Of a DNA stretch of 62,601 nt, positions 1 to 62,601 are shown in pieces (position 1 is the stretch's first letter; the number at the start of each line of letters is the position of its first letter). The DNA lies in contig JAFGFE010000024.1 in assembly GCA_016931225.1 (NCBI GenBank), positions 1 through 62,601 on the forward strand, given 5' to 3'. This DNA comes from Candidatus Zymogenaceae bacterium. GTDB taxonomy: Bacteria; Desulfobacterota; Zymogenia; Zymogenales; Zymogenaceae. The notes beneath the pieces are model-generated. The model did not search any database. It was not told where the DNA came from and saw only the letters and a program-made list of their open reading frames with translations. The position numbers and the translations under genes were made by a program.

Positions 1-3
1 ACG

Positions 4-84
4 GTAGCCGAGGAAAGCGTAGCGTAGTATAGTAGAACCGTCTTGCAGGAAGGCAAACTGTCAACACAACTCGTGACTACCGCA
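4..84. repeat. Left terminal inverted repeat, 81 bp
   Basis: This stretch is the exact reverse complement of the last 81 bases of the window (62521-62601); the match stops at base 85. The last sense codon (Arg) and the stop of the DUF4238 gene lie inside it. The window ends within the right copy, so the repeat could be longer. It may be a mobile-element end or a repeat at which an assembler stopped. No transposase is recognisable in it. Confidence 0.9.
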
Positions 85-1042
85 ATTCATAGCATTCAAT
101 AGGCCAATACATCTTAATTCTCTTTCCTTTGTGTTTGACAATATATTTCAGTAATCTCTCTGATTTAATCGATGAATATACAAACCTTTCTGTATTTACC
201 ATTGTCCCAAAATTGAGATCTCTTGTAACCTTGTTGCTTGTTTTGAAGTGAGCAATTCCTTTTAACTCACCTCTATATGCAATACTGGGCGTCATAGGAA
301 ATGTAGCTATCACATTCTGACTTTTCAATCTTTCAGGATCAAGGGACCAACTATTTCTATCAGGAACTTTATAAAATAACGGACTATCTGAAGTAAAGAA
401 TTTCTCACTATTCGCCTCAATAAAAGTCCAATTCATCATATAAAATAGTGCTGAGTAATAACCTGCCTTTTTTAAACCCAATATCAAGCTATCCTCACTC
501 TTGAGAGATAATTCATGACCACTTACAACAAATTCTTTGAATTCTTTAAAAGAAGGAAATCCCTCTATTTCACCGAAATCATCCTCAAAACTTTTTTTAA
601 ACTTATCATATTTTTTTTCATCTTGAGCAACTATACGGTTAGTCATGTTCATATGTTCATAACAACTCTCTTCGAGCCCTGATCTAAAATGCGGTGTTCT
701 AACTGCAGTTAAACCAAGAAATCGTGAAAATATTTTTCTTTCCTTATCAGTAATTCTGATTTTTTTTAGTTCTTTTGTGCTACAGATTTTGTTAAAAAAC
801 TTTTTTGTTTCACTCTCAATAACACTAAACTCATCTTCAAGTGTATTCGTATCGCGTGTGCCATCAGGTAAAGTTATAGCATGATAATATTTTCTATATC
901 CTTCATTTAGTGGTGTAGATTTTCTTATTTCCTCTTTTTCCTTATCATAGACCCACAACGTATCCTTACCCTTGTATGGGTCAATAAAGTATTCTAAATA
1001 GAATACTGGTACGTAATGATGCTTCTTTTTCGTGTTGCTCAT
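77..1042 (-). CDS. DUF4238 family protein
   Basis: A 321-residue protein whose N-terminus (KKHHYVPVFYLEYF) is the hallmark opening of DUF4238 proteins, followed by the usual LWVYDKE segment about residue 29. Members are soluble proteins of unknown function, often in variable genome regions. Residues HHYVP and the later FFTSDSPLFY segment are the conserved-looking parts. No signal peptide or membrane segment is visible. The gene is clearly more AT-rich than everything from 1.2 kb onward, with Lys, Asn, Ile and Phe favoured, so it is probably acquired. Its stop codon lies inside the terminal inverted repeat, so the natural C-terminus could differ if the repeat replaced an older end. Start ATG at 1042 has only a weak ribosome binding site. 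Confidence 0.8.
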   Translation of the reverse strand: MSNTKKKHHYVPVFYLEYFIDPYKGKDTLWVYDKEKEEIRKSTPLNEGYRKYYHAITLPDGTRDTNTLEDEFSVIESETKKFFNKICSTKELKKIRITDKERKIFSRFLGLTAVRTPHFRSGLEESCYEHMNMTNRIVAQDEKKYDKFKKSFEDDFGEIEGFPSFKEFKEFVVSGHELSLKSEDSLILGLKKAGYYSALFYMMNWTFIEANSEKFFTSDSPLFYKVPDRNSWSLDPERLKSQNVIATFPMTPSIAYRGELKGIAHFKTSNKVTRDLNFGTMVNTERFVYSSIKSERLLKYIVKHKGKRIKMYWPIECYELR

Positions 1043-1114
1043 AAGAGAACCATCATTTTAAACACTGCATCAAGTATAACACACTTTATACTCAACCATT
1101 ATGAATAAACACGA

Positions 1115-1142
1115 AAGAAAAAGCCGCCTTATCAGGCGGCTT
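1115..1142 (-). terminator. Rho-independent terminator of rubrerythrin
   Basis: Read on the minus strand, an 8-bp perfect stem (AAGCCGCC at 1121-1128 pairing with GGCGGCTT at 1135-1142, six-base loop) is followed by a T-rich tract. It lies about 40 bases past the rubrerythrin stop, in the right orientation. Confidence 0.85.
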
Positions 1143-1179
1143 ACAATCCCTTCCCCGTCTCAACAATCCCTGCCCTTTC

Positions 1180-1677
1180 CTACGCAAATTCGTTGAACTT
1201 CTCCTTGGGCACCCCGCACACCGGACACTTCTCCGGCAGGACGCCGTCCGAAACGTAGCCGCAGACGGTGCAGACGTAGTAGGTGGTCTCCTCCTCCTCC
1301 ATCAGGTGCCCCATGGCCTCCTTGTAGAGCTTGGCGTGCACCTCCTCCACGTCCCGGGACTGGGAAAAGATCGTCAACGCACGCTTGTCCTCCACTTTTG
1401 ATGCCAGCTGTATCAGGTTGTCGTAGGCAACTCCCGCCACCTTGGTTTCTGATTCGAAGCTCTCCTGCAGGTTCTCCTCGGTGCTCTTGATCTCTTTCAG
1501 ATACTTCAGCACCCGGGCGCCGTGGATGGTCTCGGAAAAGGCGATCACCTCAAAGAGCTTCGCCATCTGGTCGTAACCCTCCTCTCTCGCCTTTTCGGCG
1601 AAGAGACGAAGCCTCAAAACCGCCTTCGCCTCACCGATGTACGCCTGGAACATCCCATCTTTTATTTTCTCGTCCAT
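1180..1677 (-). CDS. Rubrerythrin
   Basis: A 165-residue cytoplasmic peroxide-reducing protein of anaerobes, taking electrons through rubredoxin-like iron. The N-terminal four-helix diiron domain shows the expected ligands: E16, the E49-x-x-H52 motif, E77 and a second ExxH (E111, H114). The C-terminal rubredoxin-like domain has CTVC (C136, C139) and CPVC (C151, C154). Length is slightly shorter than the classic 190-residue form because the spacer between domains is short. It stands alone, with its own terminator downstream. Start ATG at 1677 follows a purine-rich stretch. Role in oxidative stress defence is inferred from the family. Confidence 0.93.
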   Translation of the reverse strand: MDEKIKDGMFQAYIGEAKAVLRLRLFAEKAREEGYDQMAKLFEVIAFSETIHGARVLKYLKEIKSTEENLQESFESETKVAGVAYDNLIQLASKVEDKRALTIFSQSRDVEEVHAKLYKEAMGHLMEEEETTYYVCTVCGYVSDGVLPEKCPVCGVPKEKFNEFA

Positions 1678-2026
1678 ACGTCCTCCCGATTCGTGTGTTC
1701 GTGCGAGTATGGCTTCCGTTACAAAGCGGGTGCTATTGTATCAAACGGCGGACGTCTTTTCCAGATGAAAATCAAAAGATGAATGACCAAGAGGGATAAA
1801 CTTCCTCCCTTCGGGGATACACCGGAATCAGCATGTCGTATTGTGTTTCTATTGCACGGCATGCGGATAGTCTCTCATTTCGCCCCGGTTGGATTCGCCT
1901 CGCCCGTTGACTTTCATCGTTAAAAGACATAGAATGATATATTATTTTAAAATCAAGACGGCGGCGATCCACGCCCTCACATTCCAGTCGCCGTCACACG
2001 AGAACATGTACACAAAGGATTGGTAA
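1678..2026. other. Intergenic region between rubrerythrin and mscS-like gene
   Basis: About 350 bases between divergent genes, so it should hold both promoters, but I see no clear consensus pair, no convincing hairpin with a T-tract and no RNA gene. Short reading frames here have no recognisable content. Confidence 0.5.
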
Positions 2027-3103
2027 ATGCTGTTTCAAAACATCCTCAACGACGTGACCGGTTTTTTTACCATACTCCCCTGGCTTCCCCCCGCTCTGTT
2101 TATTGTGGGAGGGCTTGTTTTGGGGATCATTTTCGAAAAAATCATCCTCAAAAAGATAAACAAATTCGTCAGCAGGACCGATTGGGAGGTCGATGACTTT
2201 CTCGTCCAGTCACTGAAGGGCGTGACCGTCCTCTTCTTCGTGGTGGGCGGCATTTACGGCGCCCTGGCGTACTTCGACCTCCCGGAGAAAACAAGCATCA
2301 TCGCAAACAAGGCGCTTCTGGTCATTCTCATCCTGGCGATCACGATCGTCGCGGCCCGGATTGCCGTCGGTCTGACCCAGTTTTACAGCAACCGCATCAA
2401 GGGGGAGTTTCCCTCGTCTTCGATACTGACGTATGTCATTTACGGGATTGTGATCATCATCGGGGTGCTCATCATCCTTCAATCCCTGGGTATCTCCATC
2501 GCGCCGCTCCTCACCGCCCTGGGCGTCGGCGGCCTGGCGGCGGCCCTTGCGCTGCAGGATACGCTCTCCAACGTATTCGCCGGGATACAGATTATCATCT
2601 CCGGCCAGATCAAGCCCGGGGACTACATCGAGCTCTCCGGCGGCGAGGCGGGATACATCACCGATATCTCCTGGCGTTACACCGTTATCCGGGCCATCTC
2701 CAACAACATGATCATCGTGCCCAACTCCAAGCTCTCCACATCGATTATCACGAACTACCACAAGCCCCAGCAGGAGATGTCCGTGCTCATGCCGGTGGGT
2801 GTTGCGTATGACAGTGACCTGGAGCATGTTGAGCGGGTGGCCATCGAGGTGGCCCGGGAGGTGATGAAAGAGGTAGAAGGGGGGGTGCCGGAGTACGAAC
2901 CCCTGGTGCGCTACAACGAATTCGGCGATTCTTCCATCAACTTCAACATTGTGATGCGCACTCAAGAGTACACCAACCAATACCTGCTCCGACACGAGTT
3001 CGCAAAGCGGCTCCACCGCCGGTTCAACCAGGAAGGCATCGAGATACCGTTCCCCATCAGGACCATCTACATGGCGGAAGACAAAGATGACACCTCGAAG
3101 TAG
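2027..3103 (+). CDS. MscS-family mechanosensitive ion channel
   Basis: A 358-residue inner-membrane protein. Several hydrophobic helices occupy roughly residues 15-170, followed by the pore helix and beta-domain signature: LGVGGLAAALALQDTLSNV near residue 165, then a GDYIELSGG segment, the typical MscS soluble beta domain opening. The Gly/Ala-packed pore helix is the family hallmark. MscS channels release osmolytes on hypo-osmotic shock. Start ATG at 2027 has a good AAAGGA site just upstream. The 3' end overlaps the next gene by 17 bases, suggesting translational coupling with the M23-like exported protein, so membrane tension and cell wall functions may be co-expressed. Confidence 0.92.
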   Translation: MLFQNILNDVTGFFTILPWLPPALFIVGGLVLGIIFEKIILKKINKFVSRTDWEVDDFLVQSLKGVTVLFFVVGGIYGALAYFDLPEKTSIIANKALLVILILAITIVAARIAVGLTQFYSNRIKGEFPSSSILTYVIYGIVIIIGVLIILQSLGISIAPLLTALGVGGLAAALALQDTLSNVFAGIQIIISGQIKPGDYIELSGGEAGYITDISWRYTVIRAISNNMIIVPNSKLSTSIITNYHKPQQEMSVLMPVGVAYDSDLEHVERVAIEVAREVMKEVEGGVPEYEPLVRYNEFGDSSINFNIVMRTQEYTNQYLLRHEFAKRLHRRFNQEGIEIPFPIRTIYMAEDKDDTSK

Positions 3104-3866
3104 ACATCGGCTTTCGGTGCTCATTGGGCTGGGAGCAGCGGTGGTGTTCTTTTCTTTCGCATCCGCCCAACAGACACCTCCTCTCGAAACCTGGGGAAGC
3201 GTACAGGGAGTCACCCTCACCGCACCGTTTTCGGATATGGAAACGCGCGAGCTCCTTGACATTTCCCTGGGCGCCATGCCCCGGGACCTGGTACGGGACG
3301 GTCTTCCCTGGTTCGGGGCGGTCAGGGATGATTTTCTGGGAAAGCCGAGAAGCCACCGGGGGCTGGACTTTTACGGGGAGGGAATGGAAATCCGCGCCAT
3401 GGCCGACGGCCGGATCATCGCCAACAGCACGACCAAGACGGCGGGGTACTACGTGAAGATCGACCACGGCTCCGGTGTCAAGACCATCTATATCCACCTG
3501 GATGAACCGTACGACGGCCCGGACACGATCAAGCGGGGAGACGTCCTGGGCATAACCGGCACGAGCGGAAACGCCGTCTCGCCGCAGCTTCACCTGGGCG
3601 TCTCCGTCGACGACGTCTACATCGATCCCATCGACATCCTGTATGAATCGTCGGGCGAGGAGGCGAGGGAGACGATCGATTATTACCGATCCCTCATGAG
3701 CGCCAAGGAGGCGGCCCGCGATCGGCTGGTGGCGGCCTTTTTAAGCGATGATGAGACGACGCGGACGGCCGAATATGAAGAGGCGTTATTCATCCTCTCG
3801 ATCATCGCCCACGACCGAAACATCTCTCTCTGGCTGGAGAATGCGGATCCGCCCACCGATCGATGA
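3087..3866 (+). CDS. Exported M23 (LytM-like) peptidase-family protein
   Basis: A 259-residue protein with an N-terminal signal peptide (hydrophobic run at residues 9-25, ASA cleavage site). The central domain at about 85-185 is LytM/M23-like: H90 and D94 in SHRGLDFY, H137 in IYIHLDE and H169. In active M23 endopeptidases the second motif is HxH; here it reads QLH (Q167, H169), so the three zinc ligands appear kept while the usual catalytic-base His is replaced. It may therefore be a low-activity enzyme or a non-enzymatic LytM domain that regulates wall hydrolases, as some Gram-negative proteins do. It overlaps the MscS gene by 17 bases and is read in the same direction. Confidence 0.85.
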   Translation: MTPRSRHRLSVLIGLGAAVVFFSFASAQQTPPLETWGSVQGVTLTAPFSDMETRELLDISLGAMPRDLVRDGLPWFGAVRDDFLGKPRSHRGLDFYGEGMEIRAMADGRIIANSTTKTAGYYVKIDHGSGVKTIYIHLDEPYDGPDTIKRGDVLGITGTSGNAVSPQLHLGVSVDDVYIDPIDILYESSGEEARETIDYYRSLMSAKEAARDRLVAAFLSDDETTRTAEYEEALFILSIIAHDRNISLWLENADPPTDR

Positions 3867-3880
3867 TCGCAGATCAACTC

Positions 3881-4675
3881 TTAACCGGCTCGCTTGGAAA
3901 GGATTCTATCCATCAGGAGCGCCCTCCCCTCGTTCCGGTTCACATCTTCCGTGTTCATCATGGCGGGCCGGGCCACCACAAGACCGATATCGTCGAAGCG
4001 GGAATGCGCCGATTCGACCAAAGCCACGATCCTCGCTGAAATCCGATGGGGACAGCCGATATCCTGGGGGAGGGCCACATGTCGGGTAATGAAATCCGCG
4101 GTGTTCAGCCCGTGGGATCGGGCGAGATCGGTGATCCCGTCGGTGGAAAGCACAACGATACTCCGATCATCGAGGGATATCAGCTCCGTTTGAAAAAGAT
4201 GCGGCGATCTGCCGATAAGAAAATGGTTGGTGTGGGAAAGCTGCGTCACCTCGCCGGTGTCCGACGAGAGGGCGTATACGAGGCTGTCGCCGGTGTGAAG
4301 GAGTATCGTCTGCCCGTCGGAGCCGAAGATCAGCGCCGAAAATGTGGTGCTGTCGTGATAGTCGGATTTCTTGACCAGCTCGTTCGTCCTGGTGACGATG
4401 TCGTCAAACCGATCCCCGACAGCGATCCGCGCGTCTCCCGCACAGCATACATCTATTACTTCCGCGATGAAGCGCTTCAAAAACCGGGACGACGCGGTGG
4501 GATTCTTGTCCGGACCATCGGCCACCGCAAGCACGCCCGCGACCAGGTCCACGAAGACGGCATCACCCACGTGCCCGTTGTACGATCCCCCGGGGATGAC
4601 ACGGCGTGCGCCGGGGATCAGCGAAGCGGAAACCGCCCCCTGTCGTGTAAATATGTCAACATCATCAAGATTCAT
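3881..4675 (-). CDS. PP2C-like (PPM family) protein phosphatase
   Basis: A 264-residue soluble protein with PPM-family motifs in order: VADGPDKNP about residue 51 (metal-binding Asp in ADG), LLHTGDSLVYAL mid-protein, LSTDGITDL near residue 175, and DDIGLVV near the C-terminus, each bearing the Asp expected at the two-metal site. The family removes phosphate from Ser/Thr residues. No partner kinase is next to it. It is convergent with the M23 gene, 14 bases apart. Start ATG at 4675 is the first in-frame Met. The sequence is divergent from textbook members, so substrate cannot be guessed. Confidence 0.78.
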   Translation of the reverse strand: MNLDDVDIFTRQGAVSASLIPGARRVIPGGSYNGHVGDAVFVDLVAGVLAVADGPDKNPTASSRFLKRFIAEVIDVCCAGDARIAVGDRFDDIVTRTNELVKKSDYHDSTTFSALIFGSDGQTILLHTGDSLVYALSSDTGEVTQLSHTNHFLIGRSPHLFQTELISLDDRSIVVLSTDGITDLARSHGLNTADFITRHVALPQDIGCPHRISARIVALVESAHSRFDDIGLVVARPAMMNTEDVNRNEGRALLMDRILSKRAG

Positions 4676-5059
4676 AGCGAAAGGCCGTTCCCCCGTCCCA
4701 CCCCCGCTCGTGCGGGATATTCAAAAAACAATGGAAGTAAACAATCTATTGTACTCGAACCTGTGCAAAATGCAACCCGAATCGTAACTCCAAAAACAGA
4801 GTGGTCATACCGCACGCTGGGTGAGGAGATCTCCTTCGTATCACCCCGACCGTAACCGGTGAAAAACAGTCTTGCCAAGCCCTTCCGATCCGAATTTGAA
4901 GCGATCGAATCGCGCGCACATTATTCGATGCTTCCACCCGTCCCGTCTGGAGGTACCCTCCCCCGCCGGACGAAACATGATATACCGACCGATCGCTAAA
5001 AATTTCCTCAACGAAACGAATGGAGTGGACAGGCGGGCCGTCGCCGGGGAAGGAATCGA
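4676..5059. other. Intergenic region between phosphatase and repeat-protein genes
   Basis: About 380 bases upstream of the phosphatase and downstream of the large repeat-protein gene (both on the minus strand). It must contain the phosphatase promoter. I see no strong terminator, no repeat and no recognisable protein in it. Confidence 0.45.
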
Positions 5060-7165
5060 TCAACGGCCGCTCATGCGGTATTTCCTGATAAACGAGGCAA
5101 GGAATAATCCGAGGAACATCAGGAGAAGGAGTATTTCACAGGTCAACGCGAACGAGCCGAGAACCGGATCGATCACGCTGTATGAATGGTTGATGACCCT
5201 GTTGAAAAAGAGGGAAAACACCACCGAGACACCCGCACTGTAATCCCCGAGGAAACCATCCAGGAAGAGCACCCCATTGCCGAATCCCTCATACTTGATC
5301 ATTCCTCCAGGGAGATATGACGGGACGGGCTCCGCCATGGGATTGAGGACGATGATCGATCTGTTGTCGGGCCCCTCCACTATTTCCGCGGTGATATTGT
5401 TGGGATACGTGATGGGATCGACACCCTCCGGCGCGATACCGATCTTCAAGAAGACCAGGCCGAACAGCGCCACCACCGCCGCCGCCCAGAGGAGGGCGCG
5501 AAACGGCCGCTCGCCGTAGAGACAGAAGAGGCGATACAGCCGCAATACAATCCTGGACCACGGTTTTTCCCCCGCCTCCCGACGGCGCATCTCCAGGGAG
5601 CCGGCGAAAAAGTCCCCGGCGTCGTGATATCGATGGGCGGATATGTAGTTCTGGCCCATCTGGTTGTACAGGCCGTATACGTCCCAGTGGTTATCCTCTT
5701 TCGGTGCTGTCAGAACCAGAAGCCGGTTTCTCAAACGAAAAAGCCCCCGTTTCACCGGAGATGAGAGTATCTGGTTGTCAACGGAATACTCCGGCATAAC
5801 CCGTTCAAGGGCGCGCCGGATACCGTCCCAAATCGGTATGCCCTGAATGAATCCCGCCAGGTGCCGTACAAATCTCCCCCGGTGCTGAAACAGCTCGTCG
5901 AAGAGCTTCATCCTTCCCGGGGCGTATGAGGAGCCGTATGATCGCCCGTTCCAGGTAACATCGACAAAATGTATGCCCTGAAGGTTTGTTCGCAGGAATC
6001 GACACCGCCCCAGGTCAACCCGCTCGAAGGTGACACGATGCGGGTGCTCGAACAGGATGTCTGTAAATTCCCCCCAGACGCCGGGCCAGAATATCCTCCC
6101 CTCGAAGACGGTCCTGCCGGTTCCGGAGAACTGGGATCCCGAAAAGGAGACGCCGCCCTGACAGGCGAAATCCGGATTTTTGAAAAATACCGCCCCATCT
6201 CCCAGAAACTGGGCCTTGGAAAAGTTCGCCTGGCCGCTCCCCTCAACGACCATGCCGGAAAAATCGTTCTTCGCCTTCGAGGTAAACTGGGCCATGGAAA
6301 AATTCACCCCGCCGTCGCAGGAGAAATTGGCCTTGCTGAAATTGACGCCGCTCCGGGCGGAAAACGTCGAGAGGGAAAAATTCGCCTCGCCGGCGCCCTG
6401 GAACTTGGCGCCGCCGAAATCGGCTACGCCGCCGCCCCGAAACTGCACCAGGGAAAAATTCGCCCCGCCGTCGCCCAAAAAACGGGTTCCGTTGAAATGG
6501 ATTCCCTTGCCGTCGAATTCGGCGAAATGGAAGTCAACGATGACGGCGCCCGAAAAATCCGCCAGCTTGAAGTCCGCCCCCCCCTCGGCGGTGAACTTCG
6601 CCCAGGTAAAATCAACCCGGCCGCTGCCGGTGAATTCCGTCCGGGAAAAATTAACGGCACCTGTGCCCTCGAATCGTCCCATTCTGAAATTCGCGCCGCC
6701 GTCACCGGTGAAGTGCGCCCCGGAAAAATTGACGCCGCCGTCGGACAGGAAGGCCGCCTCGATAAAATTCGCGCCGCCCTCTCCGGTAAACCGGGCGCCG
6801 GAAAGCTGAACCGGACAGAGGAAGGTGGCCTTGGAGAACGCAGCATTGATGAACGTCAGTACGCCGTCCCCTTCAGCCTCCCGGGTGAAATCGGGAAAAG
6901 AGAAATCCGCAGGGAATACAAATCCGACAAACAGGTGTTCGCCGGTTTTGTACAACTTCAAAAGCTCTTTGGTAAAGTCGTCTGTGTTCTTTTTTTCGCT
7001 GGTGCTGTGGAATATGCAGAATGATTCGCCGGAGGGATCTTTCTTCGGCATTGCCTTGTGCGGACACTGATAGGAAACGTATTTTTCCTTTGTCAGATCG
7101 AAGTAGTTCGTTGTATAGTCGCACATGGGTAAAACCGCCTCCGCGCATACGTCAGACAGGCGCAC
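5060..7165 (-). CDS. Membrane-anchored 13-residue-repeat (pentapeptide-like) protein
   Basis: A 701-residue protein with four parts. Residues 1-60 contain Cys and His (including QCPHK and CIFH) that could bind a metal. About residues 95-380 are over 20 turns of a repeat with a strict 13-residue period of the kind GGxNFxxxxFxxx, the two Phe five residues apart; this is related to pentapeptide-repeat beta-helices but with a regular insertion. A helical, TPR-like segment follows (YNQMGQNYISAHRYHDAGDF). The C-terminus has two membrane helices (about 555-577 and 674-693) around a loop where related proteins carry a K+-channel pore. Here the TxGYGD filter is absent and the equivalent stretch reads NHSYSVIDP. 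Function is unknown; a degenerate channel or a membrane scaffold is possible. Confidence 0.75.
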   Translation of the reverse strand: MRLSDVCAEAVLPMCDYTTNYFDLTKEKYVSYQCPHKAMPKKDPSGESFCIFHSTSEKKNTDDFTKELLKLYKTGEHLFVGFVFPADFSFPDFTREAEGDGVLTFINAAFSKATFLCPVQLSGARFTGEGGANFIEAAFLSDGGVNFSGAHFTGDGGANFRMGRFEGTGAVNFSRTEFTGSGRVDFTWAKFTAEGGADFKLADFSGAVIVDFHFAEFDGKGIHFNGTRFLGDGGANFSLVQFRGGGVADFGGAKFQGAGEANFSLSTFSARSGVNFSKANFSCDGGVNFSMAQFTSKAKNDFSGMVVEGSGQANFSKAQFLGDGAVFFKNPDFACQGGVSFSGSQFSGTGRTVFEGRIFWPGVWGEFTDILFEHPHRVTFERVDLGRCRFLRTNLQGIHFVDVTWNGRSYGSSYAPGRMKLFDELFQHRGRFVRHLAGFIQGIPIWDGIRRALERVMPEYSVDNQILSSPVKRGLFRLRNRLLVLTAPKEDNHWDVYGLYNQMGQNYISAHRYHDAGDFFAGSLEMRRREAGEKPWSRIVLRLYRLFCLYGERPFRALLWAAAVVALFGLVFLKIGIAPEGVDPITYPNNITAEIVEGPDNRSIIVLNPMAEPVPSYLPGGMIKYEGFGNGVLFLDGFLGDYSAGVSVVFSLFFNRVINHSYSVIDPVLGSFALTCEILLLLMFLGLFLASFIRKYRMSGR

Positions 7166-7520
7166 AAAACGCCACAGTCATGAGAGCACGCCGTCTGCAT
7201 ATATTTATAGCACAGAAACGGGCCTTGCGTAAACAAAAACTACAAAAAACTATTACGTTTTCTCTCAAGTCAAATGGTAACTTCCGATTTTAGTATACGG
7301 TGGGTACGATTTTCGGTGTTATGATCGGATGGATGACCGACCGTACACAAAAAAGGACAAGAACGTGCGCTTCGGTGCGGGGTCATGACAATGGGTATCA
7401 AAACGGTTTTATTATTTTTCCTTTTTCCGGAACACCTCTCCCGTGCATAAAAGCGTTTGCCTTATTCGTATAATCAAGATATAGTATACCCCAATGTCAT
7501 TTTTTTATCGGGAGGTGGAC
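7166..7520. other. Intergenic region between divergent repeat-protein and Cache genes
   Basis: About 355 AT-richer bases separating two divergent genes. The right part holds the promoter listed at 7457-7485. No other structured element is evident. Confidence 0.5.
7457..7485 (+). promoter_or_regulatory. Sigma70-like promoter of the Cache-domain gene
   Basis: TTGCCT at 7457-7462 and TATAGT at 7480-7485 are separated by 17 bases, close to consensus, 36 bases before the start codon of the Cache gene. Confidence 0.55.
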
Positions 7521-8033
7521 ATGAAAAAGGGAATGATCCTCATTATATGTATCCTTATGCTTGCTTTTTCCTCCTTCGTAATCGCCCAGGACGCGGTGAC
7601 TCCGCAGGACGTCGTCGACAAGGTCACAGAGGCCGCGGCGTTCCTGGCGGAAAACGGAGAAGAGGGCCTGAGCGCATTCAACCAGGCCGACGGTCCCTGG
7701 GTCTGGGGCGGCACGTATGTGTTTGTATTCGACTGCGATGCGGGAGTCATCGCCGCCCATCCGAACAACGATCTCGTCGGTGTGGAGCTGGGATCCCGGG
7801 AGGATGTGAACGGCTTCAAATACAACCTCGCCCTGTGCGAGGAGGCGGGCAAGCCGAACGGCGGCTGGGTTGAATACTGGAGGCCCACCGATACCATGGA
7901 CGCCGAGGGAAACCAGGAATACCGACGGAAAATCTCGTACATTGTGAGCGTGGACGGACAGCCCTATCAGGTGGGCGCCGGCATCTACGAGCCGGACATG
8001 ACCGTCGACGAACTGAACGCCCTGACCGAATAG
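7521..8033 (+). CDS. Exported single-Cache-domain protein
   Basis: A 170-residue protein with a cleavable signal peptide (MKKGMILIICILMLAFSSF then VIAQ). The mature part is a small single Cache domain: VFVFDCDAGVIAAHPNN, a GFKYNLALCEEAG segment and a C-terminal YIVSVDGQPYQVGAGIY strand, a pattern found in free-standing sCache_2 proteins and in the sensor parts of chemoreceptors. Such domains bind small ligands in the periplasm. There is no membrane helix after the signal, so it is a soluble periplasmic form. Start ATG at 7521 is preceded by GGGAGGT at the proper distance, which decides against an in-frame ATG nine codons upstream. Confidence 0.83.
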   Translation: MKKGMILIICILMLAFSSFVIAQDAVTPQDVVDKVTEAAAFLAENGEEGLSAFNQADGPWVWGGTYVFVFDCDAGVIAAHPNNDLVGVELGSREDVNGFKYNLALCEEAGKPNGGWVEYWRPTDTMDAEGNQEYRRKISYIVSVDGQPYQVGAGIYEPDMTVDELNALTE

Positions 8034-8060
8034 TTCTGAATACCATTCATACGGATACAA

Positions 8061-8106
8061 GACGGCCGGTGAATCGAGCGAAAGCGGCGATGATTTACCG
8101 GCCGTC
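8061..8106 (+). terminator. Probable terminator hairpin after the Cache gene
   Basis: Ten-base perfect arms (GACGGCCGGT at 8061-8070, ACCGGCCGTC at 8097-8106) lie 28 bases past the Cache stop. The loop is long and the T-tract is missing, so termination is likely but not certain. Confidence 0.5.
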
Positions 8107-8206
8107 ATATGCCTGTAGTGAAGCGCTCGGCGGGGGAACATTGATGACCCGGTACCGCCTCCGGATGTCGTGGTGCAGGGTGATCAATTCGATACAGTAA
8201 AAAAAT

Positions 8207-8554
8207 ATGGAAGAGACGAAAAAAAGACGCATCATCGTCGGATCCGCGCCCTTTTTCCCGCCCCTTGAGGCGGGGGAACGGCTCACCGTCGTCATTGAAG
8301 GGATACGGCTGAGAGAGGTCGTCAAGGCCATTGAAACCGCAGATGAAGTCGTCAGCTTTTGCGGTCACGAAGACTCGGCGCATTACCTGGGAGTCGAGCT
8401 GAATCGGGAGGCGGCGCCCCGGGAATATTTCAGACACGGCATCGTATGGGTGGGAATTCGTCCCGTCAAGCGGCCCATGCCCGGGGAGGAGGTTGATGTC
8501 TTCAGCGAACGATTCGTGGGATGGCGCATGACATTCCTTGAAGAAGACCGGTAA
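8207..8554 (+). CDS. Hypothetical protein, possible DUF1874-like fold
   Basis: A 115-residue soluble protein with no signal or membrane helix. I do not recognise it firmly. The segment VVSFCGHEDSAHYLGVELNR resembles the GHE.TA...LG.....NR pattern of the small DUF1874 (viral/archaeal B116-like) family, and a following GEEVDVF matches where that family has GD..LV. This is a weak by-eye likeness. A glycine/proline-rich N-terminus precedes it. It reads in the same direction as the membrane protein downstream. No strong ribosome binding site is visible before the ATG. Confidence 0.5.
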   Translation: MEETKKRRIIVGSAPFFPPLEAGERLTVVIEGIRLREVVKAIETADEVVSFCGHEDSAHYLGVELNREAAPREYFRHGIVWVGIRPVKRPMPGEEVDVFSERFVGWRMTFLEEDR

Positions 8555-8618
8555 GCGCACGTTATATCAGCCCGATACACAATCGAACATCGAGCATTTT
8601 CCGATACAGGAGTTCTTC

Positions 8619-9125
8619 ATGAAACGGATCGGAGCCGCAGGCAGAAAATGGCTCAACGGAACGCATATGTTTTTTGCATCGGCATGGGTGGGGGCGGCCG
8701 TCAGCTTAACGACTCTTCGCTTGTTTTCACTGAACACCGGCGTGCAGGCCAACGGCGATATCCTCTATGCCGTGAACGCATGTATAAAGCTGATCGATGA
8801 TGCGATCATCATACCGGCGGCACTGGGGACGCTCCTGACCGGTTTTTTGATCAGCCTGTTGACTCCCTGGGGTTTTTTCACGTATCGGTGGGTGACGGTC
8901 AAGTGGGTGGTGACACTCTCGACGATTCTCTTCGGCACTTTTTTTCTCGGACCCTGGGTCAACGAGCTGACGGCGCTGGCCGATACCCTCAGGGCGGCGG
9001 CCTCGTCCGAACGGATATTTCATATCCTGCTTTTTCGCCACACCCTCTGGGGCGGCGTTCAGACCGTGATTCTCATCGCCGCGGTGTTTATCTCCGCCGT
9101 CAAGCCATGGGGCAAGAAAGGGTAA
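8619..9125 (+). CDS. Integral membrane protein (DUF2269-like)
   Basis: A 168-residue protein with four predicted membrane helices: near residues 12-30, 50-72, 80-102 and 140-160. The pattern of WLNGTHMFFASAWVGAA, then IIIPAALGTLLTGFLI, then WVTVKWVVTLS matches small DUF2269-type membrane proteins of unknown role that carry conserved His/Trp residues in the first helix. An in-frame TTG 27 codons upstream overlaps the preceding gene; ATG at 8619, preceded by ACAGGAG, is the better start. The gene converges on the helicase gene with a 46-base gap. Confidence 0.7.
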   Translation: MKRIGAAGRKWLNGTHMFFASAWVGAAVSLTTLRLFSLNTGVQANGDILYAVNACIKLIDDAIIIPAALGTLLTGFLISLLTPWGFFTYRWVTVKWVVTLSTILFGTFFLGPWVNELTALADTLRAAASSERIFHILLFRHTLWGGVQTVILIAAVFISAVKPWGKKG

Positions 9126-9171
9126 AAAGGCACCGCCGGGCCGGCGAATTGATCGATGGGGGATCTCTTTT

Positions 9172-11406
9172 TTATGATAGTATCTCGATGGGAGCGTAGC
9201 CGGTGACCACCTTCTTTATGCCGATGCCGGAAAACAACACCGTCAGCTTGTATCGATCCCCCTGGGGCTCGATCCCCTTGATGACGCCGATACCGAACTC
9301 CGGGTGCCGGATGCGCCCGCCGATTATATAACCACCCCCGCCGCCGGTATCGTCCGAGAAGTAGTCGTCGACGGTCATGTCCCGCTGGGCGTAGGATCGA
9401 TCTATCACCAGATCTCCGCCGTAACTTTTTGGAGTGCTCTCCCACGTTTCTCCGTCATCCCTCCCCCACAGGTGAGTGCCGGAAGATTCATATTTCAGGT
9501 ATGCGGGGTCGATCTCACCGATGAATCTCGATACAGCATTAAATCTCTGGGAGCCGAACACCCTCCGGCGCCGGGCCGACGTCGTGTAGAGCCTCTCCTT
9601 CGCCCTGGTCATTCCGACGTAACAGAGCCGCCGCTCCTCCTCGATATCGTCCTGGGATTCCAGGGTTCTGCTGTGGGGAAACAGCCCCTCCTCCATACCG
9701 ACCAGGAAAACCACCGGAAACTCAAGGCCCTTCGCGCTGTGTATGGTCAAGAGCGATACCCGGCCGATTCTCTCATCCATTTCATCAACGTCACTGACCA
9801 GAGCCACCTGGTCCAAAAAATCGATCAGCCCGGCCTCGGGATTTTGTTCCTCGTACTCGCTGACCGCCGTGGCGAATTCCCTCAGGTTGTCCACCCTTCC
9901 TTCCGCCTCCACCGTCCCCTGGGATCGGTAATGATCGAGAATACCGGATTCGTTTATGGCCGTCATGACCGCTTCGTACGGGCCGCCCGCCACAGACACC
10001 CGCTCGACGGCATTGAGAAACGACGCAATTCCCTGAGCCGCTTTTCCGGCTATCGTCTTTTCCGCCAAAGCCCGTTTGCACGCGCTGAACAGCCCCACGT
10101 CGGCGTCAGATGCGATACGCTCCAGCCGCTCGATGGTTTTACTCCCCACCCCCCGGGGAGGGGTGTTCACCGCCCTGAGAAAGCTGACGACATCACTCGG
10201 CGATGCGGAGAGCCTCAGGTACGCCAGGACGTCCTTTATCTCCTGACGCTCATAGAAGCGGACACCTCCCACCACCTGGTACGCTATCCGGGCGGACAAC
10301 AGGGCGTCCTCGAACAGTCTCGACTGGGCGTTTGTCCGGTAAAACACGGCGAAGTCGGCCGGATCGTATTCCTCGCCGGAGATCAGATCATCAATGGTCT
10401 CCACCACGAAGGCGGCCTCCGCGTGCTCGTCCTCCCCCTCGGCATAGACGACCGGCTCCCCCGTGTCGTTCTCGGTATAGAGGGTCTTCCCCTTTCGTCC
10501 CAGGTTCTTTTCCACCACGGAGTTCGCGGCGGCGAGGATGTTCTTCGTCGACCGGTAGTTCTGCTCGAGCTTCACCACAACGGCGCCGGGGAAATCCCGT
10601 TCGAAATCCAGGATGTTGTTGAGATCCGCCCCCCGCCAGCGGTAGATGGACTGATCGTCGTCACCCACGACACACAGGTTTCCGTGGAGGGCCGCAAGCC
10701 GCCGCACCAGCTCGTACTGGGCGGTGTTGGTGTCCTGATACTCGTCCACCAGCACGTGGAGAAACCGCTCCTGGTATCCGGCCCGCACCTCCGGGTGTTC
10801 ATCAAACAGCCTCACCGTCTGCATGATGAGATCGGAAAAGTCCATGGCGCCGGATTTTTCCAACTCGCGCTGGTATCGTGTGTAGACCTTCCCGATCCGG
10901 GCCGTCATCGGATCCCGGGCCTGATCGAGAAACGCGATGGGTGTAACCAGCTTGTTTTTCGCCTGCTCGATGTAGTAGCCTGCGAGCTGGTGGCTGAGGA
11001 ACTTTTCGTTGATCTCCAGCTCCTTCAGGCACCGGCGCAACAGGGAGCGGCGGTCGGCGTCGTCGAAGATCACGAAATCAGGGTTGACCCCGAGGATGTT
11101 CGCCTCAATCCTGAGAACCCTCAGACAGAAGGAGTGGAAGGTCGAAAGCCACATCCCTCCCGATCGATCGGGCACAAGACTCAGCACCCGCTCTTTCATC
11201 TCCCGGGCCGCCTTGTTGGTAAAGGTGACGGCCAGTATGCGGTCGGAAGGTGTGCCGTTTTCGATTAGATAGGCGATGCGGTGGGTCAGTACCCTGGTCT
11301 TGCCGCTGCCGGCCCCGGCCAGTATTAAAATAGGGCCGCCGGGCATGGTCACCACCCGCCTCTGGGTTTCGTTGAGATGTGAAAGAATACGCTCTGAGTG
11401 TGTCAC
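9172..11406 (-). CDS. pcrA: ATP-dependent DNA helicase UvrD/PcrA
   Basis: A 744-residue superfamily 1 helicase that unwinds DNA 3' to 5' in excision repair and replication-fork maintenance. Motifs in order: LNETQRRVV (Q motif), LAGAGSGKT (Walker A), TFTNKAAREMKER, LVDEYQDTN (Walker B), GDDDQSIYRWRGA, NYRSTKNIL, TIHSAKGLEFPVVF and YVGMTRAKERLY. The C-terminus has the GGRIRHPEFGIGVI segment typical of PcrA-type proteins, which is why I use pcrA; uvrD would be equally acceptable. Full length for the family. It is the last gene of the glmU-glmS-ktrB-ktrA-pcrA minus-strand run, 59 bases after ktrA. Confidence 0.95.
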   Translation of the reverse strand: MTHSERILSHLNETQRRVVTMPGGPILILAGAGSGKTRVLTHRIAYLIENGTPSDRILAVTFTNKAAREMKERVLSLVPDRSGGMWLSTFHSFCLRVLRIEANILGVNPDFVIFDDADRRSLLRRCLKELEINEKFLSHQLAGYYIEQAKNKLVTPIAFLDQARDPMTARIGKVYTRYQRELEKSGAMDFSDLIMQTVRLFDEHPEVRAGYQERFLHVLVDEYQDTNTAQYELVRRLAALHGNLCVVGDDDQSIYRWRGADLNNILDFERDFPGAVVVKLEQNYRSTKNILAAANSVVEKNLGRKGKTLYTENDTGEPVVYAEGEDEHAEAAFVVETIDDLISGEEYDPADFAVFYRTNAQSRLFEDALLSARIAYQVVGGVRFYERQEIKDVLAYLRLSASPSDVVSFLRAVNTPPRGVGSKTIERLERIASDADVGLFSACKRALAEKTIAGKAAQGIASFLNAVERVSVAGGPYEAVMTAINESGILDHYRSQGTVEAEGRVDNLREFATAVSEYEEQNPEAGLIDFLDQVALVSDVDEMDERIGRVSLLTIHSAKGLEFPVVFLVGMEEGLFPHSRTLESQDDIEEERRLCYVGMTRAKERLYTTSARRRRVFGSQRFNAVSRFIGEIDPAYLKYESSGTHLWGRDDGETWESTPKSYGGDLVIDRSYAQRDMTVDDYFSDDTGGGGGYIIGGRIRHPEFGIGVIKGIEPQGDRYKLTVLFSGIGIKKVVTGYAPIEILS

Positions 11407-11465
11407 GATGGTATGATGTCCGCCGTCCGGAAAGGACGGTGTGTGTTGAATGAATTGAGAGTGGG

Positions 11466-12119
11466 CTACAGGTTTTTCAGCTTGTCGAGGTCCTGGTCGC
11501 GGCCCAGAATGACCATGATGTCGCTGTCCTTTAGAACGAAATCCGCCTCGGGGTTGAGCACCAGGCGTTCGGGCACCAGCTCCTTGATGGCGATGACATT
11601 GATGTCAAAGCGCTTCCTCAGGTTGAGTTCCAAAAGGCTCTTTCCCGTAAAGGCCTGGGGAACCGATGTTTCCTGGATACTGTATCCCTCCGATACCGGG
11701 AGATAGTCCAGGACGTTGGGCCGGGAGAGGTTATGGGCGACTCGATGGGCCATGTCCTTCTCCACATGGATAACCTCGGTCACGCCGAGGCGCTTGAGGA
11801 TCTTCCCGTGGTCCTCGCTGATGGCCTTGACCCATATCTCCTTCAATCCCAGCTCCTTCAGGTGCAGAGAGACGAGGATAGACGCATCCATCTTTTCGCC
11901 GAGGCTCACGATCGCCACGTCGGCGTCCTCCACCCCCAGGGCCGTCAGGTTCGCCGACACGGTGGCGTCGGTCACCACCGCCTGGCTGGAATGATCCTGG
12001 ATGCGCTGGATGACCTCCTTGTCCATGTCGATGGCCGTCACCTCCTGCCCCAGCTGGTACAGGGTCTTGGCGACGTTGAAGCCGAACTTCCCAAGACCGA
12101 TCACCACGAAACTTCTCAT
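11466..12119 (-). CDS. ktrA: K+ uptake regulatory subunit KtrA (TrkA family)
   Basis: A 217-residue cytoplasmic subunit that gates the KtrB potassium channel in response to nucleotides. Residues 1-130 form an RCK_N Rossmann domain (VIGLGKFGFNVA dinucleotide motif, acidic D31/D33 after the second strand, DATVSANLTALGVEDADVAIV). Residues about 140-217 form an RCK_C domain (TGKSLLELNLRKRF, ADFVLKDSDIMVILGR). Size and layout fit KtrA rather than the double-domain TrkA. It directly follows ktrB, 9 bases apart, so the two are co-transcribed. Confidence 0.93.
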   Translation of the reverse strand: MRSFVVIGLGKFGFNVAKTLYQLGQEVTAIDMDKEVIQRIQDHSSQAVVTDATVSANLTALGVEDADVAIVSLGEKMDASILVSLHLKELGLKEIWVKAISEDHGKILKRLGVTEVIHVEKDMAHRVAHNLSRPNVLDYLPVSEGYSIQETSVPQAFTGKSLLELNLRKRFDINVIAIKELVPERLVLNPEADFVLKDSDIMVILGRDQDLDKLKNL

Positions 12120-12128
12120 ACGTCTCTC

Positions 12129-13490
12129 CTATCCCACCAGTATGTTTTCCTCGGCATACACATAATCGGCCGTGTGCGCCCTCCGTTTCAGGGCCATCAG
12201 CACCGTCAGAGGCCCCAGGCGCCCTACGAACATGGTCAGGGCGATGAACGCCTTGTTGATCGTCGTCAGGTACGGGGTAATTCCCGTGGAAAGACCCACC
12301 GTTCCGAACGCCGATATCACCTCGAATAAGGAGGCGACGAAATAATCCCGCTCCATGAACACCCCGGTTCCCTGCCGCACCTCCGAGACGAGGATGCACA
12401 TGGTGACCACCATCACCAGGGCCATGGATGTTGCCAGGATGGCCTGGGCCTGAGATATGGTCTCCTCCGGTATGGTGCGACGAAAGGCGAAGACGTGATC
12501 CTGTCCCTTGTATCGCGATATAATCAGGAACCAGATCACCGCCAGGGTGCTGGTCTTGACCCCTCCCCCCGTGGAGCCGGGAGAGGCGCCGATGAACATC
12601 AGAATGATGAGGGCGAAGATCGTTGGATTCGCCAGCTCCGAGACCCGGATGGTGTTAAAGCCGGCGGTTCGGGCGGTGACGGACATGAACAGCGAATCCA
12701 TGATCGACGGGATCAAACCCTCGCTTTCGAGGGTATTGTATTTCTCGAAGACGAATACCAGCGCCGCACCCGCCACGATGAGCAACAGGGAGGTGAGCAG
12801 AACCATCTTTGAATGAATCGTAACACGATGCGCCCGTTTCATGCGGATATACTGCATCACGTCGTCGATTACGAAAAAGCCGAGCCCGCCCGTAACAATG
12901 AGCACCATCAGCGTCCCGGTGGCCAGGTAGTCGGTCCTGAGCCCTTCGAAGCTGGTGCTCATGAGGGAAAAACCGGCGTTGCAGAATCCGGAAATTGAAT
13001 GAAACAGCGCATAGAATATCGCCTGTGGGAAATCACCGTCGGTCACGGACAGCATGGGGACGAACAGAAACAGCGCCCCCAAAAGCTCCACGGCCAGGGT
13101 GAAGGAAACAATGGTGCGAAACACCCCCCAGGCGTCCAGCGCCGCATGGGGCGTCATCAGGGCGGAAAACATCGACTTCTGTCCCACGCTTGCGCGCCCC
13201 ATAAACACCATCGCAAACAACACCGAGAAAAACACGATCCCTATGCCGCCCAACTGGAACATCGCCAATATCACCACCTGGCCGACCAGGGTAAAATCGG
13301 TTCCGGTGTCCAGCACCGTCAGGCCGGTCACGCACACGGCGCTGGTGGCGGTAAACAGGGCGTCGATGAAAGAGATGTGTCCCGCCGTCGTGAAGGGAGG
13401 TAACAGAAGCACAAACGTCCCCGTCAGGATGGTCAGGATAAACCCCGACAGCATCAGGCGGGAGGGATTTGTTTTGTAATAAATGATCAT
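12129..13490 (-). CDS. ktrB: K+ transporter channel subunit KtrB
   Basis: A 453-residue membrane protein of the Trk/Ktr/HKT superfamily, with four repeated helix-loop-helix units that form a K+ path. Visible filter-loop segments include TSAVCVTGLTVLDTG, SGFCNAGFSLM, TARTAGFNT and SAFGTVGLSTG, each with the single conserved Gly. The end of the protein (GRLGPLTVLMAL) is typical. Its ATG begins immediately after the glmS stop codon with no gap, so translation is probably coupled to glmS. Together with ktrA it forms a complete sodium-dependent K+ uptake system. Confidence 0.94.
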   Translation of the reverse strand: MIIYYKTNPSRLMLSGFILTILTGTFVLLLPPFTTAGHISFIDALFTATSAVCVTGLTVLDTGTDFTLVGQVVILAMFQLGGIGIVFFSVLFAMVFMGRASVGQKSMFSALMTPHAALDAWGVFRTIVSFTLAVELLGALFLFVPMLSVTDGDFPQAIFYALFHSISGFCNAGFSLMSTSFEGLRTDYLATGTLMVLIVTGGLGFFVIDDVMQYIRMKRAHRVTIHSKMVLLTSLLLIVAGAALVFVFEKYNTLESEGLIPSIMDSLFMSVTARTAGFNTIRVSELANPTIFALIILMFIGASPGSTGGGVKTSTLAVIWFLIISRYKGQDHVFAFRRTIPEETISQAQAILATSMALVMVVTMCILVSEVRQGTGVFMERDYFVASLFEVISAFGTVGLSTGITPYLTTINKAFIALTMFVGRLGPLTVLMALKRRAHTADYVYAEENILVG

Positions 13491-15335
13491 CTACTCTACG
13501 GTGACGCTCTTGGCGAGATTCCGCGGCTGATCCACATCGGTCCCCTTGAGATCCGCAACATGATAGGCAAGAAGCTGCAGAGGAATCGCCAGCACGATGG
13601 GCGTCAACATCGGATCGGTCTCGGGTATGTAGATGATATCGTCCGACAGCACTTCATCGCCCTTCATCCGTATTCGGTCGTCTCCGGTATTGGCGATGGA
13701 GATTACCATACCGTCCCTGGCCTTGACCTCCTCAATATTGGCCAGGACCTTGTCATAGGTGCTGTTCCTGGTGATCAGAACCACCACCGGCATCTCCTCG
13801 TCGATCAGGGCGATGGGACCGTGTTTCATCTCGCCGGCGGGGTACCCCTCGGCATGGATATATGAAATCTCCTTCAGCTTCAGCGCTCCCTCCAGAGCGA
13901 GGGGATAGTTAACGTTTCGTCCCAGATAGAGAAAATTCCTGGCGTTCATATACTTCCTGGCGGTATCCCGGATGGTGTCGCTGTCCGACAGAACCTTCTC
14001 GACATATCCGGGCACCTTGATCAACTCCAAAATCCGCTCCCGCAACTGGTTCTGGTTGAGCCTCCCCAGCACCTGGGCGAAATAGAGGCTCATCAGATAC
14101 AAGGACACAAGCTGAGTGGTGAACGCCTTGGTGGAAGCAACACCGATTTCCGGTCCGGCGTGGGTATAGATAACGCCGTCGGCCATCCGGGCGGCGCTGG
14201 ACTCCACCGCGTTGCAGATGGTCATCAGATAGCATCCCTTCTCCCTCGCCTCCCGCATCGCCGCCAGTGTATCGGTGGTCTCCCCGGACTGGGTGATGGA
14301 AACCAGAAGCGTTTTCTGTCCAACGATGGGATCACGATAGCGGAACTCGCTGCCCAGCTCAATATCCGTTGGTATCCTGAGCATCTGTTCCATAATGAAT
14401 TTGCCCACCAGTCCCGCATGCCACGAGGTCCCGCAGGCCACGATCATGATCTTCTCGATATCTTTTATCTGGTCGTTGGAGAGACCAATCTCCGGCAGGA
14501 TCACCTCGCCGCGCTCCTCGGAAATCCGTCCCCGAATCGTATCGATGATGCCCTGGGGCTGCTCGAAGATCTCCTTGAGCATGAAGTGCTTGTATCCCCC
14601 CTTCTCGGCCATGACCGGGCTCCAGTCGATACGGCGGGGGCTCTTCTCCTTGACGTCGCCGTTGAGATCGGTAATGGTAATTGCGTTGTCCCGGTACTGA
14701 ACCACTTCGCCGTCATCGAGGAAGATGAAATCCCTGGTGTGACTGATGAGGGCGGGCACGTCGGACGCGATGAAAAACTCACCGTCGGAGAGGCCCACCA
14801 CCAGGGGGCTCTCGTTGCGTGCGCCTATCAGCGTGTCCGGCTCGTCCTCGTTGAGAATTCCAAGGGCGTAGGATCCCTCGATCATCTTCAACGCGTTTAT
14901 CACGGCAATGCGAAAATCGTCTCCCTTCTGGATGAAGCGATATATCAGGTGAGTGATGACCTCGGTATCGGTTTCGGAGGAGAAGACGTGTCCCTCGTCC
15001 AGCAGGAGCTCCTTGAGCTGCAGGTAGTTTTCAATAATGCCGTTGTGAACCACGACGACCGGCCCGGCCTTGTGAGGATGGGCGTTTTCGTCCGACGGCT
15101 TTCCGTGGGTCGCCCAACGGGTGTGCCCGATGCCGACGTTCCCATCGAAGGAATTGGCGGACACCATATCTTCCAGTACGGCCAGCTTCCCCTTGCTGCG
15201 GGTGATTTTCACCTCTCCACCATCGACGACGGCGATACCCGCCGAATCATACCCTCGATATTCCAGCCGCTTCAAACCGTCCAAAAGCAGCCTCGTCACC
15301 TTCTTGGGACCTATATAGCCAACAATGCCGCACAT
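13491..15335 (-). CDS. glmS: Glucosamine-fructose-6-phosphate aminotransferase (isomerizing)
   Basis: A 614-residue cytoplasmic enzyme making glucosamine-6-phosphate from fructose-6-phosphate and glutamine, the first step to UDP-GlcNAc. The N-terminal glutaminase domain starts MCGIVGYIG with nucleophile Cys2 (after Met removal), with GHTRWATHG further on. Two SIS domains follow ([16 protein letters not shown], then [19 protein letters not shown]), ending with KSVTVE as usual. I place the start at 15335: the MCG start is fixed by the mechanism, and GGAG lies just upstream, so an ATG 15 codons earlier is not used. The gene lies between the standalone glmU-type gene and ktrB. No glmS ribozyme is recognisable upstream. 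Confidence 0.96.
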
Positions 15336-15379
15336 CGTCTGCGCTCCATTATGAATGAAAAAACATATTCCACAATCCA

Positions 15380-15690
15380 CCGGCAGTGCCGGCCCACTTT
15401 ATAGCGGCGGGCCAAAGCGTATGGGCAAAAAGAAATGGTACGGGAGCCGTGGGCTTGTTGCATTGTTGCCGCATTGCCGCTGTGTATCCCCCATCCTTGT
15501 CTCCACCCCTGTCATCACGTTTCACTGCTATATTGACCGCAGGCATCGCCTGCCCACCACTACCCCGGCGGCCGACCCTGTCGGTCCATTATATCGACAG
15601 TCGGCACTGCCGACCCACCACTATAACGGCCGCAGGCACCGCCTGCTCACCACTATATTGGCGTCCTACCCTGTCGGCCCACCCCCACTT
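15380..15690. repeat. Intergenic repeat cluster, copy A
   Basis: This stretch between glmU-type and glmS genes contains four short hairpins: 15380-15392 (CCGGCAGTGCCGG), 15539-15553, 15600-15614 (GTCGGCACTGCCGAC) and 15632-15646. They are joined by CCACCACTATA-type linkers, plus a segment GGGCTTGTTGCATTGTTG near 15450 followed by TGTGTATCCCCCATCC. All these pieces recur in copies B to E. The block ends two bases from the stop codon of the glmU-type gene. Confidence 0.8.
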
Positions 15691-15691
15691 A

Positions 15692-16411
15692 TTATGTGTC
15701 TTTTTTCCCTTTTCGTGAACGAACCCCCCGCTCTGGGTAGTTCGTCTGCCGCGATCGGGATACCGCCAGGGCGTTCGGCTCCACATTCCTGGTGATGGTC
15801 GAGCCGGCGCCGATGAGGACGTCATTCCCGATCGTCACCGGGGCGACGAGCTGGGTATCGGAACCGATAAAGACGCGATCGCCGATGACGGTTTTGTGTT
15901 TGTTGACACCGTCGTAATTGCAGGTAATGGTTCCCGCCCCCACGTTCACGTCTCTTCCGATCTCCGAATCCCCGATGTAGCTCAAATGGTTGACCTTTGA
16001 GCCCTGTTCTATTTTTGACTTCTTCGTCTCGACAAAGTTCCCGATCTTCACCCCATCGGCCAGTTCCGTGCCCGGTCTCAGGTGGGCGAAGGGCCCGATG
16101 GCGACGTGGTCGCCGATGGTGGACTCGGTGATGTAGCAGCACATCTTCACCGTCACCCCGTCACCCAGCATTGCATCCCGAATCATCACATTGGCCTCGA
16201 TGACACAACCGCTCCCAATGCTCACCTCCCCCTCGATATAAACATCCGGATAGATCAGCGTGTCGGCGCCGATGGATGCACCGCCCGTGATATACACCCG
16301 ATTCGGATCGATGAAGCGAACTCCCTCACGCTTAAGGCGCTCTATGGTCTTTTCACGGTCTTCAAACGGGTCGTGTGGTTTTTCCTGTCTTTTTTTATCT
16401 CCCGGTGTCAT
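15692..16411 (-). CDS. Standalone glucosamine-1-phosphate acetyltransferase (GlmU C-terminal domain)
   Basis: A 239-residue left-handed beta-helix acetyltransferase corresponding only to the C-terminal half of GlmU, which acetylates GlcN-1-P with acetyl-CoA. Residues 1-35 are a charged linker; hexapeptide repeats run from about 40 to 215. Landmark GlmU segments are present: [12 protein letters not shown] (catalytic His), [33 protein letters not shown], and LAVSRSRQ at the end. The N-terminal uridylyltransferase domain of bifunctional GlmU is absent and there is no coding remnant of it upstream. A separate uridylyltransferase would be needed elsewhere. The pairing with glmS supports a UDP-GlcNAc role. 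The Arg/Lys-rich C-terminal tail borders the repeat cluster. Confidence 0.88.
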
Positions 16412-17226
16412 ATATATTCCTTGAATATTTCCGACAGTATCCGGCCGTCAGGAGCCGACTTCTCAGATAGTGGTAGACCAGCAGGGCTGGCTGTCAATAG
16501 AGTGATGGAACAGAGCGCTTGGGGCGGGAAGAATTCTCATGTAATCCGCGGGCTTGTTGCATTGTTGCGAAATTATCGCTGTGTATCCCCCATCCTTGTC
16601 TCCGACCCTGTCGTTTCACTCCACCACCACAACGGCCGCAGGCACCTCCGACCCACCATATAAAAAAGGGCCGTATATATGCGCCGCAGCGTAAGTCGTA
16701 TATCCAAACTCCGCTGGGGACAGGCCCGTTCCAACTGGTTATACTATCTCTGAAACGGATGGAAAGTCAAGAACTCTTTTTCCGGTGGGCGTCGGAACAG
16801 GGGACAGACACGGTCCGCTCAAAAAAAAATACGGATATACGGGAGAAAAAGCACGGGAGCAATGTGTGGCGTTGAAGGAAGGCATAATGCCCTCATGTGC
16901 TGCGGGTATCGTTATCTGACGGCGGATCGCAGGATGTTTTTTATAGGGCATGTTTCCACGACACCGATGATGCTTCGGGCTTGTAATCGTTTTCCGCGAA
17001 GAACGACTCACCATGTGTCATGATGTTTTTCAGGATTAATTCCCCTCCCCCTCTCAAGGAAGCGGGATCCCCAGCTTCGCCGGACAGGCTGAACCGGTTA
17101 GACAGATTGGACGGACGGATACGACAATCGGGATGATTCATATCTTCGAGATTGTTGTACACTATTCTCACAGCCTGTCCAGCTCAGCTGGGATTTTACT
17201 GCATACTATTCTGTACGATTCCCTCC
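16412..17226. other. Long intergenic region upstream of the glmU-type gene
   Basis: About 815 bases with no credible gene. The part nearest the glmU-type gene must carry its promoter. Repeat copy B occupies about 16515-16665. The remainder has a purine-rich stretch with an A9 run near 16827 and AT-richer sequence towards the cytochrome b gene. The short minus-strand frames here match nothing I know. Confidence 0.5.
16515..16665. repeat. Intergenic repeat, copy B
   Basis: Shares with copy A the block GGGCTTGTTGCATTGTTGC and, after a variable ten bases, CGCTGTGTATCCCCCATCC, then GTTTCACT and a CCACCACNACAACGGCCGC linker. Its hairpin (about 16638) is decayed on the right arm. It also has the TTGGGGCGGGAAGAA piece at its left, which is found again at about 23117 and, inverted, near 27822. 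Confidence 0.75.
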
Positions 17227-17877
17227 CTATTCTTTTACCTCCACCAGCTCCCGCTCTACCCACAGCGGTGATGCCTCTTTCGCCTTCTCGTATGGTATTC
17301 TCCCATCGAGAAACATCGATTTGAAATCATCAAACATATAGATCCCAAGAAAGACGTGCACCAGCAGGAACAGAATCAATCCCCATCCGACAATAAGGTG
17401 GAGATGACCGAACCACAGAGTCAGACCCCGGGGCAAAACGTGCGGAAGCGCCCATAATCCCCATCCCGTCCAGAGCAACAACGCACCTCCGATGATGACG
17501 CACACCCCGAAGAGCTTTTGCCCGGAGTTATATTTCTCCATGGGGGGAACCTCGACTTTTTTCCTCAGAATGAATTTCTGCGGATAGCCGCCGAGCACCG
17601 CAAACCATTTCAAATCGTTTTTGTTTACGGCGAAAACCCTCTTGATAAACAACGCCACCTTGTCAAACCCGATGAGGAGATACCCGATGACATCGATCGT
17701 CAGAATAACGCCGAGGACGACATGTATCTTCATCCAGGTATTCATGGCCTGTTCACCGAAGGGGTCGAAAAAAAGCACAAGGCCGGAAAGTGCAAGAACC
17801 ACGAAACTCGGCGCCAATACATAATGAAACATCCGTACGGCCGTTGAGTGCTTCAATATCCATTCATTTTCGCCCAT
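17227..17877 (-). CDS. Hydrogenase-associated cytochrome b subunit
   Basis: A 216-residue membrane protein with four helices (about residues 20-40, 50-70, 122-145, 160-185) and membrane His residues suited to bind two b hemes: FHYVL in helix 1, MKIHVVLG in helix 2, FGHLHLIVGW and LLVHVFLGIYMF in helix 4. It resembles the cytochrome b561/formate dehydrogenase gamma group. It follows the hydrogenase small subunit by 14 bases, so it likely carries electrons between the periplasmic [FeFe] hydrogenase and membrane quinones. That coupling is inferred from position. Confidence 0.82.
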   Translation of the reverse strand: MGENEWILKHSTAVRMFHYVLAPSFVVLALSGLVLFFDPFGEQAMNTWMKIHVVLGVILTIDVIGYLLIGFDKVALFIKRVFAVNKNDLKWFAVLGGYPQKFILRKKVEVPPMEKYNSGQKLFGVCVIIGGALLLWTGWGLWALPHVLPRGLTLWFGHLHLIVGWGLILFLLVHVFLGIYMFDDFKSMFLDGRIPYEKAKEASPLWVERELVEVKE

Positions 17878-17891
17878 AGGACATACTCCTT

Positions 17892-18212
17892 TTACATGTG
17901 TCTTCTATTGACGTACGTCGTATGGAACAACTCCTCGGAGACCTCGCTCAAGGGGTGTCCCGCGAATTTCTCATACATCTGCATAACTGATGCATTGTCG
18001 TGGCTGACTCTCACCGAAGCATTATTGTCGTCCAAATAGAGTCCCTTCGCCCGTGCCCTGATATATGCCGTCCTCCGCTTTACCGCGGCCCTCGTCCAGA
18101 TTGCGGGAACTGCCAGGGCGGCGGTCACCACTCCGCCTATGGCAAAAAACTGCCGGCGGGACACCACAAACGGGCTGTCTATGTAGGTATACTGCTTGTC
18201 CTTCTTTTTCAT
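17892..18212 (-). CDS. hydB: Periplasmic [FeFe] hydrogenase small subunit
   Basis: A 106-residue protein with a Tat signal: SRRQFF at residues 18-23 followed by a hydrophobic stretch (AIGGVVTAALAVPAI). The mature part is the iron-hydrogenase small-subunit domain (RAKGLYLDDNN, MYEKFAGHPLSEVSEELFHT). In periplasmic enzymes of the Desulfovibrio type this chain wraps around the large subunit and its Tat signal exports the complex. It lies 14 bases after hydA. The symbol follows common usage for that enzyme. Confidence 0.9.
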   Translation of the reverse strand: MKKKDKQYTYIDSPFVVSRRQFFAIGGVVTAALAVPAIWTRAAVKRRTAYIRARAKGLYLDDNNASVRVSHDNASVMQMYEKFAGHPLSEVSEELFHTTYVNRRHM

Positions 18213-18226
18213 TTCCTCTTCTTCTC

Positions 18227-19513
18227 CTATTTCCAGGCAAGCCAGGGGACCGCCTTCTCAATCCATGATGTTCCGGACTTCGCAATCGGCTGTCCTCCGC
18301 CGTTTATACACCCTCCGGGACACGTCATGACCTCGATGAAGTGATACGGGGATCTCCCCTGAACGACGTCGTCCAGAAGCGATGCGGTCTCTTTCTTAAG
18401 CCCGTTGACCACCGCCACATTCACGGTGATCTCCTCACCGAATTTCGCATCCGTCAGGGTGATGGAAGCCTCCTTGACGCTCTTCAACCCCCTGACCAAA
18501 TCGAACTCCAGCGGCACCATCTCAACTCCTGTGAGCACACGATGGGCGGTCCTCAGGGCCGCCTCCATGACCCCTCCCGAATTGCCGAAGATCGTACCCG
18601 CACCCGTATAGTCCGCAAGAATTGTACCTCCGTCGACCTCCTCTTGTGAAGCCAGATCGACATCGAGCTTTTTCAGAACCTTCGCCAGGTCCCGGGTCGT
18701 TAACACGGCGTCGATATCCGGATAGGGGATATCCGAATCGCTCAGGCCCTCTTTGTCGAGGTAATGATATGCATTGAAAAATTCCGTCCGGGTGGCCTCA
18801 AATTTTTTCGCCGTGCACGGCATGATGCCGACGGAAAATACCTTTTCCGGCCGTGCCTTCCAGATTTCCATCGCGCCGTATGTCTTCGCCAATGAGCCGG
18901 CCATCTGCATCGGTGATTTAGCCGAGGAAAGATTCGGCAACAGCGTGGGATAATAGAGCTCCACAAACCGAACCCAGGCCGGGCAGCATGACGTGAACTG
19001 GGGCAACGGGCCGGGTATTTCCCCACCCTCGCCCTTTTCCCCGAAAAGTGCGTACCGGGCGCGCTCTATGAACTCGGATCCCTCCTCCATGATCGTCAGG
19101 TCCGCCGCATAGTTGTTGTCGAGTATCTGAAACCCCACCTTTCTCATCGCCCCGTACATCTGCTTCGTCACGAGACTCCCCTCGGGGAGGCCGAATTCCT
19201 CACCGATGGCCACCCGAACCGCCGGTGCGATAATCCCGACAACCGTCACAGAGTCGTCCTTCAATTGCGATATGACCTCGTCCACATCGAAGGATAATTC
19301 ATACGGTGCGCCGAAGGGGCAGTTGAGAAGACACTGGCCGCAGTTGATGCACTTGTCTACATCGATGGAATGGGTTGCTCCGAACCTGCCCGTAATCGCC
19401 CCCGTGGGGCAAAAACGCGCGCAGCTGTCACACCCCTTGCATTTTTTCTCATCGATGGCCAAAACGCCGGCGATTTCTCCTTCTCGATACGTTTTTCCTG
19501 CTGAAACCACCAT
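18227..19513 (-). CDS. hydA: [FeFe] hydrogenase large (catalytic) subunit
   Basis: A 428-residue enzyme interconverting H2 with protons and electrons. Two N-terminal [4Fe-4S] sites (C25KGCDSCARFC and C55INCGQCLLNC) feed the H-cluster, whose three signatures are intact: TSCCPAW (C176), MPCTAKKFE (C233) and EVMTCPGGCINGGGQP (C398, C402). It has no signal peptide of its own; export would rely on HydB. Start ATG at 19513 has AAGGAG seven bases upstream. Operon order is hydA-hydB-cytochrome b. Divergent from aspA-hydF across 670 bases, so hydrogenase and maturation genes can be controlled from one region. Confidence 0.96.
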   Translation of the reverse strand: MVVSAGKTYREGEIAGVLAIDEKKCKGCDSCARFCPTGAITGRFGATHSIDVDKCINCGQCLLNCPFGAPYELSFDVDEVISQLKDDSVTVVGIIAPAVRVAIGEEFGLPEGSLVTKQMYGAMRKVGFQILDNNYAADLTIMEEGSEFIERARYALFGEKGEGGEIPGPLPQFTSCCPAWVRFVELYYPTLLPNLSSAKSPMQMAGSLAKTYGAMEIWKARPEKVFSVGIMPCTAKKFEATRTEFFNAYHYLDKEGLSDSDIPYPDIDAVLTTRDLAKVLKKLDVDLASQEEVDGGTILADYTGAGTIFGNSGGVMEAALRTAHRVLTGVEMVPLEFDLVRGLKSVKEASITLTDAKFGEEITVNVAVVNGLKKETASLLDDVVQGRSPYHFIEVMTCPGGCINGGGQPIAKSGTSWIEKAVPWLAWK

Positions 19514-20185
19514 GTACTCCTTTTATTAATGGTATTCACACGGTAACGGACTCATTACGTCATCCGTTATCGGGAGCTGACAGAGAATAATAATGAAAAA
19601 CAATAAATCAACATTATTTCCCTTCCATATTCCCCAATATTAGTTACGGGGTCGAACAAGAAAGATACGATATACCGGCAAACGCACACTTTGACGACAG
19701 AAAGTAGCACGTTTTGTGGATTCGTAACACTGCTTTTATTCCATAAAACTTTTCCCGTGTCAAGCTTTTTCCATTAAAAAGAGAATAAAAGTATGCTCCG
19801 GGCAACTTCGATATCAACGCCGCCGATACGGATTCATGATTCTTTTCGGTCGATGGATTATCGGCGGCGCCCTGTCCCGCGGGCGGCGACTCAGATTCAT
19901 CACGCCCCTTCAAACGGGAATTTCCCACACAAAAGATTGCCATCCGTATGGGATTGGTGTATAACACAATACAAGGCGATGACGATGATACGCCCGGCCG
20001 TTACGGCGTATCGCCACCGACATTCCTGCCCATCTCAAAGAGATGGGGCCCCCGATTTTGCCCGGTTTCGATGGACAGACGGATACACCCGGAGAAAAAA
20101 TATCTTCCCGATTATCGTCGAACATCCCACGGGATGTTCGGCCGAACCGAGAACCATCTCCACAGAGATAAAAAGGATATACGGG
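19514..20185. other. Divergent regulatory region between hydA and aspA-hydF
   Basis: About 670 bases, AT-rich for the first 250 next to hydA, then GC-richer. A frame in phase with aspA stays open back to 19793, but its residues are Arg/Pro-rich with no aspartase likeness and AAAAGGA stands before the ATG at 20186, so I treat it as non-coding. Contains the palindrome at 20119-20140 and a weaker one, TAACGGA at 19544-19550 with TCCGTTA at 19563-19569. Confidence 0.6.
20119..20140. promoter_or_regulatory. Perfect palindrome upstream of aspA (candidate operator)
   Basis: Ten-base arms CGAACATCCC and GGGATGTTCG with two bases between, 45 bases before the aspA start. Symmetry, length and placement suit a dimeric repressor site in the hydrogenase/maturation control region. 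No regulator gene is adjacent. Confidence 0.5.
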
Positions 20186-21643
20186 ATGTCTCCTGCCGAC
20201 AACAGCAATACGTTTTCACCTTCAGGCGGTGAGTATCGATATGAACGGGATGCGCTGGGAGAACGCGCCGTCCCGGTGAACTCCCTTTTCGGCATCCACA
20301 CCCTTCGCGCGATCGAGAACTTCCCTCTATCCGGCCGGCGGGTCCACCCCGCCCTGATTCACGCCTTCGGCCGGGTCAAACTCGCCGCGGCACGAACCAA
20401 TCGAATGCTGGGCGCGTGGGAGGGGGAGCCGGCAAAGGCCGACGCCGTCGAGCACGCGTGCCGCGAGATGGCCGAGGGCATGCTGGACGAGCACATCGTC
20501 GTGGACGCCCTCCAGGGCGGCGCCGGAACCAGCACGAACATGAACGTCAACGAGGTGCTGGCCAACCGGGCGATTCTCCTCCTCGGCAAAAAACCGGGTG
20601 ATTATTCCTCCGTGTCTCCCCTGGATGACATCAATCTGCATCAATCGACGAACGACACCTACCCGACGGCGCTCAAGCTGGCGGCGATAACCCTGCTGCG
20701 CGGGTTTGAAGAACGGCTGATCGCCCTGCAGGAGGCCTTCCAGCAAAAAGAAAAGGATTTCGCCCACATCGTCAAGATAGGCAGGACACAGCTCCAGGAC
20801 GCCGTCCTGATCACACTGGGCCGGGAAATGGGCGCGTACGCCGAGGCGATCGGGAGAGACCGCTGGCGCGTTTATAAGTGCGAAGAGAGGCTTCGGGTTG
20901 TAAACCTCGGGGGCACCGCCATAGGCACGGGCCTCGCGGCGCCGCGGGAATATATCTTCCGCGTGGTGGATGTCCTCAGGGAAGAGACCGGCATCGGGCT
21001 TGCGCGGGCGGAAAACCTGGTCGAAAACACACAGAACGCCGACGTCTTCGTGGAGGTCTCCGGGATACTCAAGGCGTGCGCCGCCACCCTCATCAAGATA
21101 TCCACCGACCTGCGCCTGTTGTCCTCAGGTCCGGTCGGCGGTATCGGCGAGATATCCCTCCCGCCGGTGCAAGCCGGATCGTCCATCATGCCCGATAAGA
21201 TCAACCCGGTGATCCCTGAAGCGGTGACACAGGCCGCCATTCAGGTGATGGGGTGCGACCTTCAGGTCTCCATGGCGGCGGGCGCCGGCAACCTGGAGCT
21301 CAATCCGTTCCTCCCCGTGATCGCCGATGCCCTCTTGCGCTCCATCGAGCTGTTGTCCAATTCGTGCGACATATTCCGAAGACGCTGTGTGGAGGGAATA
21401 GAGGCGAACGAGGCCGTGTGCCGCGAGAACGCGGAAGGATCCACGGCCGCGGCGACCGCCCTCGTCGCCGTCGTCGGCTATGATACGGCGGTCAAGATAG
21501 CAAAGGAGGCCCTCTCTCGGGGATGTACCGTCCGACAGGCGGCGATCTCCATGGGGGTGATCAGCGATGAGGAATTCGACATGATCGTATCGCCCGAGGC
21601 GGTTATGAGACTGGGACACGGGCCGAAAAAGGGAAAATCATGA
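20186..21643 (+). CDS. aspA: Aspartate ammonia-lyase family protein, linked to hydrogenase maturation
   Basis: A 485-residue fumarase/aspartase superfamily enzyme; aspartases convert aspartate to fumarate and ammonia. Landmarks: the N-terminal ERAVPVNSLFGIHTLRA, GGAGTSTNMNVNEVLANRA, the substrate-binding LHQSTNDTYPTALKLA, the GRTQLQDAV segment, and the signature GSSIMPDKINP carrying the catalytic Ser loop. The start at 20186 is chosen for its AAAAGGA site. The stop overlaps hydF as ATGA, so they are translationally coupled. An aspartase gene beside hydE/F/G genes is a recurring arrangement in [FeFe]-hydrogenase organisms; its part in cofactor assembly or ammonia supply is not settled. Confidence 0.9.
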   Translation: MSPADNSNTFSPSGGEYRYERDALGERAVPVNSLFGIHTLRAIENFPLSGRRVHPALIHAFGRVKLAAARTNRMLGAWEGEPAKADAVEHACREMAEGMLDEHIVVDALQGGAGTSTNMNVNEVLANRAILLLGKKPGDYSSVSPLDDINLHQSTNDTYPTALKLAAITLLRGFEERLIALQEAFQQKEKDFAHIVKIGRTQLQDAVLITLGREMGAYAEAIGRDRWRVYKCEERLRVVNLGGTAIGTGLAAPREYIFRVVDVLREETGIGLARAENLVENTQNADVFVEVSGILKACAATLIKISTDLRLLSSGPVGGIGEISLPPVQAGSSIMPDKINPVIPEAVTQAAIQVMGCDLQVSMAAGAGNLELNPFLPVIADALLRSIELLSNSCDIFRRRCVEGIEANEAVCRENAEGSTAAATALVAVVGYDTAVKIAKEALSRGCTVRQAAISMGVISDEEFDMIVSPEAVMRLGHGPKKGKS

Positions 21644-22899
21644 CACTTACTACACCGAAGGGATTTCGTTTACACATCGGACTGTTCGGACGACGAAACG
21701 TGGGGAAGTCGAGCCTCCTCAACGCCATTACACGCCAGAATGTGTCTATCGTCTCCGAATTCGCCGGCACGACCACCGACCCCGTGGAAAAGCCCATGGA
21801 GCTTCTGCCCCTGGGCCCGGTGCTCTTCATAGACACCGCGGGGATCGACGATGTGGGCGCACTCGGCGAGCTCAGGATCGCCACCACGCACCGGGTCTTC
21901 GACCGCGCCGATCTGAGCGTCATCGTTACCGACGGCTCGTGGGGGGAGTTTGAGGAGAATATATTGAAAGAGATCGTCGAGCGGAAGATACCGGTCGTCG
22001 TCGTCTTCAACAAGATCGATATCAACAAGCCCGCGGCGGAGGCGCTCGACTCCCTCACAAAAAGGGAGATACCGTTCGTCAAGACCGCCGCCTCCGAGGG
22101 TATCGGGATATTCGATTTCAGACAGGCGCTTTTGGACACCGCCCCGGCCGACTTTGTCGACAATCCGGCCATCCTGGGCGATCTTGTGGGGAGCGGGGAG
22201 ACGGCCGTCCTCGTCGTGCCCATAGACAAGGAGGCCCCGAAGGGTCGGCTGATCCTTCCGCAGGTGCAGTCGATCCGCGACCTGCTCGATTCCGACGCCA
22301 TGGCGCTGGTGGTCAAGGAGCGGGAGCTGCGCGCGGCGTTGGAGAACCTGAAGCGGCCCCCCCGGCTTGTGGTGACCGATTCCCAGGCCTTCCTCAAGGT
22401 CGTCGCCGATACACCCCCCGATATCCCGTTGACGAGCTTTTCGATCCTCTTTTCCCGGTTCAAGGGCGATCTGGCGGCGCAGACGGAGGGCGTGATGGCA
22501 ATAGAAGACCTGAAGACGGGAGACCGGGTGCTGATCGCCGAGGCATGCTCCCACCACCCGATCGCGGACGACATCGGGCGGGTCAAGATCCCCCGGTGGC
22601 TCATGCAGTACGTCGGCGGCAAGCTCGAATTCAACTTCGTACAGGGCCACGATTTTCCGGAAGACCTGTCTTCATACAAGCTCGTAATAAACTGCGGGGC
22701 CTGCATGCTGAACCGTCGGGAGATGCTCTCCCGCATCCTCCACTGCAGGCGGGTCGGCGTGCCGATCACGAATTACGGACTGGCCATCGCCTACAGCCTG
22801 GGTATCCTGGAACGGGCGCTGGAGCCGTTCCCCGCCGCGCTGGAGACATACAAAATGAAAAAGCAGGCAGTGCCTGCTGCCAATATAGTGGTGGAGTGA
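21640..22899 (+). CDS. hydF: [FeFe] hydrogenase maturation GTPase HydF
   Basis: A 419-residue scaffold that receives and delivers the H-cluster precursor to HydA. The N-terminal GTPase has GRRNVGKSS (P-loop), DTAGIDD and FNKID. The C-terminal [4Fe-4S] region has C303-S-H305 and, 46 residues later, NCGAC (C352, C355). HydF usually has HCxxC there, so the variable His ligand is Asn351. The start overlaps aspA by four bases. The last twelve codons (KQAVPAANIVVE) lie in an intergenic repeat whose hairpin is at 22862-22878, so the natural C-terminus appears to have been replaced. hydE and hydG are not in the window. Confidence 0.94.
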   Translation: MTLTTPKGFRLHIGLFGRRNVGKSSLLNAITRQNVSIVSEFAGTTTDPVEKPMELLPLGPVLFIDTAGIDDVGALGELRIATTHRVFDRADLSVIVTDGSWGEFEENILKEIVERKIPVVVVFNKIDINKPAAEALDSLTKREIPFVKTAASEGIGIFDFRQALLDTAPADFVDNPAILGDLVGSGETAVLVVPIDKEAPKGRLILPQVQSIRDLLDSDAMALVVKERELRAALENLKRPPRLVVTDSQAFLKVVADTPPDIPLTSFSILFSRFKGDLAAQTEGVMAIEDLKTGDRVLIAEACSHHPIADDIGRVKIPRWLMQYVGGKLEFNFVQGHDFPEDLSSYKLVINCGACMLNRREMLSRILHCRRVGVPITNYGLAIAYSLGILERALEPFPAALETYKMKKQAVPAANIVVE

Positions 22900-23290
22900 A
22901 AAAACAAGGACACAGAAAGACAGAGGGGACGAAGGTAACCGCCGGGGCGGTAAGAACATGAAGGCCATCGCCCCACCCCACAAGTTCAGGGCCACCATCC
23001 TCTGGGAAACCGGCACCGCCTGCCCGCCCCATGTGCTCCGAATCACCACTATCTAGGGAGCCGACCCTATCGTCCAGGCAGGGCCTGCGGCCTGGATAGT
23101 GGTGGCTTTTAAGTACATGGGGCGGGAAGAAACGTAATGGAGGCCGTGAGCCTGATGCAATGTTGTGTGGATAACAATCACTCGCTATACGCCCCAATAC
23201 CTTCATTCTCCCCTGTATCCCTTCTGAACCCCGACAGTTTCAGTCCACCGCTATATAGGTCGCAGGCACTGCCTGCCTTTTTTATTGAAA
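22861..23290. repeat. Intergenic repeat cluster, copy C
   Basis: Begins inside hydF with the hairpin AGCAGGCAGTGCCTGCT (22862-22878) followed by an inverted CCACCACTATAT linker, then a middle part with GGCACCGCCTGCC near 23012, a hairpin-like element near 23080, the TGGGGCGGGAAGAAACG block near 23117, a GATGCAATGTTG core near 23155, and finally CCACCGCTATATAGG leading to the perfect hairpin GCAGGCACTGCCTGC at 23262-23276. That last hairpin is followed by a T-run, so it could terminate hydF transcription. Confidence 0.8.
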
Positions 23291-23473
23291 ACCGGTATGG
23301 CAACTTATATAATTGAAACTTTTGGTATCTTTTAAACTGGACCAAACACGTTAAAATAAACGTTACATACTGTGACACACTTGCACACCTTTCAATTTTT
23401 TAGCACCTCAAAATACCTCGATTATAGTTCAGTCCGAGACTCGATACCCGACTCTATCACTCGATCATAGACG

Positions 23474-23504
23474 AAAAAGAGGCCGGCAGGATGCCGACCT
23501 CTTT
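23474..23504 (-). terminator. Terminator of the first TPR paralogue
   Basis: On the minus strand a 13-bp stem with one mismatch (arms 23476-23488 and 23492-23504) is followed by TTTTT, 22 bases past the stop of the TPR gene. Confidence 0.85.
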
Positions 23505-23525
23505 CCTATCTCTTTTGCTGGTATC

Positions 23526-24242
23526 CTAATTCCCCAGTTCCTTGAGAGCGTCGCAGGCGTCGTACTCGCCCATGTTGCACGCCTTCGTAAGATCAGCCTT
23601 CGCCTTCGCCGTATCCCCCATGTCTCGGTAGATCAGGCCACGACTGTAATAGGCCCAATAGAAATCCGGTTTCAGCACAATCGCCTGATCAATATCCGCT
23701 ATCGCCTCGTTATACCGCCCCAGCTCACGGTAGATATTCGCACGGGTGTCGAGGTTATAAGGATCATCAGGCACCCGGATCAGTAAGATGGTAACTTCTT
23801 CCAGGGCCTTCGTGTACTCGCCCATCAGGTAGTAGGCCCACACCCGGTTGTTGTAGGCCAGAACATACCCCGGATCCAGCTCGATGGCCTTATTGTAGTC
23901 TGCGATGGCCTCGTCGTAGCGGCCGAGATTTCTATATGCCACCCCCCTGTTGTGGTAGGCTTCCTTTATCCCCGAGTCCAGCTCGATGGCCTTATTCAAG
24001 TCCGCAACGGCCTCGTTGTAGCGACCCAACATAACATAAGCCCCGCCCCGATTGGCATACGCATTAGCAAATCCCGGGTCCAGCTCAATTGCCTTGGTAT
24101 AGAACTCGAGCGCCGCTTCGTAGTTACCCGCTCTCCAATTTTCATATCCTTTATTAAACCACTCCTGTGCACTCTGCGCTCCGGCCATCGCCGCCACACA
24201 TACCAAGACGACCAACACCACACCGATTACCAGTCGTCTCAT
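23526..24242 (-). CDS. Exported tetratricopeptide repeat protein (paralogue 1)
   Basis: A 238-residue protein with a signal peptide (RRLVIGVVLVVLVCVAAMAG, AQS cleavage) and about six 34-residue TPR units from residue 27 on, with near-identical phrases such as YNKAIELDPGY and the NRG turn. TPRs form a superhelix that binds other proteins; location should be periplasmic. Its neighbour at 24374-24988 is a close paralogue with the same signal and the same end (LGN), pointing to tandem duplication. Here the repeats are longer by about one unit. No enzyme domain is present and the partner is unknown. Confidence 0.85.
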   Translation of the reverse strand: MRRLVIGVVLVVLVCVAAMAGAQSAQEWFNKGYENWRAGNYEAALEFYTKAIELDPGFANAYANRGGAYVMLGRYNEAVADLNKAIELDSGIKEAYHNRGVAYRNLGRYDEAIADYNKAIELDPGYVLAYNNRVWAYYLMGEYTKALEEVTILLIRVPDDPYNLDTRANIYRELGRYNEAIADIDQAIVLKPDFYWAYYSRGLIYRDMGDTAKAKADLTKACNMGEYDACDALKELGN

Positions 24243-24326
24243 ATCTTACCTCGTTATTTGAATTAACAATCCCTTCCCTTATTCGCTAACCATGTCCCCA
24301 TGAACCAGTCAATTTCTATACGCGCT

Positions 24327-24349
24327 AAAAAGGCCGGCGAGCGCCGGCC
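24327..24349 (-). terminator. Terminator of the second TPR paralogue
   Basis: An 8-bp perfect GC stem (24332-24339 with 24342-24349, two-base loop) followed on the minus strand by TTTTTAG, 25 bases after the stop of the gene. Confidence 0.8.
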
Positions 24350-24373
24350 CCTCTTCTATTTCTTTTTAGTATC

Positions 24374-24988
24374 TTAATTCCCCAGTCCTCCCAGGGCGTC
24401 GCACCCCTCCTCCACTCCTTCATTGCATGCCCTCGTGAGATCGGCTCGGGCTTTTTCAATTTCCCCCATATCAAGGTAGATCACACCTCGGGTGTAGTTC
24501 CACCATGGATCTCCTGGCAACAACGCAAAGCATCGCTCAATATCCGCCATCGCCTCGCTATACCGCCCCAGCTCACGGTAGATGTTTGCACGGGTATCGA
24601 GTGTATTAGCATTATCGGGCTCCAGGTTCAGAGATCGGGTGACGTCCTCCAGGGCACGGGTGTAGTCGCCTGATAGATAGTATTCCCATCCCCGGTTGTT
24701 GTAGGCGAGAGCAAGCCCCGGGTCCACCTCGATAGCCTTCGTGTAGTTGACAATGGCCTCGTTTTGCTGACCGATTTTTTTATAACAGACCCCCCGGTTG
24801 TTATAGGCCATAGCATACATCGGGTCCAGCTCGATGGCTTTCGTATAGCACTCTATCGCTTTTTCATAGTTGCCCGCTTCTCCATATTCGTATCCTTTGT
24901 CAAACCACTCATCCGCACTCTGCGCCCCGGCCACCGCCGCCGCGCACATCAAGACAACCAACACCATACTGATTACCAGTCGTCTCAT
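24374..24988 (-). CDS. Exported tetratricopeptide repeat protein (paralogue 2)
   Basis: A 204-residue protein with signal peptide RRLVISMVLVVLMCAAAVAG and cleavage near AQS, then about five TPR units (EAGNYEKAIECYTKAIELDP, AYNNRGVCYKKIGQQNEAI and so on). Nearly the same layout as its downstream paralogue, one TPR shorter, with the same conserved flanking sequence including a GC hairpin terminator. It carries its own upstream region, so each copy is probably an independent transcription unit. Function unknown beyond periplasmic protein binding. Confidence 0.85.
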   Translation of the reverse strand: MRRLVISMVLVVLMCAAAVAGAQSADEWFDKGYEYGEAGNYEKAIECYTKAIELDPMYAMAYNNRGVCYKKIGQQNEAIVNYTKAIEVDPGLALAYNNRGWEYYLSGDYTRALEDVTRSLNLEPDNANTLDTRANIYRELGRYSEAMADIERCFALLPGDPWWNYTRGVIYLDMGEIEKARADLTRACNEGVEEGCDALGGLGN

Positions 24989-25066
24989 ATCACCACTCCG
25001 TTATTTGAATAAACAGTTCCTTCTATTAGCACACCCCCCTGAACGTGTCAATTTATTTGTAAAATG

Positions 25067-25092
25067 AACAGGCCGGCAGGAACCGGCCTGTT
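25067..25092. terminator. Orphan hairpin resembling the TPR-gene terminators
   Basis: Ten-base perfect arms AACAGGCCGG (25067-25076) and CCGGCCTGTT (25083-25092). The sequence just left of it (GTCAATTTAT after a TGAAC) resembles that left of the terminator at 24332 (GTCAATTTCT after TGAACCA). There is no minus-strand gene ending here, so it looks like the surviving terminator of a lost third TPR copy. Confidence 0.6.
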
Positions 25093-25271
25093 TTGCCTAT
25101 TCCGTTTCAGTCCGTGGCTTTGTTTTACACTCCATTCATAATAGATTGATATTATTACTTATTTTATGCCGCTTTTTTCAGTAACTTTTTATTGAAAAAC
25201 CGGCCGATATCATCCATAATGAAAGTTCGCTTCATGAGTAACAGAGACATACCGTATTCGAGGATCACACC

Positions 25272-25835
25272 ATGACACGAAAACACATCGTACTTTTCCT
25301 CTCCGTCGTCGCGCTCTTCGCTCTCGCCTCCTGCGCCACGTCGGAGTCGAAGCCGAAATCATATTACCTCTCGAGCGATTATCTGGCGGAGATCAGGGCC
25401 GAGGAAAGCGGGCTGGTGATGAGCGCCTTCTACGACGCCACGGACGCGCTGTCCCGGGGTGATTACGCGGAAGTCATCGAGCGGTCGACCGAGGGAATCG
25501 CACAAATACCGACCTACAAGGACCTGTTCGTCTATTTCTACGCGATCCGGGCCTATTCACATATCATGGTCTATGACCTGGACGCCGCCATGGAGGATAT
25601 CGGCTACCTTTCCGCCCTGGACAAGGATTCGCTGATGGTCCCGTTTCTGTACACCTACTACTACCTCAGCTATGCACCCTTCTTCGAGGATTCGGATTAT
25701 TACTTCCAGCTCGCCCTGGAGTACCTGAACGAATGGCGGGCGACCCAGCCGACCAACTACTTCGAGACGATGTTCTCAGATCCGGGGCGCATCGCCGAGA
25801 TAGAATCGGCCATTACCACAGAGCTGAATAAATAG
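25272..25835 (+). CDS. Putative lipoprotein
   Basis: A 187-residue protein with a lipoprotein signal: Lys/Arg-rich start, hydrophobic run, then the lipobox LASC with Cys21 as the lipidation site. The mature part is helical and acidic/aromatic, with a repeated-helix look (DALSRGDYAEVIERSTEGI; YLSALDKDSLMVPFLYTYYYLS) that suggests divergent TPR-like packing but no firm family. It is read divergently from the TPR paralogue, and given the theme of exported helical-repeat proteins could act with them. A weak GAGGATC site precedes the ATG. Confidence 0.7.
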   Translation: MTRKHIVLFLSVVALFALASCATSESKPKSYYLSSDYLAEIRAEESGLVMSAFYDATDALSRGDYAEVIERSTEGIAQIPTYKDLFVYFYAIRAYSHIMVYDLDAAMEDIGYLSALDKDSLMVPFLYTYYYLSYAPFFEDSDYYFQLALEYLNEWRATQPTNYFETMFSDPGRIAEIESAITTELNK

Positions 25836-25959
25836 CCGTCCGCGTCCATACCCACCCCGCCGTTCCGGCCCTGTGCACGGAACGGCCCTCGAAACCAGGA
25901 ATGGGGTGTCACGTCCCGTCAAAAAAGATCGTACCCGCCGTCGCATCCTCATGCGGGGC

Positions 25960-26086
25960 GGGCCGGCAGTGCCGACGGTAGATTACCTGTCGGCATTCAG
26001 GCCTGATCTATCGTTGTCGGGATATCACCCCTCCCCGGTTTTGTTTACACCACTCTCGTTTCACTGTGCCGCTATAACGGCTCCCG
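25960..26086. repeat. Intergenic repeat, copy D
   Basis: Contains the hairpin CCGGCAGTGCCG at about 25963-25975, a CCTGTCGGCATTCAGG stretch and, at the right, GTTTCACTGTGCCGCTATAACGG, which matches the GTTTCACTCCACCACTATAACGG linker of other copies. The right end covers the stop codon and last residues of the J-domain gene. Confidence 0.65.
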
Positions 26087-26911
26087 GTCCATGACGGGGC
26101 TGTTGTCGGTCAACAGCCCGATGATATACGCATCCTCCCTGCCGTCCGCCACCCTTCGGTGTCTTCCCGCCACCACCCGTTTCAGATGACCGACCACGTC
26201 CTTTTTCCGGTCGAGAAACGACACCAATCCCTCAAGCTCACGTAAAAACGACAGGCGCTCCTCCCATCCCCAGGCCATCTCATCCGTGATCCGGGCCGCA
26301 TCGAGAAATCGCCCCCGTTTCCGGTACATCAGCGACAGGTTGTGGGCGATCGACAGGTCATCTTCATCAAGCGTCCGGGCGCTGAGCAGGTGCTCTATGG
26401 CCTGATCGGCCCGATCGAAGAGAAACGAAAGATACGCGCGGTTGACGTAGGTTTCCGGCAGGGGAACGGCGGCGTTTCGGGTTACGGTCGGATTGATGCG
26501 AAAATCCGCTCGCGCCGGGGGACGGCGACGCCCGCGTCGGGGCGTGGTGTGACGTATACGGGTAAGTTTATCGAGAATACGGGCCGCGTCGGTATAGCGG
26601 CCCTCATCTATATGTGACAGCGCCAGGCGATTGAGCACGCACGTGGAGAGGGTCATGCGGCGCACGCCCGCTATCTCGTCCCGGGAAGGGGGGCGGAGTG
26701 ATGCGGCGCCGTTCGACACGCCCTCTGACGCGTCGATAATGGCGCGGTATGCCTCGGTGACGCGGTGAAACGCCCTGAGCGACGCGGTATCTGTGCCGGC
26801 CGTATCCGGGTGATACAAACGGACGAGACGCCGATAGGCGTCCCGCACGGCTTTTAGTCCGGCCCCCGGCTCCAGCCCCAGCACTCTGTAATATCTCTCC
26901 GTTCCCCTCAT
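26072..26911 (-). CDS. J-domain (DnaJ-like) protein
   Basis: A 279-residue cytoplasmic protein. Residues 6-60 are a J domain: YYRVLGLEPGAGLKAVRDAY, then the HPD tripeptide at 34-36 needed to stimulate Hsp70 ATPase, then FHRVTEAYRAI. The rest lacks the Gly/Phe, zinc-finger and substrate domains of DnaJ. Instead it holds helical, Arg-rich repeats that read like divergent TPRs (RLALSHIDEGRYTDAARILD, NRAYLSFLFDRADQAIEHLL). It is thus a specialised Hsp70 co-chaperone with a protein-binding tail. I take MRGTERYY at 26911 as start because it opens the J domain; an upstream in-frame ATG gives an implausible His-rich leader. Neither has a strong ribosome site. The stop lies in repeat copy D. Confidence 0.78.
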   Translation of the reverse strand: MRGTERYYRVLGLEPGAGLKAVRDAYRRLVRLYHPDTAGTDTASLRAFHRVTEAYRAIIDASEGVSNGAASLRPPSRDEIAGVRRMTLSTCVLNRLALSHIDEGRYTDAARILDKLTRIRHTTPRRGRRRPPARADFRINPTVTRNAAVPLPETYVNRAYLSFLFDRADQAIEHLLSARTLDEDDLSIAHNLSLMYRKRGRFLDAARITDEMAWGWEERLSFLRELEGLVSFLDRKKDVVGHLKRVVAGRHRRVADGREDAYIIGLLTDNSPVMDREPL

Positions 26912-26992
26912 TGTGAAGTGACTCGTCACATGGTATCTGTGAAAGGGCGAATGGCACGTGTGATTGAAGGTCCAGGGATATTGTAGCAGCAT

Positions 26993-27879
26993 CCTTGTAT
27001 GGAGGCAATCCCCCCCGTCCCATCCCCTTTCAAATCCGACAACAAAACGAGGTGAAGATCACGCGTCCGTTGATACATCCGGCCCCCCGGCCGATACTCC
27101 AAGGTGAGGCGTGACGATCTTCGTATGGCACGGTCCGGCATCTTTCAAAGGAGCGAACGATGAACAGTGGAAAAACAGTGTATGAAGCATCCCTTCACTC
27201 ACGGATGAGATATGGACACTCGGCTCTCCCGTTTCAGTGTACCCGGAGCCACGACGCCGAGGCATCCCCGGGATTCTGGAAGAACAGGGGGGGATTCTAC
27301 CGCAACATTGCAACAATTGTTGCTGGATTTGTTGCAGGCATACACGGCCGAAATTGACCTATAATAATACTTTATATATATTATAATATATACTATTATA
27401 TAATAATATCAATAAGTTATGGGTATTCCTTTAGAGGGGAGTTGAAACAGACTGTACTCTGTGTTGCAATGTTGCGGTGTAATCACCGGTCCCTTATACG
27501 AACAAACAAGGGAAGTGAAAACATTCGAGGATACGAGAGACGAGATAGTGGTGGCTCTAAACCAATGGGGCGAGAGGACGACGACCTTCATACCCTCACC
27601 GCCCCGCCTGTCTCCTTCACGCTCATGTCTCCTTACGCCCCAGTCGTCTCAGGCCGCCGCTCTATCGGCCGCCGGCCCATGCCGGCCCGGCAGACGAGAC
27701 GGCGGTGTGATGAGACTATCGGATTTCAGAAGGGCTGCTGGATAAAAAAAATATTGGTGTATAGTGAGAGTGGGTGTTATTCCTCCCACAATGCAACAGA
27801 TCGGCGTCTTCCGTTACGGTTCTTCCCGCCCCATGCGCCGAGGCCCACCGCTATATCGGCCGTCGACACTGTCGACCGG
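26993..27879. other. Long intergenic region upstream of the J-domain gene
   Basis: About 890 bases with no credible gene. It contains a long imperfect inverted repeat (GAAGATCACGC near 27053 with GCGTGACGATCTTC near 27110), a 14-base perfect palindrome GCAACAATTGTTGC at 27310-27323, an almost pure A/T block at about 27361-27413, and repeat copy E. The ald stop codon sits at its right edge. Confidence 0.6.
27361..27413. other. A/T-only block with palindromic character
   Basis: About 50 bases, nearly all A and T (one C), made of TATATATTATAATATA-like runs that partly pair with themselves. It stands out sharply in a GC-rich window and divides the 27053-27330 palindromes from repeat copy E. It could be an easily melted site or a slippage product. 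Confidence 0.7.
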
Positions 27880-27880
27880 C
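27440..27880. repeat. Intergenic repeat cluster, copy E
   Basis: Contains GTTGCAATGTTGCGGTG near 27466, an ATAGTGGTGGCT linker near 27548, CCAATGGGGCGAGAGGA near 27564, GC hairpins near 27660-27690, then an inverted half (CACAATGCAACAG near 27788, GGTTCTTCCCGCCCCATG near 27820). It ends with CCCACCGCTATATCGGCC and the hairpin GTCGACACTGTCGAC at 27862-27876. The hairpin ends four bases from the ald stop codon. Confidence 0.8.
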
Positions 27881-28977
27881 TACAGCGATCCCAGGGGGAG
27901 ACCAAACGCCTCGGCCACGCCCCCATGGGTGACCGTTCCCTTGTGGATATTCACACCCCGGCGGAGGTCGGGATTGGTTTCAACGGCGCCGTCAAACCCC
28001 TTTTCCGCCAGCTCCAACACGTAGGTAATCGTGGCGCTGGTCAGGGCGAAGGACGAGGTCCGCGGCACCGCACCGGGCATGTTTGGAACCCCGTAATGCA
28101 CCACCCCCTCCTCCACGAAGAAGGGGTTTTTATTGGTCGTGGGGCGAGATGTCTCCGCCACGCCTCCCTGATCAATGGAGAGATCCACAATGACGCTCCC
28201 CGGCTTCATCCGGGAGACAAGGTTCCTGCTGATGAGCATCGGGGTCTTCGCCCCAGGGATGAGCGCCGCGCCGATGACCAGGTCCGCGGTGAGCACCTGT
28301 TCCTCGATATTCGCCCGGTTGCTCATCACGGTGACCGCCCTTCCCCTGAGCATGTCTGCCGCGTATCGGAGCTTTTTGGGCGAGACGCCCAGGATCACCA
28401 CAGTGGCGCCGATGCCGGTGGCCACGGTTGCGGCGTTGAATCCGGCCACGCCCCCGCCGATGATCACGACCTTCACCGGGGGCACCCCGGACACGCCGGA
28501 AATCAAGACGCCCATGCCGCCCGAGATCTTCTCCAGGCCGTAGGCCCCCACCTTGATGGCAAGCCGTCCGCACACCTCGCTCATGGGGGAGAGAAGGGGA
28601 AGGAGTCCCTCGTCCGTCTGGACGGTCTCATAGGCGATAGCGGTGACGTTGTTATCCAAAAGCTTTCTGGTCAGCTTTTCGTTCGCCGCCAGGTGCAGGT
28701 ATGAAAATATCGTGTGGTCGGACACCATATCCAGCTCCGGCCCCTCGGGCTCCCGAACCTTCAGGATGAACTCGGCGGACTCCCATACGTCCTTTCCGGT
28801 TTTCGCTATATCCGCACCCGCATCTTGATAATCATCATCACCAACGCCGCTGACCAGGCCGGCCCCCGCCTCAATGATCACCTTGTGTCCGTGGCCGGTC
28901 AGGGCCTGTACGCCGGACGGGCCGATGGCCACACGAAATTCATCTTCCATGCCTTCTGTGGGAACACCAATGATCAT
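27880..28977 (-). CDS. ald: Alanine dehydrogenase
   Basis: A 365-residue NAD-dependent enzyme converting L-alanine to pyruvate and ammonia (reversible). Family marks: N-terminal MIIGVPTEGMEDEFRVAI, the catalytic Lys in ILKVREP, His in YLHLAANEKLT, the Rossmann motif IIGGGVAGFNAA, and the long DLSIDQGGVAETSRPT signature. Start at 28977 is preceded by GGAGGGAG, better than an ATG eight codons upstream. Its stop borders repeat copy E. In anaerobes the enzyme can balance NADH and nitrogen. It stands alone. Confidence 0.95.
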   Translation of the reverse strand: MIIGVPTEGMEDEFRVAIGPSGVQALTGHGHKVIIEAGAGLVSGVGDDDYQDAGADIAKTGKDVWESAEFILKVREPEGPELDMVSDHTIFSYLHLAANEKLTRKLLDNNVTAIAYETVQTDEGLLPLLSPMSEVCGRLAIKVGAYGLEKISGGMGVLISGVSGVPPVKVVIIGGGVAGFNAATVATGIGATVVILGVSPKKLRYAADMLRGRAVTVMSNRANIEEQVLTADLVIGAALIPGAKTPMLISRNLVSRMKPGSVIVDLSIDQGGVAETSRPTTNKNPFFVEEGVVHYGVPNMPGAVPRTSSFALTSATITYVLELAEKGFDGAVETNPDLRRGVNIHKGTVTHGGVAEAFGLPLGSL

Positions 28978-29127
28978 ACTCCCTCCTCCATAGCCTTCCA
29001 TGTATGTTTAAAAAGGCGACCCGTTAAAAAATCTTCTCCCACTATACCGTACATCCCCGTCCCGGTACAGCTTCGTTCCGTTCAACCGGGATGCCCCGAA
29101 ACCGGGGCATCCCGTACATTACACGAC

Positions 29128-30264
29128 TTAGATTTTTTCACCGTGGGCGAGGATGCGATCCATATCAAGCTCGATCCCCAGTCCCGGCCCCTCCGGAAGA
29201 TGGATGTATCCTTCATCATCGATACCGAAAGGCTCGGTGAGCATGAAATCCCTCGCCTCGGGAACCCATCCCGGCGGCTCGTATGGGAATTCGCAGTAGG
29301 GACAGATATGCACCGCCCCCATCAGCTGGAGATTCGCTGCAAGCCCGATACCGTTGGTCCAGGTATGCGGGGAGAACTGGAGGTTATGCGCCTCGGCCAT
29401 CCCGGCGATCTTCTTGCCGGCAAGGATTCCGCCGGCGAGCGTCACATCGGGCTGGAGGATATCGAGAGAGCCGTACGCCAGGATATCCCGAAACTCGTAG
29501 AGATCGGTGTTGAATTCACCCCCGGCGATCTGGATGCTGGTGGACGCCCTGAGCGCCGCCATCCCCTCGAAGTCGTGCTTGAAGAGCGGCTCCTCGATCC
29601 AGCGCACGTCGTACTCCTCCAGGGCGTGGACGGTGCGCATGGCCCGCTTCAGGTCCCACCGGGGCCATTCCACCAGGCCCAGGTGTATGGGCCAGCCCTG
29701 GTTGGCGTCGACCATGATGTCGAAATCGTCCCCCACTTCCTTCCTGACCGCCTCGACGACGGCGATATCCTTCTTGAAGTCCATGGAGCGGATTCTGAGC
29801 TTCACCGCCTTGAAGCCCATGTCCCGTATCTTCTTGATGTAATCAAGGCGCTTTTTCGGCTCCTGAATTTCACCGGACGATGCATAGGTCTTGATCTTTC
29901 CCTCGCCGCCGCCCAGGAGCTTGTAGATGGGAAGCCCCGCGGCCTTGCCGATGATGTCCCAGATCGCCACCTCGATGAAAAACGCCTTGTAGCCCAGGTA
30001 ATGGGCGCTCCTGATCACCTGGATGATGTTTTCCACCCGGAAGGGATCCCTCCCCACCATGAACGGCCGCATCATCTCCGGAAGTCCCTTGGATTCCGAC
30101 AGGAATCCCACCATGGCGGAATATCCTTCGATGCCCTCGTCGGTCTTCACCACACAGATCAGACACGAATTGTTGTTCTGCGGAAAACCGGGAATCCACG
30201 AGGGATAGAACGTATCCGGCAGTGGATGATGACAGAGATAGAATTCAATGTCGGTGATTTTCAT
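29128..30264 (-). CDS. Mandelate racemase/muconate lactonizing enzyme family protein
   Basis: A 378-residue enolase-superfamily enzyme. The N-terminal capping domain (MKITDIEFYLCHHPL onward) leads to the barrel: FKAVKLRIRSMD holds the K-x-R base motif, DIMVDANQGW the first metal Asp, RWIEEPLF the second metal Glu, IAGGEFNTDL the third, and FSPHTWTNG a catalytic His. This arrangement fits the mandelate racemase or sugar-acid dehydratase subgroups. Start at 30264 has AGGAGC upstream; a longer start is unlikely. It lies 75 bases after an enoyl-CoA hydratase gene on the same strand. The substrate is not predictable. Confidence 0.88.
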   Translation of the reverse strand: MKITDIEFYLCHHPLPDTFYPSWIPGFPQNNNSCLICVVKTDEGIEGYSAMVGFLSESKGLPEMMRPFMVGRDPFRVENIIQVIRSAHYLGYKAFFIEVAIWDIIGKAAGLPIYKLLGGGEGKIKTYASSGEIQEPKKRLDYIKKIRDMGFKAVKLRIRSMDFKKDIAVVEAVRKEVGDDFDIMVDANQGWPIHLGLVEWPRWDLKRAMRTVHALEEYDVRWIEEPLFKHDFEGMAALRASTSIQIAGGEFNTDLYEFRDILAYGSLDILQPDVTLAGGILAGKKIAGMAEAHNLQFSPHTWTNGIGLAANLQLMGAVHICPYCEFPYEPPGWVPEARDFMLTEPFGIDDEGYIHLPEGPGLGIELDMDRILAHGEKI

Positions 30265-30339
30265 GACATGCTCCTTTCCTCCCTTTTGTATATATCGTCC
30301 ACTCGTTAAAAGAGTCACTCCTTCGGCGTATCAAACATC

Positions 30340-31125
30340 TTACTTTCCCTTGAATTCCGGAGGCCGCTTTTCAAAAAACGACATGACCCCCTCTCTGACG
30401 TCTTCGGTGGAGGCCAGGATTCCCTGGAAGGCCGCTTCGTAATCCATGGCTTCCTGGATGTTCATTTCGAAGGATCTGTTGAGCATCTTTTTCATCATGC
30501 CCAGGGCACGGGTGGGTCCTTTGGCAAGCCGCTCGGCGTACTCCATCGCCGCCTCCATGAGCTTCTCACTCGGAACCACTTTATTGACCAGGCCTATCGC
30601 CAGGGCGTCTTCCGCCAGCAGGTTATCGCCGAAAAACATCAGCTCCTTCGCCTTTGGAAGACCGACCAGACGGGGAAGGATGTAGCACCCTCCCGCGTCC
30701 GGGAACATGCCCCGCCGGGCGAAGACCTCAATAAACTTGACGCCTTGTGCCGCAACGATGATGTCTCCCCCTAACGCGAGGTTCACCGCTGCTCCCGCGG
30801 CGGTGCCGTTTATGGCGGTGACGATCGGCTTTTCGATGGTGTTCATGTAATAGAACACCCGAAAATAGAGGTGGGTGGAGAGCTTCATTCCCATGGGTGT
30901 CTGCACATCTTCCCGTCCGGCGCCCCCGGCCAGGTCGGCGCCCGTGGAGAAGGCCCGTCCTGTGCCGGTGAGGATGATGGACCGTATGGAATCATCCTGT
31001 TCGGCCTCGGAAAAATAGCCGGTCAGATCCTTGATCATCCCGGCGGTCAGGGCGTTCATGTGGTCAGGTCTGTTGAGGGTCACGATTCCGATGTTGCCGT
31101 CTTGCTCAATGAGAATGTCGGACAT
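30340..31125 (-). CDS. Enoyl-CoA hydratase/isomerase family protein (PaaG-like)
   Basis: A 261-residue crotonase. It shows the N-terminal VTLNRPDHMNALTAGM, the CoA/oxyanion segment GRAFSTGADL, and NGTAAGAAVNLALGGDIIVA. In place of the hydratase Glu pair it has RRGMFPDAGGCYILPRLVG; an Asp in PDAGG is what PaaG-type isomerases carry. It is therefore better read as an isomerase or ring-type acyl-CoA enzyme than a classical hydratase. Upstream of the enolase-superfamily gene and in the same direction. Start ATG at 31125 has an AGGAG a few bases upstream. Confidence 0.88.
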   Translation of the reverse strand: MSDILIEQDGNIGIVTLNRPDHMNALTAGMIKDLTGYFSEAEQDDSIRSIILTGTGRAFSTGADLAGGAGREDVQTPMGMKLSTHLYFRVFYYMNTIEKPIVTAINGTAAGAAVNLALGGDIIVAAQGVKFIEVFARRGMFPDAGGCYILPRLVGLPKAKELMFFGDNLLAEDALAIGLVNKVVPSEKLMEAAMEYAERLAKGPTRALGMMKKMLNRSFEMNIQEAMDYEAAFQGILASTEDVREGVMSFFEKRPPEFKGK

Positions 31126-31200
31126 GATTAACTCCTTTTTGTGTGATGTGACATCAAAGGTGAAATTGATCTTCTATATTTTCAGTCACCTGACTGTTGT

Positions 31201-32289
31201 CTATAATACGTCCCAATCCGCAGGGGTAATATACCATCTCGCACGGTCGCCGCCGGCGCGCTTCGCACCGTCCGAGAGAGATCGAACGACAAGCCTGAGG
31301 CGCCTCGGATTCATTGCGTGCGGCACCGGAAAGAAGCCGCAGCGAAAGAGCATCGTCCCGAACCGGTTCGTCAGGGTCAGCATGAGCGCCGCCCCGTGCC
31401 TTTCCGAAATGCTCCGGGAGCGGGAAATCACGGCACCCAGGGCCCGCCTCCCGGCGTCGGTGGGGGCACACGCCATGTCCATCAGTACGCCGCAGGAAAG
31501 GCCGAAAAATGCCCCCCGGCCCACCACCGCGTATGCCTGCGTCTCGCCGTCTGTGGATCGGGCGATGATCAGTGTGTAGTCGCCCCCGGGGCGGCGGAAA
31601 AACCGCCAGTCCAGATACGCCCCGTCCCGCACCAGGCCTGTGCCGATATGTTTTCCGGCACGCTCCCACAGTCGGTCAAGGGATGCCTTTGTGTCGTCCG
31701 TCAGCTCGGAATGCTCCGTGATGGAGAGGTTACCGCCCTTCTTCTTGAAAAACGAGAGGCACAGGCGATCAAGGGGCCGCAGGATGCGTGTGAGAAATGT
31801 CAGCGGGAGTTTGGCCGCCAGCACCCGGGAGGGGGACAGGGGCGATACCCTGAGGCGGATGTCCCCATGATGCCTATAGCCGTGATGGGTGATGAAACCG
31901 GGGAATGACCGGTGATTCGGAAAGGCGTAGATCAGGTCGTATCCCAGCTCACCAGCCAGCTTTACCGCCCAATCTCCCATCCGCCGGAAGACCCCCCTCC
32001 CCCGCATATCCGACCGGGTTACCAGATCCTGGATCACCGCCGCCTTCAGCGGCGCTCCGTCCGATACCAGTCGGTAGGTCGTCAATGGGTAATGCCCCAC
32101 GATCTCGCCGTTCATGTGAGCGATGACCACGGGGCTTTTTGTCTCTTCATATTGCCATCGATAAAACGTCTCATTCAGGAGCGAGCGCTTCTGGGCGTCG
32201 GTCTCCCCGAAGACATCCTTCAAAAGTGCTGTGGCCTTTTTGATGTCCCCATCTGTGAGGACTTCGATGACAATATCGTCAGCGGTCAT
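31201..32289 (-). CDS. GNAT-family N-acetyltransferase
   Basis: A 362-residue protein with an N-terminal GNAT fold: AHMNGEIVGHYPL, then VIQDLVTRSDMRGRGVFRRM, whose RGRGVF loop binds acetyl-CoA pyrophosphate, and YDLIYAFPNHRSFPGFITHHGY. The second half (RDGAYLDWRFFRRPGGDY and a repeated GNAT-like stretch ending with LTNRFGTMLFRCGFF) looks like a second degenerate GNAT lobe, as in FemAB/Mig-14-type proteins acting on cell-surface sugars. Its ATG overlaps the deacetylase gene by four bases, placing it in one operon with the deacetylase and GH57 genes. The acceptor is likely a glycan (inference). Confidence 0.8.
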   Translation of the reverse strand: MTADDIVIEVLTDGDIKKATALLKDVFGETDAQKRSLLNETFYRWQYEETKSPVVIAHMNGEIVGHYPLTTYRLVSDGAPLKAAVIQDLVTRSDMRGRGVFRRMGDWAVKLAGELGYDLIYAFPNHRSFPGFITHHGYRHHGDIRLRVSPLSPSRVLAAKLPLTFLTRILRPLDRLCLSFFKKKGGNLSITEHSELTDDTKASLDRLWERAGKHIGTGLVRDGAYLDWRFFRRPGGDYTLIIARSTDGETQAYAVVGRGAFFGLSCGVLMDMACAPTDAGRRALGAVISRSRSISERHGAALMLTLTNRFGTMLFRCGFFPVPHAMNPRRLRLVVRSLSDGAKRAGGDRARWYITPADWDVL

Positions 32290-33110
32290 GAAGACTCGCC
32301 CTTTTCAAACGCGTCGACCAACTCCCCAAGGGAGGCCGCGTCGCAGAGAGAAAGGAGTTTTTGAAATCTGGGCGCCGTTCGGGAAAGATGCGTATAGTGT
32401 GTGATGCGGGGCAGCGTCGGAAGCTTGACCCTCGGGTGCCTTGGGTCGAACTCCCAGGGGTGGAGATACAGGATGCTCCCCTTATCGGCGGCGTCTCGCC
32501 GTCGTATTCCCCGAAGCGTCATCCAGAACGGCAGGAGGCGGAAATACGCCCCGCCGATGCCGATCCGGCGCCCCATGATCTCCATCACCGAGACCGGAAT
32601 CTCCACCAGGCCACTCTCCGGAAGGCGATGGATGGTATCCGGGGAGCCGGGGATGCCGTAGCGGTAGTTGTATCCGGGATAGATGCTGGCATCGTACCGG
32701 TAGCCGTTCTCCGCCAGGATATCCAGCGCCCAGATCGATTTGTCGGTAATGGAGAAATAAGGTGCGCGAAAACCGACCGGTTTGGTTCCGGTGATATTCG
32801 CCAGCAGTCGATCGGTGCGGACGACCTCACTTCTGAAGTCGTCCGGGGAGAGGCGATAGACCATCGTGTGGGAGTAGCCGTGGGACGCGATTTCATGGCC
32901 GGCGTCGGCGATGGCCCGAACCGCCTCGGGATGCATCTCGGCCACCGCCCCGAGGATGAAAAACGTGCCCCTGACCCGACGCTCCTCCAGGATGGAGAGT
33001 ATCTGGTCCAGGCCCATACGGAGCCTTTTTTCTCGGTTGTCCCATGACGTTCCCGGCAGGTCAAGTCCCATATACCAGTCTTCAACGTCAATGGAGACCC
33101 CCAGCCGCAT
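32286..33110 (-). CDS. Polysaccharide deacetylase (CE4/NodB domain)
   Basis: A 274-residue deacetylase acting on N-acetylated sugars. CE4 motifs: SIDVEDWY (D8, D11), HEIASHGYSH (metal ligands H77 and H81), GFRAPYFSI with Arg, and a C-terminal ILYLHPWEF (His). The order and the short C-terminal part resemble the DUF3473-containing deacetylases of exopolysaccharide clusters. No signal peptide, so it may act on lipid-linked sugars in the cytoplasm. It begins one base before the GH57 stop region and overlaps the GNAT gene by four bases. Confidence 0.9.
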   Translation of the reverse strand: MRLGVSIDVEDWYMGLDLPGTSWDNREKRLRMGLDQILSILEERRVRGTFFILGAVAEMHPEAVRAIADAGHEIASHGYSHTMVYRLSPDDFRSEVVRTDRLLANITGTKPVGFRAPYFSITDKSIWALDILAENGYRYDASIYPGYNYRYGIPGSPDTIHRLPESGLVEIPVSVMEIMGRRIGIGGAYFRLLPFWMTLRGIRRRDAADKGSILYLHPWEFDPRHPRVKLPTLPRITHYTHLSRTAPRFQKLLSLCDAASLGELVDAFEKGESS

Positions 33111-33111
33111 G

Positions 33112-34353
33112 TTACATTCTCTCCAGAAGCTTGTAGGCGCTCAGAGCCTCGTTGAAACAGAAAAGTCTGTGTTCCGGTATGGGGGTCCAGCCCCTTCCGT
33201 CGCTGTTCATGGCCAAAAGCAGCGCCTTCTCCACCGCCTGGCGGCCGTCTTTGGTCAGCTTGTGCCCCATCCGGAGATACAGTTCACGCACCTCGGCGAC
33301 GAAATTATTGAGGCGCACATTGTCCGGGTCGGCGTCCCACAGACCGAAATCACCGTCGGTGCTCCAGCTTGCGGCGCGGAGATAATGACGATCGAGCTGT
33401 TCGTCGTCGAGGCTTTTTACATGCGTGGACGGCAGAGTGAATTCGAGATGCGGGCTTTCTTCGATATACCGCAGCAATTCCTCAAGGCGGGACACCGGCG
33501 TGGGGTTCGCGTTGACATTACCGCCGAAGCCGTAGAACTCGAAATCGGTGGAAAAGGGAAGAAAATATCCCTGAAGGTTCGGCGTCACCCGGTCAAGCAT
33601 GTTGTAGAGCTTCTTTTCATTCATGATGGCCATTCGACCCAGGCACGAGAGGGTATAGCCGTTCCAGACCTGGAAGCTCCTGAGGGCCGTCATGGAAGCC
33701 CCTCCCGCCCCCTCCCATACGAAGGGACGCATGTCCGTGATCGAGCGCATGAGCCCCTTCATTTTCCGTAAAAACAGAAGCTGGGAAATCGGATTTTTAT
33801 CCGCCACCCGGGCGGTCTTTTTCAAGAAGGATTCCGGCGGCCGCTTGAAGTCATTCGCCGTATTGAGGGCGTCAAGAGTTGTGTAGCGTATGGCGTCATG
33901 ATCAACGAAGCACCAGTCATACCCCAGCTCCGTCAAAATCGGGGGTAGCAGTGGATCGATCCCCAGCTCGGGCGGAAAGAACCCGGTGGGCCGCACCCCG
34001 ATGACACGCTGTACGGTATCGAGATACAGAAGAAGATCCCGCTTGATATCGGCCACGGTGCAGATGGGAAGCACCGCATGGGCCCAGCTGGTTCCGGTCA
34101 GCTCCACCTGTCCCCGATCAACGAGGAATTTTATCAGGTCAATAACCTGCGGATATGTACCATACTCGGGGTATTCTCCGTTGAGGACGTCAAGGGTAAA
34201 GCCGGTCCAGTTCAGGATGACCTTGAAGTTCGGATTCGATTTTAGCATCTTCAGCACCGGAAGATAGCTTTGATTCACCACATCCGGGATTTTGGAAAAG
34301 GGTATCTCCGCGTAGAGGAGATTGGCGTGAAGTAAAATTGCGCTATTGACCAT
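33112..34353 (-). CDS. Glycoside hydrolase family 57-like protein
   Basis: A 413-residue cytoplasmic protein with GH57 barrel motifs: HANLLYAEIPF near the N-terminus (motif 1), ELTGTSWAHAVLP (motif 2), FFPPELGID with E129 as the likely nucleophile (motif 3), and DFEFYGFGG (motif 4). GH57 enzymes cut or rearrange alpha-glucans; some act in polysaccharide biosynthesis. First gene of the GH57-deacetylase-GNAT operon. The usual motif residues are present but the sequence departs from characterised branching enzymes and amylases, so substrate is open. Start ATG at 34353. Confidence 0.82.
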   Translation of the reverse strand: MVNSAILLHANLLYAEIPFSKIPDVVNQSYLPVLKMLKSNPNFKVILNWTGFTLDVLNGEYPEYGTYPQVIDLIKFLVDRGQVELTGTSWAHAVLPICTVADIKRDLLLYLDTVQRVIGVRPTGFFPPELGIDPLLPPILTELGYDWCFVDHDAIRYTTLDALNTANDFKRPPESFLKKTARVADKNPISQLLFLRKMKGLMRSITDMRPFVWEGAGGASMTALRSFQVWNGYTLSCLGRMAIMNEKKLYNMLDRVTPNLQGYFLPFSTDFEFYGFGGNVNANPTPVSRLEELLRYIEESPHLEFTLPSTHVKSLDDEQLDRHYLRAASWSTDGDFGLWDADPDNVRLNNFVAEVRELYLRMGHKLTKDGRQAVEKALLLAMNSDGRGWTPIPEHRLFCFNEALSAYKLLERM

Positions 34354-34484
34354 GTCTGACTCGGTTATATGGTTACTGATGGAACAGTCTGCTACCGCTC
34401 ACAATAATACAAATACCTGTCGGTGTCAAGAGAACCCCGCACGCTGCCGGTCTTTTCGGCGGCCCGAATCCCGAACACGGAAGG

Positions 34485-35282
34485 CTACCTGCCGGTAAAT
34501 TTCGGCTTTCGCTTCTCCATGAACGCGCTGACACCCTCCTGGAAATCCTCGGCGCCCACGGTCAGGATGTACTGGTCGACATCCATATACGTGGCGGTCC
34601 TGTCCAGGGCCGTGGCAACCGCATTGACGGTCTGTTTGGTCATCGCCACCGGAACCGGCGGTTTTTCCAGGACCTTTTCCGCCAGAACCATCGCTTCTTT
34701 CAGGGCGTCTCCGTCGGGACTCATTCGCTGGGCGAATCCCCAATCGTAGGCGTCCCGTGCCGGAACTCGCTCCGCAAAGATGATGATCTCCTTGGTTCGG
34801 GCGGGCCCCACCAGGTGCACCAGCCGGGGGATGGACGCCCAGCTCATATTCATGGCCAGGGTCAGCTCCGGCACACGGATGAAGGACGATTCGGCCATGA
34901 CCCGAAAATCGAGGGACGCCGTCAGCGCCACCCCGCCCCCCACGCAGAATCCCTCAATGGCCGCAATGGTGATCTGGTCAAGCTCCTCCCATGCCCGGCA
35001 CATCCGGGGGCCGAATTCAATTTTCACCCGTTTCTCGGAGAGCCCCGCGCCCATTACCTCAAACAGCTCCGAATCCCCCAGGTCCATGCCCGCACTGAAG
35101 AAGTTATCTGTGCCGGTCAGGATGATGACCGAGATGTCATGACGCATGCGAAACTCCACCGCGAGATCGTGAAGCTCCTTGAGGAGCTTCACGCTCATGG
35201 TGTTTTTCTTGTCGGGACGGTTGATGCGGACCGTCGCCAGGCGTCCCGATTCCTCAATAGCCAGATACTCATATCGATTCAT
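34485..35282 (-). CDS. Enoyl-CoA hydratase/isomerase family protein
   Basis: A 265-residue crotonase: VRINRPDKKNTMS, TDNFFSAGMDLGD (oxyanion hole), IEGFCVGGGVALTASLDFRV and SSFIRVPELTLAMNMSW with one Glu at the hydratase position and no second Glu. So it belongs to the broad hydratase/isomerase group with uncertain reaction. Start at 35282 has GGAGAGG upstream; a longer form is less likely. It follows the metF-type gene by 39 bases on the same strand, but their functions are not obviously linked. About 29% of such residues differ between it and the crotonase at 30340 even in motifs, so it is not a recent copy. Confidence 0.87.
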   Translation of the reverse strand: MNRYEYLAIEESGRLATVRINRPDKKNTMSVKLLKELHDLAVEFRMRHDISVIILTGTDNFFSAGMDLGDSELFEVMGAGLSEKRVKIEFGPRMCRAWEELDQITIAAIEGFCVGGGVALTASLDFRVMAESSFIRVPELTLAMNMSWASIPRLVHLVGPARTKEIIIFAERVPARDAYDWGFAQRMSPDGDALKEAMVLAEKVLEKPPVPVAMTKQTVNAVATALDRTATYMDVDQYILTVGAEDFQEGVSAFMEKRKPKFTGR

Positions 35283-35321
35283 GCCGACCTCTCCATAGGG
35301 TGTCACGTAAGAGATACGATA

Positions 35322-36908
35322 CTACGGTCCGGGCGCTTCTGACGGCGCCTCATTCCGCTCGGACTGTGATGTTTCGAGCGCCTTTCCCAGATGATCCCGA
35401 CCGAGAAAATAGTTGCTCCAGGAAGACGTCTTCCACAGGGCCCAGTCGACAGGGGGAACCATGTTCTCCGCGATAGCCTCCTCGGTACCGGTTCGCATCA
35501 TACGGCGATACGCCCGCACCCAGACGCATTGCTTTTCGTCCGGGTAGACCTCGCACCAGCCGTTTCTGCTGCCGCCGCAGGGACCGTTTCGCTGAGACTT
35601 GGGACACTGGGACATGGGACAGAGATACGCCACGTCGAGGAGGGCGCAGTCCCCGCAGTCCATGCAGTCAAAGAGCGTTACCTTCATCAATCGCTCACAC
35701 AGCCCGAAGGTTTTTGTAAGAAAGTGCGATGATTCGACCAGCTTGAAAAAGGCCCGGGCGGGTCGGAAAAACGGGCTCCTCGGCTCATAGAACAGGGTGT
35801 GCACCAGGCGGGAGAAGGCATACGAAGGGGAAAACCGTTCCCGGTCGCCTCGTACTGACTCCGAGGCCCCGTTCAGCCCGGTGGCCTCATCCTTCGTGAA
35901 GTAGTAAAAACCGCCCTTCTGGGGATAGTCGAATTCATCGAGATATCGCTCCCAGTCCCCGGAAAGCTCTTCCCCGCGCACCACGATCTCCTCGACCATT
36001 TCAACGGGGATGTTGTGTCCCCCGATGTGCGCTCCGGCGCATCCCATACCCCGGGCCAGGGCGTACTGTTTCGCCGCCCGCTCGATGCGCTTCTGTTTTC
36101 CCTTGTCCGGTGCTTCCCGCTCCTGCGTCAATTGTTCAAGGAGCCTCTCCGTCACCACGCAGCCTGGAATACCCCCCCGGTGCATGACCCGGGCTGCGGG
36201 ATAGGTCAGGATATAGATATTCGCCACCACCGGAATATTCAGGTCGAACAGCTGTATGTATGAAAGCAGCTCATGGAGCTTTCGGGCGTCATACCCGACC
36301 TGGGAGACGACGAATCGGGCGCCGGCCCGGACCTTTTTTGAGAGCTTTCCGTACTGACCCATCAACTCCGCCTCCAGCACCTTGAACGGAGAGACGGCCA
36401 CGCCGGGGAAAAAATCGGTGGGAACGAGCTTCTGGGGCTTTCCGAGATATTCGTATTCCAGCCCCTCATTGAGGCGGCTCATGAAATCCATCACCTGCAC
36501 CGGATCCAGGTCGAATACCGGACGGGCGGTGCCGCCGAATCCCTCGGGCGAGGGATAGTCGCCGCTCAGCACCAGGACGCTCTGCACGCCGACCCGCGCC
36601 AGGCCGTACAGCATGCTCTCCAGCTCGTTTCGGTTTTTGTCCCGACAGGCGAAGTGAACCAAGGGCTCAACCCCGCGGGCAAATATTTCCCGGGCGGCGA
36701 ACTCCGCCGAGAGTGCCGGATTCCCCCCCGGATTGTCGGTAATGCCCACACCGTGGATGAGGCGGCTTTTCCCGGCCCGCTCCGCCGCTTCCATCACGGC
36801 CTCCTGCTGAACCTCCACGGCCCCCCGCCCCGGGATCAGCTCCCAGTTGACGGCGAATATATCAGGATCCGTCAGGGCGTTTCTAAATGTATACAGATTG
36901 GATGTCAT
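35322..36908 (-). CDS. metF: Methylenetetrahydrofolate reductase with fused MetV-like C-terminal domain
   Basis: A 528-residue protein. Residues 1-300 are a MetF-type barrel that reduces methylene-THF to methyl-THF (WELIPGRGA start, HGVGITDNPGGNPALSA, RDKNRNELESMLYGLARVG, LVLSGDYPS). Residues 400-480 carry a Cys-rich segment (C415MDCGDC, LCPMSQCPKSQRNGPCGG, WCEVYPDEKQCVW) like the MTHFR_C domain of MetV, which in acetogens is a separate partner of MetF. The two are fused here. It is divergent from fhs by 230 bases, tying it to folate C1 flow. Possible directions are methyl-THF formation or oxidation. Confidence 0.88.
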   Translation of the reverse strand: MTSNLYTFRNALTDPDIFAVNWELIPGRGAVEVQQEAVMEAAERAGKSRLIHGVGITDNPGGNPALSAEFAAREIFARGVEPLVHFACRDKNRNELESMLYGLARVGVQSVLVLSGDYPSPEGFGGTARPVFDLDPVQVMDFMSRLNEGLEYEYLGKPQKLVPTDFFPGVAVSPFKVLEAELMGQYGKLSKKVRAGARFVVSQVGYDARKLHELLSYIQLFDLNIPVVANIYILTYPAARVMHRGGIPGCVVTERLLEQLTQEREAPDKGKQKRIERAAKQYALARGMGCAGAHIGGHNIPVEMVEEIVVRGEELSGDWERYLDEFDYPQKGGFYYFTKDEATGLNGASESVRGDRERFSPSYAFSRLVHTLFYEPRSPFFRPARAFFKLVESSHFLTKTFGLCERLMKVTLFDCMDCGDCALLDVAYLCPMSQCPKSQRNGPCGGSRNGWCEVYPDEKQCVWVRAYRRMMRTGTEEAIAENMVPPVDWALWKTSSWSNYFLGRDHLGKALETSQSERNEAPSEAPGP

Positions 36909-37044
36909 CGATTACGCCTTTCGTCAATACACATACAGGTGACACGAATGTATCATTGCAAGTATTACATGTGACGCACGGAGCAGGAGCTCGGCAGCCG
37001 CCCGTTCCCGGTGCGAAACTGCCGCTGTCTTTTTCCAGCCGTGC

Positions 37045-37073
37045 TTGAATTTTTTCAACTCTTGGTATATTAT
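37045..37073 (+). promoter_or_regulatory. Sigma70-like promoter of fhs
   Basis: TTGAAT at 37045-37050 and TATTAT at 37068-37073 with 17 bases between, 65 bases ahead of the fhs ATG, whose GGAGGT site is present. Confidence 0.6.
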
Positions 37074-37138
37074 ATCGATTTACGTCAGATTCAAACCGTA
37101 CAGTTCCAGGCGCGTATAAAAAACAACGGAGGTGTTCT

Positions 37139-39010
37139 ATGCACGTTGATGTGAAAAAGGATGTCCCCAGTGATATCGACATATCCCAATCCGCTCGCAT
37201 ACAACCGGTGACGGAAATCGCCCGAAACGCAGGAATTGACGAAAAATATATCATACCCTACGGCAATTACAAGGCAAAGATTAACATATCGCTGTGTGAC
37301 ACCCTTGATTCCCGGCCCAACGGCAAGTATGTCCTGGTCACGGCAATCACCCCCACTCCCCTGGGGGAGGGAAAGACCATCACCACAGTGGGCCTCAGCC
37401 AGAGCCTGAAGTACATCAACAAGCCGGTATTCGCCTGCATCCGTCAGCCGTCCATGGGTCCCACCTTCGGCATCAAGGGGGGTGCCGCCGGCGGCGGTTA
37501 TGCCCAGGTGATCCCGATGGAGGAATTCAACCTGCACCTGACGGGAGACATCCACGCCATCAGCGCCGCGCACAACCTCATGGCCGCGGCCATAGACGCC
37601 CGCAGGCTCCACGAAAGCCGCCATACCGATGGAGAGATGTTCGACCTGCTTATCAGAAACGATGCCTTTACTCCGTCCCAGAAAAGAAGACTTGAAAAAT
37701 TGGGGATCGACGCACAGAAAAAGCCGGGGAAACTTTCCGAGGATGAAAAGCGGCGTTTCGCCTTTCTGGATATTGAAGACAACTCAATCGACTTCAACAG
37801 GGTGGTGGACATCAATGATTCATCCCTCAGGTATACCGTGATCGGCCTGGGAGGGGGGCTTGACGGCCGGACCCGGCAGGCCCAGTACGACATCGCCGTG
37901 GCGTCGGAGCTGATGGCCATCCTCGCCCTGACCACCAATTATCGCGATCTCAGGGAGCGGCTGGGGCGTATCATCTTCGCACACTCCCGGAACAAGGCGC
38001 CCCTCACCGCCGAGGACCTGGGGGTGGCGGGAGCCATGGCCGTTATCATGAAGGACACCCTCCACCCCACCTTGATGCAGACGCTCAACGGATCACCGGT
38101 CTTCGTTCACGCGGGACCTTTCGCCAACATCGCCCACGGAAACTCCTCGATCATCGCCGATAAGATGGCCCTCAAGCTTGTGCCCGACGGCTTCGTGGTG
38201 ACCGAGGCCGGATTCGGCGCGGATTGCGGCATGGAAAAGTTCATGAACATCAAGTGTCGCTACTCCGGTCTGAGGCCGGACTGCGTGGTGATGGTCGCCA
38301 CCATCCGGGCGCTGAAGATGCACGGCGGGGGTGAGGCGGTTTCTCCAGGAAAGCCGCTGCCGGACTGCTACCGAACGGAGAACACAGAACTGGTCAAAAA
38401 GGGCGCGGCGAACTTGACATTTCACATAAAAAACATTATGAAGTACGGCGTGCCCGTGGTAGTGGCGATCAATCGGTTCACGGACGACACCGAACGCGAG
38501 ATCGACATCGTCCGAAACGCAAGCCTCGACGCCGGCGCCGTGGACGCCTGCATCAGCGACGTCTTCAGCAAGGGAGAGGCCGGCGGCGCCGTCCTTGCCG
38601 AGGCGGTGGTGAAGGCGTGCGAGGAGCCGTCGGATTTTAAATTTCTCTATCCTCTGGAAATGCCCATAGACGAAAAAATCAGGGTCATCGGCCATGAAAT
38701 GTACAACGCCGGTCGTGTGGGCATCTATCCGGAGGTCATGCAATTGATCGAATACTATACGGATCTCGGGTATGGAGAGCTGCCGATCTGCATGGCGAAG
38801 ACGCACCTCTCCATCTCCCATAATCCAAATCTGAAAGGAGTGCCGGACGACTATCGTCTGCCGGTCAAGCATATCCGCTTGAGCGCGGGCGCCGGCTTTC
38901 TCTATCCCCTCTGCGGCGACATGCGTACGATGCCCGGTCTCCCGTCTCGACCGGCCTTCATGGATGTCGAGCTGGATACCGACACCGGCAGGGTATTGGG
39001 GCTTTTCTAA
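37139..39010 (+). CDS. fhs: Formate-tetrahydrofolate ligase
   Basis: A 623-residue enzyme forming 10-formyl-THF from formate, ATP and THF. P-loop segment TPTPLGEGKTITTVGLSQ near residue 78, then QPSMGPTFGIKGGAAGGGYAQ, the dimer/substrate segment FVHAGPFANIAHGNSS, GFGADCGMEKF, and the C-terminal PVKHIRLSAGAGFLYPLCG. Longer than the usual 556-residue acetogen form; extra residues about 178-225 and the overall length match the synthetase part of eukaryotic C1-THF synthase. 48 bases upstream of folD. Together they take formate to methenyl/methylene-THF. Confidence 0.96.
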   Translation: MHVDVKKDVPSDIDISQSARIQPVTEIARNAGIDEKYIIPYGNYKAKINISLCDTLDSRPNGKYVLVTAITPTPLGEGKTITTVGLSQSLKYINKPVFACIRQPSMGPTFGIKGGAAGGGYAQVIPMEEFNLHLTGDIHAISAAHNLMAAAIDARRLHESRHTDGEMFDLLIRNDAFTPSQKRRLEKLGIDAQKKPGKLSEDEKRRFAFLDIEDNSIDFNRVVDINDSSLRYTVIGLGGGLDGRTRQAQYDIAVASELMAILALTTNYRDLRERLGRIIFAHSRNKAPLTAEDLGVAGAMAVIMKDTLHPTLMQTLNGSPVFVHAGPFANIAHGNSSIIADKMALKLVPDGFVVTEAGFGADCGMEKFMNIKCRYSGLRPDCVVMVATIRALKMHGGGEAVSPGKPLPDCYRTENTELVKKGAANLTFHIKNIMKYGVPVVVAINRFTDDTEREIDIVRNASLDAGAVDACISDVFSKGEAGGAVLAEAVVKACEEPSDFKFLYPLEMPIDEKIRVIGHEMYNAGRVGIYPEVMQLIEYYTDLGYGELPICMAKTHLSISHNPNLKGVPDDYRLPVKHIRLSAGAGFLYPLCGDMRTMPGLPSRPAFMDVELDTDTGRVLGLF

Positions 39011-39057
39011 TGCACTGCACACACACGGATCTCTGAAATTATTCCGAGGAGCACAAC

Positions 39058-39912
39058 ATGGATACTCTCATAGACGGTAAAGCGATAGCGGCCGATGTCA
39101 GGAAGGAAGTGGCAAAAAAAGTCGCCGAGATGAAGAAAAAAGCGGGGATCGTCCCCCGCCTGAAGGTCATCATGGTGGGTGACGATCCGGCCTCGAAGGT
39201 ATACGTGAACCTCAAGTCCAAGGCGTCGATTGAGGTGGGCATCGACGAGGAGACCATCACCCGTCCTGCGGATTTCTCCCAAGAGGAATTGATCGACCTG
39301 GTCCATTCCCTCAACAACGACGATACCGTCAACGGCGTTTTGGTGCAGCTCCCGCTGCCCGAGGGTATCGATGCAGAAACAGTCACAATGGAAATCGACC
39401 CGGAAAAGGACGTGGACGGGATTACGCCGGCCAATTTCGGCAGACTCCTGACCCAACGCGCCCCCCTGGAACCCTGCACTCCCTTGGGAGTGATGGAGCT
39501 GCTTCATCGGCACAATGTGGAGATAAAGGGAAAGGCCGCAACCATCGTGGGACGGTCCAACATCGTCGGGAAGCCCGTCGCCCTGATGCTGATGCGGGAA
39601 CATGCCACCATCACCATCTGCCATTCCAGAACGGTCGACCTCGACCGGAGGGTGTCCGATGCGGACATCCTCATCGCCGCCACCGGGGTCCCCCGGATGA
39701 TCAAGGGGGAATGGATCAAGGAGGGGGCGGTGGTGATCGATGTGGGCGTCAATCGGCTGGAGGACGGGAGCCTGGCGGGGGATGTTGATTTCGATGCGGC
39801 CAGGAAACGGGCGTCACTCATCACGCCGGTACCCGGCGGCGTCGGCCCCATGACCATCGCCATGCTGATGAAAAACACCCTGGCCGCCGCACAGAGACAG
39901 AACGGCCTGTGA
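39058..39912 (+). CDS. folD: Methylenetetrahydrofolate dehydrogenase/methenyl-THF cyclohydrolase FolD
   Basis: A 284-residue bifunctional enzyme that interconverts methylene-, methenyl- and formyl-THF using NAD(P). Signatures: the catalytic Lys in KVYVNLKSKASIE, QLPLPEGIDAE, DGITPANFGRL, GRSNIVGKPVALMLM (cofactor loop) and PVPGGVGPMTIAMLM at the C-terminus. Normal length. Second gene of the fhs-folD unit; serA follows after its own promoter. Confidence 0.96.
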   Translation: MDTLIDGKAIAADVRKEVAKKVAEMKKKAGIVPRLKVIMVGDDPASKVYVNLKSKASIEVGIDEETITRPADFSQEELIDLVHSLNNDDTVNGVLVQLPLPEGIDAETVTMEIDPEKDVDGITPANFGRLLTQRAPLEPCTPLGVMELLHRHNVEIKGKAATIVGRSNIVGKPVALMLMREHATITICHSRTVDLDRRVSDADILIAATGVPRMIKGEWIKEGAVVIDVGVNRLEDGSLAGDVDFDAARKRASLITPVPGGVGPMTIAMLMKNTLAAAQRQNGL

Positions 39913-40031
39913 GAATTACGGCCGATATCCCGGCGGAATCAACCGCTATGGACATCATCCACTCCGGAAAAGGCGAAAAGCCGGCCCCGGGGCCCGCTCT
40001 TACATCTGGAATTTTTTGTATAAGAATCCGG

Positions 40032-40059
40032 TTGACATTCCTCACAATCATACTACAAT
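40032..40059 (+). promoter_or_regulatory. Sigma70-like promoter of serA
   Basis: TTGACA at 40032-40037 is a perfect -35; TACAAT at 40054-40059 is a good -10; 16 bases separate them. It lies 43 bases before the serA start, so serA can be expressed apart from fhs-folD. Confidence 0.7.
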
Positions 40060-40101
40060 GATCTGTCCACATCACGAACCACCATATGGGGCCAGAGATC
40101 G

Positions 40102-41697
40102 ATGACCAAACGAATCCGAATTCTCGCTGCGTTTCCGCTTGCCGATTCGGCGCTTCAAAAACTCGCTGATACCGGCACATTTGATGTTACCGTGAAGGCG
40201 AACATCGAAGGGAAAGACCTTGCCAAGGCCGCCTCGGGCGTCGATATCCTAATCGTTTCGGACACCACAATTATCGACAGCTCAATCATTGAGAAAGCCG
40301 ACTCCCTCAAGGTCATCGCCGTTGCCGGTATCGATACCGAAAACATGGACCTCGACTCCATCACCTCCCGGGGTATTCTCGTAATGAATACCCCCAAGGC
40401 CCGCACCATCGCCATTGCGGAACACACCATATCGATGCTCATGGCTCTCTGCCGGAACATCCCCCAGGCCACCGCCTCCATGAAAGGGGGAAAATGGGAG
40501 AAGAAAAAGTTCATGGGCACGGAAGTATACAACAAGACCCTGGGCATCCTGGGACTGGGGAATGTCGGGCGGGATGTGGCGACGCTGGCCATGCGCATCG
40601 GCATGCGGGTGATCGCCCAGGACCCCTATGTCTCCGAAAGCGTGGCCGCCCGCGTCGGCGTGAAACTGGTGGACCTGGATCACCTGCTGAAGCATTCCGA
40701 TTTCATCACCATCCACACCCCCCTCACCGATCGCACAAAAAACCGCATCGACGTCAAGGCGTTTAAAAAGATGAAGAAGGGCGTGCGCATCATCAACTGT
40801 GCGGGCGGCGGCATCGTATCCGAAAACCACCTGCTCTGGGCCCTCGAAAAGGGGATCGTTGCAGGGGCGGCACTGGATGTGTTTGAAGGTGAACCGGAAA
40901 TGAACAAGGAGATCCTCGAAAACGAGAAAATCATTCTGACGCCCCACCTCGCCGGCGCGACAGAAGAGGCCCACGAAAAGGTTTCGATGACCGTGGCCGA
41001 TCAGATAATCGATTACACGGGCGACGGCACCGTCACAAGTCCCGTCAATTTTCTTGCCATCAGCCCGGACACTCTGGATGTGATACGGCCCTATCTCCAC
41101 CTGGGAGAAAAGATCGGCAGCTTCGCCGGGCAGATTATCGACGCCGAAACGCACATCTCCCAGATCGAGATATCATACCTCGGCGCCATGATGGAGCTCC
41201 CCGTCTCCCCCATCACCCCCCATATCCTCAAAAACTTCCTCGGCCATGTGACGGACCGCAAGGTCAACGGCGTCAACGCGCCGGTTATCGCACAGGAATC
41301 GAACATCTACGTGCGCGAGAGGACATCCCGGGAGACCGAGGATTACTCCAGCGAGCTCGTTCTCTCCCTTACGGGAGACCACCTCTCCCTGACGGTCATC
41401 GGGGCCATCATCGGCAGTCGTCCCCGCATTGTCAAGGTGGATGACTACTTCGTCGAGGCGATACCCGAAGGATACATGCTCTATGTCTCCAATGCGGATT
41501 TCCCCGGTGTTGTGGGGAGCGTGGGAAGTGTTCTGGGCGAGGCGGGGGTAAACATCGGCCGCATGCAGCTTGCCCGGGACAACAATAAACAGCAGAATCT
41601 GATTCTCATCAACCTGGACAGCCCCGTGGACGACGCGGTCATCGAAAAGCTCTCGGCCCTTGAGAACGTCCGTGACGTGTGTATGCTGAAGTTTTAG
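40102..41697 (+). CDS. serA: D-3-phosphoglycerate dehydrogenase
   Basis: A 531-residue enzyme, first step of serine synthesis. N-terminal substrate and NAD domains: VAGIDTENMDLDS, GLGNVGRDVATLAMRIG (dinucleotide fold), PLTDRTKNRID, NCAGGGIVSE (Arg/Gly strand), GAALDVFEGEP with catalytic Glu and LAGATEEAHEKV with His. The C-terminal part has the long-form intervening domain (VNFLAISPDTLD to RTSRETEDYSSEL) and an ACT domain (LYVSNADFPGVVGSVGSVLG) for feedback by serine. Serine supplies one-carbon units to folate, matching the nearby fhs and folD. The stop overlaps the convergent GNAT gene by four bases. Confidence 0.96.
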   Translation: MTKRIRILAAFPLADSALQKLADTGTFDVTVKANIEGKDLAKAASGVDILIVSDTTIIDSSIIEKADSLKVIAVAGIDTENMDLDSITSRGILVMNTPKARTIAIAEHTISMLMALCRNIPQATASMKGGKWEKKKFMGTEVYNKTLGILGLGNVGRDVATLAMRIGMRVIAQDPYVSESVAARVGVKLVDLDHLLKHSDFITIHTPLTDRTKNRIDVKAFKKMKKGVRIINCAGGGIVSENHLLWALEKGIVAGAALDVFEGEPEMNKEILENEKIILTPHLAGATEEAHEKVSMTVADQIIDYTGDGTVTSPVNFLAISPDTLDVIRPYLHLGEKIGSFAGQIIDAETHISQIEISYLGAMMELPVSPITPHILKNFLGHVTDRKVNGVNAPVIAQESNIYVRERTSRETEDYSSELVLSLTGDHLSLTVIGAIIGSRPRIVKVDDYFVEAIPEGYMLYVSNADFPGVVGSVGSVLGEAGVNIGRMQLARDNNKQQNLILINLDSPVDDAVIEKLSALENVRDVCMLKF

Positions 41698-42287
41698 CGG
41701 CCTGAAGAGTTCCGCCGCCCCTTAGGCTTCCCGTCCGCCCGGTCTCCATCCCTCCCGGAAGGTGAGAGGATAAGCTCCATCTCTACATCCCCGTCCGTCG
41801 CCTCTCCCCGGAACTCAAATCCCCGTCTTCTGTGCAGCCTGATGACCGGGATGTTTTGTCGATCCACCACGATCCACAGGCGTCTTTTATTCATGTAACG
41901 GACCGTCTCGATGACCGATTCCATCAAGAGACACCCCACCCCGGCATGTTGCTCCGTGGGCAAGAGCGCCATGAAATACTCACACGATTCGGTGTCCGTG
42001 GGAATGACCGCTGCATGACCGATGACCGTCCCATCTGGATCCATTACCACGATGTTTTTTCTCTCGCCGGCAAAGAATCGTCGGACCCATTTGTCAAGGG
42101 ATTCGGGATCGGCGGGGGGAAGCCCCAGGATACCCTTCTTCGGAGTGTAGGTCTGGTACATCTGAAGGATCGCCGGAAGGTCTTTGTCTCCGGCGAACCG
42201 GCAAACATGTTCACGATGGCGGGAATCGTAAAAATGTTCCACCGGTATGTGTTCATACCACGAAAGGCCGTCCGCCCGATCTTCCAT
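41694..42287 (-). CDS. GNAT-family acetyltransferase
   Basis: A 197-residue protein with a GNAT core: NIVVMDPDGTVIGHAAV strand pair, then LPTEQHAGVGCLLMESVIE with the acetyl-CoA loop in the usual place, and RRLWIVVDRQNIPVIRLHRRRGFEF, a typical fourth-motif end. Start at 42287 is favoured by GGGAGAGCC upstream; an in-frame ATG 52 codons earlier gives a low-complexity leader. The basic C-terminal tail (GDRADGKPKGRRNSSGR) is odd and extends into the end of serA. Substrate unknown. Confidence 0.83.
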   Translation of the reverse strand: MEDRADGLSWYEHIPVEHFYDSRHREHVCRFAGDKDLPAILQMYQTYTPKKGILGLPPADPESLDKWVRRFFAGERKNIVVMDPDGTVIGHAAVIPTDTESCEYFMALLPTEQHAGVGCLLMESVIETVRYMNKRRLWIVVDRQNIPVIRLHRRRGFEFRGEATDGDVEMELILSPSGRDGDRADGKPKGRRNSSGR

Positions 42288-42453
42288 GACGGCTCTCCCA
42301 TAGATTGGTTGGTATGAATGAATATAAAACAGCCCGCCGCGCCCGGACAGAGGAGGATCTGGTCTGACGATGCGGCACAGGTGAGGTCGGATTTCAATAC
42401 ATCGGATGCGTATTAGTGTACCACCATCGGAGATAAAACGCAATATTGTCTTA

Positions 42454-43182
42454 TCACGGTGCGATAATCACGGCCCGCTCCCCGATGCGCCGGGCAAGGG
42501 CACGCAAACGCTCCCTGGGCGCCGCCAGGTGACGGACCCTGGGAGATGTCGGCGTATCGATATGCACGTGATCGGGATCGATGGACAGCACCCTTTGTGC
42601 AAGGGCGTCCAGTTCCGGGTCGCTGTCGGTTATACCTGAGCATACCATCACCTCCAGCCAGAGCCTCCCCGTCATTTCCCCCTTGATGTGGGAAAGCCCC
42701 GCACACACATCATCGAAGCGAACATCGGGGTGGGGACGATGAACGAGCTGAAACGTCTCAGGGCCCCCCGCGTGCAGGTATGCGATGACGATATCGAAAC
42801 CCGTCATCTCCCGCCTGAGCGAAGGGCGCGCCAGGAGACCGCCGGAGGTCAGGATCGCCGTGGGAAGGCGTGTCTCCCGCCGAATGAGCGCCTCGATCTC
42901 TCCAATGTGGAGATTGAGGGTCGCCTCGCCGAAACCGGCGATGGTGATCGTGTCTATCTTTCTATCCTGTGCCTCGAGCTCCGAAAGTCTGTACGTCAGC
43001 GCCTCGATGACATCATTCGGCGCGATATGGCTTTTCCGATCAACGGTCAGGTCGGTCGTCGGCCCCAGGGTGCAGTGGATGCAGTCGTACGGGCAGGCCT
43101 TTCTCGGGACCAGGGATATACCCAGGGACCGCCCCAGCCTCCGGGACGTGACTGGCCCATATATGGGAGAAACATCCGTCAT
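42454..43182 (-). CDS. Radical SAM protein (COG0731-like)
   Basis: A 242-residue radical SAM enzyme. SPIYGPVTSRRLGRSLGISL precedes the cluster motif CPYDCIHC (C30, C34, C37), which binds a [4Fe-4S] cluster and S-adenosylmethionine. The family includes MoaA-like and Fe-S oxidoreductases; the sugar/SAM-binding barrel follows (TIAGFGEATLNLHIGEIEAL, VHIDTPTSPRVRHLA). No auxiliary-cluster Cys group is evident. Start at 43182 is chosen because the family begins here; the longer frame has no family likeness. It is not next to an obvious substrate gene. Confidence 0.88.
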   Translation of the reverse strand: MTDVSPIYGPVTSRRLGRSLGISLVPRKACPYDCIHCTLGPTTDLTVDRKSHIAPNDVIEALTYRLSELEAQDRKIDTITIAGFGEATLNLHIGEIEALIRRETRLPTAILTSGGLLARPSLRREMTGFDIVIAYLHAGGPETFQLVHRPHPDVRFDDVCAGLSHIKGEMTGRLWLEVMVCSGITDSDPELDALAQRVLSIDPDHVHIDTPTSPRVRHLAAPRERLRALARRIGERAVIIAP

Positions 43183-43270
43183 GGTGTGAAACGTGAAAAA
43201 ACTGTCGGGATGTGATTGTATAACGACATCAGAAGAGACAATGGTGTGGTGAGCGAGATGGCACGCTGTA

Positions 43271-44065
43271 TCACCGTATACGGTCGATGTCCTCGAGCCC
43301 GCCCGCTTCCAGCGCGTCCCTGATAACACGGCGCCAGCGGCGATAATCCGGCTCCTCTATTTTATCCGGCTCGATTTCGGCGGCATCCGCCAGTATCTCA
43401 ACGGCCCGATCAAAATCCCCCAGCGCCTGATAACAGGCGGCAAGATACACCACGGCCCGAAGGAAGTCGGCATGTGTCGTTCGGGCCTCCTCCGCATAGA
43501 GCAGGGCCTTTTCCTGACTGCGTTCCGGCCAGGGAGCCAGGCGATAATATGCAGACAATCCCAGCGGCACCAGGCCGTTTTCATACGCCGGGTCTTTGCC
43601 GTAACACCACAGAAGCTCCGAAAGCACCTCCTCGAATACGCCGCTCTGCATGGCCTCGAGGGTGCCGACGCCGTATACATAATGGGAGGCGCACAGGGCG
43701 TAATAGAGATGCCCCTCCAGTGCGTCCGGAGCCATCAGCCGGGCGCGGTCCGCCAGTTCCATGCCCATACGCGACAGCTCGATGTGGTCTTCGGGATCGT
43801 TCGACACTGCAAGCATCTGGTCGGACATCCACCAGCAGGACCGGGCGGCCTTCCAGTGGGATTCAAAATGATACACGTCCTCATCGGCCGCGGCGACGTA
43901 GGCGTCCAGGGCCTTCTTGTTGTTTGGGTCGCCGTACGCGCCCCGCCCGTCCCACGCCTCGTCCCCCGTGTTCAGAAAATCGGACACATCCTGGGCGGCG
44001 ACGGAGACGTTGAAAAGCGCAGGAATCACCAGACATAAAAGAACAATACGATAGGCTCTCTTCAT
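43271..44065 (-). CDS. Exported TPR-like protein, possible TRAP transporter T-component-like
   Basis: A 264-residue protein with a signal peptide (MKRAYRIVLLCLVIPALFNVSVAA, cleaved near AQD). The mature part is all-helical, with TPR-like spacing: ALDAYVAAADEDVYHFESHWK, RARLMAPDALEGHLYYALCASH and DFDRAVEILADAAEIEPDKI. The middle part, with its Tyr/His-rich YYALCASHYVYG, recalls the TatT protein of some TRAP transporters, but no TRAP genes are nearby. Start at 44065 begins the signal peptide; an upstream ATG gives no signal. Confidence 0.7.
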   Translation of the reverse strand: MKRAYRIVLLCLVIPALFNVSVAAQDVSDFLNTGDEAWDGRGAYGDPNNKKALDAYVAAADEDVYHFESHWKAARSCWWMSDQMLAVSNDPEDHIELSRMGMELADRARLMAPDALEGHLYYALCASHYVYGVGTLEAMQSGVFEEVLSELLWCYGKDPAYENGLVPLGLSAYYRLAPWPERSQEKALLYAEEARTTHADFLRAVVYLAACYQALGDFDRAVEILADAAEIEPDKIEEPDYRRWRRVIRDALEAGGLEDIDRIR

Positions 44066-44409
44066 GCATATACACCGGATAAAAGTTTTTACTATTGTAC
44101 CCTCCCCGATGCGTGCAATCAACTCTTTTATTGCCCATCCTTCACCTTTCACATTTTCCCGGCGGTGCCTCAGAGAGCGCGGACGGTATTGGGTAGGGTG
44201 AGTCATGTGTTATCGTATGCCCCGAAAAAGACAAAACGACGCGCGGGCCGATCTCCGTCCGACATCTCCCGATGGTGCACCCGTACGGTTTCCCCTTCCC
44301 CCACTCCGTATCACAAGAAAACTATTTCTTTTTTACAGTGTCTATGGTATACAATGTGATTTGGTTCACGTCTTTTTTGACCCATCGTTTTTAGTTTTTT
44401 ATTTCAAGC
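44066..44409. other. Intergenic region upstream of the ClC gene
   Basis: About 340 bases between divergent genes, GC-rich to AT-rich towards the ClC start. I looked for a fluoride riboswitch because ClC genes can have one; its conserved core is not visible. No clear promoter consensus. Confidence 0.5.
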
Positions 44410-46164
44410 ATGCAATCGCTCTCCAAACGCATCACGCATATTCTCGATAGATTCGAACAAACCGAGCACGCATTTCTCTTTATCAACGCCATTCTCATCG
44501 GCATTATGGCCGGTTTCGGAGCCGCGGGATTCCGCTATCTCATTTATCTGTTTCAACACCTCTTTTACGGCCCCTTCGACAACTATCTGTGGCGCATCAG
44601 CGAAATTCCCTGGTACTACAAGCTCCTCGTTCCGACGGTCGCAGGCCTGATCCTGGGACCGATGATCTACCACTTCAGGGAACTGAAGGGACACGGCGTC
44701 CCCGAGGTCATGAACGCCGTGGTGCTCAAGGGAGGGCGGCTCCCCCCCCGGGCGGTGTTGCTGAAGGCCCTGGCCTCGGCCCTGACGATCGCCTCGGGCG
44801 GCTCGGTGGGGCGGGAGGGCCCCATCGTGATGATCGGCTCCACGATGGGTAGTAGCTTGGGACAGCTTTACGACACCTCCACCCAGCGCATGCGGACGTT
44901 CGTGGCCTGCGGGGCCGCGGGGGCCATCGCCGCCACCTTCAACGCCCCCATCGCAGGGGCGATCTTTTCCATCGAGGTCATCATGGGGGAGTTCGCCATC
45001 GAACATTTTTCCCCCATCGTCGTCAGCTCGGTCATCGCCACCGCCGTTTCACATCAGCTCACCGGGAACATCCCCTCGTTCATCATCCCGACATACGAGC
45101 TGATCAGTGTGGTGGAACTGGGCAACTACGCGGTACTCGGCCTTGCCGCGGCCCTGGTGGCGCTTCTCTATACGAACGTCCTGTATAAGACCGAAGACCT
45201 GTTCGACCTCCTCCCCATACCCCTGTACCTTCATCCAGCCCTGGGGGGACTGGCAATCGGCACCATAGGCATTTTCTTTCCCCAGGTTTTCGGCGTCGGG
45301 TACGAGACCGTCGATATGGTATTGAGCGGCCAGCGTATCGCGTGGACATTTCTTCTCTCTCTGACCTTCATCAAAATACTGGCGACATCCATTACCCTGG
45401 GATCCGGGGGGTCGGGCGGCATCTTCGCCCCGTCCCTCTTCATCGGGGCGACACTTGGGGGGGCGATGGGATACCTCTTCCAGGCCGTGCTGCCGGAAAT
45501 GACCGCTCCCATCGGGGCCTACGCCCTGGTGGGAATGGGGGCGATGGTGGCCGGGACGACTCACGGCCCCTTGACGGCGATTTTGATTATTTTCGAGATG
45601 ACCCATGATTACAAGATCATACTCCCCCTGATGATCGCCTGTATCATCAGCACCGTCGTCGCACGCTCGATCCAGATCGACTCCATATACACCCTCAAAC
45701 TGGTCAGGAGGGGAATCAACATCTACAAGGGGCGGGAACTGAACGTCCTGAAGTCCCTCTATGTCAAGGAGGTCATGCGCACCGAGTTCGAAGAGGTGCC
45801 GGAGCATACCCCCTTCTCCAGCCTGATGGACCTTATATCCGAGAGCACCTTTTCATACTTCCCGGTGGTCAACACCGAGGGCCTTCTCACCGGCATCTTT
45901 TCCCTCAACGATCTGAGACGTATCGTCAGGGAGGAGGAATCCCTGCATCTTCTGATCGTTGCCGAGGACATCGCCGCGAAGGACGTCATCACGACTCATC
46001 CCGATGAAAACCTGAGCGATGTGATAAAGAAATTCGGCCGACTGAACATCGAGGAGATACCGGTCATGGAGCGGGAGGGTTCCCGGAAGGTGGTGGGAAT
46101 GATCAAAAGAAAGGACGTCATCGAGGCCTATAACCGAGAGATGCTCACCAGGGAGCTGGCGTAG
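44410..46164 (+). CDS. ClC-family chloride channel/antiporter with CBS domains
   Basis: A 584-residue membrane protein. ClC selectivity segments: GHGVPEVMNAV, GGSVGREGPIVMIGS with the gating glutamate E136 (its presence indicates H+/Cl- exchange or gated flow), and GSGGSGGIFAPSLFIGA. About ten membrane helices up to residue 410, then a pair of CBS domains (VKEVMRTEFEEVPEHTPFSS; AAKDVITTHPDENLSDV) that sense adenosine nucleotides. It has no Met/Thr residues of the fluoride-specific CLC-F group. The end is separated from the RND gene by a strong hairpin. Confidence 0.93.
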   Translation: MQSLSKRITHILDRFEQTEHAFLFINAILIGIMAGFGAAGFRYLIYLFQHLFYGPFDNYLWRISEIPWYYKLLVPTVAGLILGPMIYHFRELKGHGVPEVMNAVVLKGGRLPPRAVLLKALASALTIASGGSVGREGPIVMIGSTMGSSLGQLYDTSTQRMRTFVACGAAGAIAATFNAPIAGAIFSIEVIMGEFAIEHFSPIVVSSVIATAVSHQLTGNIPSFIIPTYELISVVELGNYAVLGLAAALVALLYTNVLYKTEDLFDLLPIPLYLHPALGGLAIGTIGIFFPQVFGVGYETVDMVLSGQRIAWTFLLSLTFIKILATSITLGSGGSGGIFAPSLFIGATLGGAMGYLFQAVLPEMTAPIGAYALVGMGAMVAGTTHGPLTAILIIFEMTHDYKIILPLMIACIISTVVARSIQIDSIYTLKLVRRGINIYKGRELNVLKSLYVKEVMRTEFEEVPEHTPFSSLMDLISESTFSYFPVVNTEGLLTGIFSLNDLRRIVREEESLHLLIVAEDIAAKDVITTHPDENLSDVIKKFGRLNIEEIPVMEREGSRKVVGMIKRKDVIEAYNREMLTRELA

Positions 46165-46296
46165 CGGGACACTCCATTTTCGGAGACATCCGGTCCTCCC
46201 CGTCATTCCCCGCCCAATCGTCCCGGGCATCACCCCGTTTTTTTTGGATATCCAATCACGGTTTCACGGCTGTGGCACGTCAATCACGCTGAAACG

Positions 46297-46326
46297 AACG
46301 GGGTGACGATATCCCGTCACCCCGTT
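46297..46326. terminator. Bidirectional terminator between clc and RND genes
   Basis: Twelve-base perfect arms (AACGGGGTGACG at 46297-46308, CGTCACCCCGTT at 46315-46326) with a six-base loop, placed between two convergent genes. T-tracts are weak on both sides. Confidence 0.65.
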
Positions 46327-46395
46327 ACTATTTCGCCGCAGCGAAAAATCCGCTGCATACCTCAGCCGACTCCCTCCCCTCACACGGCGCCTTCC

Positions 46396-49300
46396 CTACT
46401 CACTTCGAGCCAGCTTCTCCTTGATATCCTCCACGACCACATAGAGGCAGGGAATCACGATCAGGGTCAGCACCATCGCGAACAGGAGCCCCCACACGAT
46501 CGATACCGCCATCGGCGTGAGCATCGGCTCCCTGCCGCCGATCCCCAGAGCCATGGGTAACAGCCCCCCGATGGTCGTGAGGGTGGTCAGGATAATCGGT
46601 CTCAGTCGAACCTTTCCGCTCTCAATCACGGCATGTTCAACGTCCATACCCTTTTCCCTGGATCGATTGATAAAATCGATCATGACCAGGGAGTCGTTTA
46701 TCACGATGCCGACCAGGGCGATGACACCGACAAGCGCCATCATGGAAAGCTCCACGTTGGAGATAAACAGGCCGTATACCACGCCGATGAAGGAAAGGGG
46801 AACCGTCGCCATGATAATCAGCGGTTGCACATACGACCTGAAGAGGGCCACCAGGATCACATAGATAAGCAGGATGGCGACAAGAAACGATTGATACAGA
46901 GACGTCAGGGATTCCCCGATACGCTCAAACTCTCCGCCGTAATCGAAGGTGTATCCCGGATACACGTCGCTTCGATAGCCGAATGTATCGATGAGGTAAT
47001 TATTGACTTCGCTCGATGTCGTGACACCTTCAATGACGTCGGCTGAAACGGAAATATCGCGCATCCTGTCGGTACGGCTTATTCTCAACAATCCCTTGCC
47101 GAACTCGATATCCGCAAACGCCTTGACCGGTATCCTCTCTCCGGTATCGCTGGTAACGGAAAAGTTGAGCAGATTATCGATGTTCTGCATGTCCTCGTCG
47201 TATTTCACCTGGATCTCGATTTTATCGCTCCCCTCCCGAATATCCCCGGCGTCGCCGCCGGAAAAGGCGCTCCTCAGCTCCGATGAGACGTTTGTAATGG
47301 ATAACCCCAGGGTCCCCATGACATACTCATCGAAGTAAAATCTGACCTCTTCTTTCCCCTTCACGAAATCGTCATCGATATCCGTCACCCCCGGGATCTC
47401 CGCCAGCGTGTCCTTGAACATGTCCGTCAACACCAGGAGGGTGTCATAATCGTCACCATGGATATGTACCTCCACCGCCGAACCGCCCGACGGGCCCGAT
47501 CCCCGCTCCTGATAGGTAATGGACGTGGGACCGGAAATCAGGTTCGTCTTCTCCCTGAGCTCATTGATGAATACATCGGAGCCGACCTTTTTATATCCGT
47601 GCTCGGTCAGCTCCACCTGAACCCTGCCGCTGTTATCGCCGACCGAGGTAATGACGCCCGCCACCTCCTCTTCGGGAAGCTCCTGGGCGTATTTCTCCAC
47701 CTCTCTGACGATGCGATCGGTCTCCTCCAGGTTTGTATCCACCGGCATGGTAATGTTGATGTTGAATTTCTCCGCGATCATTCTTCCCATAAAGGTTATC
47801 TTCAGCGTCATAACGCCGAAGATGACGGTGAACACGGCAAGGCCCAGGGCACCGAATACGACCATATAGCGCCTATTGATCAGCGATGCAATAACACTTC
47901 CATAGTACTCCCTGATGTTGTTGAACCAGGCCTTGGTATCCCTCTCGTTCCTTCTTCCTTTTTTGCCGAATTCCACCAGGTGTGAGGGGAGAATGAGAAA
48001 CGCCTCGAGCAGGGACGCCAAAAGCACTGTGATCACCACGATGGCGATGGTATTCATGATCTTGCCGAGGATGCCCACCATGATGGTGAGGGGGATGAAC
48101 ACCACAATATTGGTGGCGATGGCGGCCGTCACCGGCATGGTGACCTCGTTGGTGCCGACGACCGTGGCCTCCGCCAGCGTATGCCCCTCCTCAAGGTAGC
48201 GAAAGGTGTTTTCGGCCACGACGATGGCGTCATCGACGACGATGCCGAGCACAAGTATGAGGGCGAACATGGAGAGGAGGTTGAAGGTAATCCCCATCGC
48301 GTACATGACGATGATCGTGGCTAAAAACGAGAAGGGAATGCCTATGGAAGACCAGAAGGCGACCCGCGAATCGAGAAAGACGTAGAGCACAAAAATCACC
48401 AGGATCATGCCGAAGAGCCCGTTTAAGAGTAAAGTCTTGAGCCGGGCTCTCACGTATTTCGATTCATCCATCAGGAGGGTAATGTTCGCCCCTTCCGGGA
48501 GGTATGCGGACTCCTCCTCGACGAGCACCTTGACGTCGTCGACGATGTCGATGACGTCCCCGAGGGCCTTCTTCTTGACCGACAGCGTGACCGCCCGGTG
48601 TCCGTTGAGCCTGGAGAGGCTCTCTTCCTCCTCGAATGTCTTGGTGACCCGGGCCAGGTCCCCGACGGTGATATTGACACCGTCGTGTGATGCGACCACG
48701 ACGTCCTCGATATCCTCCACGGTCTCCACCTCCCCGATGGCCCTGATGAGGATCTCCTTCGTGCCGTTGTCGATACTGCCGCTGGGGGTGTTCAGGTTGC
48801 GCCGTCTGATCGCCGAAATGATCTCGGACAAACTCAGGTTGGTCGCCTCGAGCTTCAGGGGATCCACCTCCACCCAGAATTCCCGGTCGCGGTATCCGCT
48901 TATATCAACGGAGCTGACCCCGTCTATCAGCTCCAGCTCGTCCTGCATCCAGTCGGCCAGGTCACGAAGCTCGCTCTCCGGGATGTCTCCCCACAAGGCC
49001 ACCGAGATAACGCCGAATTCCGGATCGAACTTGACGCAATCCGGGTCATCCGCGTCCTCGGGGAGGTCGCCGACCTTGTCCACCTCGTTTTTGATGTCGT
49101 TGAGAAGCTGGTCGAGCGCCGCCCCCTCGATGTCCGCCTCCGCCTGGACGTTAATAACCGACATCCCCTCGGAGCTGGTCGACGTGATCTCGTCGATGCC
49201 GTCCACATCGGAGATCTCGTCTTCGATGGGAATGGTGACAAGGTTCTCCATTTCCTCCGGCGATGCGCCGGCATAGCTGGTGGAGATGGTGATATACCCA

Positions 49301-49425
49301 AAATCAAACGAGGGGAACACCTCCCTGCTGAGATGGGTCGAAAAATAGAGTCCCAGTATAAACACGACGATGGTGATGACGTTCACCAGGGCGGAGTTCT
49401 TTATCGAAAATCGTGCGATAGACAT
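46396..49425 (-). CDS. RND efflux transporter, inner-membrane pump (AcrB/HAE1 type)
   Basis: A 1009-residue proton-driven exporter. It has twelve membrane helices, two large periplasmic loops, the SIARFSIKNSALVNVI N-terminal helix, the VVDDAIVVAENTFRYLEEG segment with the conserved Asp in helix 4, and the related VVINDSLVMIDFINR in the second half. The porter loops include SYAGASPEEMENLVTIPIE and GYRDREFWVEVDPLKLE. It is the third component in the operon after the adaptor; the TolC, MFS and TetR genes lie upstream on the same strand. Substrates cannot be told from sequence. Confidence 0.93.
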   Translation of the reverse strand: MSIARFSIKNSALVNVITIVVFILGLYFSTHLSREVFPSFDFGYITISTSYAGASPEEMENLVTIPIEDEISDVDGIDEITSTSSEGMSVINVQAEADIEGAALDQLLNDIKNEVDKVGDLPEDADDPDCVKFDPEFGVISVALWGDIPESELRDLADWMQDELELIDGVSSVDISGYRDREFWVEVDPLKLEATNLSLSEIISAIRRRNLNTPSGSIDNGTKEILIRAIGEVETVEDIEDVVVASHDGVNITVGDLARVTKTFEEEESLSRLNGHRAVTLSVKKKALGDVIDIVDDVKVLVEEESAYLPEGANITLLMDESKYVRARLKTLLLNGLFGMILVIFVLYVFLDSRVAFWSSIGIPFSFLATIIVMYAMGITFNLLSMFALILVLGIVVDDAIVVAENTFRYLEEGHTLAEATVVGTNEVTMPVTAAIATNIVVFIPLTIMVGILGKIMNTIAIVVITVLLASLLEAFLILPSHLVEFGKKGRRNERDTKAWFNNIREYYGSVIASLINRRYMVVFGALGLAVFTVIFGVMTLKITFMGRMIAEKFNINITMPVDTNLEETDRIVREVEKYAQELPEEEVAGVITSVGDNSGRVQVELTEHGYKKVGSDVFINELREKTNLISGPTSITYQERGSGPSGGSAVEVHIHGDDYDTLLVLTDMFKDTLAEIPGVTDIDDDFVKGKEEVRFYFDEYVMGTLGLSITNVSSELRSAFSGGDAGDIREGSDKIEIQVKYDEDMQNIDNLLNFSVTSDTGERIPVKAFADIEFGKGLLRISRTDRMRDISVSADVIEGVTTSSEVNNYLIDTFGYRSDVYPGYTFDYGGEFERIGESLTSLYQSFLVAILLIYVILVALFRSYVQPLIIMATVPLSFIGVVYGLFISNVELSMMALVGVIALVGIVINDSLVMIDFINRSREKGMDVEHAVIESGKVRLRPIILTTLTTIGGLLPMALGIGGREPMLTPMAVSIVWGLLFAMVLTLIVIPCLYVVVEDIKEKLARSE

Positions 49426-49446
49426 AATGCTATGTTACCCATGGGA

Positions 49447-50367
49447 TTATTCGGTGACGATAACCAGCCCGCCGTCTTCCAATCCCTCCTGACCGGAGAC
49501 GACGACACGTTCGCCGATTTCGACGCCGGAGAGGACCTCGATCAGGTCGTCGGAGACAATGCCGATCTCCAGTGAGCGGTGGTGCGCCGTGTCATCCTCG
49601 ATCACAAAACAATACGGTTTTTTCCGTCCCTCCTCGTCATACAGCACCGCCAGGGCGGGAACGCAGACGACGTCGGTCTTCTCCTCGACAATAACGGAGA
49701 CATACCCGAACATGCCGGCAACGAGGCTCATCCCTTCGTTTTCAAAAAGGATCGCCATCCGACACGTCCTGGTATCCGTATCGAGGACCGGGCTGATTTC
49801 GCTCACCTCCCCGGTGAACACGTGGTCCTCGACAGACGGCACCGTGAGCTCCGCCTTCATGCCGAGCCGTATCTTACTCATTTCCCCCTCCGGCACCTTG
49901 ATGACCGCCTTCATCTCGTCTCCCGCAACGATCAGGACAAGGGGGGTCGACTCGGTCGCCAGTTCTCCCGCGTCCAGATAATTGCGGGCGACTATGCCGG
50001 AGATGGGCGCCCTGACGGTCACAGGCATATAGACGTCCCACGTCTCCTGACGCTGGAGGGTGACCAGTATCTGGCCCTTCCGCACGGCGTCCCCTTCGTC
50101 GCAATGATACGAAATGATCGTGCCTGCTGCGACGCTGTAGACCTCCGCCTCGGCGAGGGCATGGATATCTCCGGTATAAAAGAGGGTGTCCTTGATTGTT
50201 CCGGGGGAGACCTCGCTTACGGCGACCGGCGTGCTGTCCCCGCCGGGAGCAAATCCGGGAGGAAACCCCTGGGGGGTGTGATTGAGGACAAACCTGACAA
50301 TCGCCAGCACGATCATCAGTACGATGATGACCGCCGCCCCGATCTTTACATACGTCTTTTTTTCCAT
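49447..50367 (-). CDS. RND efflux periplasmic adaptor
   Basis: A 306-residue membrane-fusion protein with an N-terminal membrane anchor (IGAAVIIVLMIVLAIVRFVL). It has the lipoyl-like parts (YSVAAGTIISYHCDEGDAVRKGQ and TVRAPISGIVARNYLDAG) nearly contiguous, so the alpha-helical hairpin is very short. Beta-barrel (AELTVPSVEDHVFTGEVSEI) and membrane-proximal domains follow. Shorter than classical AcrA (about 390). It bridges the pump and TolC, and lies 21 bases ahead of the pump gene. Confidence 0.9.
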   Translation of the reverse strand: MEKKTYVKIGAAVIIVLMIVLAIVRFVLNHTPQGFPPGFAPGGDSTPVAVSEVSPGTIKDTLFYTGDIHALAEAEVYSVAAGTIISYHCDEGDAVRKGQILVTLQRQETWDVYMPVTVRAPISGIVARNYLDAGELATESTPLVLIVAGDEMKAVIKVPEGEMSKIRLGMKAELTVPSVEDHVFTGEVSEISPVLDTDTRTCRMAILFENEGMSLVAGMFGYVSVIVEEKTDVVCVPALAVLYDEEGRKKPYCFVIEDDTAHHRSLEIGIVSDDLIEVLSGVEIGERVVVSGQEGLEDGGLVIVTE

Positions 50368-50430
50368 AATTCCGGGAGCCTTCCTTGCTTCTCCATGTAA
50401 CCGCTCTCTGTGCCTCCGTCGGCGGATGCG

Positions 50431-51765
50431 TCACGGAACGTCATACATCACAAAGTCGACGCCCACGATCATTTCCAGCCGGGCCAGCGCCTCCTCATAG
50501 CCGTACAGAGCGGTGTAATAGTTTACCAGGGCGTCGGTCAGCGACAGCTGGGCGTCCAGCAGCTCAAGGAGGGTGTCGATGCCGTTCTGATAGCGAATCT
50601 CCGCGATCTCAAGATTCTTCCGCGCAAGCTCGATGTTCTTCTCCTGCAGCTCGATGACCTTCTTCGCCTCCGTAAGATCCAGGTATGCGGTCGAGACGTT
50701 CAGCCTGATCTGGCGTTCCGCCTCTTCCCGGGCGATCTTCGTCTGCTCATACTGCGCCTTCGCCTGTTTTGTCTTCGCCGTCGCCACTAAAAACTCCGAT
50801 ATGGGAAATTCGACCATCACCCCTGCGGTGAACTCCCAGTCGTCCTTATTGAAACTGACATCGAACGTGTCGCTGTTCGAGTAATCATAATTGGCGAAGG
50901 CGCTGACCGTCGGAAAGAACTCACCGACGGTCATATTCAGGTTCTTCTTGGCGATGTTTTCGTTGAGCTTCGCCAGTATCAGCTCGGGGCTTTCCGTCTC
51001 TGCGATCAAGAGATACTCCTCCAGGGTCAGCTCCCTCGATTCCACAGGAAAGCTCCCGTCGATGTCGATAGGCTGGGTGATATCGACGGCAAGGAGCATC
51101 TTGAGATCCTCCAGCGCCGTGGAGAGACTGTTCTCGGCCTGTATCAGCGACGTCTCCGTATTGATCAGCTCCACCTCGATGCGCATCAACTCGTATTGGG
51201 AAACGAGGCCGTTTGCGAATTTGTTCCGGGTAATCTCGACGTTTCGTGTAATCACCTCCAGCTCCTCGGTCCGCATGGCTGTCTCCTCCCGGGCAAGCAG
51301 CACCGAGTAGAAGGCCGTCTTCGTCTCATAGATGATGCTCCCCACGCTGCTTCGGAACTCCTCCAGGGCGAGGTCCTTCTGGAGATATGATGTATTGATG
51401 CCCCAGAGCGTCCTTCCACCGGTAAACACGGGGATAGAGGCGCTGAGCCCCAGGGTGTAGCTTTCACTGTAGGACGAGCCGCCGCCCGACAATCTGGAGG
51501 AGCCGGCCGTGAAATCGGTGTAGGTGTATCCCCCGTTGGCGCCGACAGACAGGATGTCGGCCCAGGTTTCAAGCACCACCCCCGAGGCAACTTTTATCTC
51601 CTCGGCGGCGATACGGATATCGGCGGATCGCTTGAGGGCGATCTCCAGACATTCGTCCAGGGTATAGGTGAAGGTCGGCTTTTCTTCCTGTGCACAGACC
51701 GCACGGGGAAAGACCACACAGAAAGAGACCCACACGATATATATCAATATGCTGTATTTTTTCAC
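50431..51765 (-). CDS. TolC-like outer membrane efflux protein
   Basis: A 444-residue protein with signal peptide (KKYSILIYIVWVSFCVVF, cleaved near VCA) and two outer-membrane-efflux repeats: ECLEIALKRSADIRIAAEEI and ESPELILAKLNENIAKKNLNM, each beginning a long coiled helix pair. The start is a GTG at 51765, preceded by AAGGAGAAGATC, a far better site than for the upstream ATGs. It is likely a trimeric exit duct for the RND pump (adjacent adaptor). The TolC end is 63 bases from the adaptor start. Confidence 0.9.
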   Translation of the reverse strand: MKKYSILIYIVWVSFCVVFPRAVCAQEEKPTFTYTLDECLEIALKRSADIRIAAEEIKVASGVVLETWADILSVGANGGYTYTDFTAGSSRLSGGGSSYSESYTLGLSASIPVFTGGRTLWGINTSYLQKDLALEEFRSSVGSIIYETKTAFYSVLLAREETAMRTEELEVITRNVEITRNKFANGLVSQYELMRIEVELINTETSLIQAENSLSTALEDLKMLLAVDITQPIDIDGSFPVESRELTLEEYLLIAETESPELILAKLNENIAKKNLNMTVGEFFPTVSAFANYDYSNSDTFDVSFNKDDWEFTAGVMVEFPISEFLVATAKTKQAKAQYEQTKIAREEAERQIRLNVSTAYLDLTEAKKVIELQEKNIELARKNLEIAEIRYQNGIDTLLELLDAQLSLTDALVNYYTALYGYEEALARLEMIVGVDFVMYDVP

Positions 51766-51844
51766 GATCTTCTCCTTTTCACATCGCCGATACATCGGCA
51801 CAGGATACAGATATGTGATTTTCGGCCTTTCACTCTCTTCGCCG

Positions 51845-53071
51845 TCAGTCAACGGTGAGATAGCTCTTGACCTGTTCCAGTCGGGAGGCTACCGCGAGCC
51901 ATAGGATTATGCTCACCAGACCGGTACACAGGGTCAGCACCCCCAGCACGGGGACGAGGTTGTTCCAGTCGAGGGAAATCAACAGCATGCCGATGCTGCC
52001 GCAGATAATGCCGCAGAATCCGATCAGCGACGATGCAGATCCCGCGTCCTCCTTCTGCTGCTCAAGCAGCAGGTTCGTCCCCGGCGGGCGTACCATACCG
52101 CCGAAAATCGTCGTCGGGATGATTGAGGAGATCAACAGCCAGGGACTGACGGTGCCGAGACAGAGAATCAGCACGCCGCTGATGATGATCATGATGAAGC
52201 TCACCAGGATGAGCAGATTTCTCTCAAATCTCCTCGACAACAGCACATACAACAGCGGCCCGACGGGACAGAAAACGGCGTTCATAACGAAGAAGTAACT
52301 GAACTGCATCTCGGTCAATCCGAAATGCTCTATGAACACGTACGACGATCCGGCCACATACGCCATCATCGGAATTCCCATGACTGAGAAGACGGGGAGC
52401 AATATCGCAAAGCTTGGATTCTTAATGACGACGCCCAGCCGGCCCAGGGACTCGACGATCGTTCCCGTTTGCCGGGTACGCAACGTCTCCGTAATGGTGA
52501 GGGCGCCCAGGAATCCGGCAACCCCCAGCCCGGTCATCACCCAAAACACCCCCCGCCACGAGGTCCATTGCAAAATGATTGCGCCCGGAACGGGGGCAAT
52601 AATCGGGGCCAGGAGCATCATGGATTGAACCACCGCCAGGATCGACTCCCGCCGGCGACCCGAATAGGTATCCTTGATGATGGCGATGGCCACGGCGGCC
52701 ACCGCCCCGGAGCCCATCGCCTGGAAAATGCGAAAGACGATGAGCTGATGAATATCCACGGCGAACGCGGACAGGACGCTTGCCGCCGTATAGAGGCCGA
52801 CGCCCACGAGCAGGATCGGTTTTCGACCGTATTTGTCGCTCAGCGGCCCCCAGAAAAGCGTTCCGATGCCGAAAAAGAAAAAAAACGCGATGATGGTCAT
52901 GTTCACCTGAGACATGGGGGCGTCGAAGGATTCCGCCATGCCCGGCAGCGCCGGAAGATACAGATCGGTGGAAAAGGGAGTGAATGCAGAAAGATAGGCG
53001 AGAAGGTAAATCAAGCCTCTCCGTCCCAGTATGCGTTGTTCCGTTCTGTCCGTCAGTTCGCGTGATTCCAT
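51845..53071 (-). CDS. MFS drug transporter (Bcr/CflA-like)
   Basis: A 408-residue membrane transporter with twelve helices. Motif A in the first half is LSDKYGRKPILLVG; the N-terminus is YLLAYLSAFTPFSTDLYLPALPGMAE, the hallmark of Bcr/CflA exporters (D in helix 1). The start at 53071 is the first Met before this segment. A TATAAT stands only seven bases upstream, so either the transcript is nearly leaderless or a later start is used. The 400-base region up to tetR includes a candidate operator. Confidence 0.85.
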   Translation of the reverse strand: MESRELTDRTEQRILGRRGLIYLLAYLSAFTPFSTDLYLPALPGMAESFDAPMSQVNMTIIAFFFFFGIGTLFWGPLSDKYGRKPILLVGVGLYTAASVLSAFAVDIHQLIVFRIFQAMGSGAVAAVAIAIIKDTYSGRRRESILAVVQSMMLLAPIIAPVPGAIILQWTSWRGVFWVMTGLGVAGFLGALTITETLRTRQTGTIVESLGRLGVVIKNPSFAILLPVFSVMGIPMMAYVAGSSYVFIEHFGLTEMQFSYFFVMNAVFCPVGPLLYVLLSRRFERNLLILVSFIMIIISGVLILCLGTVSPWLLISSIIPTTIFGGMVRPPGTNLLLEQQKEDAGSASSLIGFCGIICGSIGMLLISLDWNNLVPVLGVLTLCTGLVSIILWLAVASRLEQVKSYLTVD

Positions 53072-53502
53072 ATCCGTATTATACCGCCTTTCGAATTCGT
53101 ACCAACCAAAGAGAGTTCGTGATGCCCGAACAAACCGCGTCGTCCCCGATGGGACGGGTGCGATGGGGGAGCGCCCTTCGGAAGCATGCCGTATTCGGCA
53201 CGCCTCCGAAATAGCGAACGCCGGGAACCCGGCACCGTCCTGAGACGATGAAACGGCCCCGTTCATGCTCAAGCCCTCTTTTTATGCCATTGTGAATGCA
53301 CTAGCAACTCCGACTGCGGCACACAGGGATATACAATCTATACATTTCTGCTATATTGTATACTTCCCCGGGCAAAAAAAACCTCTCTTTTGATACGACA
53401 GAAACGGTATTACATCCGCTTCATTAGACGTTCCAAACAGACAAAAGGTTATGCAGTGGAGCTGAAAAACCACACGGTGCTCGTTTTACGCCGCCGTATG
53501 TC
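53072..53502. other. Intergenic region between tetR and the MFS gene
   Basis: About 430 bases. It holds the operator-like palindrome at 53330-53362 and small GC hairpin-forming stretches near 53175-53215 next to the MFS gene. No gene is credible. Confidence 0.5.
53330..53362. promoter_or_regulatory. Candidate TetR operator upstream of the MFS gene
   Basis: Arms TATACAAT (53330-53337) and ATTGTATA (53355-53362). The inner bases TACAAT and ATTGTA are the same as in the palindrome in front of tetR, but the spacer is longer (17 bases), which may mean two half sites on one face of the DNA. Confidence 0.45.
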
Positions 53503-54090
53503 TCACGGCGATCCCGATCGACGGGGCAGGATGCCGTTGAACAGAAGCTCGAGCATCATCTCGATCTCCCGGTGTATCTCCTCGGCCGACTTCCTGTTCA
53601 TCATCGACACCGCGCCGATGTCACGGGAGAAGCTTAAAACCCCCCTAACGGCGATGTCCATGTCTTGAATATCAAGGCTGCCGTCAGCCATCCCCTCGGC
53701 CAGTATCTTCTTGACTATCTCACCGTAGACGACGAACTGTCGGTGCATTCGCGCCCGGGGAATCGGCGGGAGGACGTCCAGTTCATCAAATCGAACCGAT
53801 ACGAAGAATTTTCTCATGCCGGTTATCTCGGCCAAAAGGAACGCCCTGAGCTTCTCGAACGGTCCCGTCTCCTGGGCCACGGCGAACTCGATACGTTTTG
53901 TGGTCTCTTCGAGTTCCTGGTCGAAGAGGGTATCGACGACATCATTGGTATTTTTAAAATATTTGTAAAATGTCGCTCGGGAGATACCGGCGTTATTGAG
54001 AATATCCTCAACCTTCAGCGACCAGAAGCCGTACGTGTTGCACAACTGATACGAGACATCGAGTATCTTGTCTCTCGTTTCTTTTCTCAT
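53503..54090 (-). CDS. TetR-family transcriptional regulator
   Basis: A 195-residue repressor. The N-terminal HTH (TRDKILDVSYQLCNTYGFWSLKVEDI, then AGISRATFYKYFKNTNDVV) binds DNA; the C-terminal helices bind a ligand. It precedes the MFS-TolC-adaptor-RND run on the same strand and is the obvious candidate regulator for it. A palindrome 15 bases ahead of its own start suggests autoregulation. Ligand unknown. Confidence 0.92.
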   Translation of the reverse strand: MRKETRDKILDVSYQLCNTYGFWSLKVEDILNNAGISRATFYKYFKNTNDVVDTLFDQELEETTKRIEFAVAQETGPFEKLRAFLLAEITGMRKFFVSVRFDELDVLPPIPRARMHRQFVVYGEIVKKILAEGMADGSLDIQDMDIAVRGVLSFSRDIGAVSMMNRKSAEEIHREIEMMLELLFNGILPRRSGSP

Positions 54091-54104
54091 GACACCGTAA
54101 ATTT

Positions 54105-54124
54105 TACAATATAGACAAATTGTA
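54105..54124. promoter_or_regulatory. Candidate TetR autoregulatory operator
   Basis: TACAAT and ATTGTA separated by eight bases, 15 bases upstream of the tetR ATG, in an AT-rich promoter-like stretch. The same half-sites occur before the MFS gene. Confidence 0.5.
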
Positions 54125-54570
54125 TGTATTGTTTACACTATTTCGAAAACAGCCACCTGTCAAGCGAAATAGTCTTCGGCAGCGTATCGACAGTACAGTA
54201 TCTCGATACGGCATCAGGCGAGTGGGGTCATGTATCTGAAGAGCCTTATACATCCTGCTGGCGATCCGGGGTCGGTGGCGGATATGCGGAAGTGAAAAAC
54301 AGACCCGGCTCCGACCCGAAACATTCACCGCCGCACGGGCGCACAGATGCGCCGGTGCGGCCGTCACGGGCTTTCCCCAAAATGCTGGGGTGTTCTGGGA
54401 TATCTCGGTTGGAGGGAGAATTGTATCGTGTGAAAAAGGGGGGGGCTGTAATGAGACGCCCCCGGGCGGTGGGCATCTCCCATCATGCCGACCCCCTCCC
54501 GCCGCAGTGCGTTCGACGTCATATCCCGGCGGCCGGCATGTTTTTTCTGACGAACAACTGATGTGTTACA
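54125..54570. other. Intergenic region between tetR and TPR gene
   Basis: About 450 bases without a gene. It contains a hairpin at 54331-54360 with 13-base arms and one mismatch (CCGCACGGGCGCA with TGCGCCGGTGCGG). The hairpin has no T-tract. The rest is unremarkable. Confidence 0.5.
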
Positions 54571-55167
54571 TCACTCCGACGTGTCGGCGGGGAGTTTTGA
54601 GCTTACGTACTCCAGATAGACCTGATACTGTGTCTCATAGGGATTCATCTCCCGCGCACTTTCCAGGTATTCCCGGGCCGTCTCCCAGTCCTGAAGGGCG
54701 ATATACGACAGCGCCAGTCGGAAAAAAAGCGTCTCATCGTCGCCGATGAGGTTGAGGGCCCGCTCGTAATTCTCAATGGCCAGATAATAGAGGCCCAGGG
54801 CATGATAGGTCACCCCGATATTATGATAGACGGTCACGTACGACGGATCCCGATCCAGCGATGCAGAAAACGCGTCGAGGGCGCCCTTGAAATCCCCCAG
54901 GTGATAGCGGGCGATACCCAGATAGTTGAAGACGTCCGGATCGTCCAGACGCACCTCAGCCGTCTCTTCGAAAAACAACGCCGCCTCGTCATAACGCCCC
55001 TCATCGATCAATTCCAGGCCCGGGGAAAGCAGTGGATCCACCTCTTCCTGGGCCGGTGCACCGGCGGCGAAGAGGCCCACGGCCAAGAGACCCGCGGCGG
55101 CCACACCAACGATTCCGGAAATGCGTTTGCCGGACGGGGCGGGACCATGAGAGAAAAATAATGTCAT
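54571..55167 (-). CDS. Exported tetratricopeptide repeat protein
   Basis: A 198-residue protein with a signal peptide (hydrophobic residues 17-36, cleaved near APAQ) and four TPRs: LELIDEGRYDEAALFFEETA, VFNYLGIARYHLGDFKGALD, VYHNIGVTYHALGLYYLAIE and LFFRLALSYIALQDWETARE. Periplasmic protein-binding scaffold. It is divergent from the small protein and DUF362-polyferredoxin unit, so it may serve that redox module (inference from position only). Confidence 0.83.
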   Translation of the reverse strand: MTLFFSHGPAPSGKRISGIVGVAAAGLLAVGLFAAGAPAQEEVDPLLSPGLELIDEGRYDEAALFFEETAEVRLDDPDVFNYLGIARYHLGDFKGALDAFSASLDRDPSYVTVYHNIGVTYHALGLYYLAIENYERALNLIGDDETLFFRLALSYIALQDWETAREYLESAREMNPYETQYQVYLEYVSSKLPADTSE

Positions 55168-55299
55168 ATCTCTTTACAGAAATTGATAATCCGTGCTACA
55201 GTAAATCATAAAACATCACCGGCCGATAAGTCAAGCCGGTTCACACGCAGAACGGATGGGACCCGGCCGTATCACGGAATATTCATCGGAAAAAAAACC

Positions 55300-55452
55300 A
55301 TGACCGAAAAAAACAACTTCATCGTCAAGACCAATGACGCCAAGGCGGGGGACATTACCAAGGCCCTGAAAGCCGCCGGTGTGGACGTCGTAAGCGTCGC
55401 CCTGGTCCACAGCGAAACGTCCGAAACGGAGAACAACCAAGCGGCGGAATAG
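55300..55452 (+). CDS. Small conserved-looking protein of 50 residues
   Basis: A short ATG frame with polar N- and C-termini and a central TNDAKAGDITKALKAAGVDVV strand-helix-strand pattern. No signal, Cys or membrane helix. I do not recognise it. It lies 55 bases before the Tat DUF362 gene, read in the same direction, so it may be the first gene of that unit. The pattern of substitutions cannot be judged from one sequence, so it could still be a chance frame. Confidence 0.5.
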   Translation: MTEKNNFIVKTNDAKAGDITKALKAAGVDVVSVALVHSETSETENNQAAE

Positions 55453-55507
55453 TCCGGGACCGATCCGACACCCGCTTGTCTCCGGGGGGAAGAGAGGGAG
55501 GAGGAAT

Positions 55508-56470
55508 ATGGGCGCTGATGCTACAAAAAAGGGGCAAAAGGGACCCGATATATGCCTCCACGGACGGCTGACCCGACGGGATTTCGTAGCCTGTGGCGCC
55601 GTCCTCTCGGCGGCGACGCTGGCAGGAGGGCTGGTCGCCCTGCCCCGCCGGGCTCACGCCGCCGTACCGTTTCTCTCCACCGCCACCGGGACAAACTATA
55701 AAAACATCGTCATCGACGCGGTGGACGGCCTCGGCGGCATGAAGATCTTCGTCACGTCCGGCGATGTGGTTGTGGTCAAACCGAACATCGGCTGGAACAG
55801 TACGCCTGAGCTGGGCGGCAACACCCACCCTGACGTGGTCAGGACCCTGGTGGAGCTGTGCCTGGACGCCGGCGCGTCCAAGGTAAAGGTCTTCGACCGC
55901 ACCTGCCACGACGCCCGTAAGACCTACGATTCCAGCGGCATACAGGCCGCCGTCGAGGGACTGGGCGACTCCCGGGCGACCATCAGCTTCATCGACGACC
56001 GAAAGTTCGTCAGCATGCCCATCCCCATGGGCACGGCGCTGACCGAGTGGGAATTCTACAAAGACGTCCTCGATGCGGACCGCCTCATCAACGTCCCTGT
56101 GGCCAAGAACCACGGCAGCACCACCCTGACCCTCTCGATGAAAAACCTCATGGGTGTCATCGGGGGAAACCGGGGTCAGATACACTGGAATATCGACCAG
56201 AAGCTGGCGGATATCTCGAGCCTCATCAAACCGAACCTGATCGTGCTCGACGCCACCCGGGTGATGCTCAAGGGCGGCCCCAGCGGCGGCGATATCAAAA
56301 ACGTCTCGGTACAAAATCATGTGGTCGCGGGCACGGACCCGGTGGCCGTTGACTCATACGGCGCCACCCTCTTCGGGATGAAGGGGACGGATATCGGCCA
56401 CATCAGGGCCGCCCATGACATGGGCCTGGGGGAAATCGATCTTGCAAAGATCACCGTAAAGGGCACGTAG
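55508..56470 (+). CDS. Tat-exported DUF362 protein
   Basis: A 320-residue protein with a twin-arginine signal (LTRRDFVACG, R23R24, then a hydrophobic run ending AHA). The DUF362 domain follows: GDVVVVKPNIGWNSTPELGG, THPDVVRTLVELCLDAGASK, INVPVAKNHGSTTLTLSMKN, and VAGTDPVAVDSYGATLFG. The family often accompanies ferredoxin domains; no Cys cluster is seen here, so electrons would come from the polyferredoxin encoded 20 bases downstream. GGGAGGAGG precedes the ATG. Function unproven. Confidence 0.88.
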   Translation: MGADATKKGQKGPDICLHGRLTRRDFVACGAVLSAATLAGGLVALPRRAHAAVPFLSTATGTNYKNIVIDAVDGLGGMKIFVTSGDVVVVKPNIGWNSTPELGGNTHPDVVRTLVELCLDAGASKVKVFDRTCHDARKTYDSSGIQAAVEGLGDSRATISFIDDRKFVSMPIPMGTALTEWEFYKDVLDADRLINVPVAKNHGSTTLTLSMKNLMGVIGGNRGQIHWNIDQKLADISSLIKPNLIVLDATRVMLKGGPSGGDIKNVSVQNHVVAGTDPVAVDSYGATLFGMKGTDIGHIRAAHDMGLGEIDLAKITVKGT

Positions 56471-56490
56471 GGGCACGGAGGAGTATCGCC

Positions 56491-58026
56491 GTGGCGGTCG
56501 GGCGACACACAACATCCATCCCCAGGAGAATCACCCAGAGCGTCATCCTGTGCGCGTTTCTGGTCCTCTTCATCACCACCACCTACCGGGGCGGCACGGA
56601 GATTCACTACCCCATCAACCTCTTCTTTCAGGCGGACCCCCTGGCGGCGGCGGGAACGATGCTCGCCTCCCGGACACTCAACGCCTTCTTCCTCCCTGTG
56701 CTCCTGGTATTGTTGGCGACGTTGCTCTTGGGACGGTTCTTCTGCGGCTGGTTCTGCCCCATGGGGGCGCTGTTGGATACATTCCGCCCGCTCATGAAGC
56801 CGGTGGATGTGAAAAAAGTCCCCTCCCGGAACCTGAAATATTACCTGCTCTTCCTGCTGCTTGTTACGGCGGCCTTTTCGATCAATCTCGTCGGCATATT
56901 CGACCCCATCAGCATCCTCATCCGCTCCCTGACGCTTTCCGTCTATCCGCTTCTTTCGGCTGCGGCCTTCGCCGTCTTCGACCAGCTCTATTACTGGGAC
57001 ATCCCGGGCGTCACCGCCGCGTCAGAGGCGGTCTACGGCGTCCTCCGAGAGACGGTTCTCCCCTTCCGGCAGGGCTTCTTTCTGCTTTCGACGACAAGCC
57101 TCGTACTCTTTGGTGCGATCCTCTTCGCGGAGAAGATCCGCCCCCGCTTCTGGTGCAGGTATCTCTGCCCCCTGGGGGCGCTCTTGTCTCTGTTCGCGGG
57201 GGTGTCGCTTTTGAGGCGACGGCCGACGGGATTGTGCCCCGACTGCGCCGAATGCAATGACGTGTGCGAGACAGGCGCCTTCGACGACGACGGGAATTTT
57301 CTGAAGGGGGAGTGCATCCTGACCATGAGCTGTGTCCGCTCCTGCGAAAAGAAGCGGGCCGCCTATACCGTCGGGTTCCCGCCCAGGGCATCGGCCCCCT
57401 CCCTTGTCCGCCGCCACGTCGTCACCTCCCTCGTCGCGGGGCTGGCCCTCTCACCGCTCCTTTTGATTCACCCGAAGCGGAAGCTGAAGGAAAGCCTCGG
57501 TATAGACGCCGTCATCCGTCCCCCCGGCGCCCGGGAGGAGCCTCTGTTTCTCTCCCGCTGCGTCAAGTGCGGCGAGTGCATGATGGTCTGTCCCACCGGG
57601 GGTCTGCAGCCGGACCTCGTCCGGGGGGGGCTGGAGGGGATGTACTCGCCCATCCTCGTGCCCCGCATCGGCTACTGCGAGTATCACTGCACCCTCTGCG
57701 GCCAGGTCTGTCCCACCGGGGCCATCGAGAAGCTCTCCGTGGCCGAAAAGCTCGAAACCGTCATCGGCATGGCGTATATCGACACCAACCGCTGCCTCCC
57801 GTACGCCCACGGCATCAATTGCATGGTCTGTGAGGAGCACTGCCCCACCGCCGACAAGGCGATAAAATTCAGAGAGCCGATCGGCGAAACCTCCGCAGAC
57901 GGCTCGCAGCTCAAACAGCCCTACGTGATAAACAATTTGTGCGTGGGGTGCGGCATCTGCGAGAACAAGTGCCCGGTGGGGGGATCGGGGGCCATCATCG
58001 TGACGTCGGAAAAGGCGAAATACTAA
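56491..58026 (+). CDS. Membrane polyferredoxin (NapH-like plus NapG-like fusion)
   Basis: A 511-residue protein from a GTG start after a GGAGGAG site. Residues 15-270 are a NapH/CcoG-like membrane part with paired CGWFCPMGAL (C85, C89) and CRYLCPLGAL motifs, then CPDCAECNDVC. The C-terminal half carries ferredoxin clusters CVKCGECMMVCPTGG, CEYHCTLCGQVCPTG, CMVCEEHCPTA and CVGCGICENKCPVGG, together at least four [4Fe-4S] sites. It likely moves electrons from quinol across the membrane to the Tat DUF362 partner. A decayed copy of its last 138 bases lies at 62172-62309. Confidence 0.88.
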   Translation: MAVGRHTTSIPRRITQSVILCAFLVLFITTTYRGGTEIHYPINLFFQADPLAAAGTMLASRTLNAFFLPVLLVLLATLLLGRFFCGWFCPMGALLDTFRPLMKPVDVKKVPSRNLKYYLLFLLLVTAAFSINLVGIFDPISILIRSLTLSVYPLLSAAAFAVFDQLYYWDIPGVTAASEAVYGVLRETVLPFRQGFFLLSTTSLVLFGAILFAEKIRPRFWCRYLCPLGALLSLFAGVSLLRRRPTGLCPDCAECNDVCETGAFDDDGNFLKGECILTMSCVRSCEKKRAAYTVGFPPRASAPSLVRRHVVTSLVAGLALSPLLLIHPKRKLKESLGIDAVIRPPGAREEPLFLSRCVKCGECMMVCPTGGLQPDLVRGGLEGMYSPILVPRIGYCEYHCTLCGQVCPTGAIEKLSVAEKLETVIGMAYIDTNRCLPYAHGINCMVCEEHCPTADKAIKFREPIGETSADGSQLKQPYVINNLCVGCGICENKCPVGGSGAIIVTSEKAKY

Positions 58027-58082
58027 GCCCGGATTATGCGGCGGAATCACCCAAATGAGGTTTCAAAAGGGCGTAACTGTCT

Positions 58083-58345
58083 GGAGTAAAAAAGGGCCGT
58101 TGATCCGTAGAACGGCTGATTCGCTAAAGTAGTCGAGGCTTTCATCCCGGGCAACCTGCCATGGTCGGTATTGACGGGTATCTGTGACCCCAGCTTTTTT
58201 ACTCCGCCGCCGGTACCGGGCCGTGTGTGGACACGGCCGACGGGCTGTGTGAGCTTGACCGACCGTGGTTGAATCGGTGCAAGAACCACGCAGACTGAGG
58301 ATTTTCAGAGTAACCGGCGAGTAAGTAACTCCCTCTTGTGGATGA
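58083..58345 (+). ncRNA. Candidate structured RNA or mobile-element end at the insertion boundary
   Basis: Multi-hairpin sequence just past the polyferredoxin stop. GGAGTAAAAAAG (58083-58094) pairs with CTTTTTTACTCC (58194-58205), enclosing a smaller GCCGTT...AACGGC hairpin. It is followed by GGCCGTGT with ACACGGCC (near 58226) and GTGGTT with AACCAC (near 58266). No reading frame on either strand looks real. The strand is a guess. It could be a non-coding RNA, a MITE-like unit or a degraded intron end. Confidence 0.4.
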
Positions 58346-58414
58346 TGCACACGCCTCAACGGGGCGGATTAAAGCCCGTTCACCCGCCAAAATTCGAGGC
58401 CGGAAGGCACAAAC

Positions 58415-58451
58415 CACGAAAAACGCGGCTCTTGCCGCATAATTCGAGATA
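58415..58451. repeat. 37-bp leader repeat, copy 1 (before AraC gene)
   Basis: Matches 61017-61053 with two mismatches. Its core GCGGC-TCTT-GCCGC is a perfect five-bp hairpin. It ends 60 bases before the AraC start. Confidence 0.75.
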
Positions 58452-58464
58452 AAGATAACTTATT

Positions 58465-58481
58465 TTGTAATCTATTTACAA
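58465..58481. promoter_or_regulatory. Candidate operator before the AraC gene
   Basis: TTGTAA and TTACAA with a five-base spacer, about 30 bases upstream of the AraC-type start. Possible self-binding or other repressor site. Confidence 0.35.
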
Positions 58482-58511
58482 TTTACCGGTCTCATATGAT
58501 ATAACTTCACC

Positions 58512-59327
58512 ATGATTGAGATAAAAAGATACAAACCAACTCATCCAATACTGAGAAACTTGATTGACACTATGTGGATTAACAGCGGGGAACTGCCTGC
58601 CCTCAACCATAAGCTTCTCCCAATTAAAAACATCGACCTGATCATAAATCTCTCTTCTCAACCGGTATTACTGTATGACAGTAACTCGGAAATCAGTCTG
58701 GAGTCCTGCTATTTCACCGGCATCATGGATCATTTCAAGTATAGCTGGGAAAGGCCCGCTGGAAATATTGAACTCATCGGTGTTTCTTTTTTCCCCACCG
58801 GTTTTTATCCATTTTTTGGCATCCCACTGTCAGAATTTAAAAACAATATTATTGATTTGCATGTATTAGATAGGACTCTCTCTGAACAACTTGTCGAAAG
58901 AGTAAAAGAGCATAAAACAGTGTTTGGAAAATTTCATACGTTAGAACACGAACTTCTGAAGCTATTAAACATCAACCTGATCATCGATGAGAAGATGAAT
59001 GCTCTTATTTCAGATTTCACAAAACAAGAAGAGTCTCACATTGAAAGCTTCTGTAATATTCGAGGCATCAATAAACGAAAATTTGAACGATTCGCCAACA
59101 AGATTCTTGGTGTTAATCCGAAAGCATATCTGAGAATCAATCGTTTTAGGAAATCACTATATGCTCTTTTACATACCGAATACAATACTTTGACGGAGCT
59201 GGCATACAATTGCGGCTATTATGATCAGATGCATTTTATCAAGGAGTTTAAACTCTTTACCGGTTCCTCTCCCACCCAATTTTTGGCTGAAAAAAAAGCC
59301 CTGCGACAGATCTGTTTTTTTAGTTAA
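58512..59327 (+). CDS. AraC-family transcriptional regulator
   Basis: A 271-residue regulator. The N-terminal domain (RYKPTHPILRNLIDTMWIN and HKLLPIKNIDLIINLSSQPV) resembles the DUF6597 sensor of AraC proteins. The C-terminal HTH pair is the second part: CNIRGINKRKFERFANKILGVNPKAYLRINRFRKSL, then LTELAYNCGYYDQMHFIKEFKLFTGSSP. AT-richer than the polyferredoxin next door, with many Asn, Ile and Lys. It is the first gene of the inserted segment and likely controls the following reductase genes. No strong ribosome site. Confidence 0.9.
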   Translation: MIEIKRYKPTHPILRNLIDTMWINSGELPALNHKLLPIKNIDLIINLSSQPVLLYDSNSEISLESCYFTGIMDHFKYSWERPAGNIELIGVSFFPTGFYPFFGIPLSEFKNNIIDLHVLDRTLSEQLVERVKEHKTVFGKFHTLEHELLKLLNINLIIDEKMNALISDFTKQEESHIESFCNIRGINKRKFERFANKILGVNPKAYLRINRFRKSLYALLHTEYNTLTELAYNCGYYDQMHFIKEFKLFTGSSPTQFLAEKKALRQICFFS

Positions 59328-59432
59328 ATGTCGCATTTTTACTATCAACCATCCCTGTCTCACGCTACGTTATCTAAAATCGGCAAAAGCTTTTTTGCTG
59401 GTGGGATACTGTTATTAAAAAGGAGACGATGG

Positions 59433-60344
59433 ATGGAGATATCAAAATCGACACGCAATGGGATGGGCATGCCTCTCGTGGGATTCGGCACCTATCAGCT
59501 ATCAATCGACCAGGCCGAATTCTGTGTACATGAGGCGCTGAAAGCCGGATTTAAACATATCGATTCGGCCGAGGGCTACAATAATGAAGAGGGAACCGGT
59601 AGAGGGATAAAAGCTGCCGGAGTTTCAAGGGATGATATCTTTGTAACTACCAAGCTTTTTCCCGGATATACACAGTGGGGGGCTCCCGAAAAAACCTACG
59701 AACAGACCATTGAAACGCTGAAAAATCAGCTCAAACAGCTCCAGCTTGACTATGTTGATCTTTACCTGATACATGCCCCACTATCTGAACTGAGACTGGA
59801 ACAGTGGAGCGCTTTGGTAGAGCTGAAAAAAACAGGGCTGACCAGGCATATTGGAGTGGCGAATTACGATGAAGAGAGAATTAAAGAGATTTTGGATGCA
59901 GGCCTGACGAAACCTGAGGCAAACCAGGTTGAATTTCATCCAATGTGTGCCCAGGTTGATTTGACCAGGTACATGAAGGAGAATTCAATCGAACCGATTG
60001 CATACAGCCTGCTTGCTCCCCTTTCAACCTGGCGGGCTGAAGAAGGACAGGGTGGAGAAGTTCTTGCCGAGATAAAAGAAGAATGCCAGTTGGTCACCCA
60101 TGAAATTGCGACAAAACTGAAGGTGACAGACGCCAAACTGCTGTTGAGGTGGGGATTGCAGCACGGCTATTGTGTATTAACGAAAAGCAGTAAACCAGAG
60201 CGTATCCGGGAAAATCTAAATCTGTTTGATTTTGAAATTCCTGATACCGACATGGAGCGTTTGAATCGGCTCAATCGGAATCAAGCATTCGCTTGGGCGG
60301 CTAATGGTCTTAATCCGATGGAAGTCGCACCCCCCCTCAAGTAA
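59433..60344 (+). CDS. Aldo/keto reductase
   Basis: A 303-residue NADPH-dependent reductase, AKR barrel. Tetrad: D44 and Y49 (HIDSAEGYNN), K74 (VTTKLFPG), H114 (LIHAP). NADPH segment TKSSKPERIRENL near the end. GFGTYQL at the N-terminus. Start ATG at 59433 with AAGGAGA before it. It follows the AraC gene by 105 bases, so the two may be co-regulated. Substrate unknown. Confidence 0.92.
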   Translation: MEISKSTRNGMGMPLVGFGTYQLSIDQAEFCVHEALKAGFKHIDSAEGYNNEEGTGRGIKAAGVSRDDIFVTTKLFPGYTQWGAPEKTYEQTIETLKNQLKQLQLDYVDLYLIHAPLSELRLEQWSALVELKKTGLTRHIGVANYDEERIKEILDAGLTKPEANQVEFHPMCAQVDLTRYMKENSIEPIAYSLLAPLSTWRAEEGQGGEVLAEIKEECQLVTHEIATKLKVTDAKLLLRWGLQHGYCVLTKSSKPERIRENLNLFDFEIPDTDMERLNRLNRNQAFAWAANGLNPMEVAPPLK

Positions 60345-60547
60345 ATTCCAATAATCACCATACAAAGAGGAATTCTCACTGTGAGGGATTCCTCTCTGTA
60401 CGGTATATAAAGGGACTTCTGTCCCAATACGGAGGATTTGATGAAATAGCTGGTCGTACTGATACCGGTTTTGCTCCGTCGTACATTACTCTTCTCTGAG
60501 TAACTTTCCAAAAAGATATATCTCGTATCAAGCGAAAGGAGGCCATT

Positions 60548-60736
60548 ATGCCGACCATAACCATCGCACTGAACAAAACCAGCGAAGAAAAAAAGAAGCA
60601 GCTTGTAGAAACCCTTTCAAAAGAAGCCGCTGAAATAACTGAAATACCCCTTGAACACTTTTTAGTCTATGTTCAGGAACATCCCAATGAAAATATCGGT
60701 GTTGGAGGCAAGACACTCAAAGAAATCTTGGGTTGA
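60548..60736 (+). CDS. 4-oxalocrotonate tautomerase-family protein
   Basis: A 62-residue tautomerase subunit with Pro at position 2 (catalytic Pro1 after Met removal): MPTITIALNKTSEEKKKQL, then EAAEITEIPLEHFLVYVQEH, and a C-terminal GGKTLKEILG. Members work as hexamers on enol/keto forms. It has a very good ribosome site (AAAGGAGG). The Arg usually seen at position 39 is not visible, so activity may differ. Confidence 0.9.
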   Translation: MPTITIALNKTSEEKKKQLVETLSKEAAEITEIPLEHFLVYVQEHPNENIGVGGKTLKEILG

Positions 60737-61016
60737 AAGGTCAATTTCCGCAGTCTGCGGCCGGAATTCGGCGATGGCCGGATCGGCGGTCGGCAGCTCG
60801 TCGTGGTCGTGCCCGCTCTTCCGCCGTTGGGAATCGTCGGTCGATGCGGACGCACCCTCGCCTCGGCGGGGCGATTCGGCTTGAAATCCTTTGGGTCAAA
60901 TAGACAATAGAATGATTTTCAAAAATGTTTTATGCAAACAGGAACAAATAACTCCGCATTGTATGCGGATACATCCCATTATTTGCCAGTCAAAAAAAGG
61001 ACAGCTTTCAGTGAAA
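60737..61016. other. Intergenic region with a GC-rich patch
   Basis: Between the tautomerase and second leader repeat. Bases about 60745-60880 are much more GC-rich than either side and keep an open frame in one phase, but its product matches nothing I know. It may be a remnant of another gene. A small hairpin CCGCAT-TGT-ATGCGG lies near 60954. Confidence 0.45.
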
Positions 61017-61053
61017 CACGAAAATCGCGGCTCTTGCCGCATAATTAGAGATA
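61017..61053. repeat. 37-bp leader repeat, copy 2 (before Fe-S aldo/keto reductase)
   Basis: Second copy of the element at 58415-58451, with the same GCGGC-TCTT-GCCGC hairpin, ending 46 bases before the reductase start codon. Confidence 0.75.
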
Positions 61054-61099
61054 TGGTATTCTTGTTTCAATATAAAAAACGTCGGCCAGGAGCAGAAGC

Positions 61100-62125
61100 A
61101 TGAAAAAAAGTCGTTTAGGCAAGACCGGGCTCATGGTTTCGGAACTCGGTTTCGGCGGGATCCCCATTATGCAGTTGGGAGTAAACGATGCCGCTGAAAT
61201 GGTCCGGTATTGTTTCGATCGCGGCGTCACCTTTTTCGATACGGCAAACATGTATATGGACAGCGAGGGAAAAATCGGGCAGGCATTGGAAGGCGTGCGC
61301 GACCAGGTAATCATCGCCACCAAGACGCTGGAAAGATCCAAGGAAAAGGCGGCCGAACATATCGCCAACAGCCTCAAGCAGCTTCGCACCGATTACATAG
61401 ACCTTTTACAATTTCATAACCTGTCCGAGGAATCTGATCTGGAAACTGTGCTGGCCCCCGGCGGCGCCATGGAGGCGGCGACGGTGGCAAAAAGTAAGGG
61501 CCAGATCCGGCATATCGGGTTCAGCGCCCATAATAAGGACACGGCTCTCAAGGTCGTTCAAACCGGACTGTTTGAGACTGTTCAGTTCCCCTTCAACTTT
61601 ATAGAAACCCAGGCCCTTGAAGCCTTGCATCCGGCGGCTCTGGAAAAAGACATGGGCATTATAGCCATGAAACCCTTGGGCGGCGGCATGCTCGAACGGG
61701 CCGACCTGTGTTTTAAATTTCTCCAGCAACACCCACACGTGATACCCATACCCGGAGTATCCAATAAGGAAGAATTCGATCAGATCATGGCCCTGTACGA
61801 AACGCCTCAACCGCTGACCGACCGGGACAGACAGGACATGGAACGCATACGTGAACAACTGGGAGATTCATTCTGCCGGCGTTGCGGGTATTGTCTACCC
61901 TGTCCGCACGGGGTGATGATCAGGGAGGCCCAGATGTTTCCGGCCGTTATGAAACGCATGACGCCCCGGCAGACCGTGGCTTTTTTGAAATACACGATTG
62001 CCACGGTGGATGAATGCATCGAATGCGGTGAATGCGAAGAGAAGTGCCCGTATAATTTACCCATCATTGAGATGCTCAAAGTGCATGTAGAGGGCTTCCG
62101 GAAACTCGAGGCCTCGCTGGGTTGA
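61100..62125 (+). CDS. Aldo/keto reductase with C-terminal 4Fe-4S domain
   Basis: A 341-residue protein. Residues 1-270: AKR barrel with D47 and Y52 (FFDTANMYMDSEG), K75 (IATKTLE) and H106 (LLQFHNLS). Residues about 275-335: a ferredoxin-like end with CRRCGYCLPCPHGV and CIECGECEEKCPYNLP, giving up to two [4Fe-4S] clusters. This fusion occurs widely in anaerobes and may couple to ferredoxin instead of NADPH alone. AGGAGCAGAAGC precedes the ATG. Base composition is closer to the host than the AraC gene. Confidence 0.92.
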   Translation: MKKSRLGKTGLMVSELGFGGIPIMQLGVNDAAEMVRYCFDRGVTFFDTANMYMDSEGKIGQALEGVRDQVIIATKTLERSKEKAAEHIANSLKQLRTDYIDLLQFHNLSEESDLETVLAPGGAMEAATVAKSKGQIRHIGFSAHNKDTALKVVQTGLFETVQFPFNFIETQALEALHPAALEKDMGIIAMKPLGGGMLERADLCFKFLQQHPHVIPIPGVSNKEEFDQIMALYETPQPLTDRDRQDMERIREQLGDSFCRRCGYCLPCPHGVMIREAQMFPAVMKRMTPRQTVAFLKYTIATVDECIECGECEEKCPYNLPIIEMLKVHVEGFRKLEASLG

Positions 62126-62171
62126 AATAAATATCGATAAGTCGATTAAATCCAGGGAACCAATGGAGAAG

Positions 62172-62309
62172 ACATCCGCCGACGGCTCGCAGATCAAACA
62201 GCCTTAAGTAATAAACAGTCTGTGCGTGGGGTGCGGCATCTGCGAGAACAAGTACCCGGTGGGGGGGTCGGAGGCCATCATCGTCACGTCGGAAAAGGCG
62301 AAATACTAA
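62172..62309 (+). pseudogene. Decayed copy of the polyferredoxin gene 3' end
   Basis: Corresponds to 57889-58026 at roughly 90% identity by eye. In the matching frame it has an in-frame TAA (CCT TAA GTA in place of CCC TAC GTG) and a Cys to Tyr change in the last cluster motif (ENKCPVGG becomes ENKYPVGG), and it lacks everything upstream. The stop codon TAA of the original (after AAATAC) is kept. It marks the right edge of the inserted segment. Confidence 0.9.
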
Positions 62310-62326
62310 GAAAGCTAAAATAAAAT

Positions 62327-62476
62327 CTAATTGAATACTGCAAAATTATCATGATTCTCTACAACCCAATTATTGATTGCATGGTACAGTTTAGTAGAAA
62401 AAAAATAGTTTGAATCATAAGCTAGAAATAGTGCTGCTTTTAAATCATTCTTGGTTTTTTTCCCGTGTATACTCAT
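62327..62476 (-). CDS. Small hypothetical protein at the right end
   Basis: A 49-residue AT-rich reading frame (MSIHGKKTKN start, ending in NFAVFN), with the frame open further upstream to 62569 inside the terminal repeat. It could be the C-terminal piece of a longer gene interrupted by the repeat. AT-rich like the DUF4238 gene at the other end. Function unknown; may be chance. Confidence 0.3.
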   Translation of the reverse strand: MSIHGKKTKNDLKAALFLAYDSNYFFSTKLYHAINNWVVENHDNFAVFN

Positions 62477-62520
62477 TCCTAATCTATTTATATTGTATAT
62501 GTAAGCCGTTATAGATAATA

Positions 62521-62601
62521 TGCGGTAGTCACGAGTTGTGTTGACAGTTTGCCTTCCTGCAAGACGGTTCTACTATACTACGCTACGCTTTCCTCGGCTA
62601 C
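62521..62601. repeat. Right terminal inverted repeat, 81 bp
   Basis: Exact reverse complement of bases 4-84. The window stops inside or at the end of it. Confidence 0.9.

Follow-up and report, generated by a model that had tools for sequence, protein, structure and literature searches.

Introduction

In E. coli, partly degraded plasmid circles can enter lacZ by a single crossover, which leaves a duplicate of 109–950 bp of the gene end (PMC3240628), and inter-sister integration during transformation is also known to make duplications (PMC3784515). Homology-facilitated illegitimate recombination has been proposed for the displaced ends of T6SS effector genes (PMC5361080); the classical outcome of this process is in most cases a deletion rather than a duplication (PMC3240628). 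The repeats left by tyrosine integrases are 8–60 bp long (PMC5704250), and in the ssrA islands of Dehalococcoides the repeat is 20 bp and the sequence just upstream of it aligns poorly with ssrA (PMC3146451). Here we describe a segment of foreign genes that lies between a polyferredoxin gene and a second, decayed copy of the end of that gene. On balance we favour its reading as a composite scar of horizontal acquisition by general, RecA-type recombination over that of a self-contained mobile element.

Results and Discussion

The Polyferredoxin Gene End and Its Copy

The window, i.e., the whole stretch of DNA analysed (62,601 nt), is the entire contig C24 of a 3.73 Mb genome that is 99% complete and assembled in 46 contigs. 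The closest relatives compared belong to other genera of the family, and comparisons were made mainly with two confamilial genomes, G001 and G002. The features of the gene end and its surroundings are as follows.

55508–56470: DUF362 gene upstream of the polyferredoxin gene, in the same order in the two confamilial genomes
56491–58026, plus strand: intact polyferredoxin gene (NapH/NapG-like, 511 aa)
57852–58027, plus strand: direct repeat copy 1, the native 3' end of the polyferredoxin gene
57938–58027, plus strand: stretch of copy 1 with a near-identical counterpart in copy 2 (57938–58026: 4 of 89 bp differ)
62135–62310, plus strand: direct repeat copy 2, a decayed mosaic polyferredoxin end (62135–62220 foreign-like, 62221–62310 native-like)
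62311–62601, no strand: AT-rich DNA (33% GC) from copy 2 to the contig end

The 3' end of the polyferredoxin gene recurs 4283 bp downstream as a direct repeat of 176 bp (57852–58027 and 62135–62310), with an identity between the copies of 86% in the repeat search and 88% by blastn (E 2.5e-56). A blastn search of the genome itself found this sequence at these two places only. The polyferredoxin ORF is intact, and the insert begins behind its stop codon, directly after TAAG. Copy 2, which translates as DKSIKSREPMEKTSADGSQIKQP*VINSLCVGCGICENKYPVGGSEAIIVTSEKAKY*, carries an in-frame TAA and a Cys->Tyr change by which a cluster cysteine of the ferredoxin motif is lost. The first-pass annotation of this DNA had described a direct repeat around the segment and had taken the second gene end for a decayed duplicate; the repeat is real and slightly longer than given there, and the lesions in copy 2 agree with decay. 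Contig C24 terminates at 62601, 291 bp beyond copy 2; a minus-strand reading frame of 49 aa, with no family match, is possible in this last stretch (62311–62601).

A segment at a contig end with a differing composition could come from an error of assembly or binning, in which the contig end of another organism was joined to the polyferredoxin gene. This is extremely improbable, as the two copies differ by 12% and hence do not represent an assembly collapse, no repeat able to join contigs is present at the left junction (58028), and one of the inserted units, described below, occurs within the family (G001, G002).

Content of the Inserted Segment

Between the outer copies lie 4107 bp (58028–62134), with the following features.

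58028–58364, no strand: non-coding stretch with 56% GC at the left junction of the insert, with no family or relative match
58512–59327, plus strand: AraC-family regulator with DUF6597, 38% GC
59328–60344, plus strand: aldo/keto reductase, DkgA-like; its real start may be 59433
60548–60736, plus strand: 4-oxalocrotonate tautomerase of the DmpI type (NF041920, above cut-off)
60737–61010, no strand: patch with 52% GC and no gene family match
61100–62125, plus strand: aldo/keto reductase with a C-terminal ferredoxin domain

The four genes thus comprise an AraC/DUF6597 regulator, a DkgA-like aldo/keto reductase, a DmpI tautomerase and an aldo/keto reductase with two [4Fe-4S] clusters (the Fe-S reductase). 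Their GC content is 38–53% versus 62% in the polyferredoxin gene, but it is uneven along the segment and beyond (58028–58364, 56%; regulator, 38%; last reductase, 53%; after copy 2, 33%). Two further statements of the first-pass annotation are borne out: that a regulator, two reductases and a tautomerase lie in mostly AT-richer DNA, with the unevenness just given, and that there is no integrase. Neither the annotated ORFs nor the tested small ORFs, a selection of which was scanned with Pfam, yielded an integrase or a transposase. Insertion of a transposon or IS element is not supported, as no transposase was present among the genes or tested small ORFs and the flanking repeats are direct and 176 and 40 bp long.

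Across 297 phylum genomes the regulator (58512–59327) had no relative at E<=1e-30; it matched no named NCBIfam regulator above cut-off, and the AT-rich middle of the segment (58452–61010) gave no DNA match among 99 relatives. The non-coding stretch at 58028–58364 returned no Rfam family at E<=1 (one chance-level match at E<=10), no match in the plasmid collection, the phage collection or the relatives, and no Pfam domain in its ORFs. It contains a long-range inverted repeat, GGAGTAAAAAAG...CTTTTTTACTCC. A structured RNA or intron in 58028–58511 was rejected because the predicted fold is barely better than that of shuffled sequences (z -2.45), and a group II intron or other structured mobile RNA because the non-coding part had no Rfam match at E<=1. 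When viral contigs were searched with motif patterns of 58028–58511, one pattern gave two chance matches and the other gave none.

In E. coli, YqhC and YqhD-DkgA form an aldehyde response, in which an AraC-type regulator accompanies the DkgA reductase. By analogy, the cargo resembles this aldehyde-responsive arrangement, with an AraC-type regulator followed by a DkgA-like reductase, but the regulator here carries DUF6597, unlike the E. coli system.

Mosaic Ancestry of the Second Gene End

The second gene end is a mosaic. Its first part (57852–57937 in copy 1 coordinates) has 20 differences from copy 1 in 86 sites, 13 of them among the 29 third codon positions, and its second part (57938–58026) has 4 in 89 sites, 2 of them among the 30 third positions. 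The contrast between the halves is significant by Fisher's test (p 0.0003 for all sites, 0.0009 for third positions) and by a breakpoint-scan permutation (p 0.005), in a comparison that rests on 175 bp. The split at 57937/57938 was set by eye and the exact breakpoint is uncertain; an unguided scan placed the optimum slightly upstream, at about 57892–57900.

Within the 5' half, 13 of 29 third positions are changed versus only 7 of 57 other positions, so this half gathered its changes while under coding constraint, not as a dead copy. Its third-position identity to copy 1 (0.55) is close to the value for the other genus, G001 (0.52), and the first half of copy 2 thus once belonged to a functional gene, at roughly the distance of another genus in this family. 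The near-identity of the 3' half was compared with 288 homologue pairs whose 5' parts have third-position identities of 0.48–0.62. In these pairs the 3'-part third-position identity averages 0.50, and none of the 288 reaches the 0.91 of copies 1 and 2; constraint is no explanation for the near-identical 3' half. The C-terminal tail EKAKY is the same in every base of both copies, and this tail differs in G001 and G002. The second half of copy 2 is thus the native end, copied and since drifted. The divergence of the copies had earlier been ascribed to an old event or to a foreign homologous end, and both parts of this suggestion find a place in copy 2, with its foreign-like first half and decayed native second half.

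A Composite Interior

The interior of the segment is composite. The features that bear on this are:

61011–62131, plus strand: single-gene unit (leader and Fe-S reductase), common to relatives at other loci (G002 contig C90, 92%; G001 contig C57, 86%)
58365–58411, plus strand: 5' half of the Fe-S reductase leader, now detached; continuous with the reductase leader in G002
58412–58451, plus strand: inner direct repeat copy A, with the leader hairpin GCGGC-TCTT-GCCGC
61014–61053, plus strand: inner direct repeat copy B, in the reductase leader

In both G001 and G002 the Fe-S reductase unit stands alone, between different genes each time. In neither genome does it lie beside a polyferredoxin gene or a duplicate of one, and no convincing direct repeats were found around it. 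The reductase has a third-position identity of 0.85 with G002 and 0.76 with G001. The corresponding values for DUF362, polyferredoxin, amylase and aminotransferase, all four inherited by common descent, are only 0.40–0.49 with the same genomes. The unit has therefore moved horizontally, and it exemplifies the passage of a single reductase unit between genera of the same family. The segment is a composite and not one element. The first-pass reading of a single integrated element with att-like ends is not supported, as the Fe-S reductase unit is present at other loci in G001 and G002 without the polyferredoxin duplicate, an outcome that the annotation itself had listed as refuting its reading.

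The leader of the reductase unit records a further insertion. In G002 it is unbroken from the equivalent of 58365, while in the window it stops at 58451 and picks up again at 61011, and 40 bp occur on either side of the gap; a 2.6-kb block was therefore inserted into the leader later. This inner repeat (58412–58451 and 61014–61053), absent from the first-pass annotation, is 93% identical over its 40 bp, with private changes in each copy. The block, consisting of the regulator, the DkgA-like reductase and the tautomerase, is a nested insertion with its own 40-bp repeat. The leader hairpin GCGGC-TCTT-GCCGC, with TTGCCG, 17 bp and TATTCT downstream, resembles a promoter of the Fe-S reductase, and the inserted regulator now lies behind this promoter-like sequence (58412–58451). 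Matches to the leader in four other genomes (G163, G108, G183 and G067) were weak and were judged to be due to chance.

Inserts flanked by repeats of their target are a feature of patch-type break repair, and here the outer and the inner insert are both flanked by target repeats, of 176 and 40 bp. A local duplication of the gene end, by a staggered break or template slippage, could have captured foreign DNA between the copies with no foreign polyferredoxin homologue taking part. We regard this as decidedly unlikely, as the 5' half of copy 2 shows divergence of the coding type (13 of 29 third positions, 7 of 57 others) and no Ku gene was found in the 99% complete genome. The lack of a Ku gene in this genome likewise makes non-homologous end joining by Ku unlikely.

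Site-specific integration is another alternative. A decayed integrative element (a CIME-like remnant) would have inserted site-specifically in the polyferredoxin 3' end and lost its integrase, and the two gene ends would represent attL and attR. The position precisely at the 3' end of a gene that stays intact, the direct repeat and the AT-rich foreign cargo are all consistent with this; a CIME needs no integrase (PMC5704250), and the Dehalococcoides islands at the ssrA 3' end offer a comparable case (PMC3146451). The repeat is less easily reconciled with it. The near-identical stretch of about 90 bp exceeds the 8–60 bp of tyrosine integrase repeats (PMC5704250), and homology runs 86 bp further upstream, in frame and with coding-type divergence, where an attachment site predicts none. 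The content is a patchwork in which the Fe-S reductase unit moved independently, no integration or mobility gene was found, and the phage and plasmid collections gave no match. At the polyferredoxin end of G001 and G002 there is no related element with an integrase. An insertion that leaves its target gene functional at a specific gene end is as in CIMEs, but a short att core (8–60 bp) without further target-gene homology was not found; the segment is for this reason not classed with them, and an origin of this kind is unlikely.

Synteny and a Proposed Recombination Model

In G001 and G002 the gene order is DUF362, polyferredoxin, amylase, aminotransferase and phosphoglycerate dehydrogenase. 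The order from polyferredoxin through amylase and aminotransferase to serA is kept in two genera (L109 6082–9090) and is split between contigs in the genome studied here, which carries DUF362 and polyferredoxin on C24 and the amylase and aminotransferase on C25 (L137 311–3263), behind a different gene. The ancestral neighbourhood has therefore been broken exactly at the polyferredoxin end. At the end of C25 (L137:7996–10186), in AT-rich DNA directly 3' of a trehalose-synthesis-like gene cluster, an AriA-like AAA ATPase precedes an AriB-like protein; the two probably form a PARIS-type anti-phage pair.

Under the favoured reading of capture by general recombination, a donor fragment from a related bacterium would have carried the Fe-S reductase unit and part of the donor's own polyferredoxin gene. 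Pairing of this fragment with the native gene may have taken place in the ferredoxin motif near 57938, which is highly conserved, while the far end of the donor DNA was attached immediately after the native stop codon. A crossover upstream of the junction would duplicate the last ~90 bp of the native gene. The native gene would thereby stay intact on the left, and the right side would receive a foreign/native mosaic end that decayed afterwards. In a further event, the block of AraC regulator, reductase and tautomerase would have entered the leader of the reductase unit, leaving the 40-bp repeat. We infer both this order of events and the involvement of RecA; the donor molecule may have been linear or circular.

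Capture by homologous recombination is expected to duplicate part of the target gene and to leave mosaic ancestry, and the locus shows both. Several points count against this account. The mosaic is read from 175 bp, both halves of the copy should be diverged after a simple single crossover with a circle unless gene conversion followed, classical homology-facilitated illegitimate recombination mostly deletes rather than duplicates (PMC3240628), and the right flank (62311–62601), with 33% GC and then the contig end, is not demonstrably native. Also, no strain or species without the segment was found, nor a donor with the Fe-S reductase beside a polyferredoxin end.

A wider form of integrase-free gene stacking can be imagined, with gene ends and the reductase unit's hairpin leader as recurrent landing sites, where single-gene units move between relatives with their leader and each arrival leaves behind a long repeat of its target (176 bp for the outer, 40 bp for the inner insert). 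This we consider very improbable.

Comparison with Known Systems

The event is of a known kind, of which the locus is a nice example. The sequence evidence suggests that a foreign homologous gene end can anchor the acquisition of unrelated genes. It also indicates that a gene-end duplicate beside an island is by itself no proof of an integrase, and that a mosaic at third codon positions separates the two cases.

As in the single crossovers into lacZ (PMC3240628), foreign DNA is bordered by one intact and one partial copy of a gene end, but here the foreign end is a diverged homologue that differs in its first half only. Since only the first half of copy 2 is diverged, a conversion or inter-sister event, not observed experimentally, must be added. 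The locus shares with the T6SS effector case (PMC5361080) one homologous anchor, one illegitimate end and an orphaned old gene end, and departs from it in that about 90 bp were duplicated and not deleted, and in that the target is a metabolic gene and not an effector. Like the Dehalococcoides ssrA islands and CIMEs, it has an insertion at the end of a gene that stays whole, a direct repeat at the far border and foreign cargo; unlike them, it has no detected integrase, a long coding-homologous mosaic repeat in place of a short core, and a composite interior.
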